This document shows, piece after piece, positions 1-64,000 of a stretch of 64,000 nucleotides of DNA. This DNA is from an uncultured Bacteroidales bacterium (lineage in GTDB: Bacteria > Bacteroidota > Bacteroidia > Bacteroidales > UBA932). Within the stretch, counting starts at the first letter, position 1. Every line of letters starts with the position of its first letter. The stretch covers positions 54,403 to 118,402 of the forward strand of contig ONOH01000001.1 of the NCBI GenBank assembly GCA_900319405.1, read 5' to 3'. A model generated the notes under the pieces. It had not been told where the DNA came from, did no database searches, and saw nothing but the letters and a program-made list of their open reading frames with translations. The position numbers and the translations under genes were made by a program.

Positions 1-324
1 CAGCATTTCTCCCATTTTTGCGAAGCTGACAATGCTCCCGGGAATAAGGCGGGCGGGATCCGGAATGCCGTCCAGGAATTGGTGGGAAGGGGCGTCGGCA
101 TAGCGCAGGTTCTCGATCTGATAGACCCAGAGCGCCTGCGAGATATCATGGACGATGGAGGTTTTGTCAAAGTCGAAAACGGCATACCCTCCGCTTCCGG
201 AAGCCAGAAGCGAATCGAGCGACTCCCGTACATACGGATCCCAGGAACCGGGCCCCAGCAACTGCGGTTTCTTTCCGCAGGCCAGGGCCAGGACCATACA
301 TAAACTCAAGTATATTCTTCTCAT
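1..324 (-). CDS. HAD-superfamily phosphatase-like lipoprotein (partial, C-terminus beyond window)
   Basis: Reading leftward from the ATG at 324, the frame stays open to the edge, so about 108 N-terminal residues are visible. It starts with a short signal peptide and a lipobox (LALAC, Cys around residue 15), predicting an exported lipoprotein. At about residue 50 it has VFDFDKTS, the D-x-D-x-[T/S] motif of the haloacid dehalogenase fold, as in phosphoserine or phosphorylcholine phosphatase-like enzymes. Its ATG overlaps the pyrB stop codon (ATGA, 321-324), so it is probably translated with the pyrimidine operon. A role in hydrolysing phosphorylated substrates, perhaps nucleotides, in the periplasm is inference. 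The substrate cannot be read from this fragment. Confidence 0.75.
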
Positions 325-1400
325 CTGACTTTGCTTTCACAGTACCAGCACCGCATAATGCCGTTTTCGGCCAGGCGGAACTGCGGCTGGTGCGACTCGG
401 TGTTGCAGATGCACTTGCTGTTGGTGCAGTGCAGGGTGGGGTCGATGATGGGCTCGTCCGGCTCCGGCATCGCGTGGGCCGGGTCCTTGCGCCAGTCCAT
501 CAGGCTCACGATAAGGGCCATGCGGACAAATTTTCCGTTCTCCACCTGCCGGAAGTAAGCGGCACGGGGGTCGTCGTCCACCTCGGTCAGAATTTCGTTC
601 ACGCGCGGAAGCGGGTGCAGCACCACCATCTTCTCCTTGGCCAGGGCCATACGGCGGGCATCCAGCACGAAGCTGTCCTTCACGCGCTCGAACTCTTCCT
701 CGTCCAGGAAGCGCTCCTTCTGAACGCGGGTCATATACAGCACGTCCAGTTCCGGAATGGCCTCGTCCAGGGACTCGGTCTCGCGGTAGGTCACGCCCAT
801 CTTGTCGCAGACATCTTCCTTGATGTAGTCCGGCAGGCGCAGCTCGTGCGGGGCGATGAGCACCACCTTGATGCCGTTGTAGCGGGACAGGGCCTTGATG
901 AGCGAGTGCACGGTGCGGCCGAAACGGAGGTCACCGCAGAAGCCGATGGTGATGTCGTCGATATGTCCCAGTTCGCGCTTGATGCTCAGCAGGTCGGTGA
1001 GTGTCTGGGTAGGATGGCTGTGGGAGCCGTCTCCGGCGTTGATGATGGGCACGTTGGATACCTGGGAGGCCACCAGGGGAGCACCTTCGATGGGATGGCG
1101 CATGGCGATGATGTCGGCGAAACAGCCCACCACGCGGACGGTGTCCTGCACGGTTTCACCCTTGCTCACGGAAGAGGCCTGGGGGTTGGAGAAACCCAGG
1201 ACCTGGCCACCCAGTTCCATCATGGCGGCGGTAAAGCTCAGGCGGGTACGGGTGCTGGGCTCGTAGAAGAGCGTGGCCAGCTTCTTGTGGGCCATACTGC
1301 CCTGATAGCGCTTGCGGTGGGCGATGATGTCTTCGGCCAGGGCTACAATCTGGTCGATTTCCTCCTTGCTGAGGTCGGTGGGATCGATGAGGTGTTTCAT
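321..1400 (-). CDS. pyrB: Aspartate carbamoyltransferase with a C-terminal PyrI-like zinc domain
   Basis: Catalyses carbamoyl phosphate plus aspartate to carbamoyl aspartate, the committed step of UMP synthesis. The catalytic chain shows STRTR (residues 49-53), the lysine loop SVSKGET (about 77-83), HPTQ (129-132) and HPLPR near residue 273, as in normal PyrB. The protein is 359 residues, about 50 longer than a usual catalytic chain. The extension has Cys325-x4-Cys330 and Cys351-x2-Cys354 in a context (CTNSKC, CWYC) closely like the zinc domain of the regulatory chain PyrI. The nucleotide-binding allosteric domain of PyrI is not present. The start overlaps the pyrE stop by ATGA, and the stop overlaps the next gene the same way, so this is a tight operon. 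Confidence 0.95.
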
Positions 1401-2005
1401 AAATTATTACGGAAATTGAGTATTTGTTGTTTCTGAAGGGGAGTGATGTATTCTTCCTGGACGGCTACGTCCACCAGCGCATCCAGGTTGCTCAGGGAAT
1501 GGTTCACCACCCGGGCGGCGTTCAGGCGCTCGATGCCCTTGCGAAGCCCGTAGGTGAAGATGCTGACGATGCCCAGCACCTGGGCGCCCGCTTCCCGAAG
1601 GGCCTCCACCACGTCCAGTACGCTGCCGCCCGTGGATAGCAGGTCTTCCACTACCACGACCCTGGCGCCCGGCTCCAGCCGGCCCTCGATGCGGTTGGCG
1701 CGGCCGTGGCTCTTGGCCTCCGAGCGGACATAGCCCATCGGCAGGTTCAGGAGGGTGGCCGTGATGGCGGCGTGGGCGATGCCCGCCGTGGAGGTGCCCA
1801 TCAGCACTTCGCAGCCGGGGAAGTGTTCCTTCACCAGCGCAGCTAATCCCCGCTCGATTTTCTCCCGCACGGCCGGGACCGAAAGCGTGAGGCGGTTGTC
1901 ACAGTAAATGGGGCTCTGGATGCCGCTGGCCCAGGTAAAAGGCTCATCGGGCCGCAGGAACACGGCGCCGATCGAAAGGAGTTCTCTGGCAATCTGTTTT
2001 TCCAT
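1397..2005 (-). CDS. pyrE: Orotate phosphoribosyltransferase
   Basis: Converts orotate and PRPP to orotidine monophosphate in the cytoplasm, the fifth step of de novo pyrimidine synthesis. The 202-residue length is normal. The PRPP-binding signature [13 protein letters not shown] lies at about residues 116-128, and the flexible catalytic loop is around RSEAKSHGR (94-102). It starts 3 nt after the pyrF stop and overlaps pyrB by 4 nt (ATGA), so translational coupling within one transcript is likely. No unusual residues were seen. Confidence 0.95.
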
Positions 2006-2008
2006 ATC

Positions 2009-2713
2009 TCAGGCTTGTAAAAAATCTGTCAAACAACGCCGGTAGGCGGCGACGGGGTCCGGGGCGGCCGTCACGGGCCTTCCGACGACAATATAATCCG
2101 AGCCGATTTCCCGCGCGCGGGCGGGGGTGGTGATGCGCACCTGGTCGTCGGCCGCCGCATCGGCAAAACGGATGCCCGGGGTGACGGTAAGAAAGTCCGC
2201 TCCGCAGGCCTTCTTGACCAGGGCCGCCTCCAGCGGCGAGCAGACAACGCCGTCCAGCCCTGCCTCGCGCGCGTTCTGCGCGTACCTCACGATGGTTTCG
2301 TTGATGCCGGCCCCGATCAGCAGTTCCCGCTGCATCCGCTCCTCGCTGGTGGAGGTGAGCTGCGTGACGGCAATCAGAAGGGGTCGCGTGCCGTCTTCCC
2401 GGCTCAGTCCCTCCAGGGCGGCGCGCATCATCTCCACGGTCCCGGCGGCGTGCACATTGACAATGTCCACCTCCAGGGCCGACAGCACACGCATCGCCTT
2501 TTTCACGGTGTTGGGAATGTCGTGGAGCTTGAGATCCAGGAACACGCGGTGTCCGCGCCGCTTGAGCTCGCGCACCATTTCGGGCCCCTCGGCATAGAAG
2601 AGCTCCATCCCAATCTTGACAAAGGGCGCGGCCTCTCCCCGGAAGGCGTCCAGGAAGTCCAGCGTTTCTTTCCGGCCTGCAAAGTCGCAGGCGATGATTA
2701 CATCTTTCGCCAT
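2009..2713 (-). CDS. pyrF: Orotidine 5'-phosphate decarboxylase
   Basis: Decarboxylates OMP to UMP, the last step of the pathway. The 234-residue length fits the short class I enzymes. The catalytic motif [10 protein letters not shown] (residues 60-69) contains the Asp-Lys-Asp residues of the active site, and the N-terminal strand VIIACDF carries the substrate-binding Asp. The C-terminal phosphate loop region contains IVVGRPVT. It lies between pyrD (3 nt upstream) and pyrE (3 nt downstream) in the same operon. Confidence 0.94.
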
Positions 2714-2716
2714 CGT

Positions 2717-3628
2717 TTATACCACTCCGATAATATCTTGTAAACACTTGATTCCCAGCCGGTCCATCAGCTCCGGAAGGGCCTCCAACATTTCCGGGCA
2801 GGCCATCGGGTTCCGAAGGTTTTCGGCTCCCACCTGCACGGCCGTGGCTCCGGCCATCATCATCTCAATCACATCCTCGGCCCGCTGTACGCCGCCGCAG
2901 CCCATCACGGGAATCCGGCAAGCGTGGGCCACCTGATACACCATCCTGAGGGCGATGGGGAAGATGGCCGCGCCGGAAAAGCCGCCCATCTTGTTGGCAA
3001 TCACCGGCTGGCGGCGGGCAATGTCAATGCGCATCCCCAGGAAGGTGTTCACCAGGGTGATGCCGTCGGCCCCGGCATCTTCACAGGCTTTTGCGATGGA
3101 AACGATGTCCGTGACATTGGGGCTCAGCTTGATGAAAACGGGTTTTTCCGTCACCTCTTTCACGGCCCGGGTCACCGCCGCGGCCAGCTTCGGCTCTGTT
3201 CCGAAGGCCATTCCGCCGCCGTGGACGTTGGGGCAGGAGATGTTTACTTCCAGGAGGTCGATATCCGGGCAGGCATCGGCCCGCCCGCAGTTGAAGGCGT
3301 ATTCCTCCACGGAATAGCCGCTGATGTTGGCGATGATTACGCCCCGGTAAATCCGGCGCAGGGCGGGGGCCTTTTCGCTCACCAGCACCTCGATGCCGGG
3401 GTTCTGCAGCCCCACGGAATTGATCATCCCGGCGGTGCATTCGGCAATGCGCGGGGTGGGGTTGCCAAAGCGGGCCTCGCGTGTGGTCCCCTTCAGGGAA
3501 ATGCCCCCCAGGAGGTTCAGGTCCAAGGTATCCGCCAGCTCCAGGCCGAAGCCGAAGCTGCCGCTGGCGGGGACCAGCGGGTTCTGCATCGGAATGCCGC
3601 AGAGGTTCACAGCCAGCCGGTTCACCAT
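2717..3628 (-). CDS. pyrD: Dihydroorotate dehydrogenase, class 1B catalytic subunit
   Basis: Oxidises dihydroorotate to orotate with FMN. Class 1B enzymes pass electrons through PyrK to NAD. Seen in the 303-residue protein are the substrate/FMN region NSVGLQNPG (about 70-78), NISCPN with the catalytic base Cys132, and a C-terminal GCGGV FMN phosphate-binding motif. A catalytic Cys rather than Ser, together with pyrK next door, assigns it to class 1B. It overlaps the end of pyrK by 7 nt (3622-3628), consistent with stoichiometric production of the two subunits. Confidence 0.95.
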   Translation of the reverse strand: MVNRLAVNLCGIPMQNPLVPASGSFGFGLELADTLDLNLLGGISLKGTTREARFGNPTPRIAECTAGMINSVGLQNPGIEVLVSEKAPALRRIYRGVIIANISGYSVEEYAFNCGRADACPDIDLLEVNISCPNVHGGGMAFGTEPKLAAAVTRAVKEVTEKPVFIKLSPNVTDIVSIAKACEDAGADGITLVNTFLGMRIDIARRQPVIANKMGGFSGAAIFPIALRMVYQVAHACRIPVMGCGGVQRAEDVIEMMMAGATAVQVGAENLRNPMACPEMLEALPELMDRLGIKCLQDIIGVV

Positions 3629-4359
3629 AGCACCACCTCCTTGTCAAAGACGGGGCCGTCGGCACAGACGCGCCGGGGGCCTTCCAGGGTTTGTACGCTG
3701 CAGCCGTAGCAGAAGCCGGCGCCGCAGCCCATTCTTTCTTCCAGGCTCACCTGGCCGGGAATATCCAGCGCGGCGCACAGGGCTTTCATCATCGGCAGCG
3801 GGCCGCAGCTGTAGAAAAAGTCTGCCTGCAGTTTTTCGGCGGCGATGGCGTCGGTCACAAAGCCCTTTGTTCCCACGGAACCGTCCAGGGTGGCCACATG
3901 CACCGGAACGCCCAGGGCGCGGAACTCCTCCGCGAGGCAAATCTCATCGGCCCGGTTGAAGCCCAGCACTGCCGTGGGATGTTTTCCGGCCTGCAGCAGT
4001 TCCCTGGCCAGCAGGTACAGGGGAGCCGCCCCCAGTCCGCCGCCCACCAGAAGGGCCTTCTCCCGGCACTTTTCGGGCCCAAATCCGGAGCCCAGGGGCA
4101 GAAGCAGCTCCAGCGCTGTCCCCGGGGTCATGGCGGCCATCTCGCGGGTGCCTTCACCCACAATCTTATAATAGAGGACCAGGCCGCGCGGAAGTACGTC
4201 GCTCACGGAGATGGGGCGCCGCAGATATCGGCCCGGGAGGGCGATATCGACAAACTGCCCGCTTCGCACCGTCACGGAAGCATCCGTTTCCAGCACCAGG
4301 CGAAAGGTGTCGTGCGCGACGGGGCTGTTGCTCCCGATATGGAAGATTTTCTTGAGCAT
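3622..4359 (-). CDS. pyrK: Dihydroorotate dehydrogenase electron transfer subunit
   Basis: FAD and [2Fe-2S] subunit that transfers electrons from PyrD to NAD. The 245-residue protein has the FAD-binding RYLRRPISV segment near residue 45, an NAD-binding GGGLGAAPLY segment near residue 110, and the C-terminal iron-sulfur ligands Cys212, Cys217, Cys220 and Cys232. The start is placed at ATG 4359. An in-frame TTG six bases earlier is possible but less likely. The start lies only 4 nt after the U-tract of a terminator hairpin (4364-4392), so expression probably depends on antitermination (see the leader peptide entry). It is the first gene of the pyrK-D-F-E-B operon. Confidence 0.94.
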   Translation of the reverse strand: MLKKIFHIGSNSPVAHDTFRLVLETDASVTVRSGQFVDIALPGRYLRRPISVSDVLPRGLVLYYKIVGEGTREMAAMTPGTALELLLPLGSGFGPEKCREKALLVGGGLGAAPLYLLARELLQAGKHPTAVLGFNRADEICLAEEFRALGVPVHVATLDGSVGTKGFVTDAIAAEKLQADFFYSCGPLPMMKALCAALDIPGQVSLEERMGCGAGFCYGCSVQTLEGPRRVCADGPVFDKEVVLW

Positions 4360-4363
4360 AGAC

Positions 4364-4392
4364 AAAAAAAAGACAGTTGGTTAAACTGTCTT
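4364..4392 (-). terminator. Intrinsic terminator / attenuator hairpin in front of pyrK
   Basis: On the minus strand a perfect 9-bp stem AAGACAGTT / AACTGTCTT with a 5-nt loop (4370-4392) is followed directly by a run of T (4364-4369) and then, 4 nt on, by the pyrK ATG. A terminator this close to the start of the first pyr gene fits attenuation better than ordinary termination after pyrC. Confidence 0.8.
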
Positions 4393-4398
4393 GGAAAA

Positions 4399-4485
4399 TC
4401 ATTTCATATAAGGGAAAAAGCAGGGGCAGGAGGCCGTCCGGAGGCCGCCGAGGCGGGAATGGGTGATGTGGTGATTCCTGACCAT
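4399..4485 (-). CDS. Putative 28-residue leader peptide of the pyrK operon (PyrL-like)
   Basis: A small frame, ATG 4485 to TGA 4399, encodes MVRNHHITHSRLGG followed by LRTASCPCFFPYMK. Its stop lies 6 nt before the terminator stem, so a ribosome reaching the end would cover the 5' arm of the hairpin. The codons for the Phe-Phe-Pro part form the U-rich tract CTTTTTCCCTTAT, like the pausing tract in the enterobacterial pyrBI leader, whose peptide PyrL also contains FFFP. By analogy, low UTP would slow RNA polymerase in the U-rich tract, let the ribosome catch up and prevent termination. The layout is seen directly. The mechanism is inferred and no expression data are available. Confidence 0.6.
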   Translation of the reverse strand: MVRNHHITHSRLGGLRTASCPCFFPYMK

Positions 4486-4500
4486 TGCGCTTTTCGCCTG

Positions 4501-4508
4501 CAAAGATA
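4501..4508 (-). promoter_or_regulatory. Bacteroidota -7 box for the pyrK leader transcript
   Basis: TATCTTTG on the minus strand matches TAnnTTTG. It lies just after the pyrC stop and about 15 nt before the leader ATG at 4485, so the transcript would begin near 4494-4496. No clear -33 TTTG was found, so support rests on the -7 box and its position. Confidence 0.55.
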
Positions 4509-4520
4509 GGAAAGATTCTC

Positions 4521-5801
4521 CTAATAAAAAACACCCTTGTCCAAAAAGCAGACATTTCCTTCTTTGAGGGTGAGAACAATGCGGCTTCGGAGACTTTCCC
4601 CGGCAAATGGAGTGGCCCTTCCCAGGGAAAGGAATTCCTCCGGATTCACTGTCCATAGGGCATCGGGGTCTATTACGCAGAGGTCGGCGGCTGTGCCGAT
4701 GTCCAGCCCGCCCGCCAGGCGGAAGGCCCGGCGCGGCCCCTCCGTGAGGGCTTCCACAATGCGCTCCAGGGAAACGATGCCGGGAAGCACAAGCCGGGTG
4801 TAGAGCAGCGGGAAGGCGGTTTCCAGCCCCACGATGCCCATTGCACTGCCCCTGAGGCCCCGGGCCTTTTCCTCGGCGCTGTGGGGTGCGTGGTCGGTGG
4901 CGATGGCATCGATGGTGCCGTCCTTCAGGCCTTCGACCAGGGCCTCCCGGTCCCGGTCCCGGCGGAGGGGCGGGTTCATCTTGAACCGGCCGTCCTCCTG
5001 GAGGTCATCCTCGCAGAGGGTGAGGTAGTGGGGGGCCGTCTCGCAGCTGACGCGGACGCCCCGGGCTTTGGCCTCACGGATGAGTTCCACGCTCTGCTCA
5101 CAGGAAATGTGGCACACATGGTAACGGCAGCCGGTTTCCGCGGCCAGCTGCAGGTCCCTTCGGATCGGGCCCCATTCACTTTCGGCGCAGATGCCCTTGT
5201 GGCCGTGGGCGGCGGCGTAGCGGCCCTCGTGGATGTAGCCCCCGTGCAGGAGGCTGTTGTCCTCGCAGTGCGCGGCGATGATCACGTCCTGGCGCGCCGC
5301 CTCCTCCATGGCCGCCCGCATCACCGCCTCGCTCTGCACGCCGCTCCCGTCGTCGGAGAAAGCCACGCATCGGCCTTTCAGGGCGGCAAAGTCCACCAGT
5401 TCCTCTCCCTTGCGGCCGCGGGTGATGGCGGCATAGGGCAAAACCCGGATACAGGCATCCCGGTCTATGATTTCCTGTTCCAGGGCCAGGGTTTCGGGGC
5501 TGTCGGGAACAGGGTCCAGGTTGGGCATGGCGCAGACGGTGGTGTAGCCGCCGCGGGCGGCCGCCAGCGAGCCGGTCCGGATGGTTTCCTTGTAGCTTTG
5601 GCCGGGTTCCCTCAGGTGAACGTGAATGTCCTTGAAGCCTTCGCAGACAAGTTTTCCCGCGCAGGGAATCACTTCCGTTCCGGGGGTGGGTTCCAGATGG
5701 GGCGCCACGGCGGCAATGCGGCCTTCGCGGACCAGGATATCGGCCCGGCGCTGTCCTTCGGCCCGGACAAGGATGCCGCCTTTGAGTAACAAATCCTTCA
5801 T
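4521..5801 (-). CDS. pyrC: Dihydroorotase, class I
   Basis: Cyclises carbamoyl aspartate to dihydroorotate, a zinc amidohydrolase reaction. The 426-residue chain starts MKDLLLKGG, typical of the amidohydrolase N-terminal strand. Metal-binding HVHLREPG is at residues 60-67, with later His ligands in the AAHCEDN and CHIS segments. KMNPPLR and ATDHAPHS are present near the C-terminal third, as in class I enzymes. The frame is open far upstream on this strand, but only this start gives family-like sequence, and the upstream part is antisense to aspS and murB. A TATCTTTG box lies only 4 nt before the ATG, suggesting a leaderless mRNA. It is separated from the pyrK operon by the attenuator. Confidence 0.95.
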   Translation of the reverse strand: MKDLLLKGGILVRAEGQRRADILVREGRIAAVAPHLEPTPGTEVIPCAGKLVCEGFKDIHVHLREPGQSYKETIRTGSLAAARGGYTTVCAMPNLDPVPDSPETLALEQEIIDRDACIRVLPYAAITRGRKGEELVDFAALKGRCVAFSDDGSGVQSEAVMRAAMEEAARQDVIIAAHCEDNSLLHGGYIHEGRYAAAHGHKGICAESEWGPIRRDLQLAAETGCRYHVCHISCEQSVELIREAKARGVRVSCETAPHYLTLCEDDLQEDGRFKMNPPLRRDRDREALVEGLKDGTIDAIATDHAPHSAEEKARGLRGSAMGIVGLETAFPLLYTRLVLPGIVSLERIVEALTEGPRRAFRLAGGLDIGTAADLCVIDPDALWTVNPEEFLSLGRATPFAGESLRSRIVLTLKEGNVCFLDKGVFY

Positions 5802-5805
5802 TTGC

Positions 5806-5813
5806 CAAAGATA
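5806..5813 (-). promoter_or_regulatory. -7 promoter box 4 nt before pyrC start
   Basis: TATCTTTG (TAnnTTTG) reads toward pyrC with its last base 4 nt from the ATG at 5801. Given the usual 5-7 nt from box to start point, transcription would start at or near the start codon. Confidence 0.5.
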
Positions 5814-5828
5814 GTCATAATTTTTTGC

Positions 5829-5836
5829 TATTTTTG
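5829..5836 (+). promoter_or_regulatory. -7 promoter box for aspS
   Basis: TATTTTTG matches TAnnTTTG, 28 nt before the aspS ATG at 5865, in the short divergent pyrC-aspS spacer. The -33 element is not clear. Confidence 0.45.
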
Positions 5837-5864
5837 TAGATTGGAATAAAACGAAAAGCACAAT

Positions 5865-7634
5865 ATGTACAGAACACACACTTGCGGGGAGCTCCGCATT
5901 GAGAACAAAGGACAGCAGGTGACCCTCGCCGGCTGGGTTCAGAAAGCCCGTAAACTGGGTGGTATGACCTTTATCGACCTTCGGGACCGTTATGGCATCA
6001 CCCAGCTGGTTGTGGAGGCCGATGCCCCTGCCGCCCTGGTGGAAACTGCCACCTCCCTGGGCCGGGAATTTGTGATCCAGGCCAAGGGTGAAGTGGTCGA
6101 GCGTCAGGCCAAAAACGCCAAGATGCCCACCGGAGACATTGAAATCCGCCTTTCGGAAATCCATATCCTGAACAGGAGCACGGTGCCTCCCTTCACCATC
6201 GAGGAGGAGAGCGACGGCGGGGAGGACCTCCGCGCCAAGTACCGCTACCTGGACCTTCGCCGCCCCCCGCTGCAGCGGGCCCTGGCCCTCCGGCACAAAG
6301 TGGCCCACGAGGTGCGCAACTTCCTGGACGCCAAAGGTTTTATGGAAATCGAAACCCCCTATCTCATCAAGAGCACCCCGGAAGGTGCCCGTGACTTCGT
6401 GGTTCCTTCCCGGATGAATCCCGGTCAGTTCTACGCCCTGCCCCAGAGCCCCCAGACCTTCAAGCAGCTCCTGATGGTGGGCGGCTACGACCGTTATTTC
6501 CAGATTGTGCGCTGTTTCCGTGACGAGGACCTGCGGGCCGACCGCCAGCCCGAGTTCACCCAGATCGACTGCGAAATGTCCTTCGTGGAGCAGGAAGACG
6601 TCCTGGGCACCTTCGAAGAGATGATGCGCAGCCTTTTCAAGAACGTGCTGGATGTGGAGATTCCCCGTCCGCTTCCCCGGATGAGCTGGTACGAGGCCAT
6701 GGACCGCTACGGATCCGACAAACCGGACGTGCGTTTTGGCATGACCATCCATGAGATTACCCCGCTGGTGAAGGGCAAAGGCTTCTCCGTCCTGGAGGAG
6801 GCCGACTATGTGGGCGCCATCAGCGTCCCCGGCGCGGCCGAATACACCCGCAAGCAGGTGGACGAGCTCACCGAATGGGTAAAACGCCCGCAGGTGGGTG
6901 CCAAGGGCCTCATCTACATCCGCGTGAACGCCGACGGCAGCTTCAAAAGCTCCATCGACAAATTCTACGGGGCCGATGACCTCCGCGCCATCGCCGCCGC
7001 CGCCCAGGCCGGGCCCGGAGACCTGGTGCTGGTCCTTTGCGGAGCCCGTCGCAAGACCCAGAATATGCTGGGCGTACTGCGCCTGGAGATGGGCGGCCGG
7101 CTGGGCCTTCGCAATCCCAAGGAGTTCGCCCCGCTGTGGATCGTGGACTTCCCGCTCCTGGAGTGGGACGACGAGACCGGGCGCTTCTATGCGATGCATC
7201 ACCCCTTCACCGCCCCCAAGCCGGAGCACGAAAAGTGGTTCTATTCCGACAAAAAGGAAGACCTGGAGCGCGTCTGCGCCAACGCCTATGACTTTGTCCT
7301 CAACGGCAGCGAACTGGGCGGAGGTTCCATCCGTATTCACAATGCCGACATGCAGAAGCGCATGTTCGAGGTGCTGGGCATCGGCCCGGAGGAAGCAGAG
7401 TACAAGTTTGGCTTCATCATCAATGCCTTCCAGTTCGGGGCTCCGCCGCACGGCGGCCTGGCCTTCGGCTTCGACCGCATCTGCGCCCTGATGGGCGGCC
7501 AGGACAGCATCCGGGACTACATCGCCTTCCCCAAGAACAACCAGGGCCGCGACGTGATGATAGACTCCCCGTCGGAAATTGACGCCGCCCAGCTGGAAGA
7601 GCTCCAGATAAAGCTGGATGTAAAGCCGGACTAG
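5865..7634 (+). CDS. aspS: Aspartyl-tRNA synthetase
   Basis: Class II synthetase that charges tRNA-Asp. The 589-residue length is the standard bacterial type. In order it has an N-terminal OB fold (about 1-105, with [21 protein letters not shown]), the class II core with motif 2 [16 protein letters not shown] (about 215-230), the bacterial GAD insert in the middle, and motif 3 GGLAFGFDR near residue 535. It diverges from pyrC and is followed 37 nt later by murB on the same strand. Nothing unusual was seen. Confidence 0.97.
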
Positions 7635-7671
7635 CCTGAAGGCTTGCTGCACATAGAGCCGGCCTCCCTTT

Positions 7672-8820
7672 ATGATAAAGAAGTACACAGACTTTGACCT
7701 TAGCGCCCGGAACACCTTCCGGATGAAGGTTCGTTGCGCCCTGTATGTGGAGGTAACGGAGGAAGCAGACCTTCCGACCCTGGACTGGGCCGTGCTGCCC
7801 CAGCCCGTGCTGGTGATGGGGGGCGGCTCCAACCTCCTCTTCACCCGGGACTTCCCCGGCACCGTGCTGCGGTATGCGGGGGCTCTGCCCCCGAATGACC
7901 CCCGCGGCCTTAAATCCCTTTCCGACTTTTGCGCGTGCAAAAGTCCCGGGCCCGGCCGGGCGCCTGATGGCGCCAGCGCTTCGCTCCAGGTACCGGACGA
8001 GACCCTTGTCACCGTCCCTGCCGGCGTGGTCTTCGACGACTTCTGCGCCTGGGCTGCTTCCGAGGGCCTCTGGGGCCCGGAAAACCTCTCGCTCATTCCC
8101 GGCGAGTGCGGTGCCAGCGCCGTGCAGAACATCGGCGCCTACGGTGTGGAGGCCAAGGACATCCTGGCCGATATCCGCGCCTGGGACCGCCTGGAGCGGC
8201 GTTTCGTGCACATCGACCCGGCCAGCTGCGCCTACGGCTACCGCAGCTCCCGCTTCAAGACAGAATGGAAAGGCCGATACATCATCACCGCTGTCACCTA
8301 CCGCCTCTCCCGCACCCCCCGACCCGTCCTGGATTATGGCGGCATCCGGAAGGCCCTTTCCTCTCATTCTGCTTCTCTCTCCTGTCATTCTGAGCGCAGC
8401 GAAGAATCCCTTACCCCCCAGCTTATCCGCGATGCCATCATCGGCATCCGGCGTGCCAAACTGCCGGCGGTGGAGGAACTGGGCAGTGCCGGAAGTTTTT
8501 TCTGCAATCCGGTCATCTCCCACGAGCACTTCCATCGCATTGAGGCCATCGCCCGGGAAGAGAACGGACCGGACTACCGGGTGCCGCACTACGACACTCC
8601 GGACGGTATCAAAGTGCCCGCCGCGTGGATGATTGAGCAGTGCGGTTTCAAAGGAAAACGCCTGGGCGGGGCAGAGGTCTATCAGAACCAGCCTCTGGTA
8701 ATTGTAAACGCCTCAGGAACAGCCACCCCGGAAGACATCCTGGGCCTGGAGCGGCAGGTCATTGCCGCCGTCTCGGCCAAATACGCCATCACCCTCCGTC
8801 CCGAGGTGGAGCATATCTAG
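7672..8820 (+). CDS. murB: UDP-N-acetylenolpyruvoylglucosamine reductase with two in-frame insertions
   Basis: Reduces UDP-GlcNAc-enolpyruvate to UDP-MurNAc with FAD, the second step of peptidoglycan precursor synthesis. FAD-binding VMGGGSNLLF is at about 48-57, the IPGECGASAVQNIGAYG block at 142-158, and the catalytic C-terminal GSAGSFFCNP at about 275-284 (type I enzymes have Ser in this region). The protein is 382 residues, about 40 longer than usual. The excess is in two places: residues about 71-108, a hairpin-rich low-complexity insert, and about 230-247, which encodes CHSERSEES from a dispersed 28-bp repeat. Both keep the frame. The last 29-65 bp of the gene recur at 10012 and 11916. 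Confidence 0.93.
   Translation: MIKKYTDFDLSARNTFRMKVRCALYVEVTEEADLPTLDWAVLPQPVLVMGGGSNLLFTRDFPGTVLRYAGALPPNDPRGLKSLSDFCACKSPGPGRAPDGASASLQVPDETLVTVPAGVVFDDFCAWAASEGLWGPENLSLIPGECGASAVQNIGAYGVEAKDILADIRAWDRLERRFVHIDPASCAYGYRSSRFKTEWKGRYIITAVTYRLSRTPRPVLDYGGIRKALSSHSASLSCHSERSEESLTPQLIRDAIIGIRRAKLPAVEELGSAGSFFCNPVISHEHFHRIEAIAREENGPDYRVPHYDTPDGIKVPAAWMIEQCGFKGKRLGGAEVYQNQPLVIVNASGTATPEDILGLERQVIAAVSAKYAITLRPEVEHI
7878..7945 (+). repeat. Hairpin-rich insertion inside murB
   Basis: Two perfect inverted repeats sit in the extra segment of murB: GGGGGC-TCT-GCCCCC (7878-7892) and GACTTTTGC-GCGT-GCAAAAGTC (7924-7945). A GGCGCC-TGAT-GGCGCC repeat follows shortly after. The coding frame is preserved, so this looks like an inserted palindromic element rather than native MurB sequence. 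Confidence 0.65.
8381..8408 (+). repeat. 28-bp dispersed repeat, copy 1 (inside murB)
   Basis: The sequence starts CCTGTCATTCTGAGCGCAGC and ends GAAGAATC. It is near-identical to copies at 23596, 48849 (opposite strand) and 53120. In frame here it adds CHSERSEES to MurB. Confidence 0.8.
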
Positions 8821-8823
8821 CAA

Positions 8824-8925
8824 CTACTTTTTCTCCAACCTTGCCTTAGACGGAATCAGCCATCGGAGCAGGAAGAATAGCCCGATGACCGCAATGATTC
8901 CGAATATGAGGGAGTCGGATTCCAT
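8824..8925 (-). CDS. 33-residue single-pass membrane protein coupled to the Fic gene
   Basis: ATG 8925 to TAG 8824 encodes MESDSLIFGIIAVIGLFFLL followed by RWLIPSKARLEKK. It has one strongly hydrophobic helix (about residues 6-24) and a basic C-terminal tail, consistent with an N-out/C-in inner membrane peptide. Its start overlaps the stop of the upstream Fic-type gene (TAATG), which argues for real, coupled translation. The stop faces the end of murB. It could be a partner, inhibitor or toxin-like component of the Fic protein. No family was recognised and the function is unknown. Confidence 0.55.
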   Translation of the reverse strand: MESDSLIFGIIAVIGLFFLLRWLIPSKARLEKK

Positions 8926-9800
8926 TATTCAGACTGCTCGTAATAATATGAGTAGTCGATACCCTTCATAAAGGTTTCGCGGTCGGCGATTTTGTCGGTA
9001 AGAGCACCCGAAAGAATGGCCTTGATGTGATTCGGGTCAACCACACTGCGACGCATCGCTTCCAGATAAGTATTTTTGTCTATCCGGCTCCAGTCTACGC
9101 ATTTCTTGAGGGAACGACGCAACATCAGGTCCAGCCAAATACGTGTACTCCTTCCATTCCCTTCCATGAAAGGATGTGCCACGTTCATCTCAACATACTT
9201 GTCCGCTATTTCGTCGAACGTTGTTTCCGGCATCGCTTCGATGGTGGGGAGAATCGTTGTGAAGTGCATGCAATTGGCGAAGGTGAATCCGCCCTTGCTG
9301 ATATTCTTGGTGCGAATCTGACCCGCAAAATCATACAGGCCTCCGAAGATATATGCATGAATCTGCTGCAGATACTTGACTGTTCCCGGCTCAAGAGACT
9401 CCAAAAGACCGCTTTCAAACAAGTCATACGCCTTCTTCTTGCTCTGCCCGTCGATGGTATTGTCGCTGTAGGTAAACCAGTCCAGGAAGGCGTTAGCCCG
9501 GTTGGCGGGATAATGCTTCGCCAACGTCTGGACACATTCTGTATCAAGCGCATCCGATGCCCGCTGCTTGCCGTCCGGAGCCTCGAACTTGAACTCGTGA
9601 GTGACACTCACGAGTTGAACTCCATCACCGCTCAATTCCCGCTTGAGCCAGCGCCAGTAGTTACCGGCCTTAACGTAATCATCCTCATTATTGATGGCAC
9701 GGATAATGTCAATAGCGGAGAACCACCATTTGGAATGATTCTCATCCCAAACGGCACGGACCTCGCGGTCATTATAGAAACGTATGGATTTTTTAGGCAT
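8925..9800 (-). CDS. Fic-domain protein with an N-terminal BRO/KilA-like region
   Basis: Fic enzymes transfer AMP or other phosphate groups from nucleotides to hydroxyl side chains. The 291-residue protein (start at ATG 9800, MPKKSIRFYND; an ATG at 9833 in frame is an alternative) has the core Fic motif HPFMEGNGR at 209-217, with the catalytic His and the anion-binding GNGR. The first ~110 residues (IRFYNDREVRAVWDE, WWFSAIDII) resemble the N-terminal part of BRO/RhuM-type phage proteins. No clear inhibitory [S/T]xxxE[G/N] helix was seen. A TAAATTTG box lies at 9858-9865. It lies in an accessory segment between partial murB copies and is followed by a coupled 33-residue membrane protein. The target is unknown. 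Confidence 0.85.
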   Translation of the reverse strand: MPKKSIRFYNDREVRAVWDENHSKWWFSAIDIIRAINNEDDYVKAGNYWRWLKRELSGDGVQLVSVTHEFKFEAPDGKQRASDALDTECVQTLAKHYPANRANAFLDWFTYSDNTIDGQSKKKAYDLFESGLLESLEPGTVKYLQQIHAYIFGGLYDFAGQIRTKNISKGGFTFANCMHFTTILPTIEAMPETTFDEIADKYVEMNVAHPFMEGNGRSTRIWLDLMLRRSLKKCVDWSRIDKNTYLEAMRRSVVDPNHIKAILSGALTDKIADRETFMKGIDYSYYYEQSE

Positions 9801-9857
9801 ATCTCTTTTATTCTCGATCAATTTATAGAACATATGCGGTTCGCGTACGTTAATTTA

Positions 9858-9865
9858 CAAATTTA
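9858..9865 (-). promoter_or_regulatory. -7 promoter box for the Fic gene
   Basis: TAAATTTG on the minus strand, matching TAnnTTTG, 25 nt before the ATG at 9833 and 58 nt before the preferred ATG at 9800. Confidence 0.45.
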
Positions 9866-10011
9866 ACGATTTAAGTCGGAATAATTAGCATTTAAGTGTA
9901 ATAGAATGAAACTAACCTGCTATATTCATAGCCTGTCCCAAACCCCGCCGCCAGCCCGGGTCGAGAGGTCCGGTATGCACCGGGAGCGAGCAACACAAAT
10001 TTTTATCAAAT

Positions 10012-10076
10012 CGGCAGCACATTGCCGCCGTCTCGGACAAATACGCCATCACCCTCCGTCCCGAGGTGGAGCACAT
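10012..10076 (+). repeat. murB': Partial copy of the murB 3' end (copy B)
   Basis: About 65 bp match murB 8752-8816 with four mismatches. In frame it would read IAAVSDKYAITLRPEVEHI like the MurB C-terminus, then end differently. It has no start and is a remnant. Together with the copy at 11916 it brackets the accessory genes. Confidence 0.85.
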
Positions 10077-10137
10077 TGAATGTTAAATGTCTCTGGAAGG
10101 ACTGCAAGCTGTTGCCGTAATGAAACGCGGCAGCAAA

Positions 10138-10165
10138 AAAAGAGAGGCCGATTGACCTCTCTTTT
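10138..10165 (-). terminator. Terminator of the fimbrillin-like lipoprotein
   Basis: A perfect 10-bp stem AAAAGAGAGG / CCTCTCTTTT with an 8-nt loop, followed on the minus strand by more T, lies 42 nt after the stop at 10208. The A/T flanks are symmetrical, so it may act in both directions. Confidence 0.75.
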
Positions 10166-10207
10166 ATAGTGGTGCCTGAATAGATGCACGAATACAGGAT
10201 AAGTGGG

Positions 10208-11506
10208 TTAAAATTCGAGGCAGGCACGAACTTTACACTCATAATTATGGGAGAAATCACTCACCCAATCAAAGGATCCGTCACTATAGATGGATTCAAA
10301 GGCATAAGCGCAGTAATTATACCCATCATAACCATAATCCGTACTCGACCAATAGGGTGAGGAATGACTGGGCGAAAGATCATCTCCTCCCACTGCCTCG
10401 AAAAAGCCTTGCCACACGAAATCAGCAATTTCGAGGCCATTGGCCATCCAATTCCATTCGGCCATTGTGGCCAACTTCCATGTGCAACCGGTGATGGTTG
10501 GTGTATGTGCAGCAGCAGTTGTAATGGCTGTGTTCCAATCCGCTGTGCCTTCTTCGTCTTTCAATGCCAGTGCCAGGCCGTTGTTGCCACTCACGTGGCA
10601 TATTCTGGCTATCGCGATCACTCCATATGGCAGGAGAGCGTCGTGATGATAGTTCTTGCCGTCACTACAAATTATCTGTCCCACTTGGGGGCTGGTGATG
10701 CCTGACGGGGTGACTGTTTCTGCCATCCTCAAGCCCTGCTGGTAGAAGTTGTTCGATGCGTATGTCTTGCCGGTCAGCGTTTTTGTATAGCTCTTGCCCC
10801 CGGCGGTAGCGGAGAATTCGATGTCCTCACCGGAAATAGGATACATGGCCACATAAATGGGCCCGGGCCCGGAGGTACGGGTGATTTCGTAGTCGCCTGA
10901 ATCGGTAGAGATGGAGAAAGCCGTGACATCAGCCGTGATGTCGTTAGCGCCCGTAGCATCTTTCAGGGTAAAAGCGACAATCGCCACCTGGTTTACCAAT
11001 GTCACAGGTTGAGTTCCTACATCAGCCAGAGGGAGGGATCCGGTAGCATAATCCAGAATTTCGACATTATCCAGTGTGCCGTCCTGTAATTCAAGCATGC
11101 TCCAATCTACGGATTCTGGTACTTGTACAAAGACAGCAGGATAATGAAATGAGACACTCGTCCCTTCATCCGGATTGTTCATTGTATAGAAAAACTTTGC
11201 CGACTTTCCGTCAGCAGAGATGTCATCAGGTTGCAAGGGGTCGCTGACTGCCAAGTCCATAATAGTATCCACTGAGTATTCCACGGTAATCTGGTCGCCC
11301 GGGGCGAAGGTTTTGGAGAGCACCTTGGCATCGTAGTCGATATCCAGTGCCTTGGTGGCATCATCGTCATCCAGACGGATGGTGGTGCATACGGTTACAA
11401 TATTGTCCTTGTTTTCCGGCTGCGGTGCTTCTTTCTTGGAACATCCGGCCAGGATGGCGCCCATTGCAACGAGAGCTGCCATGCTGAAATACATCGTCTT
11501 TCTCAT
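10208..11506 (-). CDS. Fimbrillin-like lipoprotein with a C-terminal FISUMP/DUF1566-like domain
   Basis: 432 residues from ATG 11506 (MRKTMYFSM), with a signal peptide and lipobox GAILAGC (Cys around 19), so probably surface lipid-anchored. The N-terminal part has the TKAL segment and the [F]APGDQITVEY strand found in fimbrillin-like beta-sandwich proteins. The last ~130 residues (TWKLATMAEWNWMA, SPYWSSTDYGY, VRACLEF) resemble the FISUMP/DUF1566 fold, related to C-type-lectin-like domains. A 46-residue peptide gene lies 25 nt upstream on the same strand. It sits in the accessory segment bounded by murB 3'-end copies. A role as an adhesin or pilus component is inferred from family only. Confidence 0.8.
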   Translation of the reverse strand: MRKTMYFSMAALVAMGAILAGCSKKEAPQPENKDNIVTVCTTIRLDDDDATKALDIDYDAKVLSKTFAPGDQITVEYSVDTIMDLAVSDPLQPDDISADGKSAKFFYTMNNPDEGTSVSFHYPAVFVQVPESVDWSMLELQDGTLDNVEILDYATGSLPLADVGTQPVTLVNQVAIVAFTLKDATGANDITADVTAFSISTDSGDYEITRTSGPGPIYVAMYPISGEDIEFSATAGGKSYTKTLTGKTYASNNFYQQGLRMAETVTPSGITSPQVGQIICSDGKNYHHDALLPYGVIAIARICHVSGNNGLALALKDEEGTADWNTAITTAAAHTPTITGCTWKLATMAEWNWMANGLEIADFVWQGFFEAVGGDDLSPSHSSPYWSSTDYGYDGYNYCAYAFESIYSDGSFDWVSDFSHNYECKVRACLEF

Positions 11507-11531
11507 ACTTCTTTTCGTTTTAATGGGTCTG

Positions 11532-11672
11532 TTATTCTTCAACGTAGTCGTTCCAGTGGAAGTTCTCGAGGCCATTAGTAGGGCTCTGGGCAATCACTCC
11601 CTCCAGATGGAGTTGATGCAGTTCGCACAGGGGAGCTGCATACATTTCTTTTTGCTTGTTGTTCTTGATCAT
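11532..11672 (-). CDS. 46-residue peptide upstream of fimbrillin-like lipoprotein
   Basis: ATG 11672 to TAA 11532 encodes a short peptide with MYAAPLCELHQLHLEGVIAQ in the middle and the tail ENFHWNDYVEE. It has no signal peptide. The pattern of an aromatic residue, Ala/Ser-Pro, alternating residues and then an E-x-x-[I/L] segment, plus an aromatic/acidic C-terminus, also occurs in the 59-residue peptide at 40646, which precedes another fimbrillin-like lipoprotein. Such peptides are common next to these lipoproteins in Bacteroidales, but I know of no established function. TACATTTA overlaps the region just before the ATG and may be a weak -7 box. Confidence 0.6.
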   Translation of the reverse strand: MIKNNKQKEMYAAPLCELHQLHLEGVIAQSPTNGLENFHWNDYVEE

Positions 11673-11915
11673 AAATGTATTGGTTTTGAGTTAATAATGG
11701 TCGGGTGCGTTACACCACGGCGAAGCCCCGAAAAAGCCAGAGTGCTTTGCGGCAACAGATGTAAGTTGTTGTTATAGAATGATTTATACCCCCCCCGTAA
11801 GAGCCGGGAGGCGTGTCATGTCAGGGAGTCTGAAGGCTTGCGGTGGCATGGCATCGGCAAAGATAGGCATTCTGCCGTTCATTTCCAACACCGAATAAAA
11901 AAAAACGATGTTCCG

Positions 11916-11944
11916 CCCTCCGTCCCGAGGTGGAGCACATCTAG
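11916..11944 (+). repeat. murB': Partial copy of the murB 3' end (copy C)
   Basis: 29 bp match murB 8792-8820 with one mismatch, including the final stop codon TAG. The CTAG at the end is also the stop of the convergent gene at 11941. This suggests murB and that gene were once directly adjacent and convergent here. Confidence 0.85.
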
Positions 11945-12651
11945 GCCAGCAGTTTCTGGAGCTGTTTTTCGCTGATGCCGGGAACAAGATTGCGCAGATG
12001 GGCAAGCAGCCGCCGGTAAGACTCCTCCGGGCTGTGGTCCGGCTTCAGCGACGGGGAAGGGCCGAAGGGAAAGCCTGCCGGCACCTCCTCCCCGAAAAGC
12101 GCCTCCGGGGTGCAGAACGAGGATGTTTGCCAGCCTTTGTAGCTCAGGTCCTCGCCGCGGTACACACGGGTGATGTCTCCGGTTACCACCCGGCACTGTC
12201 GCTGGAGGCGGGTGATGGCTGCATCGGCCGCACTCTTTTTCACGCCCAGTAGGCCCCTGACCTCCCGGATGCCTATGCTGCCTTCGCGCTCAAGGTACTC
12301 CAGGATCTTTTCCCCGTCGGCCGAAGGTCTGCACGAGGGCAGGCTCCGCCGCCAGTTCATCAGTTCCCGGTACCACTCCACCGTGGCAAAGGCCGCCTTG
12401 CCGCCCAGGAGGAACTTCCCATAGGCGATATCTCCGCTTTGCACGCACTCGATTTTCCAGTCCCAGGGCCCCAGGGCCGCGCCGTCCCCGTCAAACCAAA
12501 ACTGCGGCGGCGTGCGCTCCTCGATGGAAAACCCCGGCACAACATTCTCGAAAAAGGGCACAATCCCCAGCTCCATCACGGTATCATACATCGTCTCCGG
12601 GCTCACCACCGTGGCCCGGCCCGTATTCCCTGCATGATGGCCGATAGACAT
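11941..12651 (-). CDS. Conserved AlkZ-related winged-helix-like protein
   Basis: 236 residues from ATG 12651 (MSIGHHAGNTGR). The TATCTTTG box at 12660-12667 argues for this start over an in-frame codon 39 nt earlier. The middle segment FWFDGDGAALGPWDWK and the later helices with IGIREVRGLLGVKK and ITRLQRQCRVV resemble the AlkZ-related Bacteroidota proteins, which share winged-helix folds with AlkZ-type DNA glycosylases. No catalytic motif could be verified, so a DNA-repair role is only a possibility. The gene converges on a murB 3'-end remnant. Confidence 0.6.
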   Translation of the reverse strand: MSIGHHAGNTGRATVVSPETMYDTVMELGIVPFFENVVPGFSIEERTPPQFWFDGDGAALGPWDWKIECVQSGDIAYGKFLLGGKAAFATVEWYRELMNWRRSLPSCRPSADGEKILEYLEREGSIGIREVRGLLGVKKSAADAAITRLQRQCRVVTGDITRVYRGEDLSYKGWQTSSFCTPEALFGEEVPAGFPFGPSPSLKPDHSPEESYRRLLAHLRNLVPGISEKQLQKLLA

Positions 12652-12659
12652 ATCAGGGA

Positions 12660-12667
12660 CAAAGATA
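12660..12667 (-). promoter_or_regulatory. -7 promoter box for the AlkZ-like gene
   Basis: TATCTTTG, 8 nt before the ATG at 12651, leaving almost no 5' leader. Divergent from the toxin remnant promoter at 12748. Confidence 0.5.
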
Positions 12668-12747
12668 GTGAAATATTTATGAAAAACCATTTAATGCATT
12701 TTTTCAACTTTATCGTTGAAATTATAGGAAAAATAAAAAAGAGATTC

Positions 12748-12755
12748 TATCTTTG
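12748..12755 (+). promoter_or_regulatory. -7 promoter box for the toxin remnant / Panacea antitoxin
   Basis: TATCTTTG, 17 nt before the ATG at 12773. No good -33 element at 19-21 nt spacing. Confidence 0.45.
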
Positions 12756-12772
12756 TATGCAAAAACAGGAGT

Positions 12773-12977
12773 ATGGTTACGGTAGGGGAAGTAAAAGCGT
12801 TTTTGGAACAGTTCAGTATCAAGACACAGGTGTTTGGAATCCGTTTTCGGCAAGGATGTGAAGGGACGGGAGGTGTACATCAAGATAACGCTGGGCTATG
12901 AAAATGGTCAGACAATCTGTATATCGTTCCATATTGCGGAGCAAACGTTGAAGCACCCGTTCAAAACAGAGATATGA
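12773..12977 (+). pseudogene. Decayed toxin gene (internal deletion and frameshift)
   Basis: The first frame gives MVTVGEVKAFLEQFSIKTQV then FGIRFR, and runs into a stop shortly after. The other frame resumes at FGKDVKGREVYIKITLGYEN and continues to SFHIAEQTLKHPFKTEI, ending at TGA 12975-12977. The two parts look like the start and end of one MqsR-like toxin missing roughly 40-50 central residues, joined at a GTTTGGAATC/TTTTCGGC junction. The stop overlaps the ATG of the downstream antitoxin (ATGA), the typical coupling of toxin-antitoxin pairs. Family assignment is by memory of similar Bacteroidota proteins and is moderate. Confidence 0.6.
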
Positions 12978-13969
12978 AAATACCGACAAGCTCTACAGGT
13001 GAACCGCTGCGGATAGTGTACGAACCGGACAGGTTAACATTCCGTGGGGAGAAATACAATTGTGTCCATATCGCTTTTCGGGACGATGGGTCGGATGAGA
13101 CTTTCACCACCACGGAGAGCGACAGCATCTGGTATAACCAACTCACCAACCAGTATCGGGAAAAGCATGGCATTCCCTACCGAGACGAGATTGTAGATTT
13201 GCGGGAGCGATATGGGCTAAGTGCAAGCAAAATGTCATTGATTCTGGGCTTTGGAACCAATCAGTATCGCTTGTATGAAGAAGGTGAGGTGCCCAGCGAA
13301 AGCAACGGGAAGATGATTCGGAGCGCGATGAATCCGAAGGTTTTCCTGGATTTGGTTCAGAGCTCCAGGCATCAGCTTGCCCAGAAAGAGTTTGTGAGGA
13401 TTTCGTCCAGGGTGGAAGAGGCGATTGCGCAGATGCAGCACTGGCGTGAAGAGCGGAAGGAAGCGGAGCGACTGTTCTTTTCCGGCCGGGGGCTGGCAAA
13501 CGGTTTTGCGCCGCAATCCTCTGCAAGGCTGAAAAACTTGCTGTTGTATGTGCTGGAGAAGATGGGTGAGACGTTCCAGACAAAAATGAACAAAATATTG
13601 TTTTATATTGATTTTCTTTCTTATCGCGAGCGGGGGATCGCCATCTCGGGTTTGGCCTATCAGGCCATTGAGTTTGGGCCTGTGCCGCAGCGTTGGGATC
13701 GCATTTACAGCGCATTCGATGAGGTTCAGCAGCAGTTCCGTTTGGTTCAAGGGCAGGAGTGTTTGTCACTTCTGGCCGGAGAAAAGGCTGATATGAGCCG
13801 CTTCTCGGCGGAAGAAATAGCAATCATTGACCAGGTGTGCGTCCGTCTGCGTGACCTGACTTCGCGCGAGGTGTCAGAACTAAGCCACGGGGAACCGGCA
13901 TGGAAAGAACACGTGACAAGGACGGAAATCATTCCTTATAGCGAAGCCTTCAGCTTGGCAGGTATGTAA
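12974..13969 (+). CDS. Panacea (SocA/DUF4065) domain antitoxin with N-terminal helix-turn-helix
   Basis: 331 residues. The N-terminal half has an Xre/MqsA-like helix-turn-helix (EIVDLRERYGLSASKMSLIL, then GFGTNQYRLYEEGEVP) that would bind its own promoter. The C-terminal half from about residue 195 (SARLKNLLLYVLEK, MNKILFYIDFLSYRERG, AYQAIEFGPVP) is the Panacea domain found in antitoxins that neutralise many unrelated toxins. Translation overlaps the upstream toxin remnant by ATGA. With that toxin broken, the protein is probably an orphan antitoxin/repressor or protects against related toxins elsewhere. The function is inferred from domains. Confidence 0.8.
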   Translation: MKIPTSSTGEPLRIVYEPDRLTFRGEKYNCVHIAFRDDGSDETFTTTESDSIWYNQLTNQYREKHGIPYRDEIVDLRERYGLSASKMSLILGFGTNQYRLYEEGEVPSESNGKMIRSAMNPKVFLDLVQSSRHQLAQKEFVRISSRVEEAIAQMQHWREERKEAERLFFSGRGLANGFAPQSSARLKNLLLYVLEKMGETFQTKMNKILFYIDFLSYRERGIAISGLAYQAIEFGPVPQRWDRIYSAFDEVQQQFRLVQGQECLSLLAGEKADMSRFSAEEIAIIDQVCVRLRDLTSREVSELSHGEPAWKEHVTRTEIIPYSEAFSLAGM

Positions 13970-13980
13970 AAAGATTTTGC

Positions 13981-13988
13981 TAAATTTG
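13981..13988 (+). promoter_or_regulatory. -7 promoter box for murA
   Basis: TAAATTTG, matching TAnnTTTG, 18 nt before the ATG at 14007 and just after the antitoxin gene. Confidence 0.45.
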
Positions 13989-14006
13989 AGGATTGAAGTA
14001 TCGTCT

Positions 14007-15314
14007 ATGTCAAAATTCATCATCGAAGGCGGGCACCAGCTGTCCGGAAGCATTACCCCGCAGGGGGCAAAGAATGAGGCGCTGGAGGTCATCAGTGCCG
14101 TTTTGCTCACCGCCGAGCCCGTCACCATTTCCAACGTCCCGGAGATTCTGGACGTGAAAAACCTCATCGAGCTGCTTCAGGAGATGGGGGTCAAGGTCAA
14201 GCGTGAGGCCCGGGGCGTGTACACGTTCCAGGCCGATGCCGTGGACACCGCCTACATCGACACGGAGGAGTTTGTGGCCAAGTGCGCCCGCCTTCGCGGT
14301 TCGGTGATGGTGGTGGGGCCGCTGCTGTCCCGCTTCGGCCATGCGTGGTTTGCCAAGCCGGGCGGGGACAAAATCGGCCGCCGCAGGGTAGATACCCACC
14401 TGGAAGGCATGGTGAAGCTGGGCGCGCAGATGGACTACGACCCCTCGCGCCGCGCCTTCCACCTCACCGCCGGGAACCGCCTTACCGGCCGGTACATGCT
14501 TCTGGACGAGGCCTCCGTCACCGGTACGGCCAACATCGTGATGGCCGCCGTGCTGGCAAGGGGCACCACCACCATCTACAACGCCGCCTGCGAGCCCTAT
14601 CTCCAGCAGCTTTGCAAGATGCTCAACCGGATGGGCGCCTTCATCGACGGAGTGGGTTCCAACCTGCTGCGCATTCATGGCGTAGAGCGCCTGGGCGGCA
14701 CCCAGCACCGGATTCTGCCCGATATGATCGAGGTGGGTTCCTTCATAGGGATGGCCGCCATCTGCCGGAGCAGCATCACCATCAAGAACGTCTCCTGGTG
14801 GGACCTGGGCATCATTCCGGACGCCTTCCGCCGCCTGGGCATCAAACTGGAACAGCGCGGGGACGACATCTTCGTCCCGGCCCAGGAGAGCTACGAGATA
14901 GACTCCTTCCTGGACGGCTCCATCATGACCCTGGCCGATGCCCCCTGGCCCGGCCTCACCCCGGACCTGCTGTCCGTGATGCTGGTGGTGGCCACCCAGT
15001 GCAAGGGAAGCGTGCTCATCCACCAGAAAATGTTTGAAAGCAGGCTGTTTTTCGTGGACCGCCTCATCGACATGGGCGCGCAGATCATCCTCTGCGACCC
15101 GCACCGGGCGGTGGTCATCGGCCACGATCACCGGATCACGCTCAAGGCCTCGCGCCTGGTGTCCCCGGATATCCGCGCCGGTATCGCGATGCTGCTGGCG
15201 GCGATGAGCGCCAAGGGTACCTCCACCATCGACAACATTGAGCAGATCGACCGTGGTTACGAAGACATCGAAGGACGCCTGAACGCCCTCGGGGCGCATA
15301 TCACGCGGGCGTAA
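14007..15314 (+). CDS. murA: UDP-N-acetylglucosamine 1-carboxyvinyltransferase (Asp active-site variant)
   Basis: Transfers enolpyruvate to UDP-GlcNAc, the first committed peptidoglycan step. Start at ATG 14007 (MSKFIIEGG), because the first ten codons of the longer frame are not family-like and a -7 box falls there. 435 residues. The substrate loop reads KPGGDKIGRRRVDTH, with Asp121 at the position of the catalytic Cys115 of E. coli MurA. Asp at this position is known to keep activity while preventing alkylation by fosfomycin. GAKNEAL with the catalytic Lys is at 20-26. The serpin gene converges from the other strand. Confidence 0.95.
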   Translation: MSKFIIEGGHQLSGSITPQGAKNEALEVISAVLLTAEPVTISNVPEILDVKNLIELLQEMGVKVKREARGVYTFQADAVDTAYIDTEEFVAKCARLRGSVMVVGPLLSRFGHAWFAKPGGDKIGRRRVDTHLEGMVKLGAQMDYDPSRRAFHLTAGNRLTGRYMLLDEASVTGTANIVMAAVLARGTTTIYNAACEPYLQQLCKMLNRMGAFIDGVGSNLLRIHGVERLGGTQHRILPDMIEVGSFIGMAAICRSSITIKNVSWWDLGIIPDAFRRLGIKLEQRGDDIFVPAQESYEIDSFLDGSIMTLADAPWPGLTPDLLSVMLVVATQCKGSVLIHQKMFESRLFFVDRLIDMGAQIILCDPHRAVVIGHDHRITLKASRLVSPDIRAGIAMLLAAMSAKGTSTIDNIEQIDRGYEDIEGRLNALGAHITRA

Positions 15315-15316
15315 GG

Positions 15317-16609
15317 CTAGACTTTTCCCGTATAGGCACCCTCGAAAAGAATGGTGCCCGAGCTGGCTTCCCCGATAAAGAAGAAGAAGGGATGGTCGGC
15401 GTGGAAATCCACTTTTTTGTATTCAATTCCGGGGCTGCCATCCTTTATAACGACCGTGACGGCAGCGGCCTCCGTGCCCCATTCCGCCACGTTGATACGG
15501 GCTTTCTGGTACACCTCGTCTATGCAGAAACGGACGCCGTTGCTAGATGCCGTGAACATACGGTCGAAACTGGCATCGCCTTGGAAAGCGCTGCGGATGC
15601 CCAGGGCTTTCAGATTATCACTGAGCTTAAAACGGTTTTCCAACTCGAATTTAGGCAGTTTGAGGTGGACGATGGCATCGTTCTGCAAACTTCCCACAAT
15701 GGTCTTCCAGCTGGTGTTGGTAAGTTTGGCCGCCAGGGCCTTCAAGTCGTTGTTGTCGGGAAGAACAATATACATAAAGAATTTGTGGCCGGCATACGGC
15801 AGGGCCAGCACCCGGTAACCATCCATCTGCGCGTAGGACAGCGGGTGGCTGCCGTTCATCATGGAAACCTGGGTCTTTTTCCCGTCCGGAAGGGTGAAAT
15901 CTTCTTTGCGGGTGGCTTCTTCCATAAACATCGGGGATGACAGTTCCGCCCACTTGGCCTTGAAATAGAGGGCGTTCATCAGATAGGCGGCGGAGTTGGG
16001 CGAGATATCTGCCGGATTCAGGATGTGGTCTATGAAACCGTTTGTGTTCCGCTTAGCCCACTCATTGATGCGTGCGGCCACTGTTGCCGGGTTCGAGAGG
16101 TCTGCATTTTCTACGGCGGCATAATAATTATCCTCGACGGTTTTTTGGTAGTTTTTCTGGAGAGGATACTTTTTGTTTACCAGCAGGGCGTCCGTCAGAC
16201 TCAGTTCCACATTCAAATCCACGGCAGGAAGTTGCTCCAGCAGGGTTTTATTGAAGGCGTTCAGGGCGTCGAGACTCTCTTTTCCGAATCCCAGGAAGTC
16301 CGTAATTTCCCGGAGGGTTTCTCCGCTGGCCCCGTTGGCCGTCATGGACAGGGCAAACTGCAGGCTCAGGGGAGAGCAGAGGAAACTGCTGTCCGGATAG
16401 AGTTCCTGCAACAGGCGCAAAGCCATACGGTTGTTGCCTTCCACATAGCTGAGCTGACTGGGTGTAAGCTCTACTTTGGTAATTGCTTCCGTGGGTTTGG
16501 GGAAGCTGATTTCGATGGGATTGTCCACAGGGATGTCCTGCTGCCCCGTTTTTGCGCAAGCAACCACTCCCAGCAGCGCCGCGCTAAGATATAACAGATT
16601 CTTTTTCAT
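15317..16609 (-). CDS. Serpin-family protease inhibitor lipoprotein
   Basis: 430 residues with a signal peptide and lipobox GVVAC (Cys18). The serpin fold is clear from NALYFKAKW, PLSLQFALSMTANGASGET and the C-terminal FFFFIGEASSGTILFEGAY. The reactive loop hinge WGTEAAAVTVV, with small residues after GTE, is the pattern of inhibitory serpins, so it probably traps serine or cysteine proteases at the cell surface. The loop continues with IKDGSPG, so the P1 residue is probably in the Asp-Gly-Ser stretch and cannot be fixed from sequence. A TATCTTTG box is at 16651-16658. It could guard against host or competitor proteases. Confidence 0.92.
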   Translation of the reverse strand: MKKNLLYLSAALLGVVACAKTGQQDIPVDNPIEISFPKPTEAITKVELTPSQLSYVEGNNRMALRLLQELYPDSSFLCSPLSLQFALSMTANGASGETLREITDFLGFGKESLDALNAFNKTLLEQLPAVDLNVELSLTDALLVNKKYPLQKNYQKTVEDNYYAAVENADLSNPATVAARINEWAKRNTNGFIDHILNPADISPNSAAYLMNALYFKAKWAELSSPMFMEEATRKEDFTLPDGKKTQVSMMNGSHPLSYAQMDGYRVLALPYAGHKFFMYIVLPDNNDLKALAAKLTNTSWKTIVGSLQNDAIVHLKLPKFELENRFKLSDNLKALGIRSAFQGDASFDRMFTASSNGVRFCIDEVYQKARINVAEWGTEAAAVTVVIKDGSPGIEYKKVDFHADHPFFFFIGEASSGTILFEGAYTGKV

Positions 16610-16650
16610 AGTTACTTACTCAAATACGCCGGGAACGCAAATCTTGCATA

Positions 16651-16658
16651 CAAAGATA
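16651..16658 (-). promoter_or_regulatory. -7 promoter box for the serpin gene
   Basis: TATCTTTG on the minus strand, 41 nt before the serpin ATG, in the 77-nt divergent spacer shared with the aminotransferase. Confidence 0.4.
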
Positions 16659-16670
16659 CAAAAAATGCAG

Positions 16671-16678
16671 TATATTTG
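16671..16678 (+). promoter_or_regulatory. -7 promoter box for the aminotransferase
   Basis: TATATTTG, 8 nt before the ATG at 16687, predicting a nearly leaderless transcript. Confidence 0.5.
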
Positions 16679-16686
16679 TCTTTCGT

Positions 16687-17844
16687 ATGGATTACAGCAA
16701 ATTCTTTTCGGCCGATGTGCCGTCGTTCCTCCGGTCTCCGGTGCGGGAAATCTTCCGGAAGGTGGATTTGAATGCCATCTGCTCTTTCGCCGGCGGCTAT
16801 CCTGCGGCGTGCACCTTTCCCATGGCCGATATCCCCGCCCTCACCGGGCGCGTCCTGGACAAATACGGCACCCGGGCGCTTCAGTACGGGGCCACCCAGG
16901 GCGTTCCGGAGCTCCGGGAGCAGATAGCCCGGCGCTACGGCGTTCCCGTTTCGCAGGTACAGATCACCACCTCCTCCCAGCAGGGCATTGACATTTGCTC
17001 CCGCATCCTCCTGGATCCCGGAGACATCGTCCTGGCCGATAATCCCGTCTATCTCGGCGCCCTGCAGAGCTTCCGCGCCTACCGCGCCGATGTGAGGGAA
17101 ATCCCGGCCGGGTGCGATGCTCCTCCATCGGCCCCCAAATTCATCTATGTGATCCCGGACTTCAACAACCCGTCGGGAGAGACGATGACCCTGGCGCGGC
17201 GGCAGGAGATTGCTCAGCTGGCGCGCGAGCTGGACTGCCTCATCGTGGAGGACAGCCCGTACCGGGAACTTCGCTACAGCGGCGAGCCGGTGACCCCCAT
17301 CCGGGAGCTGGCTCCCGAGCGCACCCTGCAGCTGGGCAGTTTCTCCAAGATTTTTGCACCGGGATTCCGGCTGGGCTGGATTATCGGCCCGGAGCCGCTG
17401 TTGGAGCAGATTTTCGTTTGCAAACAGTGCCTGGACCTTTGCCCGCCCGTGCTGGACCAGTACCTGGCCACGGAGTTTATGGCTTCCGGGCTGCTGGACG
17501 CCAACCTGGCCAAAACCATTGTGGAATATCGCAGGCGGCGGGATCTTATGCTCTCCCTGCTGGAAAAATATATGCCCGCCGGCGTGTCCTGGACCCATCC
17601 GGAAGGAGGCCTCTTCCTCTGGCTCACCCTGCCGCCTGCGGTGGACACGGTTGCGCTCTATGACAAGGCCCTCGCCGCCGGCGTCGCCTACGTGGCCGGT
17701 TCCTTCTTCTACACCGACGGCAGCCACCGCAACACCATGCGCCTGAACTTCTCCTTCATCGACGAGGCCAAAATGGAGCCCGGCATCCGCCTTCTGGCCG
17801 GGCTGGTGGCCGAAGCCGCCGCCCCGTCGGCCCGGATTTACTGA
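16687..17844 (+). CDS. Class I/II PLP-dependent aminotransferase, candidate N-succinyl-DAP aminotransferase
   Basis: 385 residues of the fold-type I aminotransferase family, closest in feel to 2-aminoadipate/MocR-type aminotransferases without a DNA-binding domain. It shows the N-terminal substrate loop (FAGGYP), QYGATQG, the DFNNPSG motif near residue 160, and the PLP lysine in LGSFSKIFAPGFRLGW (Lys221). It stands first in a run of dapF, dapA, dapD, asd, M20 peptidase and dapB, and no classical dapC/argD is seen, so it is the natural candidate for the N-succinyl-2-amino-6-ketopimelate transamination. That assignment is by context. A terminator-like hairpin follows. Confidence 0.8.
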   Translation: MDYSKFFSADVPSFLRSPVREIFRKVDLNAICSFAGGYPAACTFPMADIPALTGRVLDKYGTRALQYGATQGVPELREQIARRYGVPVSQVQITTSSQQGIDICSRILLDPGDIVLADNPVYLGALQSFRAYRADVREIPAGCDAPPSAPKFIYVIPDFNNPSGETMTLARRQEIAQLARELDCLIVEDSPYRELRYSGEPVTPIRELAPERTLQLGSFSKIFAPGFRLGWIIGPEPLLEQIFVCKQCLDLCPPVLDQYLATEFMASGLLDANLAKTIVEYRRRRDLMLSLLEKYMPAGVSWTHPEGGLFLWLTLPPAVDTVALYDKALAAGVAYVAGSFFYTDGSHRNTMRLNFSFIDEAKMEPGIRLLAGLVAEAAAPSARIY

Positions 17845-17845
17845 T

Positions 17846-17876
17846 AATCCTCTGCGCAAAAAGAACAGAGGATTTT
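17846..17876 (+). terminator. Conserved-loop terminator hairpin, copy 1
   Basis: AATCCTCTG / CAGAGGATT stem (17846-17874) around a loop containing GCAAAAAG, then TT. It is the same element as at 18787, 20586 and 59754. It lies 2 nt after the aminotransferase stop. Confidence 0.75.
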
Positions 17877-17906
17877 CATATAAGCAATTGTAAGACAAAA
17901 AGTTAC

Positions 17907-18761
17907 ATGTTACGACCTTTTAAGTTTTCCGGAGCAGGAAACGATTTTGTAGTCCTGGACGGACGCCAGGCCGATATGGCCCCCTTCCGGGACCCGGTCC
18001 GTATAGGTGAGCTGTGCCGAAAGTACCGGACCGACGGTCTGATGATCCTGACGGAGGGTCCGCTCGATTTTACGATGGAGTTTTACAACCCAGACGGGTC
18101 CGGCGGCATGATGTGCGGCAACGGCGGGCGCTGCATCGTGGCTTTTGCCGACTACCTGGGCATCCGTCCGGCCGATGGCATCGCCTACCGCTTCCTCGCC
18201 CCCGACGGAGAGCACACTGCGGAAATCCTGTCCGGGAGCAGCGAAGAATCTTCTTGGACCGTTCGGCTGAAAATGATTGACGTGGAAGGAATTACGCCTG
18301 TCAAAGGCGGCTATTTCCTGAACACCGGAACGCGCCACTTCGTAAAGTTCGTGGAGGATGTGGACCGCGTCGATATGGAGGCCGATGCCAAGCCGCTTCG
18401 CTGGGACCCGGCCTTCCAGCCGGAGGGCACCAACGTGAACTTTGTGGCACCCGGAGTCGATGGCCTCCGCGTCCGAACCTTCGAGAAAGGCGTCGAAGGC
18501 GAAACCCTCGCCTGCGGCACGGGACTCACCGCCTCCGCCCTCGCCGCCTTCAAGGCCGGCATTCCTTGTCCCGTCGGAGCGGAGCGACCCAGGGGGTCTG
18601 GGGGATTCGTCCCCCGGATTGTCGAAGACACTCCGGCATTGCAGGCGGTCTACCGCCTGCAATGCCGTCGGGGAGACTGGCTGCAGGTGGACTTCCACCC
18701 CGGCCCCGGGGACCGCTTCACGGACGTTTACCTCATCGGCCCGGCAGAACTTGTTTTGTAA
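17907..18761 (+). CDS. dapF: Diaminopimelate epimerase with a palindromic in-frame insertion
   Basis: Interconverts LL- and meso-diaminopimelate. The two catalytic cysteines are in CGNGGRC (Cys70) and ACGTGLTAS (Cys203), in standard context. Near the C-terminus, between GIPCPV and GDWLQVDF, there is an extra stretch of about 30 residues (PRGSGGFVPRIVEDTPALQA and flanks) not expected in the family. It is encoded by two perfect inverted repeats. The insertion lies after both active-site cysteines, in the last beta strands, so activity may be retained. It is followed by a hairpin and the dapA promoter. Confidence 0.93.
   Translation: MLRPFKFSGAGNDFVVLDGRQADMAPFRDPVRIGELCRKYRTDGLMILTEGPLDFTMEFYNPDGSGGMMCGNGGRCIVAFADYLGIRPADGIAYRFLAPDGEHTAEILSGSSEESSWTVRLKMIDVEGITPVKGGYFLNTGTRHFVKFVEDVDRVDMEADAKPLRWDPAFQPEGTNVNFVAPGVDGLRVRTFEKGVEGETLACGTGLTASALAAFKAGIPCPVGAERPRGSGGFVPRIVEDTPALQAVYRLQCRRGDWLQVDFHPGPGDRFTDVYLIGPAELVL
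18600..18667 (+). repeat. Palindromic insertion inside dapF
   Basis: GGGGGA-TTCG-TCCCCC (18600-18615) is followed by a 16-bp perfect inverted repeat with a 2-nt loop (18634-18667; left arm CGGCATTGCAGGCGGT). The order of a short G5/C5 hairpin and then a longer palindrome is the same as in the murB insertion at 7878-7945. The reading frame is kept. Confidence 0.75.
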
Positions 18762-18786
18762 AAGACTGTGTATCAATCGTTTACAG

Positions 18787-18819
18787 AAAATCCTCTGCGC
18801 AAAAAGTGCAGAGGATTTT
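18787..18819 (+). terminator. Conserved-loop terminator hairpin, copy 2
   Basis: AAAATCCTCTGC / GCAGAGGATTTT stem around a GCAAAAAGT loop, 25 nt after the dapF stop. The TTTT end supports terminator function. Confidence 0.8.
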
Positions 18820-18850
18820 CCGTAAAATATTGATTGTCAATATTTTACGG
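18820..18850. repeat. 14-bp perfect inverted repeat next to hairpin copy 2
   Basis: CCGTAAAATATTGA-TTG-TCAATATTTTACGG, directly abutting the terminator hairpin and upstream of the dapA promoter. It could be an operator or a second part of a composite palindromic element. Confidence 0.75.
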
Positions 18851-18880
18851 ATGCTTGTTCGTTTTTCCGGAAAAACTTCG

Positions 18881-18888
18881 TACATTTG
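18881..18888 (+). promoter_or_regulatory. -7 promoter box for dapA
   Basis: TACATTTG, 7 nt before the dapA ATG at 18896, so the mRNA would be nearly leaderless. A TTGT at 18855 could be a loose -33 element. Confidence 0.5.
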
Positions 18889-18895
18889 TAAGGAT

Positions 18896-19768
18896 ATGAA
18901 AACGATACAACTTAAAGGCTGTGGAACAGCTCTCCTGACCCCGTTCAAAGGGGCCGAGGTCGATTACGGGGCATTGGCCGCCACGGTGGACTGGCAGGTG
19001 GAGGCCGGTGTGGATTTCCTGGTGCCGCTGGGAACCACCGGCGAAACGCCCACCCTGTCCGAATCGGAAAAACTCCAGGTGCTGGAGGTAAGCCTGCAGC
19101 ATGCGAAAGGGCTTCCGGTGATGGCCGGCGTGGGAACCAATTCCCTGGAGGGAACCCGGGCCAACCTGCGCCTCCTGCAGGATGCCGACGCCTTCCTGGT
19201 GGTGGCGCCGTACTACAACAAACCGCCGCAAAGGGGGATGTATCAGTATTTCAAGGCTGTGGCCGAAAGCACCGAAAAGCCCGTCATCCTCTACAATGTC
19301 CCCGGCCGGACCAGCTCCAACATCGAGGCCGATACCGCCCTGGCCCTGGCCCGCGATGTGCCCAACATCATCGGCATCAAGGAAGCGTCCGGCAACGTGG
19401 AGCAGATCAAGGCCATCCTCCGCGCCCGCCCGGAAGGCTTTGTCGTCCTGAGCGGCAACGACGACCAGACCTGCGAGCTGATGCAGGAAGGGGCCGACGG
19501 CGTGGTTTCCGTCGCCTCCAATGTGTTTCCTTCGGCCATGGCGGATTTCGTCCACGCCCTCCAGGCCGGCAAATTCGCGGAAGCCGGCAGGATGAACGAG
19601 CGTCTGAAGCCCCTGTTCGATGTTCTCTTCGTGGAACCGAGCCCCATTCCGGCCAAGGCGGCGATGGCCCAGCTGGGCCTGATGGAAAACAGCCTGCGCC
19701 TGCCCCTGGTTCCGGCCACCGAAAAGACCGAAGAGTTGATTAAACAAACCCTTAAAGACTTGTTCTGA
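18896..19768 (+). CDS. dapA: 4-hydroxy-tetrahydrodipicolinate synthase
   Basis: Condenses aspartate semialdehyde with pyruvate, the branch point to diaminopimelate and lysine. 290 residues from ATG 18896 (MKTIQLKGCGTAL). The longer open frame upstream runs through dapF and is not family-like. GTTGETPTL (about 43-51) is the substrate motif, LYNVPGR carries the catalytic Tyr, and IGIKEASGN carries the Schiff-base Lys162. The stop overlaps the dapD start (TGATG), so the two are co-translated. Confidence 0.96.
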   Translation: MKTIQLKGCGTALLTPFKGAEVDYGALAATVDWQVEAGVDFLVPLGTTGETPTLSESEKLQVLEVSLQHAKGLPVMAGVGTNSLEGTRANLRLLQDADAFLVVAPYYNKPPQRGMYQYFKAVAESTEKPVILYNVPGRTSSNIEADTALALARDVPNIIGIKEASGNVEQIKAILRARPEGFVVLSGNDDQTCELMQEGADGVVSVASNVFPSAMADFVHALQAGKFAEAGRMNERLKPLFDVLFVEPSPIPAKAAMAQLGLMENSLRLPLVPATEKTEELIKQTLKDLF

Positions 19769-20544
19769 TGGAGATTACCCTGCAAGAATTCAATAAAGTA
19801 CTGGAGGCCCTGGAAAAGGGAGAACTCCGCGTGGCGGAAAAAGTGGACGGGCAGTGGAAGGTGAACCGGCAGGTGAAGGAAGTCATCCTGGCCGGCTTCA
19901 AGCTGGGTGCGGTCACCGATATGTCCCAGGGCCAGTTCTCCTTCTTCGACAAAGACACTTTTCCGCTACGTCAGTTCAAGGCCGATGACGGCGTGCGCAT
20001 CGTCCCAGGCGGAACGAGCATCCGCCGCGGCGCGTACCTCGCCCCCGGCAGCATCGTGATGCCCCCCTCCTACGTGAACGTGGGAGCATACGTGGGCGAA
20101 GGCACGATGGTGGACAGCCACGTGACCATCGGCTCCTGTGCCCAGGTGGGCCGGAACATCCACATCTCGGCCTCCACGCAGATCGGCGGCGTACTGGAGC
20201 CCGCCGGCGCCCTTCCCACCATCATCGAGGACGGCGCATTCGTTGGCGGCAACTGCGGCATCTATGAAGGAACCATCGTGGAGGAAGGCGCCGTCGTCGC
20301 TTCGGGCGTGGTCATCACCTCCTCCACCGCCATCTTCGACGCCACCACCGGAGAATTCATTAAGCGGAATGCCGAAGGCCGCATCGTGGTGCCCCGCGGC
20401 GCCGTGGTGGTGAGCGGTTCCAAGCCCATCGTGCGGGACGGAAAACCCCTGGAGAGCGGCGTACACTTGTACTGCCCCGTGATTGTGAAGTACCGCGACG
20501 AAAAAACCGCCGGCAGCGTCCACCTGGAGGATTTGCTCCGTTAG
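19768..20544 (+). CDS. dapD: Tetrahydrodipicolinate N-succinyltransferase
   Basis: Succinylates tetrahydrodipicolinate, committing the pathway to the succinylase branch. The 258-residue protein has an alpha-helical N-terminal part and a left-handed beta-helix of hexapeptide repeats from about residue 95 (VNVGAYVGEGTMVDSHVTIG and GAFVGGNCGIYEGTIV). Length and repeat layout match DapD and not the acetyl-type DapH. Translationally coupled to dapA by one shared nucleotide. Two adjacent palindromes follow the stop. Confidence 0.94.
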   Translation: MEITLQEFNKVLEALEKGELRVAEKVDGQWKVNRQVKEVILAGFKLGAVTDMSQGQFSFFDKDTFPLRQFKADDGVRIVPGGTSIRRGAYLAPGSIVMPPSYVNVGAYVGEGTMVDSHVTIGSCAQVGRNIHISASTQIGGVLEPAGALPTIIEDGAFVGGNCGIYEGTIVEEGAVVASGVVITSSTAIFDATTGEFIKRNAEGRIVVPRGAVVVSGSKPIVRDGKPLESGVHLYCPVIVKYRDEKTAGSVHLEDLLR

Positions 20545-20550
20545 GAGGCG

Positions 20551-20585
20551 ATTTATAAGCGCCTAAAAATCAGGCGCTTATAAAT
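20551..20585. repeat. 14-bp perfect inverted repeat next to hairpin copy 3
   Basis: ATTTATAAGCGCCT and its complement with a 7-nt loop, 6 nt after dapD, directly abutting terminator hairpin copy 3. Same composite arrangement as at 18787-18850, in reverse order. Confidence 0.8.
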
Positions 20586-20614
20586 AATCCTCTGCGCAAA
20601 AAGAGCAGAGGATT
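20586..20614 (+). terminator. Conserved-loop terminator hairpin, copy 3
   Basis: AATCCTCTGC / GCAGAGGATT stem with loop GCAAAAAGA, downstream of dapD. The usual T-run is short here (ATTATAAG follows). Confidence 0.7.
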
Positions 20615-20643
20615 ATAAGCAAATAATTAATAGACAATTAGTT

Positions 20644-22596
20644 ATGTATCACAAGAATGGTATCATTTTCCTGCTGTTGGCGCTGTTGGCGTGCAGCGGA
20701 CCCAAGGTGGAATGGACGGAGGGAGAAGGGCAGGCCGATGGCCGGGCCCAGCACACCCTGGTGCTGCACAACGTCCCGGGCGGCAGCCGCGTCTGGTTTC
20801 AGGAACTGTACGACAGGATTGAGGTGGCCGAGCCCGAAGGCTGTACAATCCGGCATTTCCAGGGTACGTCGGTCTATCTGGATATTCCGGCCGATGCCCC
20901 CAACCCCCTCATCGTCAAGTATTTTGAGCGGGCGCTGCCCCGCCATTCCTGGGCTCCGGAAGGCTTTGTGCTGCAGCAGAAGGGCAAGGAAGACCGTCCG
21001 CTGGAGGTGGCGTACCACTTCCTGGAGCGCAAAGGGACTCCGGTGAGTGCCGACTGGTACGCCGCCCGTTACCCGGTGCAGCCCGGAGACCTCATTCCCC
21101 GCCCCAAGCGCATCGAATACGGCGCCCCGTCCTTCCCGATGGAGGAGCACACAACCCGCCCCGAAGGCTGGTACCGCATTACCGTCAGCGGCGGGGAAGC
21201 AAAGCTGGAGGCCGGGGACAGGAACGGGGAGCTGTATGCCCGCCAGACCCTGGACAAACTCCCGGAGGAGTGTCCCGATATGGTCATTGAAGACTGGCCC
21301 GACCTGGGCCTGCGCGGCTTTATGCTGGATGTGGTGCGGGACTTCCGCAGCAAGGACGAGGTGCTGAAGATACTGGACATCATGGCCTCCTACAAGCTGA
21401 ACCTCCTGCATTTCCACATCGGGGACGACGAAGCCTGGTGCCTGGAGATTCCCGGCCTCCCGGAGCTGACGGATTTCAGCGGCCGTCACGCCCTGCCGGA
21501 TTGGGACCTGCAGGAGACCCGGGCGCTCAAACCCACCGCCAACGGCCGCATCGGCAACTCCACCTTCTATACCGGGGAAGAATACGGGGAAATCCTGCGA
21601 TATGCCTGGGAAAGAGGCATTTGCGTGGTGCCGGAATTCGATGCGCCGGGCCATTCCCGCGCTTCCATCAAGGCGATGATGGCCTATGAGCGACGCACCG
21701 GGGACAGCAGCTTCCGCCTCCAGGATCCGGCCGACACATCCCGCTACTGGAGCGCCCAGGATTTCAAGGACAACGTGCTGGATCCGGACTATCCGGGCGT
21801 GTACAAGTTCTACGGCGTGGTCTTCGACGAGGTGATCCGGATGCACCGCGAGGCCGGCGTGCCCCTGATCGGCATCCACATCGGCGGAGACGAAGTGCCG
21901 GGCGGCACCTGGGCGGGCAGGGACCGCAGACAGTTGAAAGACAAGTTCACCCGCGGGATGCTGGCCCTGGCCAGGGAGCGCGGCGTGAAACTGGCCGGCT
22001 GGCAGGAAATGGTGCAGGGCATCGACCCCGAAACCCTGGAAGCGCTCAAGCCACAGCTTCTTTTCGTGAATGCCTGGAGCACCCGGGGCGATGATATCGA
22101 ACTCACCTACCGGCTGGCCAACGAGGGCATCCCCGTCCTCCTTTCCAACGTCCAGAACGCCTATGTGGACCTTGCCTACACCGACGATCCCGAGGAAATC
22201 GGCCTCCATTGGGGCGGCTATGTGGACGAGCGGAAGGCCTTCGCCCTGCAGCCGTGGCGGATTTACGAGTCGGTCCGATGGGAGGGCGTGGACAGCCCGG
22301 TGGACTGGGCCCGCGCCGCCGAAGGCCGCCCCGTGCTGGAAAGGCCCGAGATGATTGTGGGTGCCGAGGCCCTGCTTTGGTCCGAGAACCTCCGCAGCTT
22401 CGAAGACGCCACCTTCCAGATGCTGCCCAAGGCCCTGGGCATCTGGGAACGGGCCTGGAATTCGCGCCCGGACTGGCCCACGGACGAGGCCTTCAAGGCC
22501 GACTTCGACCGTTTCTATTCCATCGTGAAGGCGGTGGAGATGCCGCGCTGGGATGCGCAGGGATTTACTTACAGAAAGAAAATCAACACATATTGA
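20644..22596 (+). CDS. Beta-N-acetylhexosaminidase lipoprotein, GH20
   Basis: 650 residues. The N-terminal signal peptide with lipobox LALLAC (Cys17) indicates an exported lipoprotein. A short N-terminal GH20b-like domain is followed by the catalytic barrel from about residue 210 (LGLRGFMLDVVRDF, LNLLHFHIGDDEAW, VVPEFDAPGHS). The catalytic pair Asp416-Glu417 is in HIGGDEVP. It removes terminal GlcNAc or GalNAc from glycans. It lies between dapD and asd, so it interrupts the diaminopimelate cluster, and its stop is just before asd. Peptidoglycan recycling or host-glycan use are both possible. Confidence 0.93.
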   Translation: MYHKNGIIFLLLALLACSGPKVEWTEGEGQADGRAQHTLVLHNVPGGSRVWFQELYDRIEVAEPEGCTIRHFQGTSVYLDIPADAPNPLIVKYFERALPRHSWAPEGFVLQQKGKEDRPLEVAYHFLERKGTPVSADWYAARYPVQPGDLIPRPKRIEYGAPSFPMEEHTTRPEGWYRITVSGGEAKLEAGDRNGELYARQTLDKLPEECPDMVIEDWPDLGLRGFMLDVVRDFRSKDEVLKILDIMASYKLNLLHFHIGDDEAWCLEIPGLPELTDFSGRHALPDWDLQETRALKPTANGRIGNSTFYTGEEYGEILRYAWERGICVVPEFDAPGHSRASIKAMMAYERRTGDSSFRLQDPADTSRYWSAQDFKDNVLDPDYPGVYKFYGVVFDEVIRMHREAGVPLIGIHIGGDEVPGGTWAGRDRRQLKDKFTRGMLALARERGVKLAGWQEMVQGIDPETLEALKPQLLFVNAWSTRGDDIELTYRLANEGIPVLLSNVQNAYVDLAYTDDPEEIGLHWGGYVDERKAFALQPWRIYESVRWEGVDSPVDWARAAEGRPVLERPEMIVGAEALLWSENLRSFEDATFQMLPKALGIWERAWNSRPDWPTDEAFKADFDRFYSIVKAVEMPRWDAQGFTYRKKINTY

Positions 22597-22597
22597 T

Positions 22598-23590
22598 ATG
22601 AGAGTAGCCGTAGTGGGAGCCACCGGACTGGTGGGCTCCAAAATGCTGGAAGTATTGCAGGAGAGGAATTTCCCCGTGACGGAACTGCTTCCCGTCGCCT
22701 CCTCCCGTTCCTGGGGAAAGAAGGTCCGTTTCGGCGGCCGGGAATGGACGGTCATCAGTGCCGATGAGGCCATCGCCCGCAGGCCTGCACTGGCCCTTTT
22801 CAGCGCCGGCGGGGCCACATCGGCCGAACTCGCCCCCCGTTTTGCGGAGGCGGGCTGCTACGTGGTGGACAACTCCTCCCACTGGCGGATGGATCCTTCG
22901 GTACCTCTGATTGTGCCGGAAATCAACGCCGACGTCCTGAAGGCCGATGACCGCATCATCGCCAACCCCAACTGTTCCACCATCCAGATGGTGCTGCCCC
23001 TGGCCCCCCTGCACAAGAAGTACGGCATCAAGCGCATCGTGGTGAGCACTTACCAGAGTGTCACCGGCGCCGGCCAGCGGGGCATCGAGCAAATGCAGGC
23101 CGAGCGGGCCGGCGGCAGCGGGAGCAAGTTCCCCCATCCCATCGACCGGAACATCCTGCCCCATATCGATTCCTTCCTCCCGGACGGATACACCAAGGAA
23201 GAGATGAAAATGGTGAATGAGACCCGCAAGATCCTGAGGGACCCGTCCATCGCCGTGAGCGCCACCACCGTGCGCGTGCCGGTGGAGGGAGGCCATTCCG
23301 AGAGCGTGAACCTGGAGTTCAAAAGCGCCTTCGACCTGGCCGAGGCCCGGAATCTGATGGCCGGAATGCCCGGCGTGGTCATTCAGGACGATCCGGCCAA
23401 CAATGTGTACCCGATGCCCCTGTATGCCTGGGGCAAGGACGAGGTGTTCGTGGGCCGCATCCGCCGGGACCCTTCCGTGGAAAACGGGATGAACCTCTGG
23501 TGCGTCTCGGACAACATTCGCAAGGGCGCTGCCACCAATGCCGTCCAGATTGCCCAGGTCCTCCTGGACAAAGGCTGGCTCGGGGCATAG
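22598..23590 (+). CDS. asd: Aspartate-semialdehyde dehydrogenase
   Basis: Reduces aspartyl phosphate to aspartate semialdehyde. Start at ATG 22598 (MRVAVVGATGLVGSKM), which gives the Rossmann GxTGxVG at the N-terminus. 330 residues. Catalytic Cys126 lies in NPNCSTIQM, and the substrate-binding SVTGAGQRG and RVPVEGGHSE segments follow. It starts 1 nt after the hexosaminidase stop codon, so the two are probably co-transcribed. A copy of the dispersed 28-bp repeat lies in the spacer to the next gene. Confidence 0.96.
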   Translation: MRVAVVGATGLVGSKMLEVLQERNFPVTELLPVASSRSWGKKVRFGGREWTVISADEAIARRPALALFSAGGATSAELAPRFAEAGCYVVDNSSHWRMDPSVPLIVPEINADVLKADDRIIANPNCSTIQMVLPLAPLHKKYGIKRIVVSTYQSVTGAGQRGIEQMQAERAGGSGSKFPHPIDRNILPHIDSFLPDGYTKEEMKMVNETRKILRDPSIAVSATTVRVPVEGGHSESVNLEFKSAFDLAEARNLMAGMPGVVIQDDPANNVYPMPLYAWGKDEVFVGRIRRDPSVENGMNLWCVSDNIRKGAATNAVQIAQVLLDKGWLGA

Positions 23591-23595
23591 CCCCT

Positions 23596-23623
23596 CCTGT
23601 CATTGTGAGCAAAGCGAAGAATC
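23596..23623 (+). repeat. 28-bp dispersed repeat, copy 2 (asd-peptidase spacer)
   Basis: Starts CCTGTCATTGTGAGCAAAGC and ends GAAGAATC. It fills most of the spacer and ends 2 nt before the start codon of the M20 peptidase, so it supplies that gene's whole upstream sequence. Confidence 0.8.
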
Positions 23624-23625
23624 TG

Positions 23626-24663
23626 ATGAACTGGAAATTTTTCAAAGAACTGCTGGCCATCGACTCCACCTCCGGAAAGGAACGGGAGGTGGCCGAATGG
23701 TTGCACCGCACCCTGGAGGCCCCGTGTATCGATGTTCAGGAGGTGGGAGACGGCATCCTGAACCTCTTCCTGAAATGGGGCACCCCCCGGGTGGTTTTCT
23801 GCACCCATATGGACACCGTCCCGCCGTACCTTCCTCCGGTATTTCCTGAACATTTGATGTGCGAGGCAGGTGAAGAAGGATTTCAAGCAGTGAAAGGCCG
23901 GGGAAGCTGCGATGCGAAGGGCCAGATCTTTGCCATGTACACGGCTTGCAAGGAATTGGAAGCCAAGGGATTTACGGACTTCGGCCTGCTGCTGCTCGCC
24001 GGGGAGGAAACGGGCTCCTGGGGGGCCAAGGCCTTTGCCAGGACAGACTTCCGGGCACCCTTTCTCATTGTGGGAGAACCCACGGAGAACAAGATGGTGT
24101 CGGCCTCCAAGGGGACCAAGTCCTACGACCTCACTTTTCACGGCGAAGCGTTCCATTCCGGCTATCCGCAGTATGGAGTAAGCGCCGTGGAGCTGTTCAA
24201 CGAATTCTATAACCAGCTCAAGGCCACGGACTTCGGCACCGACCCGCTGCTGGGAGAAACCAGCTGGAACGTGGGCCTTCTGCACAGCGACAACCCGCAG
24301 AACATCCTTTCACCGGAGCTCGGCTGCCGCCTGTACTTCCGCACCACCTTCGTCTCCGACGGGCCCGTCCAGGACTGGATGGCCGCCCTTCCCGGCCGCA
24401 TGGCCGTCAGCGTGGCGGCGCGTGGCGGGGATGCGCCGGCGCGGTATGTGACGCTTCCGGGCTTCGAGAGCGCGCCGGTGGCCTTCGGGAGCGATGCCCC
24501 GCACCTGACGGGCTTCGGCCACAAAATCATCTGCGGTCCCGGCACCGTCCGCGTGGCGCATCGGCCCGACGAACACATCCTGGTCGCCGAGCTGGAAAAA
24601 GCTGTGAAACAATATATACAAATGTACAAGGCGCTGACCGCTCCGACGGACAAAACCTCGTAG
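23626..24663 (+). CDS. dapE: M20-family metallopeptidase, candidate succinyl-diaminopimelate desuccinylase
   Basis: 345 residues from ATG 23626 (MNWKFFKELLAIDSTSGKE). The dinuclear zinc site is visible: THMDTVP with His61 and Asp63, GRGSCDAKG with the bridging Asp, and LLAGEETGSWGAK with the catalytic Glu-Glu. The family includes DapE, ArgE and related deacylases. Position between asd and dapB, with dapD nearby, favours desuccinylation of N-succinyl-LL-DAP. Substrate is inferred from context, and ArgE-like activity is the main alternative. It is a little shorter than E. coli DapE (375). Confidence 0.82.
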   Translation: MNWKFFKELLAIDSTSGKEREVAEWLHRTLEAPCIDVQEVGDGILNLFLKWGTPRVVFCTHMDTVPPYLPPVFPEHLMCEAGEEGFQAVKGRGSCDAKGQIFAMYTACKELEAKGFTDFGLLLLAGEETGSWGAKAFARTDFRAPFLIVGEPTENKMVSASKGTKSYDLTFHGEAFHSGYPQYGVSAVELFNEFYNQLKATDFGTDPLLGETSWNVGLLHSDNPQNILSPELGCRLYFRTTFVSDGPVQDWMAALPGRMAVSVAARGGDAPARYVTLPGFESAPVAFGSDAPHLTGFGHKIICGPGTVRVAHRPDEHILVAELEKAVKQYIQMYKALTAPTDKTS

Positions 24664-24675
24664 AAGGAAAAGAAT

Positions 24676-25338
24676 ATGATCAAAGTAATCCTGAGTGGCT
24701 ACGGAAAAATGGGCCACATGATTGAGAAGGAACTGGAGCGCCGGGGAATCGAACTGGTGGAAGCCAGCGAAGACATCACGGCCACCGACCCGGCCGTTGC
24801 CCGGGAGTGCGTGTGCATTGACTTCACGACACCGGCGGCCTTCCGGGCCAATTATCCCTTCATTGCGCGGCACTTCAAGGCGGCCGTCGTGGGCACCACG
24901 GGATGGAACGACATCCTCACCGAGGTGCGGGACTGCTTCCTGGATGCCGGTACCCCCATGATTTATGCCTCCAACTTCTCGCTGGGGGTGAACGCCTTGT
25001 TCAAAGCCGTGGCCAGGGTGTCCGAAATGCTCAAGGGAGCGGGCTATGCGCCGGAAATAGAGGAAATTCACCACGTCCACAAGCTGGACGCCCCCTCCGG
25101 CACAGCCAAAAGCCTGGCAGCCATCGTGGAGGAGAAACTGGAGCAGGCCCCGGAAATCGCTTCCATCCGCGAAGGGGAGGTTCCGGGCATCCATACCGTA
25201 ACATTCACTTCGGGCTGCGACAAGCTCACATTAAAGCACGAAGCCTTCTCGAGGGAAGGCTTCGCGAAAGGGGCTGTGGTGGCGGCCCTGCTCACCGAAG
25301 GCCTGCAGGGCGTTCACGAGTTCGGCCAGCTGCTCTAG
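24676..25338 (+). CDS. dapB: 4-hydroxy-tetrahydrodipicolinate reductase (short form)
   Basis: 220 residues, on the short side for the family (about 240-270). The N-terminal nucleotide-binding [10 protein letters not shown] is at about 8-17, GTTGW near 75, the ASNFSLGVN segment near 97, and the substrate/catalytic [16 protein letters not shown] near residues 131-146. The missing length is mostly in the cofactor domain between residues 30 and 60. It starts 12 nt after the peptidase stop. Its stop overlaps the convergent rubrerythrin stop by 4 bp. Confidence 0.94.
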
Positions 25339-25877
25339 TAGTTGTTGGCCTTGAGCTCGAAGTAGCTCTGGGGATGTGAGCAGACGGGGCACATCGCGGG
25401 GGCTTTCTTGCCCACGACAATGTGGCCGCAGTTGGAGCACTGCCAGATGCAGTCACCGTCACGGGAGAAGACAATCTCGTTCTGCACGTTCTCGAGGAGC
25501 TTGCGGTAGCGGGCCTCGTGCTCTTTCTCGATGGCGCCTACCATGCGGAACTTGGCGGCAATCTCCTTGAAGCCTTCTTCGTCGGCCTCCTTGGCCATAC
25601 GGTCGTACATGTCGGTCCACTCGAAGTTTTCACCGGCAGCGGCAGCGGCGAGGTTCTCGGCCGTGGTGGGGATGTCACCGCCACAGAGGTACTTGAACCA
25701 GATTTCGGCGTGCTCCTTCTCGTTGTGAGCGGTTTCTTCGAAAATCTTGGAGATTTGGACGAAGCCGTCCTTCTTGGCCTTGGAAGCAAAGTAGGTGTAC
25801 TTGTTGCGGGCCTGGGATTCACCGGCAAAAGCCTCCTGGAGGTTCTTTTCGGTCTTGGTGCCTTTCAGATCTTTCAT
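25335..25877 (-). CDS. rbr: Rubrerythrin
   Basis: Non-heme di-iron peroxidase that detoxifies hydrogen peroxide in anaerobes. The 180-residue protein has the N-terminal four-helix domain with [15 protein letters not shown] and [11 protein letters not shown], a second E-x2-H pair ([10 protein letters not shown]), and a C-terminal rubredoxin-like domain with CSNCG and CPVC cysteine pairs. Domain order and length are typical. A TACATTTG box lies at 25915-25922, 38 nt upstream of the ATG, so it is a single-gene transcript. Confidence 0.96.
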
Positions 25878-25914
25878 ATTGTTGTTGTAAATGTTAAAAT
25901 GTTTCGATAACGTG

Positions 25915-25922
25915 CAAATGTA
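25915..25922 (-). promoter_or_regulatory. -7 promoter box for rubrerythrin
   Basis: TACATTTG on the minus strand, matching TAnnTTTG, 38 nt upstream of the start. Confidence 0.5.
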
Positions 25923-25946
25923 GGTATAATTTATAATAATTCAAAA

Positions 25947-28900
25947 TTAAAATAATATTTTTACGGGACCCAGCAGCCCGGATTCCCGCAAGGGGCTTCC
26001 CGCCGGGGGGCCGGCGATGGTCCAGGTCTTGCGCTCCGCTTCGGGAAGGGACGCGTCGTAGGCCAGGCGGTTGAACCAGGTGCCCGTGACGGCGATGCGG
26101 AGGGTGTTGCGCCCGGCTTTTCCCTGAAGGGTGAGCCGATAGGGACTGGCCCAGAGGACGCCAGCCGGCGCTCCGTTCAGGGATACGTCGGCAATCATAT
26201 CTACCCGGCCCAGATCCAGCACGAATTCCCCGTCCCGGGGAAGCGTGAAACTGGTTTCATAGACGGCGGTCCCGGAAAAGGCCTTTCCTTCCTCTCCCAG
26301 GGGAAGGTCTTTCCAAGCCTTCAAGGAGGTGATTTTCAGGGGTTTGGCGGGAGCTCCCCAGCCATCGGGGAAGGCAAGGGTCCAGGCGGTCAGCTCTTTG
26401 GACCGGGCGAAAGCCGGCTGCAGGGCAGGTGCCTTGTCGCTGGCAGGCCGGAACACCACAAAGCAGTTTCCGGCGCGCTCCAGATCCAGGCGGACCACTT
26501 GATAGTCCCCTTCCTGCGTGCTTTCCAGGCCGGCGACCGTCCCCGTTACGGCATCCCAGATTTCGGCCTTTCCACGGGCCTTCAGTTTCACCGTGCCGTG
26601 GAAGTCCTTGCCCGAAGGGGCGGCGATGTAGTACCACTCGGCGCCGTCGGCCTTGCGGTGGGCCCACAGGAGATCTTCCCCGCAGAGGAGGTTGGGTTCC
26701 AGGCCGAAAGCCTGCAGGCTGCCGCTTGTAACGGTGGGCCCCAGCAGCACCTTGACTCCTGCAGCGATGAATTCCCGAACCTTTTTGACGGTCTCCGCGC
26801 TCAGGCGCTCATTCTCCGGAATCCAGAGCAAGCCGTAGGAAATGCCGTCTTCCGTGGTGAGGCGGCCGTCCTTCACGCTGAGGCGGTGCAGCAGGGCGTC
26901 CGGATTGCAATAATCGTATTTGTAGCCCTTCGGGAAGGGGAATCGCTGGTCGGGTTTCTGGTACCCCACCTCGTCTCCGGTGTACCACAGCACATCCACC
27001 ACGGGAAGCCCCCGTTCCAGCAGGTAGGAGGTCCTGGCCAGGTACCGGGTGAAGTGCGGCATATACTTCCACCAGGTCTGTCCCCGGAGAAAAGGCGTTC
27101 CAATCTTGTTCCCGAAACTGGTCCCCGGCGGCAGGAAACCCACCTGCGGGTTGTGCGTATAAGTATGGAACACGTTGTGGGTAACGCCCTCGGTCATATT
27201 CAGGTTGGCCACTTCCTTGAGCATCTCCCAGTGCTCGTCCCAGTTGAGGTCGAAGGAAGTGAAGCTTTCTGCCGCCACCCGGCGCTTGCCGTACAGGTGG
27301 GCGGCCGATGCCGTGGGCTTGACGGGCTTGAAGTTGAGGTCGCCCACGTAGCCCTCGGAGAAAGGATGCCAGAATTCGGTCATCGGGACATCGGCATACT
27401 TGTAATATTCCATATAGTCCATCGCCACGATGTCGCCGCCGGCGGTTTCGTACTGTACGTCAAGACCTTTCTCGTGGGCCAGCCGCACCATTTCCCCGAA
27501 GAAGTTCCGGTTGTAGAGGTCGGTCTTTACCCGGCGCCAGTCCCCGAGGAACTGCGCCGTGGCCGACGGGCTTCCCAGCACATAGCCGGAAAGGGCGGGC
27601 AGCCATTCCCGGAGGCTGTAGCCGGTGCGGGCGGCAAACTCGGTCTCCATCGCATCGGTCCAGTTCTGGTTGCGGCACTCCCAGCTGTCCATCAGCATTC
27701 CCTGGGCTTTTCCCTGCAGCGGCCCGCCGGCAAGGCGCCCCACATAGTTCGTGAACTGCACCCGGGCGCCCCTGGGGTCCAGTTTGTTGCATTCCCAGCC
27801 CGTGGCATTGGCCGGGGCAGGGCCGTTTTTGTAGCCGATGTTCACGTGGCCGTAGCGGAGGATGGTCCACTTGCCGTCGGGAGCGGTCCAGTCCAGCCTG
27901 CCGTCGGCCGTCATACGGGCGGTGAGGTCCAGCATGTCCCCGGGAGCCACATAGGACTCAGGGGCTCTGGCGGCCTTTTCCTGGAAGTTCTCGCGTCCCC
28001 GCAGGGTGCGTCCGGCGGCGGCGCGCCAGTCGTTGTGCCGGGAGGCCGAATAGAAGCGTAGCCGGGCCAGGTTCATCGGATGCTCGTTGGTGAGGGTGAG
28101 GCGGTACTCCACCGCGCCGCTCACTTCGTTGAGGGCCAGCACAAAGGGTTCGTTGTCCTGCCAGCTGGACATCGGAAGTTCCGCGTGGGCCACTTCCCGC
28201 TGGAGGCCGTCTTCGCACAGGGCCTGGATGTCAATGGTGACGCCCGGGGTGTTGCAGAAGGCGTGGTTCAGCTCCTGCACGGCGGGCATCTCCAGGCTGC
28301 GCAGGGGCGCATCGGCCCGGAAGGAGACGATATGCGTGCCGGGGGTCTTTTCCGAAACGCCCTTTTCACCTTTGACGAGGGCGGTCCAGGCGGCATCGGC
28401 CCGGATGTCTTTGAGTTCAAGGGGTTTTCCCGTGTCTCCTTCCGGGGTGGGGAAGGCCACCACGCAGATGTCCCGGTAGTCCCTCCAGTCTTCGCCGGAG
28501 GGCTTCCCTTTGGGAAGGACGATGTCTGTGGCACCGCCCGTCACGTCCGTGCGGCTCCAGATGAGGTCCCGCATCGCGTCTTCGGGCTGCACCCAGGGAC
28601 CGCCGGCCATCGCCCAGCCGGGACAGGTCTGTACGGTGAGCCGAAGGTCCAGGCTGCGGGCCTTTTCTCCCAGGTAGGCCACCATCCGGTCCCAGTCTTC
28701 GGAAAGCGGGACGATGGGCTCTTCCACGCCCGGCCACCGGCCACCGAAAGCGCCGTGGAACCATTGGATGCCGGAAATACCTGCCCTGGCGATGGCTTCC
28801 AGGTCGGCGTCAATGCCCTCGCGGGACACATTGTCCCCGATGAAATGGAACCAGGTCTGGGGCCAGAAGTCCTTGGGCGGAGTGGCGAAGTTCTTTTCGT

Positions 28901-29015
28901 CCTGCGGGCCGAAGGGTGCGTCCAGGACGGCCTTATCAGCCTGGATACGGGCGGTCTGGGCCTGGAGACCGAAAGCGGTCAGGATGCCCAGCGTGGAGAG
29001 AAGGAGTTTTTTCAT
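25947..29015 (-). CDS. Secreted GH106-type glycoside hydrolase (alpha-L-rhamnosidase-like)
   Basis: 1022 residues with a Sec signal peptide (to about residue 20, LQAQTA). After the signal the segment FWPQTWFHFIGDNVSREG followed by ADLEAIARAGISGIQWFHG is characteristic of GH106, the large family whose characterised members remove alpha-L-rhamnose. The middle part has the expected barrel-like segments, and the C-terminal 150 residues look like a galactose-binding beta-sandwich (FSGTAVYETSFTLP, VSLNGAPAGVLWASPYRL). Catalytic residues could not be confirmed by eye. It starts 6 nt after the thrA stop, so the two are probably co-transcribed, an unusual pairing. Confidence 0.85.
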   Translation of the reverse strand: MKKLLLSTLGILTAFGLQAQTARIQADKAVLDAPFGPQDEKNFATPPKDFWPQTWFHFIGDNVSREGIDADLEAIARAGISGIQWFHGAFGGRWPGVEEPIVPLSEDWDRMVAYLGEKARSLDLRLTVQTCPGWAMAGGPWVQPEDAMRDLIWSRTDVTGGATDIVLPKGKPSGEDWRDYRDICVVAFPTPEGDTGKPLELKDIRADAAWTALVKGEKGVSEKTPGTHIVSFRADAPLRSLEMPAVQELNHAFCNTPGVTIDIQALCEDGLQREVAHAELPMSSWQDNEPFVLALNEVSGAVEYRLTLTNEHPMNLARLRFYSASRHNDWRAAAGRTLRGRENFQEKAARAPESYVAPGDMLDLTARMTADGRLDWTAPDGKWTILRYGHVNIGYKNGPAPANATGWECNKLDPRGARVQFTNYVGRLAGGPLQGKAQGMLMDSWECRNQNWTDAMETEFAARTGYSLREWLPALSGYVLGSPSATAQFLGDWRRVKTDLYNRNFFGEMVRLAHEKGLDVQYETAGGDIVAMDYMEYYKYADVPMTEFWHPFSEGYVGDLNFKPVKPTASAAHLYGKRRVAAESFTSFDLNWDEHWEMLKEVANLNMTEGVTHNVFHTYTHNPQVGFLPPGTSFGNKIGTPFLRGQTWWKYMPHFTRYLARTSYLLERGLPVVDVLWYTGDEVGYQKPDQRFPFPKGYKYDYCNPDALLHRLSVKDGRLTTEDGISYGLLWIPENERLSAETVKKVREFIAAGVKVLLGPTVTSGSLQAFGLEPNLLCGEDLLWAHRKADGAEWYYIAAPSGKDFHGTVKLKARGKAEIWDAVTGTVAGLESTQEGDYQVVRLDLERAGNCFVVFRPASDKAPALQPAFARSKELTAWTLAFPDGWGAPAKPLKITSLKAWKDLPLGEEGKAFSGTAVYETSFTLPRDGEFVLDLGRVDMIADVSLNGAPAGVLWASPYRLTLQGKAGRNTLRIAVTGTWFNRLAYDASLPEAERKTWTIAGPPAGSPLRESGLLGPVKILF

Positions 29016-29021
29016 ATATGG

Positions 29022-31079
29022 CTAGCGCAAAAGGTCGTTGAGGATGCTGGAGGCGGCTTCACGGGCACCTTCGCCGGGGCCCTGGATCACCAGCGGATAG
29101 GGGTGGAAGGCGCTCCGGACGATGATGGCGTTCTCCGTGCCCCTGAGGTGATAGGCAGGATGCACCGGCGGCACGTTGCGGATGCCGATACCGGCCCGGT
29201 ACCCCTCGGGCGTCTTTTCCAGCGAGGCCACGAAACGGCGTCGGAAGCCTTGGGCTTCGGCCTCGCGCGCTGCGCGGGAAAGGGCCTCTTCCTGGGCTTC
29301 CAGGCTGGCGTAGAACTCCTCCACGGATCCGCCGGCAAGGGGAACCACGGGAGTGATTTCCACGTCTTTCTCTTCCAGATGAACCCCGGCCTCGCGGGCG
29401 AGGATGAGAAGTTTCCGCAGGGCGTCGCGGCCGCTCAGGTCCAGCCGGGGATCCGGCTCGGTAAGCCCGGCCGCCTGGGCCTTCCGCACCAGCGAGGCGA
29501 AGCTTTCCCCGCCGGGCCTGTAGTCTCCCAGAATCTGGTTCAGGGTGCAGGAAACCACGGCTTCGATGGACAGCACTTCGTTGCAGCTGTTGGCCCCCCG
29601 GGCGATGGATTCCAGCATGGGCAGGGCGGCGCCCACGGTGGTCTCGTAGCGGAAGGGAACGCCGTTTTCGCGGGCGGCGGCGCGCATGGCGGCAAATTCC
29701 GGATAGGGGACTGCCAGCGAGCGGCGGTTGCTGGAGACAATGCCGATGCCGGCTTCCAGCAGCTCCACGTAGCGTTTGTACAGCGTTTCGCTGTTGGTCA
29801 CATCTACAAACAGGGAGCCTTTGGGGGCCGATTGCAGGACGGCGGAAACATAGTCTCCGTCCCGGGAAAGCTGCGGCCGTCCGCCCGGGTCTATGCCCCA
29901 GCGCCGGCTGTTGGCCCTTCCCACTACGCGAAGAAGCTTTCCGGTGCGTTCTTTCACCGTGACGGCCGTCTGCTGCAGCATTCCCGTGAGGGCCTGGGCC
30001 ACGGCCCCGTCTCCGGCGATGAAAAGATTGATTTCCTCTACGGGCAGTTCCTGGAAAAACGCACGGTGAAGGGCCTTCAGGGCCTGTTCCAGCACCGCTT
30101 CCCGCACCTCTACATCGAGGCTGGTGCCGTCGGCCCGGATGGTCCGCGCTGCGATTCCCGCTTCGGAAAGGGCCTTCGAGACCGCCTCCCGATCCGTGTC
30201 GGACACGGCCGCCTGGCTTCCCACGATGCGGATGCGCTCCCCTTCGGAGGTGACACCAATCCACCTTTCGGGGTCTGCCTGGGCTCCAATCACCGTGTAT
30301 TTGCCTTCGGGGGCAAAGCTGTTGCGGATTTCGATGTCGATGCCGGCGGCCATCGCCGGGGCCACCGTAGGGGCATATAGCACCTTGGCGCCGTGCGAGG
30401 CCATGTCCAGGGCGGCTGCGTAGGACATCTTCGGGATGGTGCGGGCGGCGGGCACCTGCTTGGGATTGGCCGTCATAAAGCCGGGAACGTCGGTCCAGAT
30501 CTGGAGGCTGCCGGCTCCGATGGCGGCGGCGTAGAGGGCCGCGCTGTAGTCGGATCCGCCCCGGCCCAGGGTATCGACTTTCCCTTCCCGGTTCCGGCAG
30601 ATAAAGCCTGGCGCCACATAAATGGCAGCCTCGGTGCTTTCTATGGCCTGTTTGATTCTTCGGAAACTTTCCGCTTCGTCCTCTTTCACCACCAGGACCC
30701 GGGAGTCCAGCCAGACGGCGGGGATGCCTTCGGCCTGGAGTTTGGCGCAGAGGAGGGTGGTGGAAAGGATTTCTCCGTAAGTCACCTGCTCTTCCCGGGG
30801 GGCCTTCCGCAGGTCTGCGAAGAGGGCATCTACCTTCTCCTGCACCTGTTTTCGCTCTGTCCCCGTGAAAAGGCGCGTCACGATGTCCCGATGGCGTTTT
30901 TCCATATCGGCCAGGCTCTTCTCGTCCCCTTTCAGGAGGGCGTCCGTGCAGCCGCTGATGGCGCTGCTCACCAGCACCACCTTTCCCTTCGCCGCCTCCT
31001 TCTCCACAATATCCAGCACACGCGACATATTGGTGGCCGATGCCACCGAAGAACCGCCGAATTTCAGTACGCTCACCAT
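29022..31079 (-). CDS. thrA: Bifunctional aspartokinase / homoserine dehydrogenase, shortened regulatory part
   Basis: Phosphorylates aspartate and, through the second domain, reduces aspartate semialdehyde to homoserine. The kinase domain (about 1-270) starts VLKFGGSSVAS and contains GRGGSDYSAA. A short ACT-like region covers about 275-345. The dehydrogenase begins near 348 (INLFIAGDGAVAQAL), with substrate-site residues in LSIEAVVSCTLNQIL. At 685 residues it is about 130 shorter than E. coli ThrA (820). The lost length is in the regulatory middle, so feedback control is probably altered. It feeds the DAP cluster. Confidence 0.92.
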   Translation of the reverse strand: MVSVLKFGGSSVASATNMSRVLDIVEKEAAKGKVVLVSSAISGCTDALLKGDEKSLADMEKRHRDIVTRLFTGTERKQVQEKVDALFADLRKAPREEQVTYGEILSTTLLCAKLQAEGIPAVWLDSRVLVVKEDEAESFRRIKQAIESTEAAIYVAPGFICRNREGKVDTLGRGGSDYSAALYAAAIGAGSLQIWTDVPGFMTANPKQVPAARTIPKMSYAAALDMASHGAKVLYAPTVAPAMAAGIDIEIRNSFAPEGKYTVIGAQADPERWIGVTSEGERIRIVGSQAAVSDTDREAVSKALSEAGIAARTIRADGTSLDVEVREAVLEQALKALHRAFFQELPVEEINLFIAGDGAVAQALTGMLQQTAVTVKERTGKLLRVVGRANSRRWGIDPGGRPQLSRDGDYVSAVLQSAPKGSLFVDVTNSETLYKRYVELLEAGIGIVSSNRRSLAVPYPEFAAMRAAARENGVPFRYETTVGAALPMLESIARGANSCNEVLSIEAVVSCTLNQILGDYRPGGESFASLVRKAQAAGLTEPDPRLDLSGRDALRKLLILAREAGVHLEEKDVEITPVVPLAGGSVEEFYASLEAQEEALSRAAREAEAQGFRRRFVASLEKTPEGYRAGIGIRNVPPVHPAYHLRGTENAIIVRSAFHPYPLVIQGPGEGAREAASSILNDLLR

Positions 31080-31102
31080 TCTCTGCTTCAGAATTTGTAC
31101 GG

Positions 31103-31110
31103 CAAAAATA
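31103..31110 (-). promoter_or_regulatory. -7 promoter box for thrA
   Basis: TATTTTTG on the minus strand, 23 nt before the thrA ATG, in the short spacer after the outer membrane barrel gene. Confidence 0.45.
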
Positions 31111-31137
31111 GTAAAATTATGCCGATTTTGCAGTGTG

Positions 31138-33756
31138 TCAGAGCGACATTCTTATTCCGGCCAGGAACTGCCGGCCCCGAAGGTGGTTGACCGTGGAGAG
31201 GGTGCGGTAGGCAGAGATGGTTTCCCGGCGGTATTCACGGATATCCAGAAGGTTGTTGCATTCTATGTATGCCGTGCTTCTGGAAAACCGCCAGGAAATA
31301 CTGGCTTTAAGGAGAGGCCTGTTGAATACAGTCATGCCGGGAATGCTCTCTTTTCGCAGGTAACCGTCAAGTTCTATGTCCAGTTTGCGTAGCGGAGAGA
31401 CGCGCACGCTTCCCTCGCCGCTGAGGATGTGGCTGACGATGTCCTTACGGCCGTTGTCGGTGGCTTGCCGGACATAGTCCACCTTCAGGCGTGCGCTGAA
31501 CCAGTCGGCAGGGTTCGTTCTAATCATGCCGCCGGTGGTGATGCTGCGGGAAACGTAGTGAATGGGTACGTTCTGGAGAAATTCATCCGTCTCGTTTACC
31601 CGGTATCCTGCCGTTGCCTCTATCATGAAAGTCTTGGCTCCGAAATACTTGCGGGCACTTGCGTCAACATGGTACATGGACGTAGCGCAGGGAAGCGGAG
31701 CATATCCCGTTACCGTGAAGTCCGGATTATACTCGCTGGAGGGCGATTTGTCGCGGAACATCCGGGCAAAGAGTCCGTTCAGCGTGATGAAAACCATATC
31801 CACGGGATTGGAATACCGGACACTTGCCGATGCGCTGAGATTCTTGCTCAGGCTCAGGCTGTCTGCCCGGGAAAGCGAACGGTAGTTTCGCATGATGACG
31901 GAGCCGAGGAGGGTTTCGGCGGAGGAGCGCCTGGTATTGTACCGGACGCTTGCCGTTGCGGTGAAATTGGGAGCAGGCGTGTATCTGAAGGAAAGCGAAG
32001 GTGACACGGACGGATAGACAATACCGGCTTTCCCTCTGACGTTCAGAATATGAAGAGAAATGGGGAAGGACGCGGTCAATGTGACTTTCCCCAGATTCAC
32101 CACATCGCGGACGGACAGGGACGGGCTTGTTGAAAAAACGGAAATCCTGTCCTGAAGCGGGCCGCCCGATTCCGGGATATCGGCCGATGGGGCAAGCGCT
32201 GCGTCAAGGCCGAGATAATCCAGACCGACGGACGCGTCGGCCGATATTCTGTGCCGGCCGGCGGGAATGGCCAAGGATGCCCCATGCTTGGAAGAGAAAT
32301 CGTTCTGAAGGTATGTCTGAAAGAAGGAACGGTCTCCGGTATCGTAGCTGGCGGAATGCTTGTTCCGGACGTATGTGGCCGTACTGGTGATGTTGACGGC
32401 TCTTTCCCCACGCCGAAGAGTGAGACGCAGGTTATTATCGGCCTTGAAAGAAGGAAGATGGTAGTTCTCTGCATAAATGTTGCGCCCGGAGCCGTCGGAA
32501 AGGTCGTTTCTGATCTGGCCGGACAGGGAAAGGGATTCGGAGAGGAAGCGGTTGGGGCCGTTGTCTTCGAAGGCGACCTGTCCCTGGAAATAGTATTTTT
32601 GGCTGGTAAGCGATTCTTCGTCGTCAAGGGTGAAACTTGTGCCATTGTCAAAGCTCACGGTTTCTGAGGAGAACTTACGCTCCAGGTATTTTTCGGCCGC
32701 CGCGTTGAGGGACAAGCGTAGTTTTGCATGTTGCCCGGTTTTTGCGAGGTGATTGAATGTGGCGATTCCGGAGAGATTGTCGAACCAGTATTCCTTAGGG
32801 ACGGGTAGGGAAGAATAAGAAGGGGTAAGAGAAGAGGAAAGCTGGTTGTCAATGTCACCGTTGAGCTTGAAAAACGTCGGGGTGTCGTTGACGCCGGGCT
32901 GGTCCCGGAGTTCCTGCGAAATGTCGGCCCCGAGATTGTTTCCTTTGAGGAGGAAAAGGTTTTGTCTTGACTTGCCGAAACGGGACACCATGGCTTTGGC
33001 ATCGAAAAGCGGGAAGGGCGGCAGGCCCAGGAGCGCTTCTCCCGTAAATAGCCAGGCCCCTTTTGCATCTTCTTTGAGAACAATGTTTACGGCGCTTTTT
33101 TCTGAAGGGTTTATATCCCGCAGGGCGTTGACGGGCTGATGATTCAGGTACACATCTACCCGTGCGATGTCACTGGCTTTCAGGTTTTTGGTAACGACGC
33201 CGTATTTGCTTCCCATCAAATCCAGGTCTTCTATGTAGAATCGGTTAATGGCCTCCCCTTCGTAATGGATAGTTCCGCGCTCGTTTGTGGTAAGGCCGGG
33301 AATCTTGTTGATCAAGTCATCCAGGACAAGTTCGGTGCCGTCTGTGAATGCCTGAACATAGAATGAAAGGGTGTCGCCCCTGCGCCGGATAGGGCTGGAC
33401 TTTACGGCCGATGCGTTTATCCGCATCGCCTGCTCTTTTAGCTCTATCACGATTCCGGAGGTCTTCCCATCCAAATCGACGCTGGCAGGGGCATACCCCA
33501 TCAGGGATACCTTGATGGTGCCGATGCTTACTCCGTCCTGCACATTTATGGAAAAGCGGCCGTCTTCTCCGCTATAGGCAAATCCTTTTTGCACATGGCC
33601 GGAATACGCGAGTACAAAAGCACCCGCGACCGGCTCCTTGCTTTTCTGTTCCCTTACGACACCTGTAATCTGATAAGAAGCCCAGCAGTTGCACAGCGGA
33701 AAAAACAAGAAAAGCACGGTGAGCAGAATGTGCTTATTTATCTTTCCAATACTCAC
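31138..33756 (-). CDS. Outer membrane beta-barrel protein with carboxypeptidase-like regulatory domain
   Basis: 872 residues. After a signal peptide, the first ~90 residues form the CarboxypepD-regulatory-like beta-sandwich (ITGVVREQKSKEPVAGAFVL). A plug-like region follows (LDDLINKIPGLTTNERG, ALRDINPSEKSAVNIVLK), then a long stretch of alternating beta strands ending in the aromatic-rich strand FLAGIRMSL. This is the layout of TonB-receptor-related OMP_b-brl_3 proteins. No clear TonB box was seen. It overlaps the GLPGLI gene by 23 nt and is last in the transcript. A role in passing peptides or other small ligands across the outer membrane is inferred. Confidence 0.85.
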   Translation of the reverse strand: MSIGKINKHILLTVLFLFFPLCNCWASYQITGVVREQKSKEPVAGAFVLAYSGHVQKGFAYSGEDGRFSINVQDGVSIGTIKVSLMGYAPASVDLDGKTSGIVIELKEQAMRINASAVKSSPIRRRGDTLSFYVQAFTDGTELVLDDLINKIPGLTTNERGTIHYEGEAINRFYIEDLDLMGSKYGVVTKNLKASDIARVDVYLNHQPVNALRDINPSEKSAVNIVLKEDAKGAWLFTGEALLGLPPFPLFDAKAMVSRFGKSRQNLFLLKGNNLGADISQELRDQPGVNDTPTFFKLNGDIDNQLSSSLTPSYSSLPVPKEYWFDNLSGIATFNHLAKTGQHAKLRLSLNAAAEKYLERKFSSETVSFDNGTSFTLDDEESLTSQKYYFQGQVAFEDNGPNRFLSESLSLSGQIRNDLSDGSGRNIYAENYHLPSFKADNNLRLTLRRGERAVNITSTATYVRNKHSASYDTGDRSFFQTYLQNDFSSKHGASLAIPAGRHRISADASVGLDYLGLDAALAPSADIPESGGPLQDRISVFSTSPSLSVRDVVNLGKVTLTASFPISLHILNVRGKAGIVYPSVSPSLSFRYTPAPNFTATASVRYNTRRSSAETLLGSVIMRNYRSLSRADSLSLSKNLSASASVRYSNPVDMVFITLNGLFARMFRDKSPSSEYNPDFTVTGYAPLPCATSMYHVDASARKYFGAKTFMIEATAGYRVNETDEFLQNVPIHYVSRSITTGGMIRTNPADWFSARLKVDYVRQATDNGRKDIVSHILSGEGSVRVSPLRKLDIELDGYLRKESIPGMTVFNRPLLKASISWRFSRSTAYIECNNLLDIREYRRETISAYRTLSTVNHLRGRQFLAGIRMSL

Positions 33757-34606
33757 CAGGGATAAGAGGAATATATTTCTTTATCTTCATTTGAAGATTC
33801 TCGATATTGTTTGAGCGCGCACCAGTCACTTCTAACAAATAGGTCACATCAGTCCGTAACTTAAAACTCATTTGTTCCGCCTCTTTCATAGATAGAACAA
33901 AATGTTTGGACCCACCATTCTTTTGAAAAGGCCTATCGGGATAACGTGAATCAATAAGAGCGGTCCTCTCTGTGTTATCAAGTTTATCTGTCCAAATAAG
34001 CCGGAAGTTAAAAAAATCCTCACTGTCATGAGCGGAGACAATCAAACCAGGAGTACCCCAAAGCAACCATGGGCCAATGGGCAGGGGGACATCTTCCGTG
34101 TACCACACGGTCCAGTTCCGTCCCAGATAATCCGCCGTTGCCTTCTTGCAGGTGAATCCCTCTATTGTGCGGGATTCCTCTGACAACTCCCAGTCTGGAG
34201 AAATCATCTTGGAGGTGGCCCGAATCGTGATTGGGCCCGGCCCGTATATTTGGGTTATTTCGGAACTCTTGAAACTGATAATTGAAATGTCATAAAGTCG
34301 AGGGCGTGGTATAGACAGTATTTTTTCATATTCCTTTTGATTCTTCGTATGTCCATTTTCATCAAAAGCGAGAAACCGCAAAGAATCACGTTCATACGTA
34401 AAAAGATCGTAAAACATGGAAACCCCGTCAACATAGTCCAACCTCATGTTCATGTATTTCTTTGGAGCCTTGTCAGGATCGTCTTTTCTTGTGAAGTGGT
34501 ACCCGCACTGAAGGCTGTTTTGCGGAACCGTATGTGGTTGACTGTTCATAACTGTGGGCATTAACAGTAATACCCACAGTTGCAAAACTGATAATCGGAA
34601 TCGCAT
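33734..34606 (-). CDS. GLPGLI-family secreted protein
   Basis: 290 residues from ATG 34606 (MRFRLSVLQLWV), with a Sec signal peptide. The family signature appears as WLLWGTPGLIVSA, with Thr for the usual Leu, preceded by a motif with TCKKATADYLGRNWTVWY. GLPGLI proteins are common in Bacteroidota and often sit next to this type of outer membrane barrel. Their function is unknown. It starts 43 nt after the Cys-rich peptide gene, and its end overlaps the barrel gene by 23 nt, so all are probably one transcript. Confidence 0.85.
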   Translation of the reverse strand: MRFRLSVLQLWVLLLMPTVMNSQPHTVPQNSLQCGYHFTRKDDPDKAPKKYMNMRLDYVDGVSMFYDLFTYERDSLRFLAFDENGHTKNQKEYEKILSIPRPRLYDISIISFKSSEITQIYGPGPITIRATSKMISPDWELSEESRTIEGFTCKKATADYLGRNWTVWYTEDVPLPIGPWLLWGTPGLIVSAHDSEDFFNFRLIWTDKLDNTERTALIDSRYPDRPFQKNGGSKHFVLSMKEAEQMSFKLRTDVTYLLEVTGARSNNIENLQMKIKKYIPLIPGEYWKDK

Positions 34607-34648
34607 ATTCACAATATGATGCTGAATTCTTTATTGCAAAAATGATCC

Positions 34649-34864
34649 CTAGTTACAATAATAATCTTCAAGATTGTCAAGATATACAACACAGAATTCA
34701 GCATCCAATTCGAAGGGGAATTCAAGGCATGCCTCTATACCACATGAAGTGATAAACCCATAACAATAAGTTTTCTCCTCTTGAGCGCAGTTTTTAGCGC
34801 TGAGATTCATTGCGCCTGCTACGAGCAACAATGCAGCGGCAGCGATAGTAATTGCTTTCTTCAT
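34649..34864 (-). CDS. Secreted six-cysteine peptide
   Basis: 71 residues with a clear signal peptide (MKKAITIAAAALLLVAGAMN, cleavage probably after LSA). The mature part of about 48 residues has six cysteines (C-x7-C-x6-C-x4-C-x12-C-x10-C), suggesting three disulfides after export, and an acidic C-terminus ending DYYCN. It shows no recognised domain. It is placed between another small secreted peptide and GLPGLI/outer membrane barrel genes. It could be a surface or signalling peptide, or a toxin-like effector. Function unknown. Confidence 0.65.
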   Translation of the reverse strand: MKKAITIAAAALLLVAGAMNLSAKNCAQEEKTYCYGFITSCGIEACLEFPFELDAEFCVVYLDNLEDYYCN

Positions 34865-34990
34865 ATAAAAACAGTTTAATTCCCCTACTCTGTCGTGGGC
34901 TTTTCGGGTTCCGCCCCTAATTTGGTTAAAATTTATGGAAAACGCAAAATAGCTGTTTTTTCATGTTTCAGTTTCGTTAGAAGAATATCC

Positions 34991-35197
34991 TCAATAATTC
35001 TCGCAGGAAATCATCTTGTAATCGGCGTCAGTGATTGGCGTCTCAATAACACGTGGCCGCAGAATGGGAAAGCCGCCCTTCCCTCCGGTAATGATAGGGC
35101 GGGGATGTTCTTCAGAATGGTTAATATAAAACTCGGAGACAGATAAGACGTGAACGGAAGTGAGCAGAGTAGCGATAAATATAATGGCTTTTTTCAT
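34991..35197 (-). CDS. Small secreted peptide
   Basis: 68 residues from ATG 35197 (MKKAIIFIATLL). A hydrophobic signal sequence of about 20 residues is followed by a mature part rich in Pro, Gly and His (HSEEHPRPIITGGKGGFP) ending with MISCENY. It differs from the six-cysteine peptide but shares its position and signal type. A TACATTTG box is at 35221-35228. The reading is short and no family was recognised, but the signal peptide and position argue that it is real. Confidence 0.55.
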   Translation of the reverse strand: MKKAIIFIATLLTSVHVLSVSEFYINHSEEHPRPIITGGKGGFPILRPRVIETPITDADYKMISCENY

Positions 35198-35220
35198 GGT
35201 TTGTGGTGTTTGGTTCACCA

Positions 35221-35228
35221 CAAATGTA
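35221..35228 (-). promoter_or_regulatory. -7 promoter box for the secreted-peptide transcript
   Basis: TACATTTG on the minus strand, 23 nt before the ATG at 35197, downstream of the regulator gene. No good -33 box. Confidence 0.45.
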
Positions 35229-35253
35229 GTATGCAAAAAACCGAAAAATCCCG

Positions 35254-35289
35254 GTCAGCGTGTGACAAATAATATTGTAACATGCTGAC
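35254..35289 (-). promoter_or_regulatory. 36-nt dyad between regulator and peptide genes
   Basis: GTCAGCGTGT and ACATGCTGAC arms with an internal near-palindrome ACAAATAATATTGT. On the minus strand it is followed by T-rich sequence (ATTTTTCGGTTTTTT), so it may end the regulator transcript. It also lies just upstream of the peptide promoter and could be an operator. Confidence 0.55.
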
Positions 35290-35334
35290 TATCACACATG
35301 TTATTTGATGTGACTATGACAAAAACGGTCGGAT

Positions 35335-37020
35335 TTATTTTAGTCGATCCAAATACTCTTTTCCCGCGTCCCCAAGACTGTAAAACAATTTTCTATACCT
35401 GCTTTTTCGCGCCCTGACCGCATCTTCCGTACTGTCCATGATAAAGCTGATGCTTTTGGTGGAGAATCCTGATAAAAATAGCGTCAGATATTGAATGTCT
35501 TGTTCTTTCATCTTGATCGATAAGACCGGCTCGCCGAGTGGGTTCCTGAGCCGATAGATAAGGTTTTGCGAAGAAATGTCCAGTGCTTTTTCCAACGACG
35601 GAATGAAAGAGTCGTCATTGCGGAGTTTCCTGAGATGTTTGCGGAAGGAAGAGAGAATTTCGTCTGTCGAAAACTTGCCCTGAAGTTCTTCCTGTGCAGC
35701 AAAAGCCTCGTCGCTCCAAGAGAAATAAGTGGCAGCAAGAGTCTGCATGTATTTTATCTTGTCCTGTAACAGGGAAATAATAACAGCATCATTTCCTTTT
35801 AGGACGGAGTGAATTCTTTCCAGATCTTTCGTCAACTGACTCACCTTCGTCATTTCCAGGATTACTCGCTTTTTGTGATGGAAAAGCGCTATGCCGGCAA
35901 GAGACAGCAGCGTGGACAGGAACAAAATAATCGTGATGAGGTAAAAAAATTGTAGTTGCCTGTTCTTCTGTTCAAGATTATAATGCTGCTCAAAATAGTT
36001 TTTTTGTGCATGCGTGATGGAACGGTCCAATTGTGCCCGTACAACCTGATCTTGAATCTTGTTCACTTTCAGCACTTCGTCGTAAGCCTGACCGGTGTTT
36101 CCGCGAAGGAAAGCGATTTGCTGCCGACAAATATGCATCGCTGCGCTGTCCACGGAGGTGGCACATTGGCTGGCAATCTGCGACAGAATGCTGTCAGCCT
36201 TTTCCTGATATCCCTGACGCTCGTTCAGGATGGCGACGTTTCCTAAACTCACCAAATCCAGCGACCCTACTGTCGCTTCCGCCTTTTCATAAAATGACAG
36301 GGCGGCAATATAATCTCTTTTGTAGTAAAGAAGGTCGGCCTTGGTAAGATAAATCAGGTATCGCAATCCGGAATCGGCAGATGTTCCGGAGACCAGTAGC
36401 GAATCCACAATTCTCTCGGCAGAGGCATATTGTTGCATGGAAAAAAATCTTCTTGCCACATCTACGCGGGAAAAATCGGCAGAGAGGAGTTCTCCGGCTT
36501 TTTGGAAACAACGGACAGCCTTGCGGGCAGCGGCAATAGATTCGTCATTATCATAGTTTCTTGTATAAAGTGCGCTCAAGTGCTCGCATGATAGACCCAT
36601 GTAATGGTAATCACCATTTTTCTCTGCCATGCGTTCTGCTTCCCTGAACAATATGGTGGCATCAATGGCCTGTCCCAGATTCTCCCTGGCAATACCCAGA
36701 TAATAGGCCGACAACATTTTTTCTCGCCCGAATCCAAAAAGCGGCCCATAATAGTCATAAGAGAACTGAATGAGGGAAGTATCCGGAATATCCCGGTAAC
36801 TTTTATCATACGCCATGGAAAGCAATATGCCGTAGCGAGCTTTGAGATGGTTCCCGACCGCCGGGTTCAGTTGGAGATTCTCCAGAACTTCCATGGCTTT
36901 TTCCGGCTGTGTGTCCATCATGGCTTCCGCTTCATCGAGCGCATCTCTCACGGAATGGCTACATGCGTAAAAACACACAAGCAGCAATGCCCACAAGATA
37001 TTTTTCGTTCTTCTTGCCAT
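35335..37020 (-). CDS. TPR-containing, membrane-anchored regulator with a C-terminal HTH-like end
   Basis: 561 residues. The N-terminus is a signal/anchor (LLVCFYAC), followed by TPR-like helical repeats through about residue 330, one transmembrane helix near 338-362 (FFYLITIILFLSTLLSLAG), a coiled-coil segment, and a C-terminal region whose last 60 residues (YLTLFLSGFSTKSISFIMD then VRARKSRYRKLFYSLG) resemble a LuxR-type helix-turn-helix. This layout, periplasmic TPR sensing and cytoplasmic DNA binding, is known in Bacteroidales. It lies first in the minus-strand locus with two secreted peptides, GLPGLI and an outer membrane barrel, and may regulate them. A TATCTTTG box ends 5 nt before its ATG. 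Confidence 0.8.
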   Translation of the reverse strand: MARRTKNILWALLLVCFYACSHSVRDALDEAEAMMDTQPEKAMEVLENLQLNPAVGNHLKARYGILLSMAYDKSYRDIPDTSLIQFSYDYYGPLFGFGREKMLSAYYLGIARENLGQAIDATILFREAERMAEKNGDYHYMGLSCEHLSALYTRNYDNDESIAAARKAVRCFQKAGELLSADFSRVDVARRFFSMQQYASAERIVDSLLVSGTSADSGLRYLIYLTKADLLYYKRDYIAALSFYEKAEATVGSLDLVSLGNVAILNERQGYQEKADSILSQIASQCATSVDSAAMHICRQQIAFLRGNTGQAYDEVLKVNKIQDQVVRAQLDRSITHAQKNYFEQHYNLEQKNRQLQFFYLITIILFLSTLLSLAGIALFHHKKRVILEMTKVSQLTKDLERIHSVLKGNDAVIISLLQDKIKYMQTLAATYFSWSDEAFAAQEELQGKFSTDEILSSFRKHLRKLRNDDSFIPSLEKALDISSQNLIYRLRNPLGEPVLSIKMKEQDIQYLTLFLSGFSTKSISFIMDSTEDAVRARKSRYRKLFYSLGDAGKEYLDRLK

Positions 37021-37025
37021 ATCTG

Positions 37026-37033
37026 CAAAGATA
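37026..37033 (-). promoter_or_regulatory. -7 promoter box 5 nt before the TPR regulator start
   Basis: TATCTTTG, then CAGAT, then the ATG at 37020. The predicted transcript would be leaderless or nearly so. Confidence 0.5.
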
Positions 37034-37086
37034 ATCTTTTCCCGCCAAAGAAAAATGCCGGATTTTATAAGTACGAGAATAATTCT

Positions 37087-37094
37087 TAACTTTG
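37087..37094 (+). promoter_or_regulatory. -7 promoter box 6 nt before cdaA start
   Basis: TAACTTTG, then GC-poor CAAACT, then ATG at 37101. It argues that the mRNA starts at or near the ATG and that an in-frame TTG at 37092, inside the box, is not used. Confidence 0.5.
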
Positions 37095-37100
37095 CAAACT

Positions 37101-37922
37101 ATGCTATTGGAAGCAACGGGCATATTCGGTTTTTTGAGTTTCAGTTGGGCGGACGTGCTGGACATCCTGATGGTGGCCGTCATCATTTTCCTCCTGATCC
37201 GGAGCATCCGCAGGGACAGCACGGTCCTCAACATCGTGCTGGTGCTGGTGTTCCTGCTCATTCTCCAGGGGGTGGTGAGCGCCCTCAACATGAGAATGAT
37301 GACGGTGCTGCTGAACACCCTCCTGGACGTGGGTGTACTGGCCATCCTCATCCTCTTCCAGCCGGAAATCCGCCACCTCCTCAACCGCCTGGCCGTCCAG
37401 TCGGGCCTTTCCCGCCGCAGCGGACAGATCTTCAACCGCCTCCTGGGCATCAAGGAAGAGCAGATGGGAAGCCACAGCGCGGAGGAGCTGGGAGAAGCCG
37501 TGCGCGCCATGTCGGCCGAAAAGACCGGCGCCCTCATCGTCCTGCAGCACAAGCATTCGATGGAAGAGTATATCGCCACCGGAGACCGTTTCGAGGCCGA
37601 CATCAACCGTCGCCTCATCATGAATATCTTTTTCAAGAATTCCCCGCTGCACGACGGTGCGATGATCATCGTGGGAGACCACATCGCCGCCGCCCGCTGC
37701 CAGTTGCCCATGACCAACCGCACGGACATCCCCGCGCACTACGGGATGCGGCACCGCGCCGCCATCGGCCTCAGTGAAGACACGGATGCCGACATTCTGG
37801 TGGTCTCCGAGGAGACGGGCAAGGTGAGTTTCGTGCGGGGAGGGGAAATCCATACCGTCCAGGATATGCCGGAGCTCAGGAAGATTCTGGGCTCGGTGAT
37901 GAAAAAGGAGGAGAAGGAGTAG
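37101..37922 (+). CDS. cdaA: Membrane diadenylate cyclase
   Basis: Makes the second messenger c-di-AMP from ATP. 273 residues. Three N-terminal membrane helices lie within about residues 15-80 (DILMVAVIIFLLI, VLNIVLVLVFLLILQ, MTVLLNTLLDVGVLAILIL). The DAC domain follows, with the catalytic DGA motif at 185-187 (LHDGAMII) and the RHR motif in MRHRAAIGLSE. The start at 37101 is chosen because the -7 box occupies the preceding bases. The stop is immediately followed by the mutS2 ATG with no spacer. Confidence 0.95.
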   Translation: MLLEATGIFGFLSFSWADVLDILMVAVIIFLLIRSIRRDSTVLNIVLVLVFLLILQGVVSALNMRMMTVLLNTLLDVGVLAILILFQPEIRHLLNRLAVQSGLSRRSGQIFNRLLGIKEEQMGSHSAEELGEAVRAMSAEKTGALIVLQHKHSMEEYIATGDRFEADINRRLIMNIFFKNSPLHDGAMIIVGDHIAAARCQLPMTNRTDIPAHYGMRHRAAIGLSEDTDADILVVSEETGKVSFVRGGEIHTVQDMPELRKILGSVMKKEEKE

Positions 37923-40436
37923 ATGGACCTGCGGCTGGAAGCGAAACTGGGATTCGACAAGGTGCGCCAGGCCATCGAGGGCCGATGCTCCACCGATTAC
38001 GCTGTCCGACGGGTGGCCGGGGAGGAGTTCAGCACCCACGGTGGGGAAATCCACCGCCGGCACCTTCTGGCCGACGAAATGCGCCTGATCCTGATGTTCG
38101 AGGACAACTTCCCCACGGCCGGCTACATCGATGCCATCGACTTTCTGGAGCCCATCGAAAAGAACGCATCCATCGACCTGCTTTCGCTGGGGAAGCTGCG
38201 CACGCTGCTGGACACGCTTCGCAAGGCCCTGCATTTTTTCCATACGGTCAAGGAGGGGATTTACCCCAACCTCCAGCACCTGGCGGCGGGCATCACCGCC
38301 CCGGCCGAGGTCATCCGCCGCATCGACGGCATCCTGGACCGTCACGGGGAAATCAAGGACACCGCTTCGGACGAACTGTACCGCATCCGCCGCAGCATCA
38401 AGGACAAGGAAATCAACGTTTCCAAGCGGATGAACGCCATCCTGCGCCAGGCGCAGCAGGAAGGGCTCGCGGACAGCGACGCCTCGGTGGCTATCCGCGA
38501 CGGCAAGATGCTCATCCCGGTGGCATCGGCCAAAAAACGGGCCTTCCAGGGCTTCGTGTACGACGAGAGCGCCACCGGCAAGACCACTTTCATGGAACCG
38601 GCCGAGATTGTGGCCCTCCAGAACGAGATTTCCGAACTCTATTTTGCCCAGACCCGCGAGATTGCCAAAATCCTTTACGAGTTCGCCGAATTCCTGCGTC
38701 CCTTTGTGCCGGAGCTCATCGCCGGCGCCACTTTCGTGGGAGAACTGGACTTCAACATGGCCAAGGCCCAGGTGGCCCTGGACTACATCGCCGGGATGCC
38801 GGTGCTCTCGGAGGACGGCTCGCTGGCCCTTCGGAAGGCGCGGCATCCGCTGCTGGAAAAGAGCCTTCGCAAGGAGAAGAAAAGCATCGTTCCCCTGACG
38901 GTCACCCTCACCCCCGAAAAGCGCATCCTCCTCATTTCCGGACCCAATGCAGGCGGCAAGTCGGTATGCCTTAAGACGGTGGGTCTGCTGCAGTATATGT
39001 TCCAGTGGGGCATGCTCATTCCCACTTCCGAGACCTCCGAGCTGCCGGTTTTCGACCGCATCATGGTCTCCATCGGCGACGACCAGTCCCTGGAGAACGA
39101 CCTTTCCACCTACAGCAGCTTCCTTTCCGACATGAAGGCCATGCTGGATGTGGCCGACGGCCGTACCCTCGTGCTCATCGACGAGTTCGGCTCCGGAACG
39201 GAACCGGCGGCGGGCGGCGCCATCGCCGAGGCCATCCTCCACGAACTGGACAGCCGCGGGGCCTACGGTGTCATCACCACCCACTACACCAACCTGAAGC
39301 TGTATGCCTCATCGGCCGATACGGGCGTGGTGAACGGGGCGATGCAGTTCGACGCCGCCACCGTGGCGCCGCTGTTCCAGCTGGAGATGGGCCTTCCCGG
39401 CTCTTCTTTCGCTTTCGAGCTGGCCCGGAAGATGGGGATGCCCGAAACGATTGTACACGATGCCGAGCAGCGGGCCGGAGAGCAGTTCGTGGGAATCGAG
39501 CGCAACCTTCGCAAGATTGCCCGCAGCCGCCGTGCCCTGGACGAGAAGCTCACCCGTATCCGTGCCACGGACAAAACCCTCGAAGGACTCACCGACCGCT
39601 ACGAAAAGGAGCTGGAAGACATCAAACAGATGCGCCGCAGCATCCTGGACGAAGCCCGGTCCGAAGCCGAGAAAATCATCCACGGGGCCAACAAGCAGGT
39701 GGAAAACACCATCCGGGCCATCAGGGAGTCGCAGGCGCGGAAGGAAGAGACGCAGGAGGCCCGGGCCGAGTTGCAGGGCTTCCTGGGCGCCCTGGCCGAC
39801 AGCCGCGCCCAGCGGGACGCCTACATAGACAGGAAGCTCCAGACCGTCAAGGAACGCAAAGAGCGTGAAAAACAGCGCAAGCGCCGACGGGCCGACGGTG
39901 AAACCCTCCGGCAGATGGAGCAGCAGGAAGCGCAGGAGCGCAAGATGACGGCCTTCCGAACGGCCCCGCTGAAAGTGGGGGAGAAGGTGCGTATCAAGGA
40001 CAACGGGATGGTGGGAGAAGTTTCCACCGTGAGCACCAAGGCGGTGTCGGTCATTGTGGGAAACATCACCACCAAGCTGCCCCTGGACCGGGTGGAACGC
40101 ATAACCGCCAATGAGTTCAAGGCCGTGGTGAAAGCCCCCGCCGTCCGTCCCCGGCAGGTTTTTGACTCGGCCCTCACGGAGCGCAAGTCCCGCTTCAAGT
40201 TGGAACTGGACGTGCGGGGAGAACGGGTGAACGACGCCCTGGAGATTGTGATGCGCTATATCGACGACGCCATTATGCTGGGCGTTCCCTCGGTGAGAAT
40301 CCTGCACGGCAAGGGGACCGGCGCCCTCCGGGAAGAGATACAGAAGTACGTCCGCACCGTTCCCGGTGTGCAATCGGCCTGTGATGAGCACGTTCAGTTT
40401 GGCGGGGCGGGGGTTACCGTGGTAAAATTCGAATAA
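37923..40436 (+). CDS. mutS2: Endonuclease MutS2
   Basis: 837 residues. MutS2 binds branched or stalled-ribosome-associated nucleic acids and has ATPase and Smr nuclease activity. Seen are the MutS-like lever/clamp region, Walker A GPNAGGKS at about 340-347, the Walker B/signature VLIDEFGSGTEP near residue 415, a long charged coiled coil (about 520-650), and the C-terminal Smr domain with LDVRGERVNDA and RILHGKGTGALR. The first MutS mismatch-recognition domains are absent, as normal for the family. Directly abuts cdaA, so the two are co-transcribed. A long AT-rich spacer follows. Confidence 0.95.
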   Translation: MDLRLEAKLGFDKVRQAIEGRCSTDYAVRRVAGEEFSTHGGEIHRRHLLADEMRLILMFEDNFPTAGYIDAIDFLEPIEKNASIDLLSLGKLRTLLDTLRKALHFFHTVKEGIYPNLQHLAAGITAPAEVIRRIDGILDRHGEIKDTASDELYRIRRSIKDKEINVSKRMNAILRQAQQEGLADSDASVAIRDGKMLIPVASAKKRAFQGFVYDESATGKTTFMEPAEIVALQNEISELYFAQTREIAKILYEFAEFLRPFVPELIAGATFVGELDFNMAKAQVALDYIAGMPVLSEDGSLALRKARHPLLEKSLRKEKKSIVPLTVTLTPEKRILLISGPNAGGKSVCLKTVGLLQYMFQWGMLIPTSETSELPVFDRIMVSIGDDQSLENDLSTYSSFLSDMKAMLDVADGRTLVLIDEFGSGTEPAAGGAIAEAILHELDSRGAYGVITTHYTNLKLYASSADTGVVNGAMQFDAATVAPLFQLEMGLPGSSFAFELARKMGMPETIVHDAEQRAGEQFVGIERNLRKIARSRRALDEKLTRIRATDKTLEGLTDRYEKELEDIKQMRRSILDEARSEAEKIIHGANKQVENTIRAIRESQARKEETQEARAELQGFLGALADSRAQRDAYIDRKLQTVKERKEREKQRKRRRADGETLRQMEQQEAQERKMTAFRTAPLKVGEKVRIKDNGMVGEVSTVSTKAVSVIVGNITTKLPLDRVERITANEFKAVVKAPAVRPRQVFDSALTERKSRFKLELDVRGERVNDALEIVMRYIDDAIMLGVPSVRILHGKGTGALREEIQKYVRTVPGVQSACDEHVQFGGAGVTVVKFE

Positions 40437-40459
40437 CGGGGTTTGGGCGAGTGGATTGT

Positions 40460-40579
40460 CAAAAGTTCGCCATCTTTTAACATTTTGGCTAATTTTTAGA
40501 AAGGCCATGTTTTTCTAAATAACTGTCAATTAAAAATATAATTGATTTATTCTAAAATAACATTTTGAGCGAACTTTTG
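40460..40579. repeat. Inverted repeat pair flanking the surface-locus promoter region
   Basis: CAAAAGTTCGC (40460-40470) and its exact complement GCGAACTTTTG (40569-40579) are 98 bp apart. The right arm overlaps the -33 element of the promoter below. Direct repeats AACATTTTG lie next to each arm on the same side (40479 and 40559). The arrangement resembles invertible segments or a regulatory dyad. No recombinase is encoded nearby. Confidence 0.6.
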
Positions 40580-40606
40580 TTTATATTTTTTTTATGTATA
40601 ATTTTG
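40576..40606 (+). promoter_or_regulatory. Promoter of the surface lipoprotein locus
   Basis: -33 TTTG (40576-40579) and -7 TAATTTTG (40599-40606) are separated by 19 nt, the usual Bacteroidota spacing. Transcription would start near 40612, giving a leader of about 34 nt before the short peptide. Confidence 0.65.
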
Positions 40607-40645
40607 CACGTTTTTTTAGTGAAACAGTTTTTGACTGAAAAGGAA

Positions 40646-40825
40646 ATGAACAAGCAAAAATTCGAGTCTCCCCGCGTGATTCGTTCCGTTCAGATGAATC
40701 TGGAGCAGAGCATTTTAACCGCCTCCGTGGCCGATACCACCACCATCGAGACCACGGGACAGGAGGTAGTGGAATACGGTGCGCCGACCGCAGATCCGTC
40801 AACGTTTAACCACGAGTGGTATTGA
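40646..40825 (+). CDS. 59-residue peptide upstream of fimbrillin-like lipoproteins
   Basis: ATG 40646 to TGA 40825 encodes a peptide with no signal sequence: MNKQKFESPRVIRSVQMNLE, then QSILTASVADT and the C-terminus DPSTFNHEWY. It precedes the next lipoprotein by only 2 nt, so it is translationally coupled. The pattern resembles the 46-residue peptide at 11532-11672 (aromatic-x-[A/S]-P, then E-x-x-[I/L], aromatic/acidic tail). Such peptides are commonly encoded just before fimbrillin-like genes in Bacteroidales, but no function is established. It might be a chaperone-like, regulatory or modified-peptide factor. Confidence 0.65.
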   Translation: MNKQKFESPRVIRSVQMNLEQSILTASVADTTTIETTGQEVVEYGAPTADPSTFNHEWY

Positions 40826-40827
40826 TT

Positions 40828-42021
40828 ATGAAAAGCGCAACCCTGACTGTTGTGGCGGCCTTTGCCGCCCTTTTACTCTCCGGCTGCGGCAAAGACAGTA
40901 TCTTCTCGTCCAAATCGGAGATCCGCTTTACGGCCGAATCCGGACTGGATACAAAGGTGGCCTATTCCGGATACACCTATGATGTAGGTGGCCGAAACAT
41001 AGAAAGAATAGACTGGATGCCCGGTGACCAGGTGAGAATCTGGAGCGACAAGGCCCGCGCCTGGGTGCGCGGTATGGATGCCGACGATTCGGCCGTTTAC
41101 AATGTGATTAACATAACCGCGCAGAATCAATTGAGCCGCGCCGGCATCGAGGTACCGAAGTCCACGGACAAGGGCGGCCTCCAGTGGGGGGAAGACGGAA
41201 CGTATTATTTCCTGGGGATGTACCCGGCCGACCTGACCGGCAAGGACCCGGATGCCACCATGCTTACCCCCCAGACCTTCGGCTCTTTCCCCGTTACCTT
41301 TTCCACGGCACAGCGGCATCTGCAGACAGGAAACCTGCAGAATACGGTCAATAACTCGAATCCGGTTGCGACCAAGATGTCTACGCATGGCTACCATGTT
41401 GCGATGACAAAGGTCAGCAAGACCTCCAGTAGCCAGGACGTACTCCTTTCCTTTGAGCCGTATTTCACCGCTTTTGAGTTCCACATTGTTGACGCGGAAA
41501 AGAAAGGACTCAAGCTTCATGAATTTGTGCTGGAGTCCAACAAAGACCTTGCTGGAAAGGATACTTTTACCATCAATAAGGACAGTCAGGGGAATCTTGT
41601 CATTTCCAATCAGGTTCATAGCGCTGTTCCTGCAAATAATCAAGACCGGAATCTGACGGTAAAGTATCACTCCGGCTCTGCTTTTGGCCAGACACAGCCT
41701 GTCAGCCTTCCGCAGGACGGTACCGACCACATCATAACGCTGCTCGGCGGTATGAATCTCGATACGGACCACGAGATGACGGTGAAACTCACTTTCCTTG
41801 ACGAGAACAATCAGCCCAACGATATCCGCAGGCTGGACCTGAAAACCCGCGCCAACGCCAACGCAGACTGGACCTGGTTTCCTTTCCCCCGCGGCCAGAA
41901 AGCCATCATCAACCTCGATGTCCGTTCTACCGGAATCACCTTCAATATCCAGGTGGTAGGGCAGCAGATTCAGTATTACACGGGCAGCAGCCTGGACCAG
42001 AGCGGCTGGTATCAGCAGTAA
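40828..42021 (+). CDS. Fimbrillin-like lipoprotein
   Basis: 397 residues from ATG 40828, chosen over a GTG four codons earlier. Signal peptide and lipobox LLLSGC (Cys around 19). The N-terminal beta-sandwich shows the family features TKVAYSG and ERIDWMPGDQVRIWSD soon after the anchor, as in Mfa/FimB-type fimbrillin-like proteins of Bacteroidales. The rest is beta-rich with no other motif. First lipoprotein of the surface locus, coupled to the short peptide before it. Probably a pilus or surface-fibre component. The exact position in a pilus is not readable. Confidence 0.75.
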   Translation: MKSATLTVVAAFAALLLSGCGKDSIFSSKSEIRFTAESGLDTKVAYSGYTYDVGGRNIERIDWMPGDQVRIWSDKARAWVRGMDADDSAVYNVINITAQNQLSRAGIEVPKSTDKGGLQWGEDGTYYFLGMYPADLTGKDPDATMLTPQTFGSFPVTFSTAQRHLQTGNLQNTVNNSNPVATKMSTHGYHVAMTKVSKTSSSQDVLLSFEPYFTAFEFHIVDAEKKGLKLHEFVLESNKDLAGKDTFTINKDSQGNLVISNQVHSAVPANNQDRNLTVKYHSGSAFGQTQPVSLPQDGTDHIITLLGGMNLDTDHEMTVKLTFLDENNQPNDIRRLDLKTRANANADWTWFPFPRGQKAIINLDVRSTGITFNIQVVGQQIQYYTGSSLDQSGWYQQ

Positions 42022-42033
42022 AGCGTACATTCT

Positions 42034-45000
42034 ATGAAGAAAAATATCCTATTCAGAAGTTCCCTTTTGTTGGCGCTCCTTGCATTGGGCTGCGCCAAGC
42101 AGGTCGAAGAAGACTTCCAGACGGAAGGTCCTGTCGGTGCTGTGCGCTTTGTTGCGCAGGCCGACTATTCCTATATCTGGCAGCAGGGTAAGTTCACCGA
42201 AGGCGGTGCCGTAACCAAAACCGAGTACAGCGGAGATTACGACAAGAATGACCTCACCTCCACGCCGGTTTACGAGCGAATCAACTGGAAAACGGGAGAC
42301 AACGTCACCCTTTCCCTGACCACCCGTACGGCCGGCGCTTCCGCTTTCGTCACGTCCGCTACGAGCGCTTCCCATTATGACATCACCCCCGGTGCCGTCA
42401 CCCCCGGTACCCCGGGCAGCAAAACCCACACGGCCACGGTCGCTCCCTCCTCCGGGCAGGAAAGGCTCAAATGGCAGGAAGGGAACTATGACTACCTTTT
42501 CCGGGGCGTCTATCCGGCCTACACTTCTTCCTGGGTTACCACCGTCAAGGCCGAAGGTGCCAAATTCAAGACCAACAACTGGCTGGTGAATAATTCCGGT
42601 GGAGACAACTATCGCAACGCCTGGAACACGGCTGTGGACAATACGGCCAGTAAGAATGACGAGGTGGCCTTTGTCGTTCCCCACACCCAGGCCGGCACGC
42701 AGGAAAACAAGACCATCGACAGCAAGACGGTGACTGTTGTGAGTCCCGATATGAAATATGCCCCGATGGCAGCCGTTTCCACGGTGCCCAAGGCCAGCGC
42801 AGGCAGCGGCAACGCGGTTTCCCTGGCCTTCCGTCCGCTGTTCAATGCCTATGAATTCCGCATTGCTCCGGTCAATGATGCGGCCAGCCTGTCCGGAAAA
42901 CAGCTCCAGCGGGCCCGCCTGTATGTGGACGATGCCCACAATGTGGGTCTTACCGGCATGTGGGTGGAAAAAGTCTCGGGTTCCCACACCGCTTATCACA
43001 CGGCCAGGGATCCGTATTCAAATGGAGCGGTCTATGCCAGCGCCACGGCAGAGTCGAACAGCAACTGGCAATCCCTCTGCAGCAAGGAAGCGGTCATTTC
43101 CTTCGAAAACCTTACTTTCAACAACGAAGTCCGCTTCACCTTCCTTTCCCTTCCGGTCGAGGCCAGCGGTCTTGTCCTGGAACTCAGCTTCTCGGACGGC
43201 ATTGTCCGTAAACTCCCCCTCAAGACCTCCGGAGGGCAGTTCATCACGGTTCGTCCCGGTCACAAACTCCTGGTTTCCAACCTGGATGTTCCGGGGTGGA
43301 AATACTTCCTGAGTGCTCCCGATCAGGTGAATCTGGAACCTACCGCCGGCAGCGGACACTTGAACGGATCCAGCTACTATCCATTCATAAAGAGCTATAG
43401 GAAGTCTTTGGTGAATACGAATGTCTGGACCCCGGTAGATATTGAGACCATCGAGTTCCTGGACAAGGGCAACAATGTACTTTCCTCGGCTCCCGCATGG
43501 CTCAATGGTTATTATGCCAAAAATGCCAACAGCCAGAACTGGGCCACTTCCGTGACAAGTTTCCCCGCTTTCACCGACGGAAAGCTTAGCAATTTGGATG
43601 CAAACGGAAATCCCGTCATCGTTTATAATGTGGACTCTTCCGGCGAACATCCCACCCTCACCAACTATCAGTCTGGGACAGATTCCACGTTTACCTTCTA
43701 TTTTAACTGGAAGGCCGTGGATAAGCAGTACGGCATAATGAACGAGGGAGAGATCACAAAGATTAATGGCTATGATAAAGCCGTTCCCGAATTTGCGGAC
43801 ATGAAGGACAGTGATATCATCGACTTGTATGCCGCACCGACGGTTCCCGGAACCACCATCGGTGAATACGAGTCGGCCAACTGTTATGTGGTAAGGGAGC
43901 CGGGTTGGTATGCCTTCCCGATGGTGTACGGCAACGCCCTTATGGGAAACAACCAGAGCAATACGTCTGCTTTTAATCCCGGCGGAAGCGCCGCCCAGGC
44001 CGATGCCCCATACTTGAGCCGGTTTATCAACTCGAAGGGAAACGGAATCAGCTATGGCTGGATCAGGCCGGATATCAGCACTGGCATCCCGGATAATGAT
44101 TGGAAGCCTGTTATTCTCTGGCAGGATGCTTTCCAGGGTTATCCGATTGTGGAAGAGGAAGATGTTCGCATAAAGATGAATTGGACATACAACGCCCGGT
44201 GGATTCTGTTCCGCATCAAGCCCTACGATTCTGCAACATCCACGGGCTTCCGTCCCGGCAACGTAGTCATTGGTTTGACCTACAAGGAGGGTGGTGTAAC
44301 CAAACTGGCTTGGAGCTGGCACATCTGGATTACCGGAGACAGCCTCAGTCCCCAGGACGTTGCCCAGCACAGTGGTGAAGTCAACCAGATGATGCCCGTA
44401 AACCTGGGCTGGACACCGTATTTCTCTTATGGCACCAAGCCTGTTTACGACAAAATCCGCATCACGCAGCGTTATAGCAAATTTACGGCTGTTACCACGC
44501 TGAATCGCGTGCCCGACGGCCAGTACTACGAAGGTACGCTCACCTCCAAGATGGAAGGCTATTCCAACACCTTCTACCAGTGGGGCCGCAAGGATCCCTT
44601 CCTTCCCCAGAGCGGCCGTGAGGCTTCGGGTGCTTCCTGGAGCAGCAGTGAGCGGAGGATGGTGGGTGGAATTGGCGCGGGAACCCGCGTGGTGATGAAT
44701 ACCCGTGAGAATTACTACTTTGATTATAAATACCCCACTCCCACTGACGACTCTTGGCCTGTACTCCAAAGAGAGCAGGGCGGCACCGGCTATTCCATTT
44801 GTGTGCCCAGGCTGGAGAACATATATCTGAATGTGGGCCAGAATGTTCCTCAATCAATGTCCGAGTCGGACTATAATGGGTGGCTTAAGGAAATGATTCT
44901 GAACCCCACCAAGTATTTCTACGACAATTGCGGAAAGGACGTTATTTACTACTATCCCGAGTACGTGAACCTCTGGAATGCCCGGCAGAAGGACTTCAAT

Positions 45001-45537
45001 ACTTCTACGCCTGTGGTCAAGACCATCTACGACCCCTGCCCGCCCGGTTTCTGCGTACCGCATTACGACGCCTTCACCGGCTTTACCACCGACGGACAGC
45101 CGGTGGCCTATAGTGTGAGTTCCAGCGGCTATCAGAAGTACGGTTCGAGCGACTATCGGGGAACGGAAGTCTCCAATCATAATTCGTACAATGTCAAAGG
45201 TCGTCTCATTGACGGGTTTTATCTCCCGGCCAGCGGCAAGCGGGCCTATGTGTCCGGCGCACCGCAGAACCATTCGAAGGTGGGATATTACTGGACTTCC
45301 ACGCCCAACCGGAACGTGAACGGCAGCGACAGCCGAAAGAGCGTCAGCGCCCGTCGCTTTATGTTTGTGATAAATGGTCAGCAGAACTGGCTGGACGAGA
45401 CCAACATCGGTTTTGACAACCGTACCCGTATGATTTCCATCCGCCCGATGGTCATCCCGGCCGGCAGCGGCTTCGGTGCCGACAACCCGGGTATCGACCT
45501 CGATCACTGGAACGGAACCGGAGGATTTACATGGTAA
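42034..45537 (+). CDS. Large fimbrillin-like surface lipoprotein (1167 residues)
   Basis: Lipobox LLALGC follows a signal peptide (Cys around 20). The N-terminal part repeats the fimbrillin-like VTKTEYSGDYD and YERINWKTGDNV segments. The C-terminal half carries blocks shared with the next three lipoproteins: SANCYVVREPGWYAFPMVYG, LAWSWHIWITGD, FYQWGRKDPFLPQ and TIYDPCPPGFCVP. It ends with a FISUMP-like region (FYLPASGKRA, GYYWTSTPN, RMISIRPM). Beta-rich throughout. It lies 12 nt after the smaller lipoprotein. Probably a surface-displayed adhesin or pilus tip protein. The ligand is unknown. Confidence 0.75.
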   Translation: MKKNILFRSSLLLALLALGCAKQVEEDFQTEGPVGAVRFVAQADYSYIWQQGKFTEGGAVTKTEYSGDYDKNDLTSTPVYERINWKTGDNVTLSLTTRTAGASAFVTSATSASHYDITPGAVTPGTPGSKTHTATVAPSSGQERLKWQEGNYDYLFRGVYPAYTSSWVTTVKAEGAKFKTNNWLVNNSGGDNYRNAWNTAVDNTASKNDEVAFVVPHTQAGTQENKTIDSKTVTVVSPDMKYAPMAAVSTVPKASAGSGNAVSLAFRPLFNAYEFRIAPVNDAASLSGKQLQRARLYVDDAHNVGLTGMWVEKVSGSHTAYHTARDPYSNGAVYASATAESNSNWQSLCSKEAVISFENLTFNNEVRFTFLSLPVEASGLVLELSFSDGIVRKLPLKTSGGQFITVRPGHKLLVSNLDVPGWKYFLSAPDQVNLEPTAGSGHLNGSSYYPFIKSYRKSLVNTNVWTPVDIETIEFLDKGNNVLSSAPAWLNGYYAKNANSQNWATSVTSFPAFTDGKLSNLDANGNPVIVYNVDSSGEHPTLTNYQSGTDSTFTFYFNWKAVDKQYGIMNEGEITKINGYDKAVPEFADMKDSDIIDLYAAPTVPGTTIGEYESANCYVVREPGWYAFPMVYGNALMGNNQSNTSAFNPGGSAAQADAPYLSRFINSKGNGISYGWIRPDISTGIPDNDWKPVILWQDAFQGYPIVEEEDVRIKMNWTYNARWILFRIKPYDSATSTGFRPGNVVIGLTYKEGGVTKLAWSWHIWITGDSLSPQDVAQHSGEVNQMMPVNLGWTPYFSYGTKPVYDKIRITQRYSKFTAVTTLNRVPDGQYYEGTLTSKMEGYSNTFYQWGRKDPFLPQSGREASGASWSSSERRMVGGIGAGTRVVMNTRENYYFDYKYPTPTDDSWPVLQREQGGTGYSICVPRLENIYLNVGQNVPQSMSESDYNGWLKEMILNPTKYFYDNCGKDVIYYYPEYVNLWNARQKDFNTSTPVVKTIYDPCPPGFCVPHYDAFTGFTTDGQPVAYSVSSSGYQKYGSSDYRGTEVSNHNSYNVKGRLIDGFYLPASGKRAYVSGAPQNHSKVGYYWTSTPNRNVNGSDSRKSVSARRFMFVINGQQNWLDETNIGFDNRTRMISIRPMVIPAGSGFGADNPGIDLDHWNGTGGFTW

Positions 45538-45548
45538 TTCAGGAGGAA

Positions 45549-48410
45549 ATGATGATGAAAAAATATACTTTATCCATACTCGCGATTGTTATCCTGGCAT
45601 CGGCCTGCCGGGAGGAGGCTCTTGAGCCCGAGCAGCAGAAAGGGGAAATCGTCCTTTCGGCCTTCACCAGCTATACCCAGGACGAGTTGAACACCAAAGG
45701 CCCCGGCGAGGAGTTTTTTGATCCCGCCACCAAAACGGCCTTCAGCGGTAAAGACGAGAACGACAACAACGTCACCACTAATTCCAGGAAGGAGCGTATC
45801 GACTGGCAGGAGGGTGACAAGATTTATGTGAATATGCTGTATGGCAGCAATCCGGCAGGAACGGCGGTATATACCGTGGGCGGATACCGTACGGCTTCCG
45901 ACAAATCTGTCAGCGAGACCACCAGCCTCATTTCCGGAAATGGTCTCACCGCGCAGGGAAACGGAGAGCACACTTTCCTGTCCACCTATCCCGCCGGCGG
46001 CGGGGACAGTCCCATCGGCCCCATTGGCAACAACGGAAACTTCACCCTCAAGATGCCGGAAGGCAACTTGGGATTTACGGTGACGGAGGAGGGCAAGAAG
46101 TATGTGGTAAGGGACAATATGGACTATGCCTTTATGGTCGGGCACACAAAATCTTCCGACCCTTCCAACGTGAAGATGCGCCTGCTCCCTTACTTCAATG
46201 CCTACCAGTTCATTATTGGAGAAGCTCCGCAGGATTATAACCTCACGCAGATCAAGCTCACTTCCAGCAATTACCTGCGTACCAAGGCGGACAAGACCGT
46301 CACGGGAAAAGTTGTCTATAACAGCGAAAAAGAGGTCGGCGAACAGGCTCCGCTGACCGGTGCCAACAGTGACAATTGCTCCAAGGAGATTATTTGTGAT
46401 CTCACGAAGATCCAGGGCTACAGCAACGGCATTCCCTTAGATCACACCGACGGCAGCATCGACATCACGCTGCTGGCTCTTCCGCTGACTCAGGGCGATC
46501 TGTCCGTTGAGTTTACCTTTAAGCTGAGGAATAGTGATCAGACCATCAAGAAGACCCTGAATCTCACGGGCAAAACCCTCAAGCCCTACCACAAGCTCCG
46601 CGTGGAAAATATCGGCAGCACCAACTGGGTGTATATGTTGGAGGTGGAACCTACGGCAGAATTTGCCCAGGCCGATGGAAGCCAGAAGCAAAGTACCTAC
46701 AAGGTGGTGAAAAGCTACCGTTACAAGGAAGGCCCGCAAAGCAACGCACAAAACGTCAAGTGGGCAACCGAAATCAATATCGGTGGCCGTGATCCCGGCA
46801 CCGAGAAATGGGTACGGATTGCCAACTATACTGCCACGGCCCATAATAAGCCCGGCTGGATTTCTTTTGCCAATAAGGACAATGGCAATGGCGGAATTGC
46901 TACGGAAAGCCGCCCGATTACTGCTACCGCTGTCGCTCCTGTCACAGTAAACAACCCCGATGCGTCTTTCAAGGATGCCATCTCGATGAATACCCATCCG
47001 GGGAATGCCATTGAGGGAAAGAATAACTTGAATGGAATGTCGGAGGCCATTGATCTTTCGATGTATGACCTTCAGGGTAATCAGCTTTCCGGGCGCACTA
47101 CGGCCAACTGCTATGTGGTGTCGGCCCCGGGCTGGTACAAATTCCCGCTGGTTTATGGCAACACCCTGAAAAATGGTGAGAGTTACATGAGTGGCGTTCA
47201 ATCATCGTATCATCACAGGCACGACGGCCAGCCTATCAGCCAGCCCTGGATCCGCGCCCAGTTGGGAGGAACCCTGGATGATGATTATTCTGCAGAACTG
47301 GTGTGGCAGGATAACAATCCTTCCTGTACCTTCGAGGGATGCGACGACGACGACCATAAGCACGGCGTGATAGACAAGCTTGAGCTGCAGATGGATAATG
47401 GCGCCGCTTACATGTTCTTACGTATCCCGCAACACAGCATTCAGCCGGGCAATAATCTGATTGCGCTGAAAAAGGGAAACGACATCGTATGGAGCTGGCA
47501 TATCTGGGTAACGGATCAGCCTCTGGAGCCCAAGGATGGCCGCTATCTGAGTACGCTCATCGGCTGGATTCCTATTTCCCTTCAGGGAAGTGGAAGCGCC
47601 ACGCAGGTTTATCCTGCCAGGACCGAGCATTTGAAGATTGTCCAGGTCGATGATGACGGTCAGAAAATCGCCGAGGGTAAAGAGGCGATAATTATTGTAA
47701 AGCAGCCTGGTAATATGATACAGAAACTCAAAACGGACCGTATCTACAAATATGGGCGTGGTGTCTATTTCCAGTATGGCCGGAAAGACCCGATGTTTCC
47801 GGCCCAGTCTACGGGTGGAAACAACAATACTCAATTGATTTATGACGGTGCTGGAAACCAGTTGGCCGGTAATGACCAGTATATGCCTCGTGAGTCCGGA
47901 ATCGGAAAGGATAAAGCCTTCACGGTGAAAAACCCCTACACATTCTTGCAGAGCTCCACCCCTTTTGCCGTTGGAAGCTGGTCCACAAGTGTCAAGACTG
48001 TATATGATCCTTCTCCTATTGGATACCGGGTTATTGATCGTTTTTATCACGTCAGCGACTACGCTCATTTCTTTGACAGTTACAGTGAGAAAGGTGCCCG
48101 GTGGAGGTATTTAGTTTTGAATAATCCGTATAACAACTCTGGCAGAGGCTGGCCCGGTGCATACTTGGGCGATAAGGGCAATCTGTACCTGCCCTCTATG
48201 GGTGTTCGCAGCAGACTCAATGCCGAAATAACAGGTGCCCCTATTAGCACAACCAATTACGGCAGTGCATCTACTTCCACGTTTTGGTCGGCAAGCGGAG
48301 AACGTTTGAATTGTGATCTGGGCGTCGGCTTTAATGCCGGTTCTGTTACCGATTGGAATAAAGGCGGCGATGAAGCAGACGGTTTCCCAGTAGTCTGCAT
48401 CATCGAATAG
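45549..48410 (+). CDS. Large fimbrillin-like surface lipoprotein (953 residues)
   Basis: Start among three successive ATG codons (45549, 45552, 45555). An unusual AGGAGG at 45541-45546 would best fit the third (8-nt spacing). After the signal peptide and lipobox (ILASAC) come fimbrillin-like TKTAFSGKDEN and ERIDWQEGDKIYV. Shared blocks are TANCYVVSAPGWYKFPLVYG, VWSWHIWVTD, YFQYGRKDPMFPA and TVYDPSPIGYRVI, the last more divergent than in the paralogs. The C-terminus (STFWSASGERLN) is FISUMP-like. It starts just after the previous gene. A terminator hairpin lies at 48457. Confidence 0.72.
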   Translation: MMMKKYTLSILAIVILASACREEALEPEQQKGEIVLSAFTSYTQDELNTKGPGEEFFDPATKTAFSGKDENDNNVTTNSRKERIDWQEGDKIYVNMLYGSNPAGTAVYTVGGYRTASDKSVSETTSLISGNGLTAQGNGEHTFLSTYPAGGGDSPIGPIGNNGNFTLKMPEGNLGFTVTEEGKKYVVRDNMDYAFMVGHTKSSDPSNVKMRLLPYFNAYQFIIGEAPQDYNLTQIKLTSSNYLRTKADKTVTGKVVYNSEKEVGEQAPLTGANSDNCSKEIICDLTKIQGYSNGIPLDHTDGSIDITLLALPLTQGDLSVEFTFKLRNSDQTIKKTLNLTGKTLKPYHKLRVENIGSTNWVYMLEVEPTAEFAQADGSQKQSTYKVVKSYRYKEGPQSNAQNVKWATEINIGGRDPGTEKWVRIANYTATAHNKPGWISFANKDNGNGGIATESRPITATAVAPVTVNNPDASFKDAISMNTHPGNAIEGKNNLNGMSEAIDLSMYDLQGNQLSGRTTANCYVVSAPGWYKFPLVYGNTLKNGESYMSGVQSSYHHRHDGQPISQPWIRAQLGGTLDDDYSAELVWQDNNPSCTFEGCDDDDHKHGVIDKLELQMDNGAAYMFLRIPQHSIQPGNNLIALKKGNDIVWSWHIWVTDQPLEPKDGRYLSTLIGWIPISLQGSGSATQVYPARTEHLKIVQVDDDGQKIAEGKEAIIIVKQPGNMIQKLKTDRIYKYGRGVYFQYGRKDPMFPAQSTGGNNNTQLIYDGAGNQLAGNDQYMPRESGIGKDKAFTVKNPYTFLQSSTPFAVGSWSTSVKTVYDPSPIGYRVIDRFYHVSDYAHFFDSYSEKGARWRYLVLNNPYNNSGRGWPGAYLGDKGNLYLPSMGVRSRLNAEITGAPISTTNYGSASTSTFWSASGERLNCDLGVGFNAGSVTDWNKGGDEADGFPVVCIIE

Positions 48411-48456
48411 CCCCATCCACCCCGCTGGACCTCGGTCCATCGGCCCCAACGAAAAC

Positions 48457-48482
48457 AACCCTCCGCCACCCCGCGGAGGGTT
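48457..48482 (+). terminator. Terminator after the third lipoprotein
   Basis: AACCCTCCGC / GCGGAGGGTT stem with a short loop, followed by TTCG. Placed 46 nt after the stop. Not of the conserved-loop type. Confidence 0.65.
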
Positions 48483-48848
48483 TTCGTCATTCCTCCCTAC
48501 AGGAGCGCACCTCGCACGAGAAGATGACCGACTGCCTTCAGTTTCTGTTCCTGGAGCTTCCCAACTGCAGGAAGGCGCTGACGGCGGAGGCCACCGTGCA
48601 CTGATAGCGCCAGGAGAGTATCTGGATGTTTTGTTTTTTCCCATCGGCCCTGTCCTCTGAAAGGGGAAAGCCGTTCGCGAGCCTGCGTTTGTCGTGTGTC
48701 TTCGGGCGAAAGGAAAAGGATGCGAAGGGAGGAGTAGCATACCCATCTGTGCAAAAAGGGCCGCAAATGTGAGCCTGGGTAGGCGAACGCCTACTCATCC
48801 CAACAAAAACGCCCGTTTTTGCGAGGCTGCTTGTGCTGGATTTGCGCA

Positions 48849-48876
48849 GATTCTTCACTGCGTTCAGAATGACAGG
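48849..48876 (-). repeat. 28-bp dispersed repeat, copy 3
   Basis: On the minus strand it starts CCTGTCATTCTGAACGCAGT and ends GAAGAATC. It lies in the spacer before the tandem lipoprotein pair. Confidence 0.8.
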
Positions 48877-48924
48877 CGGGATTGCACTGTCAACAGTCGC
48901 GCTTGCCCGCTCCGTAGGTAGAAT

Positions 48925-48956
48925 TTTGGAGTATTCATATATTCTTGCTAACTTTG
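48925..48956 (+). promoter_or_regulatory. Promoter of the first tandem lipoprotein
   Basis: -33 TTTG (48925-48928) and -7 TAACTTTG (48949-48956), spacing 20 nt. Followed by CGATTATATA, which is also found after the promoter at 53198. Leader about 20-25 nt. Confidence 0.75.
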
Positions 48957-48982
48957 TACGATTATATAGTTTTTGAAAAGCT

Positions 48983-51900
48983 ATGAAAACAAAGGTTTTT
49001 GGAGTTCTTGTTCTGCTGCTCGCGAATTTCTCCTGCGTGAAGGAAAATGAGCGGGAGATGCAGCCCGTGGACGGAGGAGAGGAGCGCTTCGCGGAGTTCG
49101 ACCCCGTGGTCCGCTTCGGCCTGGATACCTACATGGGAGGAGACCAAACCAAGACGGAATATGCCGGCGATGACAAGACCGTCCTCGTTTTGGATAAGGC
49201 TACGGCCAAGAAGGTCCGCTACGAGCGCATCAACTGGAATGCGCTGGACCCCGGAGACCCCCGCGTTCCTAATTATCTCATGGGCTTCCACTATCTGCAG
49301 GATGTTGTCCAAATCAAATCCGAAGAAGATTTTACGCACGGTAACAAACAATCCGTCAGTTACCTTGTGACGGAAGTAAAAGGCCGCAGCAACGTCACGG
49401 AAGGCCGCTACGACTATGCCGACGCTGCCCCTTTCAGCGGACTCGATGACGATTTCTTCTACTGGTCGCGAGAGGGTACTGCTGCAACCAAAGACCGCTA
49501 TTTCTATGCGGTTTATCCTAACCACGAGTACCTTTCCGGCCGCTACAGCCTGCTCACCAGATTTGACCTGGATAAATCCACGCATACGGTAACGGTGGCG
49601 GGCAGCATCAACAAGAAAGAAGGGATGGATTCCGACAAAGCAGACGCGCCCTGCCGCCGGCAGAATATCGTGCGGGTAGAGGACAGGACAATCGGCACGT
49701 TCAAAAGCCGCGAATACTATCCCGACATGAGCAACGCCTTCATGTACGCCGCCGTCAAGGTTCCCGGGGCCGATGCCGGCTACAAGAAGGTGGAACTGCG
49801 TTTCAAGCCCCTTTATTCGGCCATCAAACTCATCGTCTCGGGCCGGGATGAGGGTGCCAGGACCTATCGGCTCAAACGGGTGGACCTTCGCACGGATATG
49901 CATGCCGGCGGAGGGGAGTACCGGACGGATTTGAATCTCGAGGACAAGCGTTCCCCGCTGGGAGGTGCTTTTGAAACCACCTACACGGTGGGGGCCGACG
50001 GTTATACCGGAGATATCGCGGACATCGCTGTCAACAGTGTGACCGACACCCTCCATCGCCTTTTCATCGAAATCCCCGAAACGGAACGTATGGTGCTTGG
50101 GAATGACACCGTCAAGCTCACTTTCCTTGTCACGCCTGTCGTGCATAAATACCTGGTGGTGGACTACACCTTCGAGTATCTGAAGGGTTCCGAACTGAAT
50201 CCTTCGGACCCCGGATATCGGGACCCCGCCGTTGCTGCCAACTGGCTGAATCCCGAGAACGTCGCGGAAGAGCATCGTTACCTGGCTTTGCAGCAGCCGG
50301 GCACCAAGGGCTCCGGAGTCTTTGGCGACGGCATCTGGTATGAGCTCCCCGCCGCCAACAAGCTCTATGTCCGCTCCAATGTGCCCCGCATCCAGTACTT
50401 TTTCAGCGTGGAGGCCCAGAGCTTCTTCCCGCGCACGTATAATAACGATGATGCCGGCGGCAAACTGCCTGTCCGGGTCCCTGTCCCCGGCGGAGACAAC
50501 CATTGGCTGGCGCCGGACTTCTACTCCGTAGTAAGCTACCGGGATTCGGCCGGCATCAAGCAGCCCCTCAAATGGAAGGTGAAGGGGTATAGCAACACGG
50601 GCTATGACGGGCCGTTCACGGACCCTAAACCGGATTGGTTCAAACTGCGCGGAGAGGACGGAATCTGGGATCCCTCTGCTCCCGAGAACAAAACGGATCC
50701 TTACAACCCGGCAAGCGGAGTAAACACAGCCGGAGACCCCTGGTCGGAGCCTTGGGGCTACGGAACCCATATGGAAGGGCAGGACGGTGGACCGGGGCGG
50801 GTTATAAAGGACGGAAACCTGATAGGCTACACGGAATTCAAAAAACGTGGCTCGGAAGACGGCAGTTCCTACGTCTTCTTTGATGCCGGCTCCCAGGAAC
50901 GGGGTGCACAGAAATGGATATGGAAACTTCCGGTCTCCTATACATACCGTGATCAGGACGGCAGTTACTATTATCCCAAGTATGCCGAGGACGGCTCCCT
51001 CCATCCCAAATCGGAGGAGTCCTATGCCTACGACCTTTCCAGCCACGACATCTACGGAAACTTGATGGTCGCCAAGAACGGTGACCTGGGCTCTACGGCC
51101 AACAGTTACGTGGTGACGGCCGCCGGCTGGTACCGCATTCCCACCGTGTATGGCAACGCCATCAAAAACGGCACCCCCAATCCCGGGGCTTATACCGGGC
51201 CAACTCCCGAAAACCCTTCTGATCCTACTCTTCTGGCTCAGTTTCTGGACCATGCCGACAACCCGATTACCAAGCCCTGGATCAATAAGCAATACACCAT
51301 CTCGAAGGGGACTGACGGTGCGGAACTGGTATGGGAAGATGCCACGGACCTTCTTGGCGCTCAGAAATTTGCCAATACTGTAGATCTCAAGCGCGGAAAC
51401 CAGCAGAAGCCCTTCTTTTGGGAAGACCCCAAAACCGGGAATGGCTATATCTATTTCTACGTGAACCAGCTGGCTTCCGGCAACGCGCTACTGAAGGCCA
51501 AATCCGGCAGTACCACTGTCTGGAGCTGGCACATCTGGTGCGTCCCGGACGTTGACGATGCCGACAATGGCATGTTGGCCCAGGTGGCCATCGAGCCCAC
51601 CGAACTGAACTATTATGATCAGACAGGCGGGGCAAAGGAATACCCCTTCCAAAGCGTGCACAAAGACCAGCGCTTCTTCCAGAAGATGGACCTTGGCCAA
51701 AGCTACACGGAAACTGCAGTTGAAAGCCGGGCTCCGGTCTATGTACAGTTTGCCCAGTACTGGAAAGGGGAAATCATAGACACTGTGGTGGTCTGCTTTG
51801 CCCAAAGCGGTGTGAAGGATGAGGTGGGCATCAAGCATACACCGGTATTCCAGTGGGGCCGTAAAGACCCTTTGGTGGCAGGCTTGCCGGACTATCCGAT

Positions 51901-53047
51901 GCCCAAGTTTCCAGCCATCGATCCTGCCAACTCTTTGGGGAATACCATCCAGAATCCCAACACCTTCTTCTACGGCAATAACAAATCGGCCTATCACGGA
52001 GGAAATTACGGCGCTTGGGTCTTAACGCCCAAGCCCACCCGGTACGACAACCTGTGGAACAACAATGTAGCCTACAACCCGGGCACCTTTAATTATCACT
52101 ACGGTGCAAGATTCGTCATAGACAGTGATGAAATCGAGTGGTACTGTTCACCTAATTTGTCGACCAATCCCCGTGAGGGTTATCGGTCCGGAGATTATCG
52201 CTTCGAGAAGGACGACACGCAGACGAAGGGAAGAAGAGATACGCCGGTGTGCAAAACCGTGTACGATCCCTGTCCGCCGGGCTTTGTGGTCCCCAACCTG
52301 TACGCTTTCACAGCATTCAATAACAGAGGCCTGATGGAGACGAAGGCCGATACGCGAAAGCTGGCCGATAACTGGAAGTGGGACACTCCTTTGGATAGCA
52401 GAGAGGATGACACTTTCGCTGACTATTACGATTTCTATACCGGATATGATGTGAATGCAGGCGCCGTTACCTCGGGTCAGGATGTTTTAAGAAATCTAAC
52501 GGAGCGGTTGTTACAAAAGTACAGGTGGTATCCCAGTAGCAGCGATAAGCAAAAACAGTTGGATTATACAATGACCTTATTGGGTCAGGACGGCCATTAC
52601 AGAAGGGATCTTAACAGCAAGACAATCCGTTTTTATGCTTTGGGACGAATACATGGACTCAATGCTGTTTACAGTAATAATGTTTATACGTATGACGACG
52701 AAGGAAAGCTGACCGCTTCCCCTGAAGGAATGTACTGGATGGCAGAACCGGCTACGGCCCAGGACATTACTCTTAATGTGCCCACAGGTCCCTCTGATAC
52801 CAGAGACAACACCGGAGACTGGTCCTTTGGATCTACTTTTTACTTCCAAAGAGCGGATCAATCCTCCGGCCGGGCTTCCATTTATCCCGTTGCCGGGGGC
52901 GCGTTTGCTGCCTGGATGCAATATATTGGATATTTGAAGCACGGGAAAGGCTGGTCGACCTATGAGGAGAACCAGAGTGCATTCTGGGCCCGCAACAAAT
53001 GGCAGCGCACCCACGCGCTGCATATCCGCCCCATGGAGGAGCCGTAA
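48983..53047 (+). CDS. Very large surface lipoprotein, tandem paralog 1 (1354 residues)
   Basis: Signal peptide and lipobox (LLLANFSC, Cys19). The N-terminus VDGGEERFAEFDPVVRFGLD and TYMGG, then TKTEYAGDD and YERINW, match the next gene almost residue for residue. C-terminal shared blocks: TANSYVVTAAGWYRIPTVYG, TVWSWHIWCVPD, VFQWGRKDPL and TVYDPCPPGFVVPNLYAFT. It is beta-rich and longer than the other paralogs in the middle. The gene has its own promoter, so it may be expressed apart from the earlier lipoproteins. Probably a surface fibre or adhesin. The function is not established. Confidence 0.72.
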   Translation: MKTKVFGVLVLLLANFSCVKENEREMQPVDGGEERFAEFDPVVRFGLDTYMGGDQTKTEYAGDDKTVLVLDKATAKKVRYERINWNALDPGDPRVPNYLMGFHYLQDVVQIKSEEDFTHGNKQSVSYLVTEVKGRSNVTEGRYDYADAAPFSGLDDDFFYWSREGTAATKDRYFYAVYPNHEYLSGRYSLLTRFDLDKSTHTVTVAGSINKKEGMDSDKADAPCRRQNIVRVEDRTIGTFKSREYYPDMSNAFMYAAVKVPGADAGYKKVELRFKPLYSAIKLIVSGRDEGARTYRLKRVDLRTDMHAGGGEYRTDLNLEDKRSPLGGAFETTYTVGADGYTGDIADIAVNSVTDTLHRLFIEIPETERMVLGNDTVKLTFLVTPVVHKYLVVDYTFEYLKGSELNPSDPGYRDPAVAANWLNPENVAEEHRYLALQQPGTKGSGVFGDGIWYELPAANKLYVRSNVPRIQYFFSVEAQSFFPRTYNNDDAGGKLPVRVPVPGGDNHWLAPDFYSVVSYRDSAGIKQPLKWKVKGYSNTGYDGPFTDPKPDWFKLRGEDGIWDPSAPENKTDPYNPASGVNTAGDPWSEPWGYGTHMEGQDGGPGRVIKDGNLIGYTEFKKRGSEDGSSYVFFDAGSQERGAQKWIWKLPVSYTYRDQDGSYYYPKYAEDGSLHPKSEESYAYDLSSHDIYGNLMVAKNGDLGSTANSYVVTAAGWYRIPTVYGNAIKNGTPNPGAYTGPTPENPSDPTLLAQFLDHADNPITKPWINKQYTISKGTDGAELVWEDATDLLGAQKFANTVDLKRGNQQKPFFWEDPKTGNGYIYFYVNQLASGNALLKAKSGSTTVWSWHIWCVPDVDDADNGMLAQVAIEPTELNYYDQTGGAKEYPFQSVHKDQRFFQKMDLGQSYTETAVESRAPVYVQFAQYWKGEIIDTVVVCFAQSGVKDEVGIKHTPVFQWGRKDPLVAGLPDYPMPKFPAIDPANSLGNTIQNPNTFFYGNNKSAYHGGNYGAWVLTPKPTRYDNLWNNNVAYNPGTFNYHYGARFVIDSDEIEWYCSPNLSTNPREGYRSGDYRFEKDDTQTKGRRDTPVCKTVYDPCPPGFVVPNLYAFTAFNNRGLMETKADTRKLADNWKWDTPLDSREDDTFADYYDFYTGYDVNAGAVTSGQDVLRNLTERLLQKYRWYPSSSDKQKQLDYTMTLLGQDGHYRRDLNSKTIRFYALGRIHGLNAVYSNNVYTYDDEGKLTASPEGMYWMAEPATAQDITLNVPTGPSDTRDNTGDWSFGSTFYFQRADQSSGRASIYPVAGGAFAAWMQYIGYLKHGKGWSTYEENQSAFWARNKWQRTHALHIRPMEEP

Positions 53048-53197
53048 GAGCGTCACATCTCCGCCCCCCCCGCCTCTTTGGCGCCTGTCCTTCCGAGCCG
53101 CCCTGTCCTTCTGAGCCGCCCTGTCCTTCTGAACGAAGCGAAGAATCTCCTGTCGCCCGGCCGGAACGACAATGAAAACTATGTCCCTGGCCAATAT
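53048..53197. repeat. Tandem partial repeats and 28-bp repeat copy 4
   Basis: Between the tandem paralogs, CCTGTCCTTCTGAGCCG-like units occur three times in a row, the last a full copy of the 28-bp repeat (53120-53147, ending GAAGAATC). No gene was seen. The promoter of the second paralog follows. Confidence 0.75.
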
Positions 53198-53229
53198 TTT
53201 GTATTATTCGGATAATTTCGCTATCTTTG
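53198..53229 (+). promoter_or_regulatory. Promoter of the second tandem lipoprotein
   Basis: -33 TTTG (53198-53201) and -7 TATCTTTG (53222-53229), spacing 20 nt, same layout as at 48925 and followed by the same CGATTATATA. The promoter was therefore duplicated with the gene. Confidence 0.75.
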
Positions 53230-53268
53230 ACCGATTATATATTTAAAGACGGAATTTTAGTGAAATAT

Positions 53269-56200
53269 ATGAAACATAAGGTTTTAGGAATTACGATGGC
53301 GCTGCTCGCGACACTGTCCTGCATCAAGGAGGAGTCGCCGGAGCAGCCCGTGGACGGGGGAGAGGAGCGCTTCGCGGAGTACGACCCTGTCGTTCGCTTC
53401 GGCCTGGACACCTATATGGGTGGGGCCGGTGACAACGAGCCCCTCACCAAGACAACCTATGCGGGGGATGACAAGACCATCGTCCTGGACAACGTCCGTT
53501 ACGAGCGCATCAACTGGAACGCCAAGCTTCCTTCGGAAATCAGCGGCGCTGAAGCCTCTACCTATACCCGGGACCTTGTGCAAATCCACGCAGAATCGGG
53601 GCAGGAATTCGGCCCCAATAAAAACCTGCTGTATGGAAACTATTACGCGACGGAAATCAAGGGTCTTACCAACCCTGACACAAATGTGAGGAGAGATGCG
53701 GCCGATGCTACCCCGGCAAGCGGAAATGAAGACGACAACTTCTACTGGAGTGCTTCCAAGGAAGCACGTCGTTTCTATGCGCTGTATCCCAGTCCGGATG
53801 TGGAGACTTACAAAAATGACTATTACGCCCTGGCCCCTGGAAGCCGCCTTACACCTGCCGGTTTCTCTGTAGATGGGTCAGAGCACAAGGCTACGGTAGC
53901 AGCCAGTATCAACAAGAGGCCACGGCCATATCCTGAGGAAGTCGGCGCGGACGATCCCAGCCGTGAGCAGAAGTACCTTTGGGTCAATAATGCCACCCCT
54001 TCTTGCTACGAATACATGCCCAACATGCGTCACGCATACATGTATGCGGCCGCCGTGATGCCGGGCGCCGATGCGGGTTACAAGAAGGTTCCCCTTCGTT
54101 TCAAGCCGCTTTATTCGGCCGTCAAACTCATTGTTACGGCGCGTGACGCGGGAGCGAAGAAATATCGGCTCAAGCGGGTGGATCTTCGCACGGACCTTCA
54201 CAACAACAGCAAGCCCAACCGCGCAGATCTCAACGACGATGGAGTCGGCACCGCCCTCGGCGGCAGCTTCTCCACCTATTTCAAGGCCGATGCCACCAGC
54301 GGCACCACCGCCGACTTTGCCAAGATTGACCCGGCCAGCGATCCGAATACGGCTCTTTCCGACACCCTCAAGCGGCTTTTTATCGACATTGATCCGGATG
54401 ATCGTATAGTTTTGGGAGACAACACGCTGAAACTCACTTTCCTTGTTCTGCCCATTGAGCAGAAGGTGATGACGGTGGACTACACCTTCGAGTTTCTGAA
54501 AGGCTCAGAGCTGGATACTACCGACCCGGATTATTTAGACCCCACCGTAGATGCCAACTGGATCGCTAACCCCACAAAGATTGTGGAGGTACACCGTTAC
54601 CTGAGCCTGCAGGACCGTACGAAGATTTTCAAGGACCCGGATGGCTCCCTGAACTCATGGTACACGCTGGACCCTGCCACCAAGCTTTATGTGAAATCCA
54701 ACGTTCCTGCCATTGAATACGTTTTCAAAGTAGAGGCCCAGAGCTTTTTCCCGCGTAATCTGGAACAGACGGTCATGGGGCATGAGTACTCCCGGGTTCC
54801 CCGTAAACCCGGTGAATCAGACCAGTGGGTGGTGGAGGACTTCTATTCCGTCGTCAGCTACCGGGATTCCTCCGGCGTGCTGCAGCCGCTCAAGTGGCAG
54901 GTAACAGGGTATAGCGCTACCGGGGCCGAGGGCACTTTCTCGCTTGGCAATAAGCCGGACTGGCTGGCTATGTGCGGTGAAACCATCGGCACCTATAATC
55001 CTGCCGCTGATGTAGCGTGGTACTATGATCCAGCTAATCCAGCTGATCCGAAATTTGGTAATGCCCCAAACGGCATCTCTCCGGCATCAGAAGCCGATAT
55101 CTGGGCCGCCGCGCCTTGGGGCTTTGGATCGCGCATGGATGAGACTTCCCGGGTAACTACTATCGACCCCTCATCGGGGAAACAGGTGTATGGTTACACC
55201 AAGTTTAACTACGACCACACTTACGTTTTCTATGATGCCGGTGCCGCTAATAACGGAAAATATGAACCCGGTTCCGCATCTGATCCCGCTCCCGGTTCCG
55301 CTAGTGGTGGAGTCGTCGCTGTCAGGAATTGGAAAAAACACGTCTCTGCCAACTACTGTGACCAGGACGGCAGCTACTATTATCCGGAATACGACGAGAA
55401 CGGCGTAAAACTCCCTGACGATATTGCCAAAACCCCTTACGCCTTCGACCTCAGCAGCCATGACATTTACGGGAAGGTATACGATGGCTTCAAGAACGGA
55501 GATATCGTTACCACCGCCAACTGCTATGTAGTGTCTGCCCCGGGCTGGTATCGCTTCCCTACGGTGTATGGAAATGGTATCGTAAATACCTCGGTTAACC
55601 AGAACGCTTACAAAGGAGTCGGTGGCACGGGCCTTCTGAAATGGTTCAAAGACCATAGTGACAACGATATCACCCAGCCGTGGGTTTCTGGCGGCACGGG
55701 TCCCAATCTCATTACCCCGGGAACCGCTGGCGTAGAACTGGTCTGGGAAGATGCCAATGACCTGGTGGATGCCCACCTTTTTGCTGCCGATGCCAACATG
55801 GATGCCGAACGCGGCAATAAGCAAAAGCCCTTCTATTGGGTGGACAACGACCCCTTATCTCCCAACTATGGGAAAGGCTATATCTACTTCTATGTAAACC
55901 AGATTTCCTTCAGCAACGCCGTGCTTGCCGCCAAGGCCGGCAATACCACTGTCTGGAGTTGGCATATCTGGTGTGTGCCGGACCCGGATACCAATCTGAA
56001 AACTGTAGCGATCGAGCCCAGCAAGTATAATTTCCATGAAGATCCGGCTGATGCGTCAACCCGGAATCCATTCCCCTTTGACAGCGTGTATGGAACTACG
56101 GACGTGTGGAAAGATTTGGATCTTGGGCAGGGAAAGAAGGATAACAGTACGTCAAGTCCCAGGAAAATCTATGTGGAGTTCAAGCAGTACTGGAGAGGAA

Positions 56201-57393
56201 AGGCCATCCATGACGCCGATGCCCGACGGGGCCGTGTAGTGGTGTGCTTTGCCCAGAGCGGTCTGGTGGACAAAAGCGGCATCAAAGATACGCCTGCTTA
56301 CCAGTGGGGTCGCAAGGATCCTTTGCAGGTAAAAGGCCAGAAGCGGGAGAACGCCAACATCTCTTGTTCCGGAAATACGCTTGGGACTGCTATCCGGAAC
56401 CCGAACATTCTTTATTGGGGGAAGGCAAATGAGTCCTGGCATGGTACCAGTAGTCGGTGGGACAATTTATGGAATTCCAATGTGGATTATTGCCCCCAAA
56501 CCTTCGAGACCTTTACCGGAAAGAGTTTCGACGCAAGGAACGGCTATATGGATTGGTATAATACTGCTGATTTGCCGGCAGCTGCAACAGTTCTCTCTCC
56601 CCCCGGTGATCCTGTGGGCAGGAGAGATACGCCTGTGTGCAAAACCATTTACGACCCCTGTCCTCCGGGTTACATGGTCCCCAATCTTTTCGCCTTTACT
56701 GCTTTTAACAACCGAGGCATGAAACAGATGAGGGCGGACGGCACAAAAGTAGCTTGGAACTCTGAAATGAAAGATACGAATAAGATTACGGAAGAAGATG
56801 GAACCGTTTTTCAAAACTACTCCGGTTTCTATTATGCTTACAAATTAGACGGTGGAGCAGTAGATCCGGCAAGCCAAGATGCTGTGTTCACCGGCAATGC
56901 TCCTTCAAAAAATCCTACTAATCCTGATCAAATCGTCGTCAGGAATTTTAAAAGACAAACGGGTTATTACAGAAGGGAAATTAACGAGAATAAGGTGGTT
57001 CGCTTTTATGCACGCGGCCGGGTAAATGGCAGCTCTCTGTCAAACACTACCGGAGATCCCTCCATAGGTTTCTACTGGCTGGCAGAGCCTGCTTCCCACG
57101 AGTGGTTCAAGAGTGGCGGCAATTGGTCTTATGGATCTTCCTTCCAATTTCAGAAACACACCAGTAGCGAAGCAATGAGAGTTTACCCTGTCACCGGAGG
57201 AAACTTTGCAGCGGATACCTATTATGTTGTTAATCCGGCCACGGATCATTGGGCAGACGGTACAAACCGTTCCCAGCCCAAATGGCAGCGTGAGCACGCC
57301 TTATACGTGCGCCCCATGAAGGAAAAAGATGCCCCGGGCTTTTTCACCGGTTCCAATATGGGTAATCCTAACACAGGAGTCAACCCGTTTTAG
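53269..57393 (+). CDS. Very large surface lipoprotein, tandem paralog 2 (1374 residues)
   Basis: Start at ATG 53269 (MKHKVLGITMALL). An in-frame codon at 53227 falls within the -7 box and is unlikely. Lipobox ATLSC (Cys18). The N-terminus (QPVDGGEERFAEYDPVVRFG) is nearly identical to the preceding gene, then the two diverge in the middle. Shared C-terminal blocks: TANCYVVSAPGWYRFPTVYG, TVWSWHIWCVPD, AYQWGRKDPL and TIYDPCPPGYMVPNLFAFT. It ends TGSNMGNPNTGVNPF after the usual RPM strand. Conserved ends with a variable middle suggest diversification after duplication. It is followed 15 nt later by the DUF4832 fusion. Confidence 0.72.
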   Translation: MKHKVLGITMALLATLSCIKEESPEQPVDGGEERFAEYDPVVRFGLDTYMGGAGDNEPLTKTTYAGDDKTIVLDNVRYERINWNAKLPSEISGAEASTYTRDLVQIHAESGQEFGPNKNLLYGNYYATEIKGLTNPDTNVRRDAADATPASGNEDDNFYWSASKEARRFYALYPSPDVETYKNDYYALAPGSRLTPAGFSVDGSEHKATVAASINKRPRPYPEEVGADDPSREQKYLWVNNATPSCYEYMPNMRHAYMYAAAVMPGADAGYKKVPLRFKPLYSAVKLIVTARDAGAKKYRLKRVDLRTDLHNNSKPNRADLNDDGVGTALGGSFSTYFKADATSGTTADFAKIDPASDPNTALSDTLKRLFIDIDPDDRIVLGDNTLKLTFLVLPIEQKVMTVDYTFEFLKGSELDTTDPDYLDPTVDANWIANPTKIVEVHRYLSLQDRTKIFKDPDGSLNSWYTLDPATKLYVKSNVPAIEYVFKVEAQSFFPRNLEQTVMGHEYSRVPRKPGESDQWVVEDFYSVVSYRDSSGVLQPLKWQVTGYSATGAEGTFSLGNKPDWLAMCGETIGTYNPAADVAWYYDPANPADPKFGNAPNGISPASEADIWAAAPWGFGSRMDETSRVTTIDPSSGKQVYGYTKFNYDHTYVFYDAGAANNGKYEPGSASDPAPGSASGGVVAVRNWKKHVSANYCDQDGSYYYPEYDENGVKLPDDIAKTPYAFDLSSHDIYGKVYDGFKNGDIVTTANCYVVSAPGWYRFPTVYGNGIVNTSVNQNAYKGVGGTGLLKWFKDHSDNDITQPWVSGGTGPNLITPGTAGVELVWEDANDLVDAHLFAADANMDAERGNKQKPFYWVDNDPLSPNYGKGYIYFYVNQISFSNAVLAAKAGNTTVWSWHIWCVPDPDTNLKTVAIEPSKYNFHEDPADASTRNPFPFDSVYGTTDVWKDLDLGQGKKDNSTSSPRKIYVEFKQYWRGKAIHDADARRGRVVVCFAQSGLVDKSGIKDTPAYQWGRKDPLQVKGQKRENANISCSGNTLGTAIRNPNILYWGKANESWHGTSSRWDNLWNSNVDYCPQTFETFTGKSFDARNGYMDWYNTADLPAAATVLSPPGDPVGRRDTPVCKTIYDPCPPGYMVPNLFAFTAFNNRGMKQMRADGTKVAWNSEMKDTNKITEEDGTVFQNYSGFYYAYKLDGGAVDPASQDAVFTGNAPSKNPTNPDQIVVRNFKRQTGYYRREINENKVVRFYARGRVNGSSLSNTTGDPSIGFYWLAEPASHEWFKSGGNWSYGSSFQFQKHTSSEAMRVYPVTGGNFAADTYYVVNPATDHWADGTNRSQPKWQREHALYVRPMKEKDAPGFFTGSNMGNPNTGVNPF

Positions 57394-57408
57394 CAAGGAG
57401 ATCCGTAT

Positions 57409-59730
57409 ATGAAGATGAAACATAGCATATTCGCTGGCTTTGCGGCCCTTGCTCTTTGGGCCTGCCAGACGTCGCTTATCGAGCCTGTTCCGGAGACTCC
57501 GGAGCAGCCTGAGGTTCCTGAGGTTACGGAAGTCCCTTCCTTCAAGGTTCTTACCATCGACGCCGCCAGTCCCGGAAAGACCAAAACCTCCTACAAGGAT
57601 GATGAGTACTTCTCCTGGAGTCTCTCAGACCAGGTTTCTGTCCTGTGCAACCATGACGACTGGATTCCTTTCACCCTGGTCGATTCCCCGGCCAGCTCGT
57701 GTCGCTTCAAGTCACCGCTTGTTCCCAGCGATTACGAGATGGGATCTTCCACTGGAGCGAAGATGGCGCTGTACCCGGCATCGCAATATCACGTGTACAC
57801 AAGCGATACAGGGGTCAGTTACCATCTCCCTGCCGAAAGGGATTTCCGCGCCGCCTATGGCGGTCATGAGGAATCGGCCATCCCCATGTTTGCCTATGGA
57901 AATGAAAACGATGCCTACCTTTTTGCCAATTTGACCGGCGCGGTCAAATTCACGTTTACGAAAGTGCCGGTTCCGGAGGTGAAGTTTGTCTTTACATCGG
58001 CCGGAGACAAGAAGATGAACGGGGTTATTCCCCTTACTGGGCTGGAAACGGGAAGCAGCGCCCTTGCCATCAGCGTTACCTGGGCCCCGGAGGGTGCCAC
58101 CGATGAAGCCGATAAAACCCTCACCTTTTATTCCGATGTGGACCCCTCTGCCCAAACGGTGAGCTTCTATGTCCCTTATGTGGGGACGCTGCCGGCCGGT
58201 AGCCGTGTCCAATTGCTGGATGCAGATGGGGCGACGGCCATCTTTGACCGCACCACCGTTAAAGATATTGAAGTGGTAAAGAACCACATTACGGTAGTAG
58301 ATGACCTGGATGTTTCGCCGTCGGGAGATGAGCACACTTCCACTCCGGCCCCTTTTAGCCACGACGTCCCGAATCCGGAGAGGGGCTTTACGACGCCGAA
58401 TGTGCTCGATTATAATGGATCTGCGTTCCCGTCTTCTCTTTATAGCTTTGACGATGATAACAGCCTTGTTTTCATCCGCTTCGACCTCACGGGATACAGG
58501 ACTAATAAAAATTTGGATCCTCGCGTTATCACTGCCATAGGAGGTGTATTTGACCAGGTCCGTAACCTGGGAAAGAAAGCTGTTATTCGTTTTATTTATG
58601 GGGGTGAGAATGAAGATGCAACACTGGAGGTTGTCAAAAGTCATATTTCAAAGCTAAAAGATCCCGTTTTTTACGAATATGAGGATGTAATCTATTTGAT
58701 ACAGGCCGGGTTTATTGGGGATTGTGGAGAATGGATCAGATCCAAATATTTCAAGTTTAGTTACCCTCCTGGTTTGACTGATGAGGTTTCTGGTTTTGAA
58801 GATCATGCGACAGTTATCGATGATTTGTTGACGGCAGTACCCGAGAGTCGTCAGATTGCTCTCCGTTCGGCATATTACAAGCGGTATTATACCAAAACCA
58901 AAGGATTTACGGCTTCCTGCTGGGACTGGAATCCCATTACGTCCTTTGGAGGAACTGACTATAACAGCCGTATTGCTTTTCATAATGATGCTTTTGGCCA
59001 TGACGGAGGAACATTCCGTGACTTTGGCGCTCTCGGAGATGGAAATGACCCGAAGAATGTAGATAGGAGGATGTGGTATCCCCAGAGTGCTTATCTGGCT
59101 TGTGGCGGTGAAACATACTCTTCCGCGCCTCATTCCCTTTTTTCCAAGTGGCCTCGAGTCCTGAATGACCTCTTCGACCAGCATATATCCTATTTGGGCA
59201 ACTACCGATACTCGAGTTGCCTGAGAGACTTGACTGATGGCCAGATTGAGGAGCTTCGCAAGTACATGGGATATCGCCTGTTGATTGAGGAGGCCAAGGT
59301 TTACTATTCAGACTCGGACCCTGACGCCCTTGCGGCCGGAAAACCCCTGACGGTGTCCTGCCAGTTGAAGAATGAGGGCGCCGCCCCGGTCATCTACCAG
59401 CGTCCCATGAAGCTGGTGCTCTTGAGAGAAGGGAGTGCCACTGAGCTGGTTAGCAACCTGGGTGATGTGCGCAAAGTCGCTTCTGACGGTGGCACTCGCA
59501 GCTTCTTCGCCAAGTTCGACATCCCTGCCGGCGGCATCCAGTCCGGCGACAAGTTGGCCATCTGGCTCCCGGATGCATCCGCCACCATCGCAGGCCGTGC
59601 CGTCTATGCTATCCGCCTGGCCAATGCAGAAGACGAGGATTTCCAGTGGGTCGCCGTCCCTGACCCCTCCGATCCCACCAACCCCGCTTTAGCCATCGGC
59701 GGCTACAACGTCTTCTACACCTTCCCGTAG
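57409..59730 (+). CDS. Lipoprotein with fimbrillin-like N-terminus fused to DUF4874/DUF4832 domains
   Basis: 773 residues. Lipobox ALWAC (Cys around 19) follows a signal peptide, then a Pro/Glu-rich linker. Residues about 45-300 are fimbrillin-like (KTKTSYKDDEYFSWSLSDQV). From about 310 the sequence FSHDVPNPERGFTTPNVLDY, RNLGKKAVIRFIYGGEN, QAGFIGDCGEW and RIAFHNDAFGHDGGTFRDFG matches the DUF4874-DUF4832 pair, which looks like a TIM-barrel glycoside-hydrolase-like fold followed by a beta domain. Enzymatic activity is not established. The fusion places it on the cell surface with the lipoproteins before it. A conserved-loop hairpin follows. Confidence 0.78.
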   Translation: MKMKHSIFAGFAALALWACQTSLIEPVPETPEQPEVPEVTEVPSFKVLTIDAASPGKTKTSYKDDEYFSWSLSDQVSVLCNHDDWIPFTLVDSPASSCRFKSPLVPSDYEMGSSTGAKMALYPASQYHVYTSDTGVSYHLPAERDFRAAYGGHEESAIPMFAYGNENDAYLFANLTGAVKFTFTKVPVPEVKFVFTSAGDKKMNGVIPLTGLETGSSALAISVTWAPEGATDEADKTLTFYSDVDPSAQTVSFYVPYVGTLPAGSRVQLLDADGATAIFDRTTVKDIEVVKNHITVVDDLDVSPSGDEHTSTPAPFSHDVPNPERGFTTPNVLDYNGSAFPSSLYSFDDDNSLVFIRFDLTGYRTNKNLDPRVITAIGGVFDQVRNLGKKAVIRFIYGGENEDATLEVVKSHISKLKDPVFYEYEDVIYLIQAGFIGDCGEWIRSKYFKFSYPPGLTDEVSGFEDHATVIDDLLTAVPESRQIALRSAYYKRYYTKTKGFTASCWDWNPITSFGGTDYNSRIAFHNDAFGHDGGTFRDFGALGDGNDPKNVDRRMWYPQSAYLACGGETYSSAPHSLFSKWPRVLNDLFDQHISYLGNYRYSSCLRDLTDGQIEELRKYMGYRLLIEEAKVYYSDSDPDALAAGKPLTVSCQLKNEGAAPVIYQRPMKLVLLREGSATELVSNLGDVRKVASDGGTRSFFAKFDIPAGGIQSGDKLAIWLPDASATIAGRAVYAIRLANAEDEDFQWVAVPDPSDPTNPALAIGGYNVFYTFP

Positions 59731-59753
59731 GTCCTGCTTGTCAATTGACTGAC

Positions 59754-59783
59754 AATCTTCTGCGCAAAAAGGCAGAGGATTTT
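59754..59783 (+). terminator. Conserved-loop terminator hairpin, copy 4
   Basis: AATCTTCTGC / GCAGAGGATT (one G-U pair) around loop GCAAAAAG, then TTT. Same element as at 17846, 18787 and 20586. Confidence 0.8.
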
Positions 59784-59814
59784 CCATAATCAGCTGACTG
59801 TCAGCCGATTATGG
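59784..59814. repeat. Imperfect inverted repeat next to hairpin copy 4
   Basis: CCATAATC...GATTATGG with inner GCTGAC/GTCAGC, abutting the terminator. It completes the composite hairpin-plus-palindrome arrangement also seen after dapF and dapD. Confidence 0.7.
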
Positions 59815-59951
59815 GCCAACCCTTACGACAGACATGTCTGACAATCGACCTGGCGCTTCGGGTTGTGGTGCGAATTTTGCAGGGAATCTGTGACGACGCT
59901 CTTCGGGAGAAATCCCGCCACAAGATTAGACTAAAACCTGTAACTGAAAAT

Positions 59952-60326
59952 ATGAACGTTCAAAGAAGCAGCAAGATAGGGGAAGCCGGCGAACAAATGG
60001 CTTGTGATTTCCTGCTTTCGCGGGGCCATCAGATTCTGGATCGGAACTGGCGTTCTGGTCATCTGGAGCTGGATATTGTTTCCGAAGGCCCGGACGGCCT
60101 TCATTTCGTGGAGGTGAAAGCCCGTACGGCGCCCATCACCACCACAGTGACAGACCAGGTGAATACCGTCAAGCAAAAACGGATATCAGCCGCCGCTTTT
60201 CAATATCTCAATAAAAAGCATCTGGCCGGGAGGGAGGTCTATTTTGACATCGTCTCCGTTATGTTCGACGGAAAGGAGACGGTGGTCCGCTACTTCCCGC
60301 AGGCATGGATTCCTATGTATGTATAG
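59952..60326 (+). CDS. yraN: YraN-family (UPF0102) putative endonuclease
   Basis: 124 residues from ATG 59952 (MNVQRSSKIGEAGEQMACDF). The longer open frame upstream lacks family sequence. The nuclease-like fold signature is visible: GEAGEQMACDFLLSRG, NWRSGHLELDIVS with the Asp, and FVEVKARTA with Glu-Val-Lys. This matches Holliday-junction-resolvase-like UPF0102 proteins, whose role is unclear. It starts about 140 nt after the end of the surface locus, and the next gene begins 3 nt after its stop. Confidence 0.9.
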   Translation: MNVQRSSKIGEAGEQMACDFLLSRGHQILDRNWRSGHLELDIVSEGPDGLHFVEVKARTAPITTTVTDQVNTVKQKRISAAAFQYLNKKHLAGREVYFDIVSVMFDGKETVVRYFPQAWIPMYV

Positions 60327-60329
60327 CCT

Positions 60330-61103
60330 ATGAGCAGCTCTCACCGCTACTGTGTCATCATGGCCGACGGCACCGGCTCGCCCAAACAGCTCCGGGTGAC
60401 TTATGACCGTTTCTGCGACGTGGTGTCCGAAGACCATATCCTGGTGGTAACCCTCGCCCGTTTTGCCGATGAGGCCCGCCGCGTCCTTCCCGCCATTCCG
60501 CCGCAGAACCTACTGCTGGAACCTTTCGTCCGCAAGACGGCTCCCTGTATGGCCTATGCGGCCTACACCCTGCTTACGCGGGACCCCGAGGCCGTGATCG
60601 TGGCCACCCCCTGGGACCTGGTCATCCGGGACGAGAGCCTGTTCGCCCACACGGTGGAGGAGGCCTTCGCCTACGTGGAGGAGCGCGATGTGCTGATGAC
60701 GCTGGGCATCGTCCCCAAAAACCCGGACGTGAATTTTGGCTACATCCAGGTGAAGGAGGGCCGAAACGCTCACCTGATGGCAGGCCCGCTGCAGGTAAAG
60801 ACCTTCACGGAGAAGCCGCCGCTGGAGCTGGCCGAGGTCTTCGTCCGCACCGGGGAATTCTTCTGGAACAGCGGTATCTTCGTCTGGAGGGCCGCCACCA
60901 TTGCTGCCGAAATGGAACGCTACATCCCCGAGGTGACGGAGCTTTTCCGCGGCTGGCAGGAGCACATCTCCGACCCCGTATGGCTGGAAAGGGCCTATGC
61001 CGAATGCCCCAAGGTTTCCCTGGACTACGGCGTGATGGAGCGCACCTCCCGCGCCTGGCTCTATCCCGCCCGCTTCGGCTGGGCCGATATTGATCGTTTA
61101 TAA
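60330..61103 (+). pseudogene. manC: Degenerate, truncated mannose-1-phosphate guanylyltransferase
   Basis: 257 residues. The frame is open, but two key parts are damaged. The N-terminus reads CVIMADGTGSPKQLRV, where intact enzymes have GGxGTRFWPLSR, a spacer, PKQFLD and an IGxGKTLLQ-like segment, so about 30 residues including the nucleotide-binding signature are missing. The C-terminus stops at GWADIDRL, where intact proteins continue with GTW and about 90 more residues. The stop codon lies inside a 26-bp palindrome. Remaining blocks (LLEPFVRKTAPCMAYAA, FTEKP, EFFWNSGIFVW, SLDYGVME) are typical. It is probably inactive. A changed function cannot be excluded. Confidence 0.75.
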
Positions 61104-61113
61104 ACGATCAATA
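61088..61113. repeat. 26-bp perfect palindrome ending manC
   Basis: TATTGATCGTTTA and its complement without a loop. The TAA at its centre (61101-61103) is the stop of the truncated manC. Confidence 0.8.
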
Positions 61114-61246
61114 AACTCTCCACGTTGCCCCCACCCGAAACCCCTCCCCTCGGGGGAGGGACTTGAAAGATGAACGGTCAATAAACTCCCCACGTTACCC
61201 CCACCCGAAACCCCTCCCCTCAGGGGAGGGACTTTAGGGAATAAGT
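61107..61246 (+). repeat. 70-bp tandem repeat, two units
   Basis: Units begin at 61107 and 61177, both starting TCAATAAACTC after the first base and both containing CCCACCCGAAACCCCTCCCC and the hairpin CCCTCCCC-(TC)-GGGGAGGG. The second unit ends by the rplC promoter. The hairpins could act as terminators after manC. Confidence 0.8.
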
Positions 61247-61278
61247 TTTGGATTTTCAAATATTTATCCGTATCTTTG
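61247..61278 (+). promoter_or_regulatory. rplCp: Promoter of the rplC operon
   Basis: -33 TTTG (61247-61250) and -7 TATCTTTG (61271-61278), spacing 20 nt, 75 nt before rplC. One of the best-matching promoters in the window. Confidence 0.75.
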
Positions 61279-61280
61279 CG

Positions 61281-61317
61281 GTCCGCAATTGTGCCCTGGA
61301 GGCCTCCAATTGTGGAC
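61281..61317 (+). promoter_or_regulatory. Leader hairpin of the rplC operon (candidate r-protein regulatory RNA)
   Basis: GTCCGCAATTG and CAATTGTGGAC form an 11-bp stem (one G-U pair), with GGAGGCCTCC in the loop able to form a second short stem. It starts at the expected mRNA 5' end and ends 35 nt before rplC. Ribosomal protein operons are often autoregulated through such leaders, for example by L4. Whether this one is remains inferred. Confidence 0.55.
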
Positions 61318-61352
61318 TAAATTATTAAGTAACAATTAATTAACAAACACCA

Positions 61353-61979
61353 ATGCCTGGTTTAATTGGAAAGAAAGTCGGAATGATTTCCGTCTTCGGT
61401 GCCGACGGGAAGAATATCCCGTGCACTGTCGTTGAGGCTGGTCCGTGTGTTGTCACGCAGGTTCGCACTGTAGAAACCGACGGTTACTCCGCCGTGCAGC
61501 TTGCCTATGACGAAAAGAAAGAGAAACGCACCAGCGCGGCCCTGAAGGGCCATTTCGAAAAGGCTGGAACTACTCCCAAGAAGAAACTGGTGGAATTCCC
61601 CGCCGACTTCGCCGGAGAGCTCAAGCTCGGAGACACCATCACCGTGGCCGATGTCTTCACGGAAGACGTCAAGTTCGTTGATGTGGTCGGTACTTCTAAA
61701 GGTAAGGGTTTCCAGGGCGTCGTGAAGCGCCACGGATTCGCCGGTGTAGGTGGTGTGACCCATGGTCAGCACAACCGTCTCCGTCACCCCGGTTCCATGG
61801 GCGCCAGCTCCTGGCCGTCCCGCGTATTCCCCGGCATGCGTATGGCCGGCCATATGGGTTCCGAGCGCGTGAAGGTTTTCAACCTGGAAGTTCTCAAGGT
61901 GATTCCCGAGAACAATCTGCTGGTTATCAAGGGTTCCATTCCTGGAGCCAAAGGTTCTTACATTATTCTGGAGGCTTAA
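61353..61979 (+). CDS. rplC: 50S ribosomal protein L3
   Basis: 208 residues, bacterial type. [20 protein letters not shown] at the start, and in the middle [13 protein letters not shown] and [18 protein letters not shown] near residues 115-165, the highly conserved loop that reaches the peptidyl transferase centre. Binds 23S rRNA early in assembly. It is the first gene of this operon copy. rpsJ (S10), usually directly upstream in this order, is absent here. Confidence 0.97.
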
Positions 61980-61982
61980 GCT

Positions 61983-62609
61983 ATGGAACTTTCTGTATAT
62001 AAGATCGACGGAACTGAATCCGGAAAGAAGGTTGTCCTTGACGAAAAGGTGTTCGGCGTACAGCCCAACGACCACGTCATCTATCTGGACGTCCTCAATT
62101 ATCTCGCTGCCCAGCGTCAGGGCACTGCCAAGACCAAGGACCGCAGCGAAGTTGCCTATTCCACCAAGAAACTTGGTCGCCAGAAGGGCGGCGGCGGTGC
62201 ACGCCACGGCTCCCTGAAGGCCGGTATCTTCGTGGGTGGCGGTAACGTCTTCGGCCCCAAGCCGCGCGACTATCGCTTCAAACTGAACAAGAAGGTCAAG
62301 CAGCTCGCCCGCGTGAGCGCCCTCTCTTACAAGGCTGCCGAAGGCAAGATCGTGCTCGTAGAGCCCTTCGCTATGGACGCCCCCAAGACCAAGGAGTTCA
62401 AGTCCATCCTGGCCAACATCAAGGCCGGTGAGCGCCGCATCCTGTTCGTGCTCCCCGAGAACTCCAACAATATTTTCCTGTCATCCCGCAACTTGCCCAA
62501 CGTGCAGGTTATCACCGTTGACGAGATCAATACCTACGCTATCATGAATGCCCATTCTCTGGTGCTTGTGGACGGCGTGCAGGACATCCTCGCAGCAAGA
62601 GTAAAGTAA
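61983..62609 (+). CDS. rplD: 50S ribosomal protein L4
   Basis: 208 residues. The conserved extended loop is visible near 60-100 ([20 protein letters not shown], then [14 protein letters not shown]). L4 binds 23S rRNA near the exit tunnel and, in E. coli, represses its own operon by binding the leader mRNA. It starts 3 nt after rplC. Confidence 0.97.
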
Positions 62610-62620
62610 GAGAAAGAACA

Positions 62621-62911
62621 ATGGGTATTTTAATTAAGCCAATCGTAACCGAGAAAATGACGGATCAGGGCGAAAAACTGAACCGTTACGGTTTCATCGT
62701 GGACCGCAAGGCCAATAAAATCCAGATCAAGGCTGCCGTCGAGCAGATGTACGGCGTTTCCGTCGCAGACGTGAACACCATCAACTATCGCGGCAAGCGC
62801 AAACAGCGCTACACCAAGGCCGGTCTGCTTCGCGGTCGTATGAATCACTTCAAGAAGGCCTATGTCACGCTTGCAGGTGAGGACAAGATTGATTTCTACG
62901 CTAACATCTAA
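62621..62911 (+). CDS. rplW: 50S ribosomal protein L23
   Basis: 96 residues. IKPIVTEKMT at the N-terminus and YGFIVDRKANKIQIKAAVEQ near the start are standard. L23 sits at the tunnel exit and is the docking site for trigger factor and SRP. It begins 11 nt after rplD, in the usual S10-operon order. Confidence 0.97.
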   Translation: MGILIKPIVTEKMTDQGEKLNRYGFIVDRKANKIQIKAAVEQMYGVSVADVNTINYRGKRKQRYTKAGLLRGRMNHFKKAYVTLAGEDKIDFYANI

Positions 62912-62926
62912 GAAGGAGAATAAACT

Positions 62927-63751
62927 ATGGCAATCAAAAAGTACAAGCCGGTAACTCCCGGCCAGCGCAACAAGGCTATCAGCTCCTTCGAAGAGATTAC
63001 CGCGAAGAAGCCCTATAAGAAACTCCTTGTTCCCCTCAAGTCCACGGGCGGACGCAACAACACCGGTCAGATGACCGTGCGTTACCGTGGCGGCGGTCAC
63101 AAGAGAATGTACCGCCTGGTGGATTTCGTCCGCAACCGCGATGAATTCAAGGCTACCGTGCTCACCATCGAGTACGATCCCAACCGCAGCGCCCGCATTG
63201 CCCTCATTCAGTACGAAGACGGTATGAAGAGCTACATCATCGCCCCGAACGGCCTCAAGGTCGGCCAGGTGCTTGAAACCGGCGCTTCCGCTTCTCCGGA
63301 TATGGGCAACTGCCTCCCGCTCGCCAATATTCCCGTTGGTACGCTTGTTCACGCTATCGAGCTCCGTCCCGGCCAGGGTGCCGCTATGGCCCGTTCCGCC
63401 GGAACCTACGCTCAGCTCGCCGCCCGTGAAGGCAACTACGCCATCCTCCGTCTCCCTTCCGGTGAGACCCGTATGGTTCCCGTCGCCTGCCGCGCTACCG
63501 TGGGTACCGTTTCCAACCCGGACCATAATCTGGAATCCGACGGCAAGGCCGGCCGCACCCGTCATCAGGGTCGCCGCCCGCACAACCGTGGCGTTGTGAT
63601 GAACCCGCACGATCACCCGATGGGTGGTGGTGAAGGCCGCGCCTCCGGTGGACACCCCCGTTCACGTAAGGGTCTGCCTGCCAAGGGCTACAAGACCCGC
63701 AACCCGAAGGCCGTGTCCAACAAGTTCATCATTGAAAGACGTAAAAAATAA
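62927..63751 (+). CDS. rplB: 50S ribosomal protein L2
   Basis: 274 residues. The conserved core [20 protein letters not shown], the [14 protein letters not shown] segment near residue 85 and the C-terminal [17 protein letters not shown] block with the catalytic-centre His are all present. L2 is needed for subunit joining and peptidyl transfer. It starts 15 nt after rplW. Confidence 0.97.
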
Positions 63752-63770
63752 CGGAATAAACTAACAGATT

Positions 63771-64000
63771 ATGAGTCGTTCACTTAAAAAAGGACCGTAC
63801 ATTCAGGAAGCACTTGAGAACAGGATTCTCGCTATGAATGACGGCAGCAAGAAGAAAGAGGTTGTCAAGACTTGGTCCCGCGCCAGCATGATTTCCCCTG
63901 ACTTTGTGGGCCACACCATCGCAGTTCACAACGGCAATAAGTTTATTCCCGTTTATGTTACTGAGAATATGGTCGGTCACAAGCTCGGAGAATTTGCTCC
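63771..64000 (+). CDS. rpsS: 30S ribosomal protein S19 (partial, C-terminus beyond window)
   Basis: ATG 63771 begins [19 protein letters not shown], the typical S19 N-terminus. [20 protein letters not shown] and [20 protein letters not shown] follow to the window edge. About 76 of roughly 90 residues are visible. It continues the operon order rplC-rplD-rplW-rplB-rpsS. Confidence 0.96.

Follow-up and report, generated by a model that had tools for sequence, protein, structure and literature searches.

The pyrimidine operon pyrK-D-F-E-B of an uncultured Bacteroidales bacterium is headed by what is probably a transcription attenuator of the pyrBI/pyrE kind, based on UTP-dependent pausing of RNA polymerase. 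The unit lies on the minus strand of the window (the whole stretch of DNA analysed, 64,000 nucleotides) and consists of a promoter box, a short leader frame, a U-rich tract and an intrinsic terminator placed immediately before pyrK. The same anatomy recurs at the heads of pyr operons in relatives, with its spacing, its U-richness and its potential for pairing. The parts in the window are the following.

4508-4501, minus strand: promoter box TATCTTTG (TAnnTTTG, Bacteroidota-type), with a predicted transcript start near 4496
4399-4485, minus strand: putative leader ORF of 28 codons plus TGA; frame and stop position are kept in relatives, the peptide is not
4485-4483, minus strand: leader ATG, 15 nt after the box
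4475-4489, minus strand: candidate start-codon lock, 5' strand, covering the leader ATG
4419-4432, minus strand: candidate start-codon lock, 3' strand, touching the U-tract
4401-4399, minus strand: leader stop TGA, 6 nt ahead of the terminator stem
4393-4419, minus strand: U-rich tract, the proposed UTP-dependent pause region, between lock and terminator
4392-4370, minus strand: terminator hairpin AAGACAGTT-TAACC-AACTGTCTT, a perfect 9-bp stem with a 5-nt loop and compensatory changes in relatives
4371-4364, minus strand: terminator T-run of eight T, two of them also in the stem
3622-4359, minus strand: pyrK; its four best NCBIfam models are all "dihydroorotate dehydrogenase electron transfer subunit", each below cut-off
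2717-3628, minus strand: pyrD; PyrD above NCBIfam cut-off
2009-2713, minus strand: pyrF; PyrF above NCBIfam cut-off
1397-2005, minus strand: pyrE; PyrE above NCBIfam cut-off
321-1400, minus strand: pyrB; PyrB above NCBIfam cut-off

The earlier note had described the box, the 28-codon leader, the stop 6 nt before the stem, the 9-bp stem, the T-run and the spacing to pyrK, and all of these agree with the sequence to the base. Its reading of the genes as a pyrK-D-F-E-B operon is borne out by the models for D, F, E and B, and those for PyrK point the same way at scores below cut-off. GTCT sits between the T-run and the pyrK ATG (4359), placing the pyrK start 4 nt past the T-run. The gene upstream of the leader passes the dihydroorotase (pyrC) model and ends at 4521. 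According to PMC9723704, the position of the promoter box is -12 to -5.

The window PyrB (321-1400, minus strand) is a protein of 359 aa with four cysteines in its last ~55 residues, an end which we take to resemble the zinc part of PyrI, and which is perhaps a fused zinc domain. Among 138 genomes these C-terminal residues align only with those of G511, the other proteins stopping near residue 300-347. The best relatives of PyrK include many records titled Clostridia. PyrC of the window's own type is patchy in the genus (37/121 genomes; genus g1, L091-L170) and was found in 3/149 genomes of the order, the own genome being counted in both. The pyr operon may have been transferred between phyla.

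Taken by itself, the window is only partly distinguishable from chance. The 9-bp hairpin is recovered by a terminator scan over 3.5 kb, which returns 2 sites against a mean of 4.0 in shuffles and hence no excess; 64% of dinucleotide shuffles keep the leader frame open, and the start-codon pairing does not reach significance (p 0.45). The last 30 nt before the stem contain 15 U (shuffle p 0.0025), and the combination of box, hairpin, T-run and gene occurs once in the 64 kb. Because the window alone is weak against chance, the evidential weight is carried by the relatives.

A close sequence family was collected by searching 300 genus genomes with a two-row leader profile and then 400 with a covariance model. 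It comprises 10 instances in the 400 genus genomes, all heading pyr genes: pyrK in six, pyrC in three, and in one (G249) an extra ORF followed by pyrK. This ORF (265 codons, L034 665-1462, minus strand) lies between attenuator and pyrK and by eye resembles an outer-membrane protein. The covariance model matched 34 genus genomes, 24 of them more weakly than the close family; ten of the weaker loci were read, and none had leader, terminator and pyr gene together. Over 295 order genomes it found the own genome only.

In the close family, the TAnnTTTG box stands 14-17 nt before the leader start in 10/10 members, and the start codon is ATG in nine and TTG in one. Seven of the stops fall 6-8 nt before the stem and the other three within the hairpin or beyond it. 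All 10 have the terminator core GACAG/CTGTC, an invariance which is partly by construction because the pattern used to locate the terminator demanded GACAG...CTGTC; three flanking pairs are changed on both sides. The U-tract is weaker in two members, G091 (39%) and G104 (36%). Pairwise differences amount to 0.26, 0.40 and 0.26 at the three codon positions, and therefore coding selection on the leader peptide is not apparent. The open frame also says little within the close family, since the other two frames are likewise mostly stop-free.

These observations bear on the possibility that the leader senses an amino acid through His, Cys or Phe codons, as in the his, trp and phe operons. The window peptide indeed contains HH, CPC and FF, and PMC9723704 reports hints that amino-acid operons of a flavobacterium are attenuated through leader peptides. 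Such residues are however not kept even in the close family, where CPC is replaced by FRC, FRH, SPR, FPR or HLC and no regulatory codons are conserved, and the diverged leaders described below differ in composition, so that an amino-acid sensor is scarcely credible. The Phe-Phe-Pro to which the earlier note had drawn attention proved incidental: it is lost in relatives, and U-richness is kept instead. A Cys-Pro-Cys sensing peptide, an idea derived from two homologues, was dropped on the same loss of CPC and FFP.

Beyond the close family, the regions upstream of pyrC were examined in 38 of the 39 genomes with own-type PyrC (G433 was left out). A script found box, leader frame and terminator followed by pyrC in 18 of the 38; most of these leaders are unalignable to the close family and alike in anatomy. 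G067 was dropped, as its hairpin falls inside the pyrC frame. The remaining 19 regions lack the unit, and four of these genomes (G000, G008, G089, G104) carry it at pyrK. The anatomy is also present in L094 (RGIG1112), in L099 (titled Paludibacteraceae) and at the pyrK of G012, which were added after the terminator scan or by reading. G511 belongs to a different family within the order. As anatomy, leader frame, U-tract and stem are thus kept both in the 10 close relatives, where the terminator shows compensatory changes, and in the diverged leaders at pyr operon heads, which is the conservation that the earlier note had expected of a real attenuator.

It might be supposed that an RNA which binds a metabolite or a protein, i.e. 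a riboswitch or a PyrR-like target, controls the terminator, and that the ORF is incidental. In the close family the RNA fold is conserved better than the peptide, and weak pairing of the leader with the terminator 3' arm is seen there, as this reading would have it. By reading, the diverged leaders share no fold or sequence core besides the terminator, and across such unlike sequences a binding motif would have no need of an open frame or of a stop codon placed at the stem. No Rfam family matched any leader searched at gathering score: the window stretch gave 4 matches no better than chance (E 2.9-9.6), of which one overlaps the leader but on the opposite strand, and 18 leader loci gave 2, neither on a leader. 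PyrR was found in 0/8 genomes (completeness >=90% and contamination <=5% in 4 of them) and in 7/14 control genomes. A binding RNA is on this evidence unlikely.

Among the features of pyrBI/pyrE-type attenuation, an intrinsic terminator that separates the leader from the first pyr gene is found in the window, in 10/10 close relatives and in the 18 pyrC regions above, and a frame that would bring the ribosome to the stem in 28 of 29 leaders. In these 28, the frame read from the first start after the box closes no more than 9 nt short of the stem, within it or beyond it. The stop lies 2-9 nt before the stem in 14, at its edge in seven, inside or past it in seven, and 15 nt before it in one (L099). 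For statistics, the leaders were grouped by eye into 17 clusters, selected for box and terminator, with G135, G088, G093 and nine close-family rows collapsed; the clusters are not fully independent because by eye their terminators share a core. In 16/17 clusters the frame stays open until 12 nt or less from the stem, where dinucleotide shuffles would give 6.3 such clusters (P about 4e-7).

The third feature, a U-rich tract before the terminator, is equally widespread: at least 13 U occur in the 30 nt before the stem in 15/17 clusters versus 1/40 controls, which are other hairpin-T sites and not proven terminators. Concentration of U in the last 30 nt is below 0.05 in 10/17 clusters (Fisher p about 2e-15); G027 and G135 have none.

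An unregulated terminator, e.g. one ending upstream transcripts with the leader ORF as a by-product, would agree with the end of the window pyrC at 4521, just upstream, and the hairpin would therefore terminate pyrC transcripts too. Against it, a promoter box precedes the leader in all 29 (its presence being a condition for entering that count), the relatives have other genes or none upstream of the leader, and stop position and U-richness exceed shuffles. The explanation appears very improbable. Somewhat less so, and still quite improbable, is a translation-coupled attenuator whose signal is not UTP, as with another nucleotide or general translation capacity. The coupling anatomy is indeed better supported than the U-tract step, and G027 and G135 fit this reading; the U-richness of 15 of the 17 clusters speaks against it, as does the restriction of the unit to pyr genes in the DNA sampled, although this sampling was centred on pyr genes. 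Box, hairpin and gene coincide in six places in ~502 kb (213 boxes), all six before pyr genes by reading, in DNA that is mostly pyr-centred.

The preferred reading therefore remains the attenuator with UTP-dependent pausing. The frame reaching the stem, the U-tract, and the lack of a significant 5'-arm partner, of Rfam matches at cut-off and of PyrR together point to occlusion by the ribosome: no leader pairs significantly with its terminator 5' arm (p 0.19-1.00). The 3' arm gives a suggestive result (p 0.05-0.07) in 5/10 close relatives. A leader GGACAG as competitor of the terminator was considered and set aside because it is absent from the own and the pyrC leaders; within the close family the 3'-arm result leaves it a candidate.

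We infer promoter use, translation, pausing, a UTP signal, termination and read-through in the following order. RNA polymerase would start at the TAnnTTTG box and make a leader with a short ORF. At low UTP it would hesitate in the U-rich tract, and the ribosome on the leader would catch up and halt with its front on the terminator 5' arm; the hairpin would then not form, and pyrK-D-F-E-B would be transcribed. At plentiful UTP the polymerase would clear the U-tract at once and the terminator would form. Translation of the leader is suggested by the open frame and by the start codon (ATG, changed to TTG once). Ribosome-polymerase coupling in Bacteroidota is assumed. In support, PMC4824070 shows for E. 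coli that, when translation was coupled, termination fell from ~90% to <10% once a stop lay 5 instead of 28 bp ahead of a terminator; PMC5021804 states that pyrBI requires tight coupling across PyrL.

Pairing of the leader start codons with a strand beside the U-tract further suggests a kinetic start-codon lock, which is a new proposal of the present analysis. Once out of the polymerase, this strand would pair with the start codon and shut off translation, so that ribosome loading would race the closing of the lock: a fast polymerase would free the locking strand ahead of ribosome binding, and a slow one would not. The start region pairs with the downstream leader above shuffles over 15 testable clusters (Fisher p 1.4e-8), with later in-frame starts allowed and with G137 and G027 left out as too short. 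Without G036, G030, G097 and G141, Fisher p is 3e-6 over 11 clusters. Singly, eight of the 15 fall below 0.05 (G119, G141, G036, G003, G030, G118, G001, G511) and seven are not significant (G139, G028, G097, G012, RGIG1112, L099 and the window). The 3' lock strand ends 0-26 nt ahead of the stem.

For the leader RNA of the close family, folding predicts a long stem that takes in the start codon. Covariation of this stem exceeds 500/500 shuffles in a model-fitted alignment of 10 close relatives (A8); an earlier alignment of 8 rows, made without such fitting, shows it only weakly, with 2 double-changed pairs against a shuffle mean of 1.9. The G091 leader folds no better than shuffles.

The similarity with E. 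coli pyrBI, whose PyrL leader is also a short ORF with a U-rich tract and an intrinsic terminator just before a pyr gene, extends to the lack of an antiterminator in the same test and to a predicted pairing between the start region and the side of the U-tract. In K-12 pyrL (L209) the latter pairing has a shuffle p of 0.075 and is a lead only. Unlike pyrBI, the genes downstream here are pyrK or pyrC and the promoter is of another type. The PyrL frame moreover runs through the hairpin to 47 nt past the stem start (d = -47), whereas here the stop is usually before or at the stem. In E. coli rph-pyrE, translation ends shortly before the attenuator stem, as it does here; the frame there is a full gene, and here it is a leader of 9 to 42 codons. 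The pyrBI geometry claimed in the earlier note thus holds for the parts of the attenuator and fails for the placement of the stop, which is nearer to rph-pyrE, as the PyrL frame crosses the hairpin. PyrR-binding attenuators are another terminator-based control of pyr operons, and differ in that here PyrR was not found in any of the eight genomes and no PyrR RNA matched.

The attenuator would, judging from its anatomy, work like those of E. coli pyrBI and pyrE, yet no PyrL homologue is detected by profile: with NCBIfam NF007587, none of the 5 Bacteroidales leaders tested, out of 29, gives a match at E <=1, and E. coli PyrL scores 120 bits. If correct, Bacteroidota would have a pyr attenuator that senses UTP through coupled translation and is unrelated to PyrL in sequence, an apparent convergence. 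Bacteroidota mostly lack Shine-Dalgarno starts, and the mechanism predicts working ribosome-polymerase coupling in this phylum. In an open-access search on coupling and attenuation in Bacteroidetes, titles and the beginnings of abstracts did not report working coupling. The earlier note knew of no described pyrL system in the phylum, and the open-access literature, subscription papers aside, likewise yielded no pyr leader of Bacteroidota. Leader attenuation is not itself new there, because PMC9723704 reports clues to it in a flavobacterium; those amino-acid leaders share the phylum, a leader peptide and attenuation, and differ from the present ones, which head pyr operons, have a U-tract and lack conserved codons.

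A broader scenario, which is advanced tentatively and falls short of being probable, is that Bacteroidales evolved fast-evolving, UTP-sensing pyr attenuators independently of enterobacteria, with the U-tract serving both as pause signal and as neighbour of the lock strand, so that UTP would set the race between loading and locking; E. coli pyrBI may hide the same lock, where it would be testable too. The pyrL pause mapped in PMC9291695 is, according to that study, unlikely to depend on a hairpin. The leaders diverge beyond alignment and keep their anatomy, and therefore offer natural replicates for dissecting the kinetic switch.

Several related arrangements were met at other sites. Upstream of pyrB, a survey of 60 of 137 matching non-own genomes gave box and hairpin in 13, with the first ATG frame open to the stem in 8 of 13 and 7-14 U of 30 (no shuffle test); the picture is mixed and was left out of the evidence. 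In RGIG10143 (L098), a pyrD-like gene is preceded by a box at 5552 and a 13-codon frame with its stop 1 nt before a hairpin with T-run; this leader lies within the pyr operon and has just 6/30 U. Upstream of the pyrK leader in G104 there is a DUF3800-VIII RNA (L070 1332-1398, minus strand), which scores 51.5 bits with Rfam RF03075 against a cut-off of 40.2. By reading, seven genus genomes, namely G067, G108, G111, G133, G035, G018 and G131 (L192, L194, L195, L196, L197, L199, L206), have a strong hairpin within the first pyrC codons and no separate leader, possibly another form of control.
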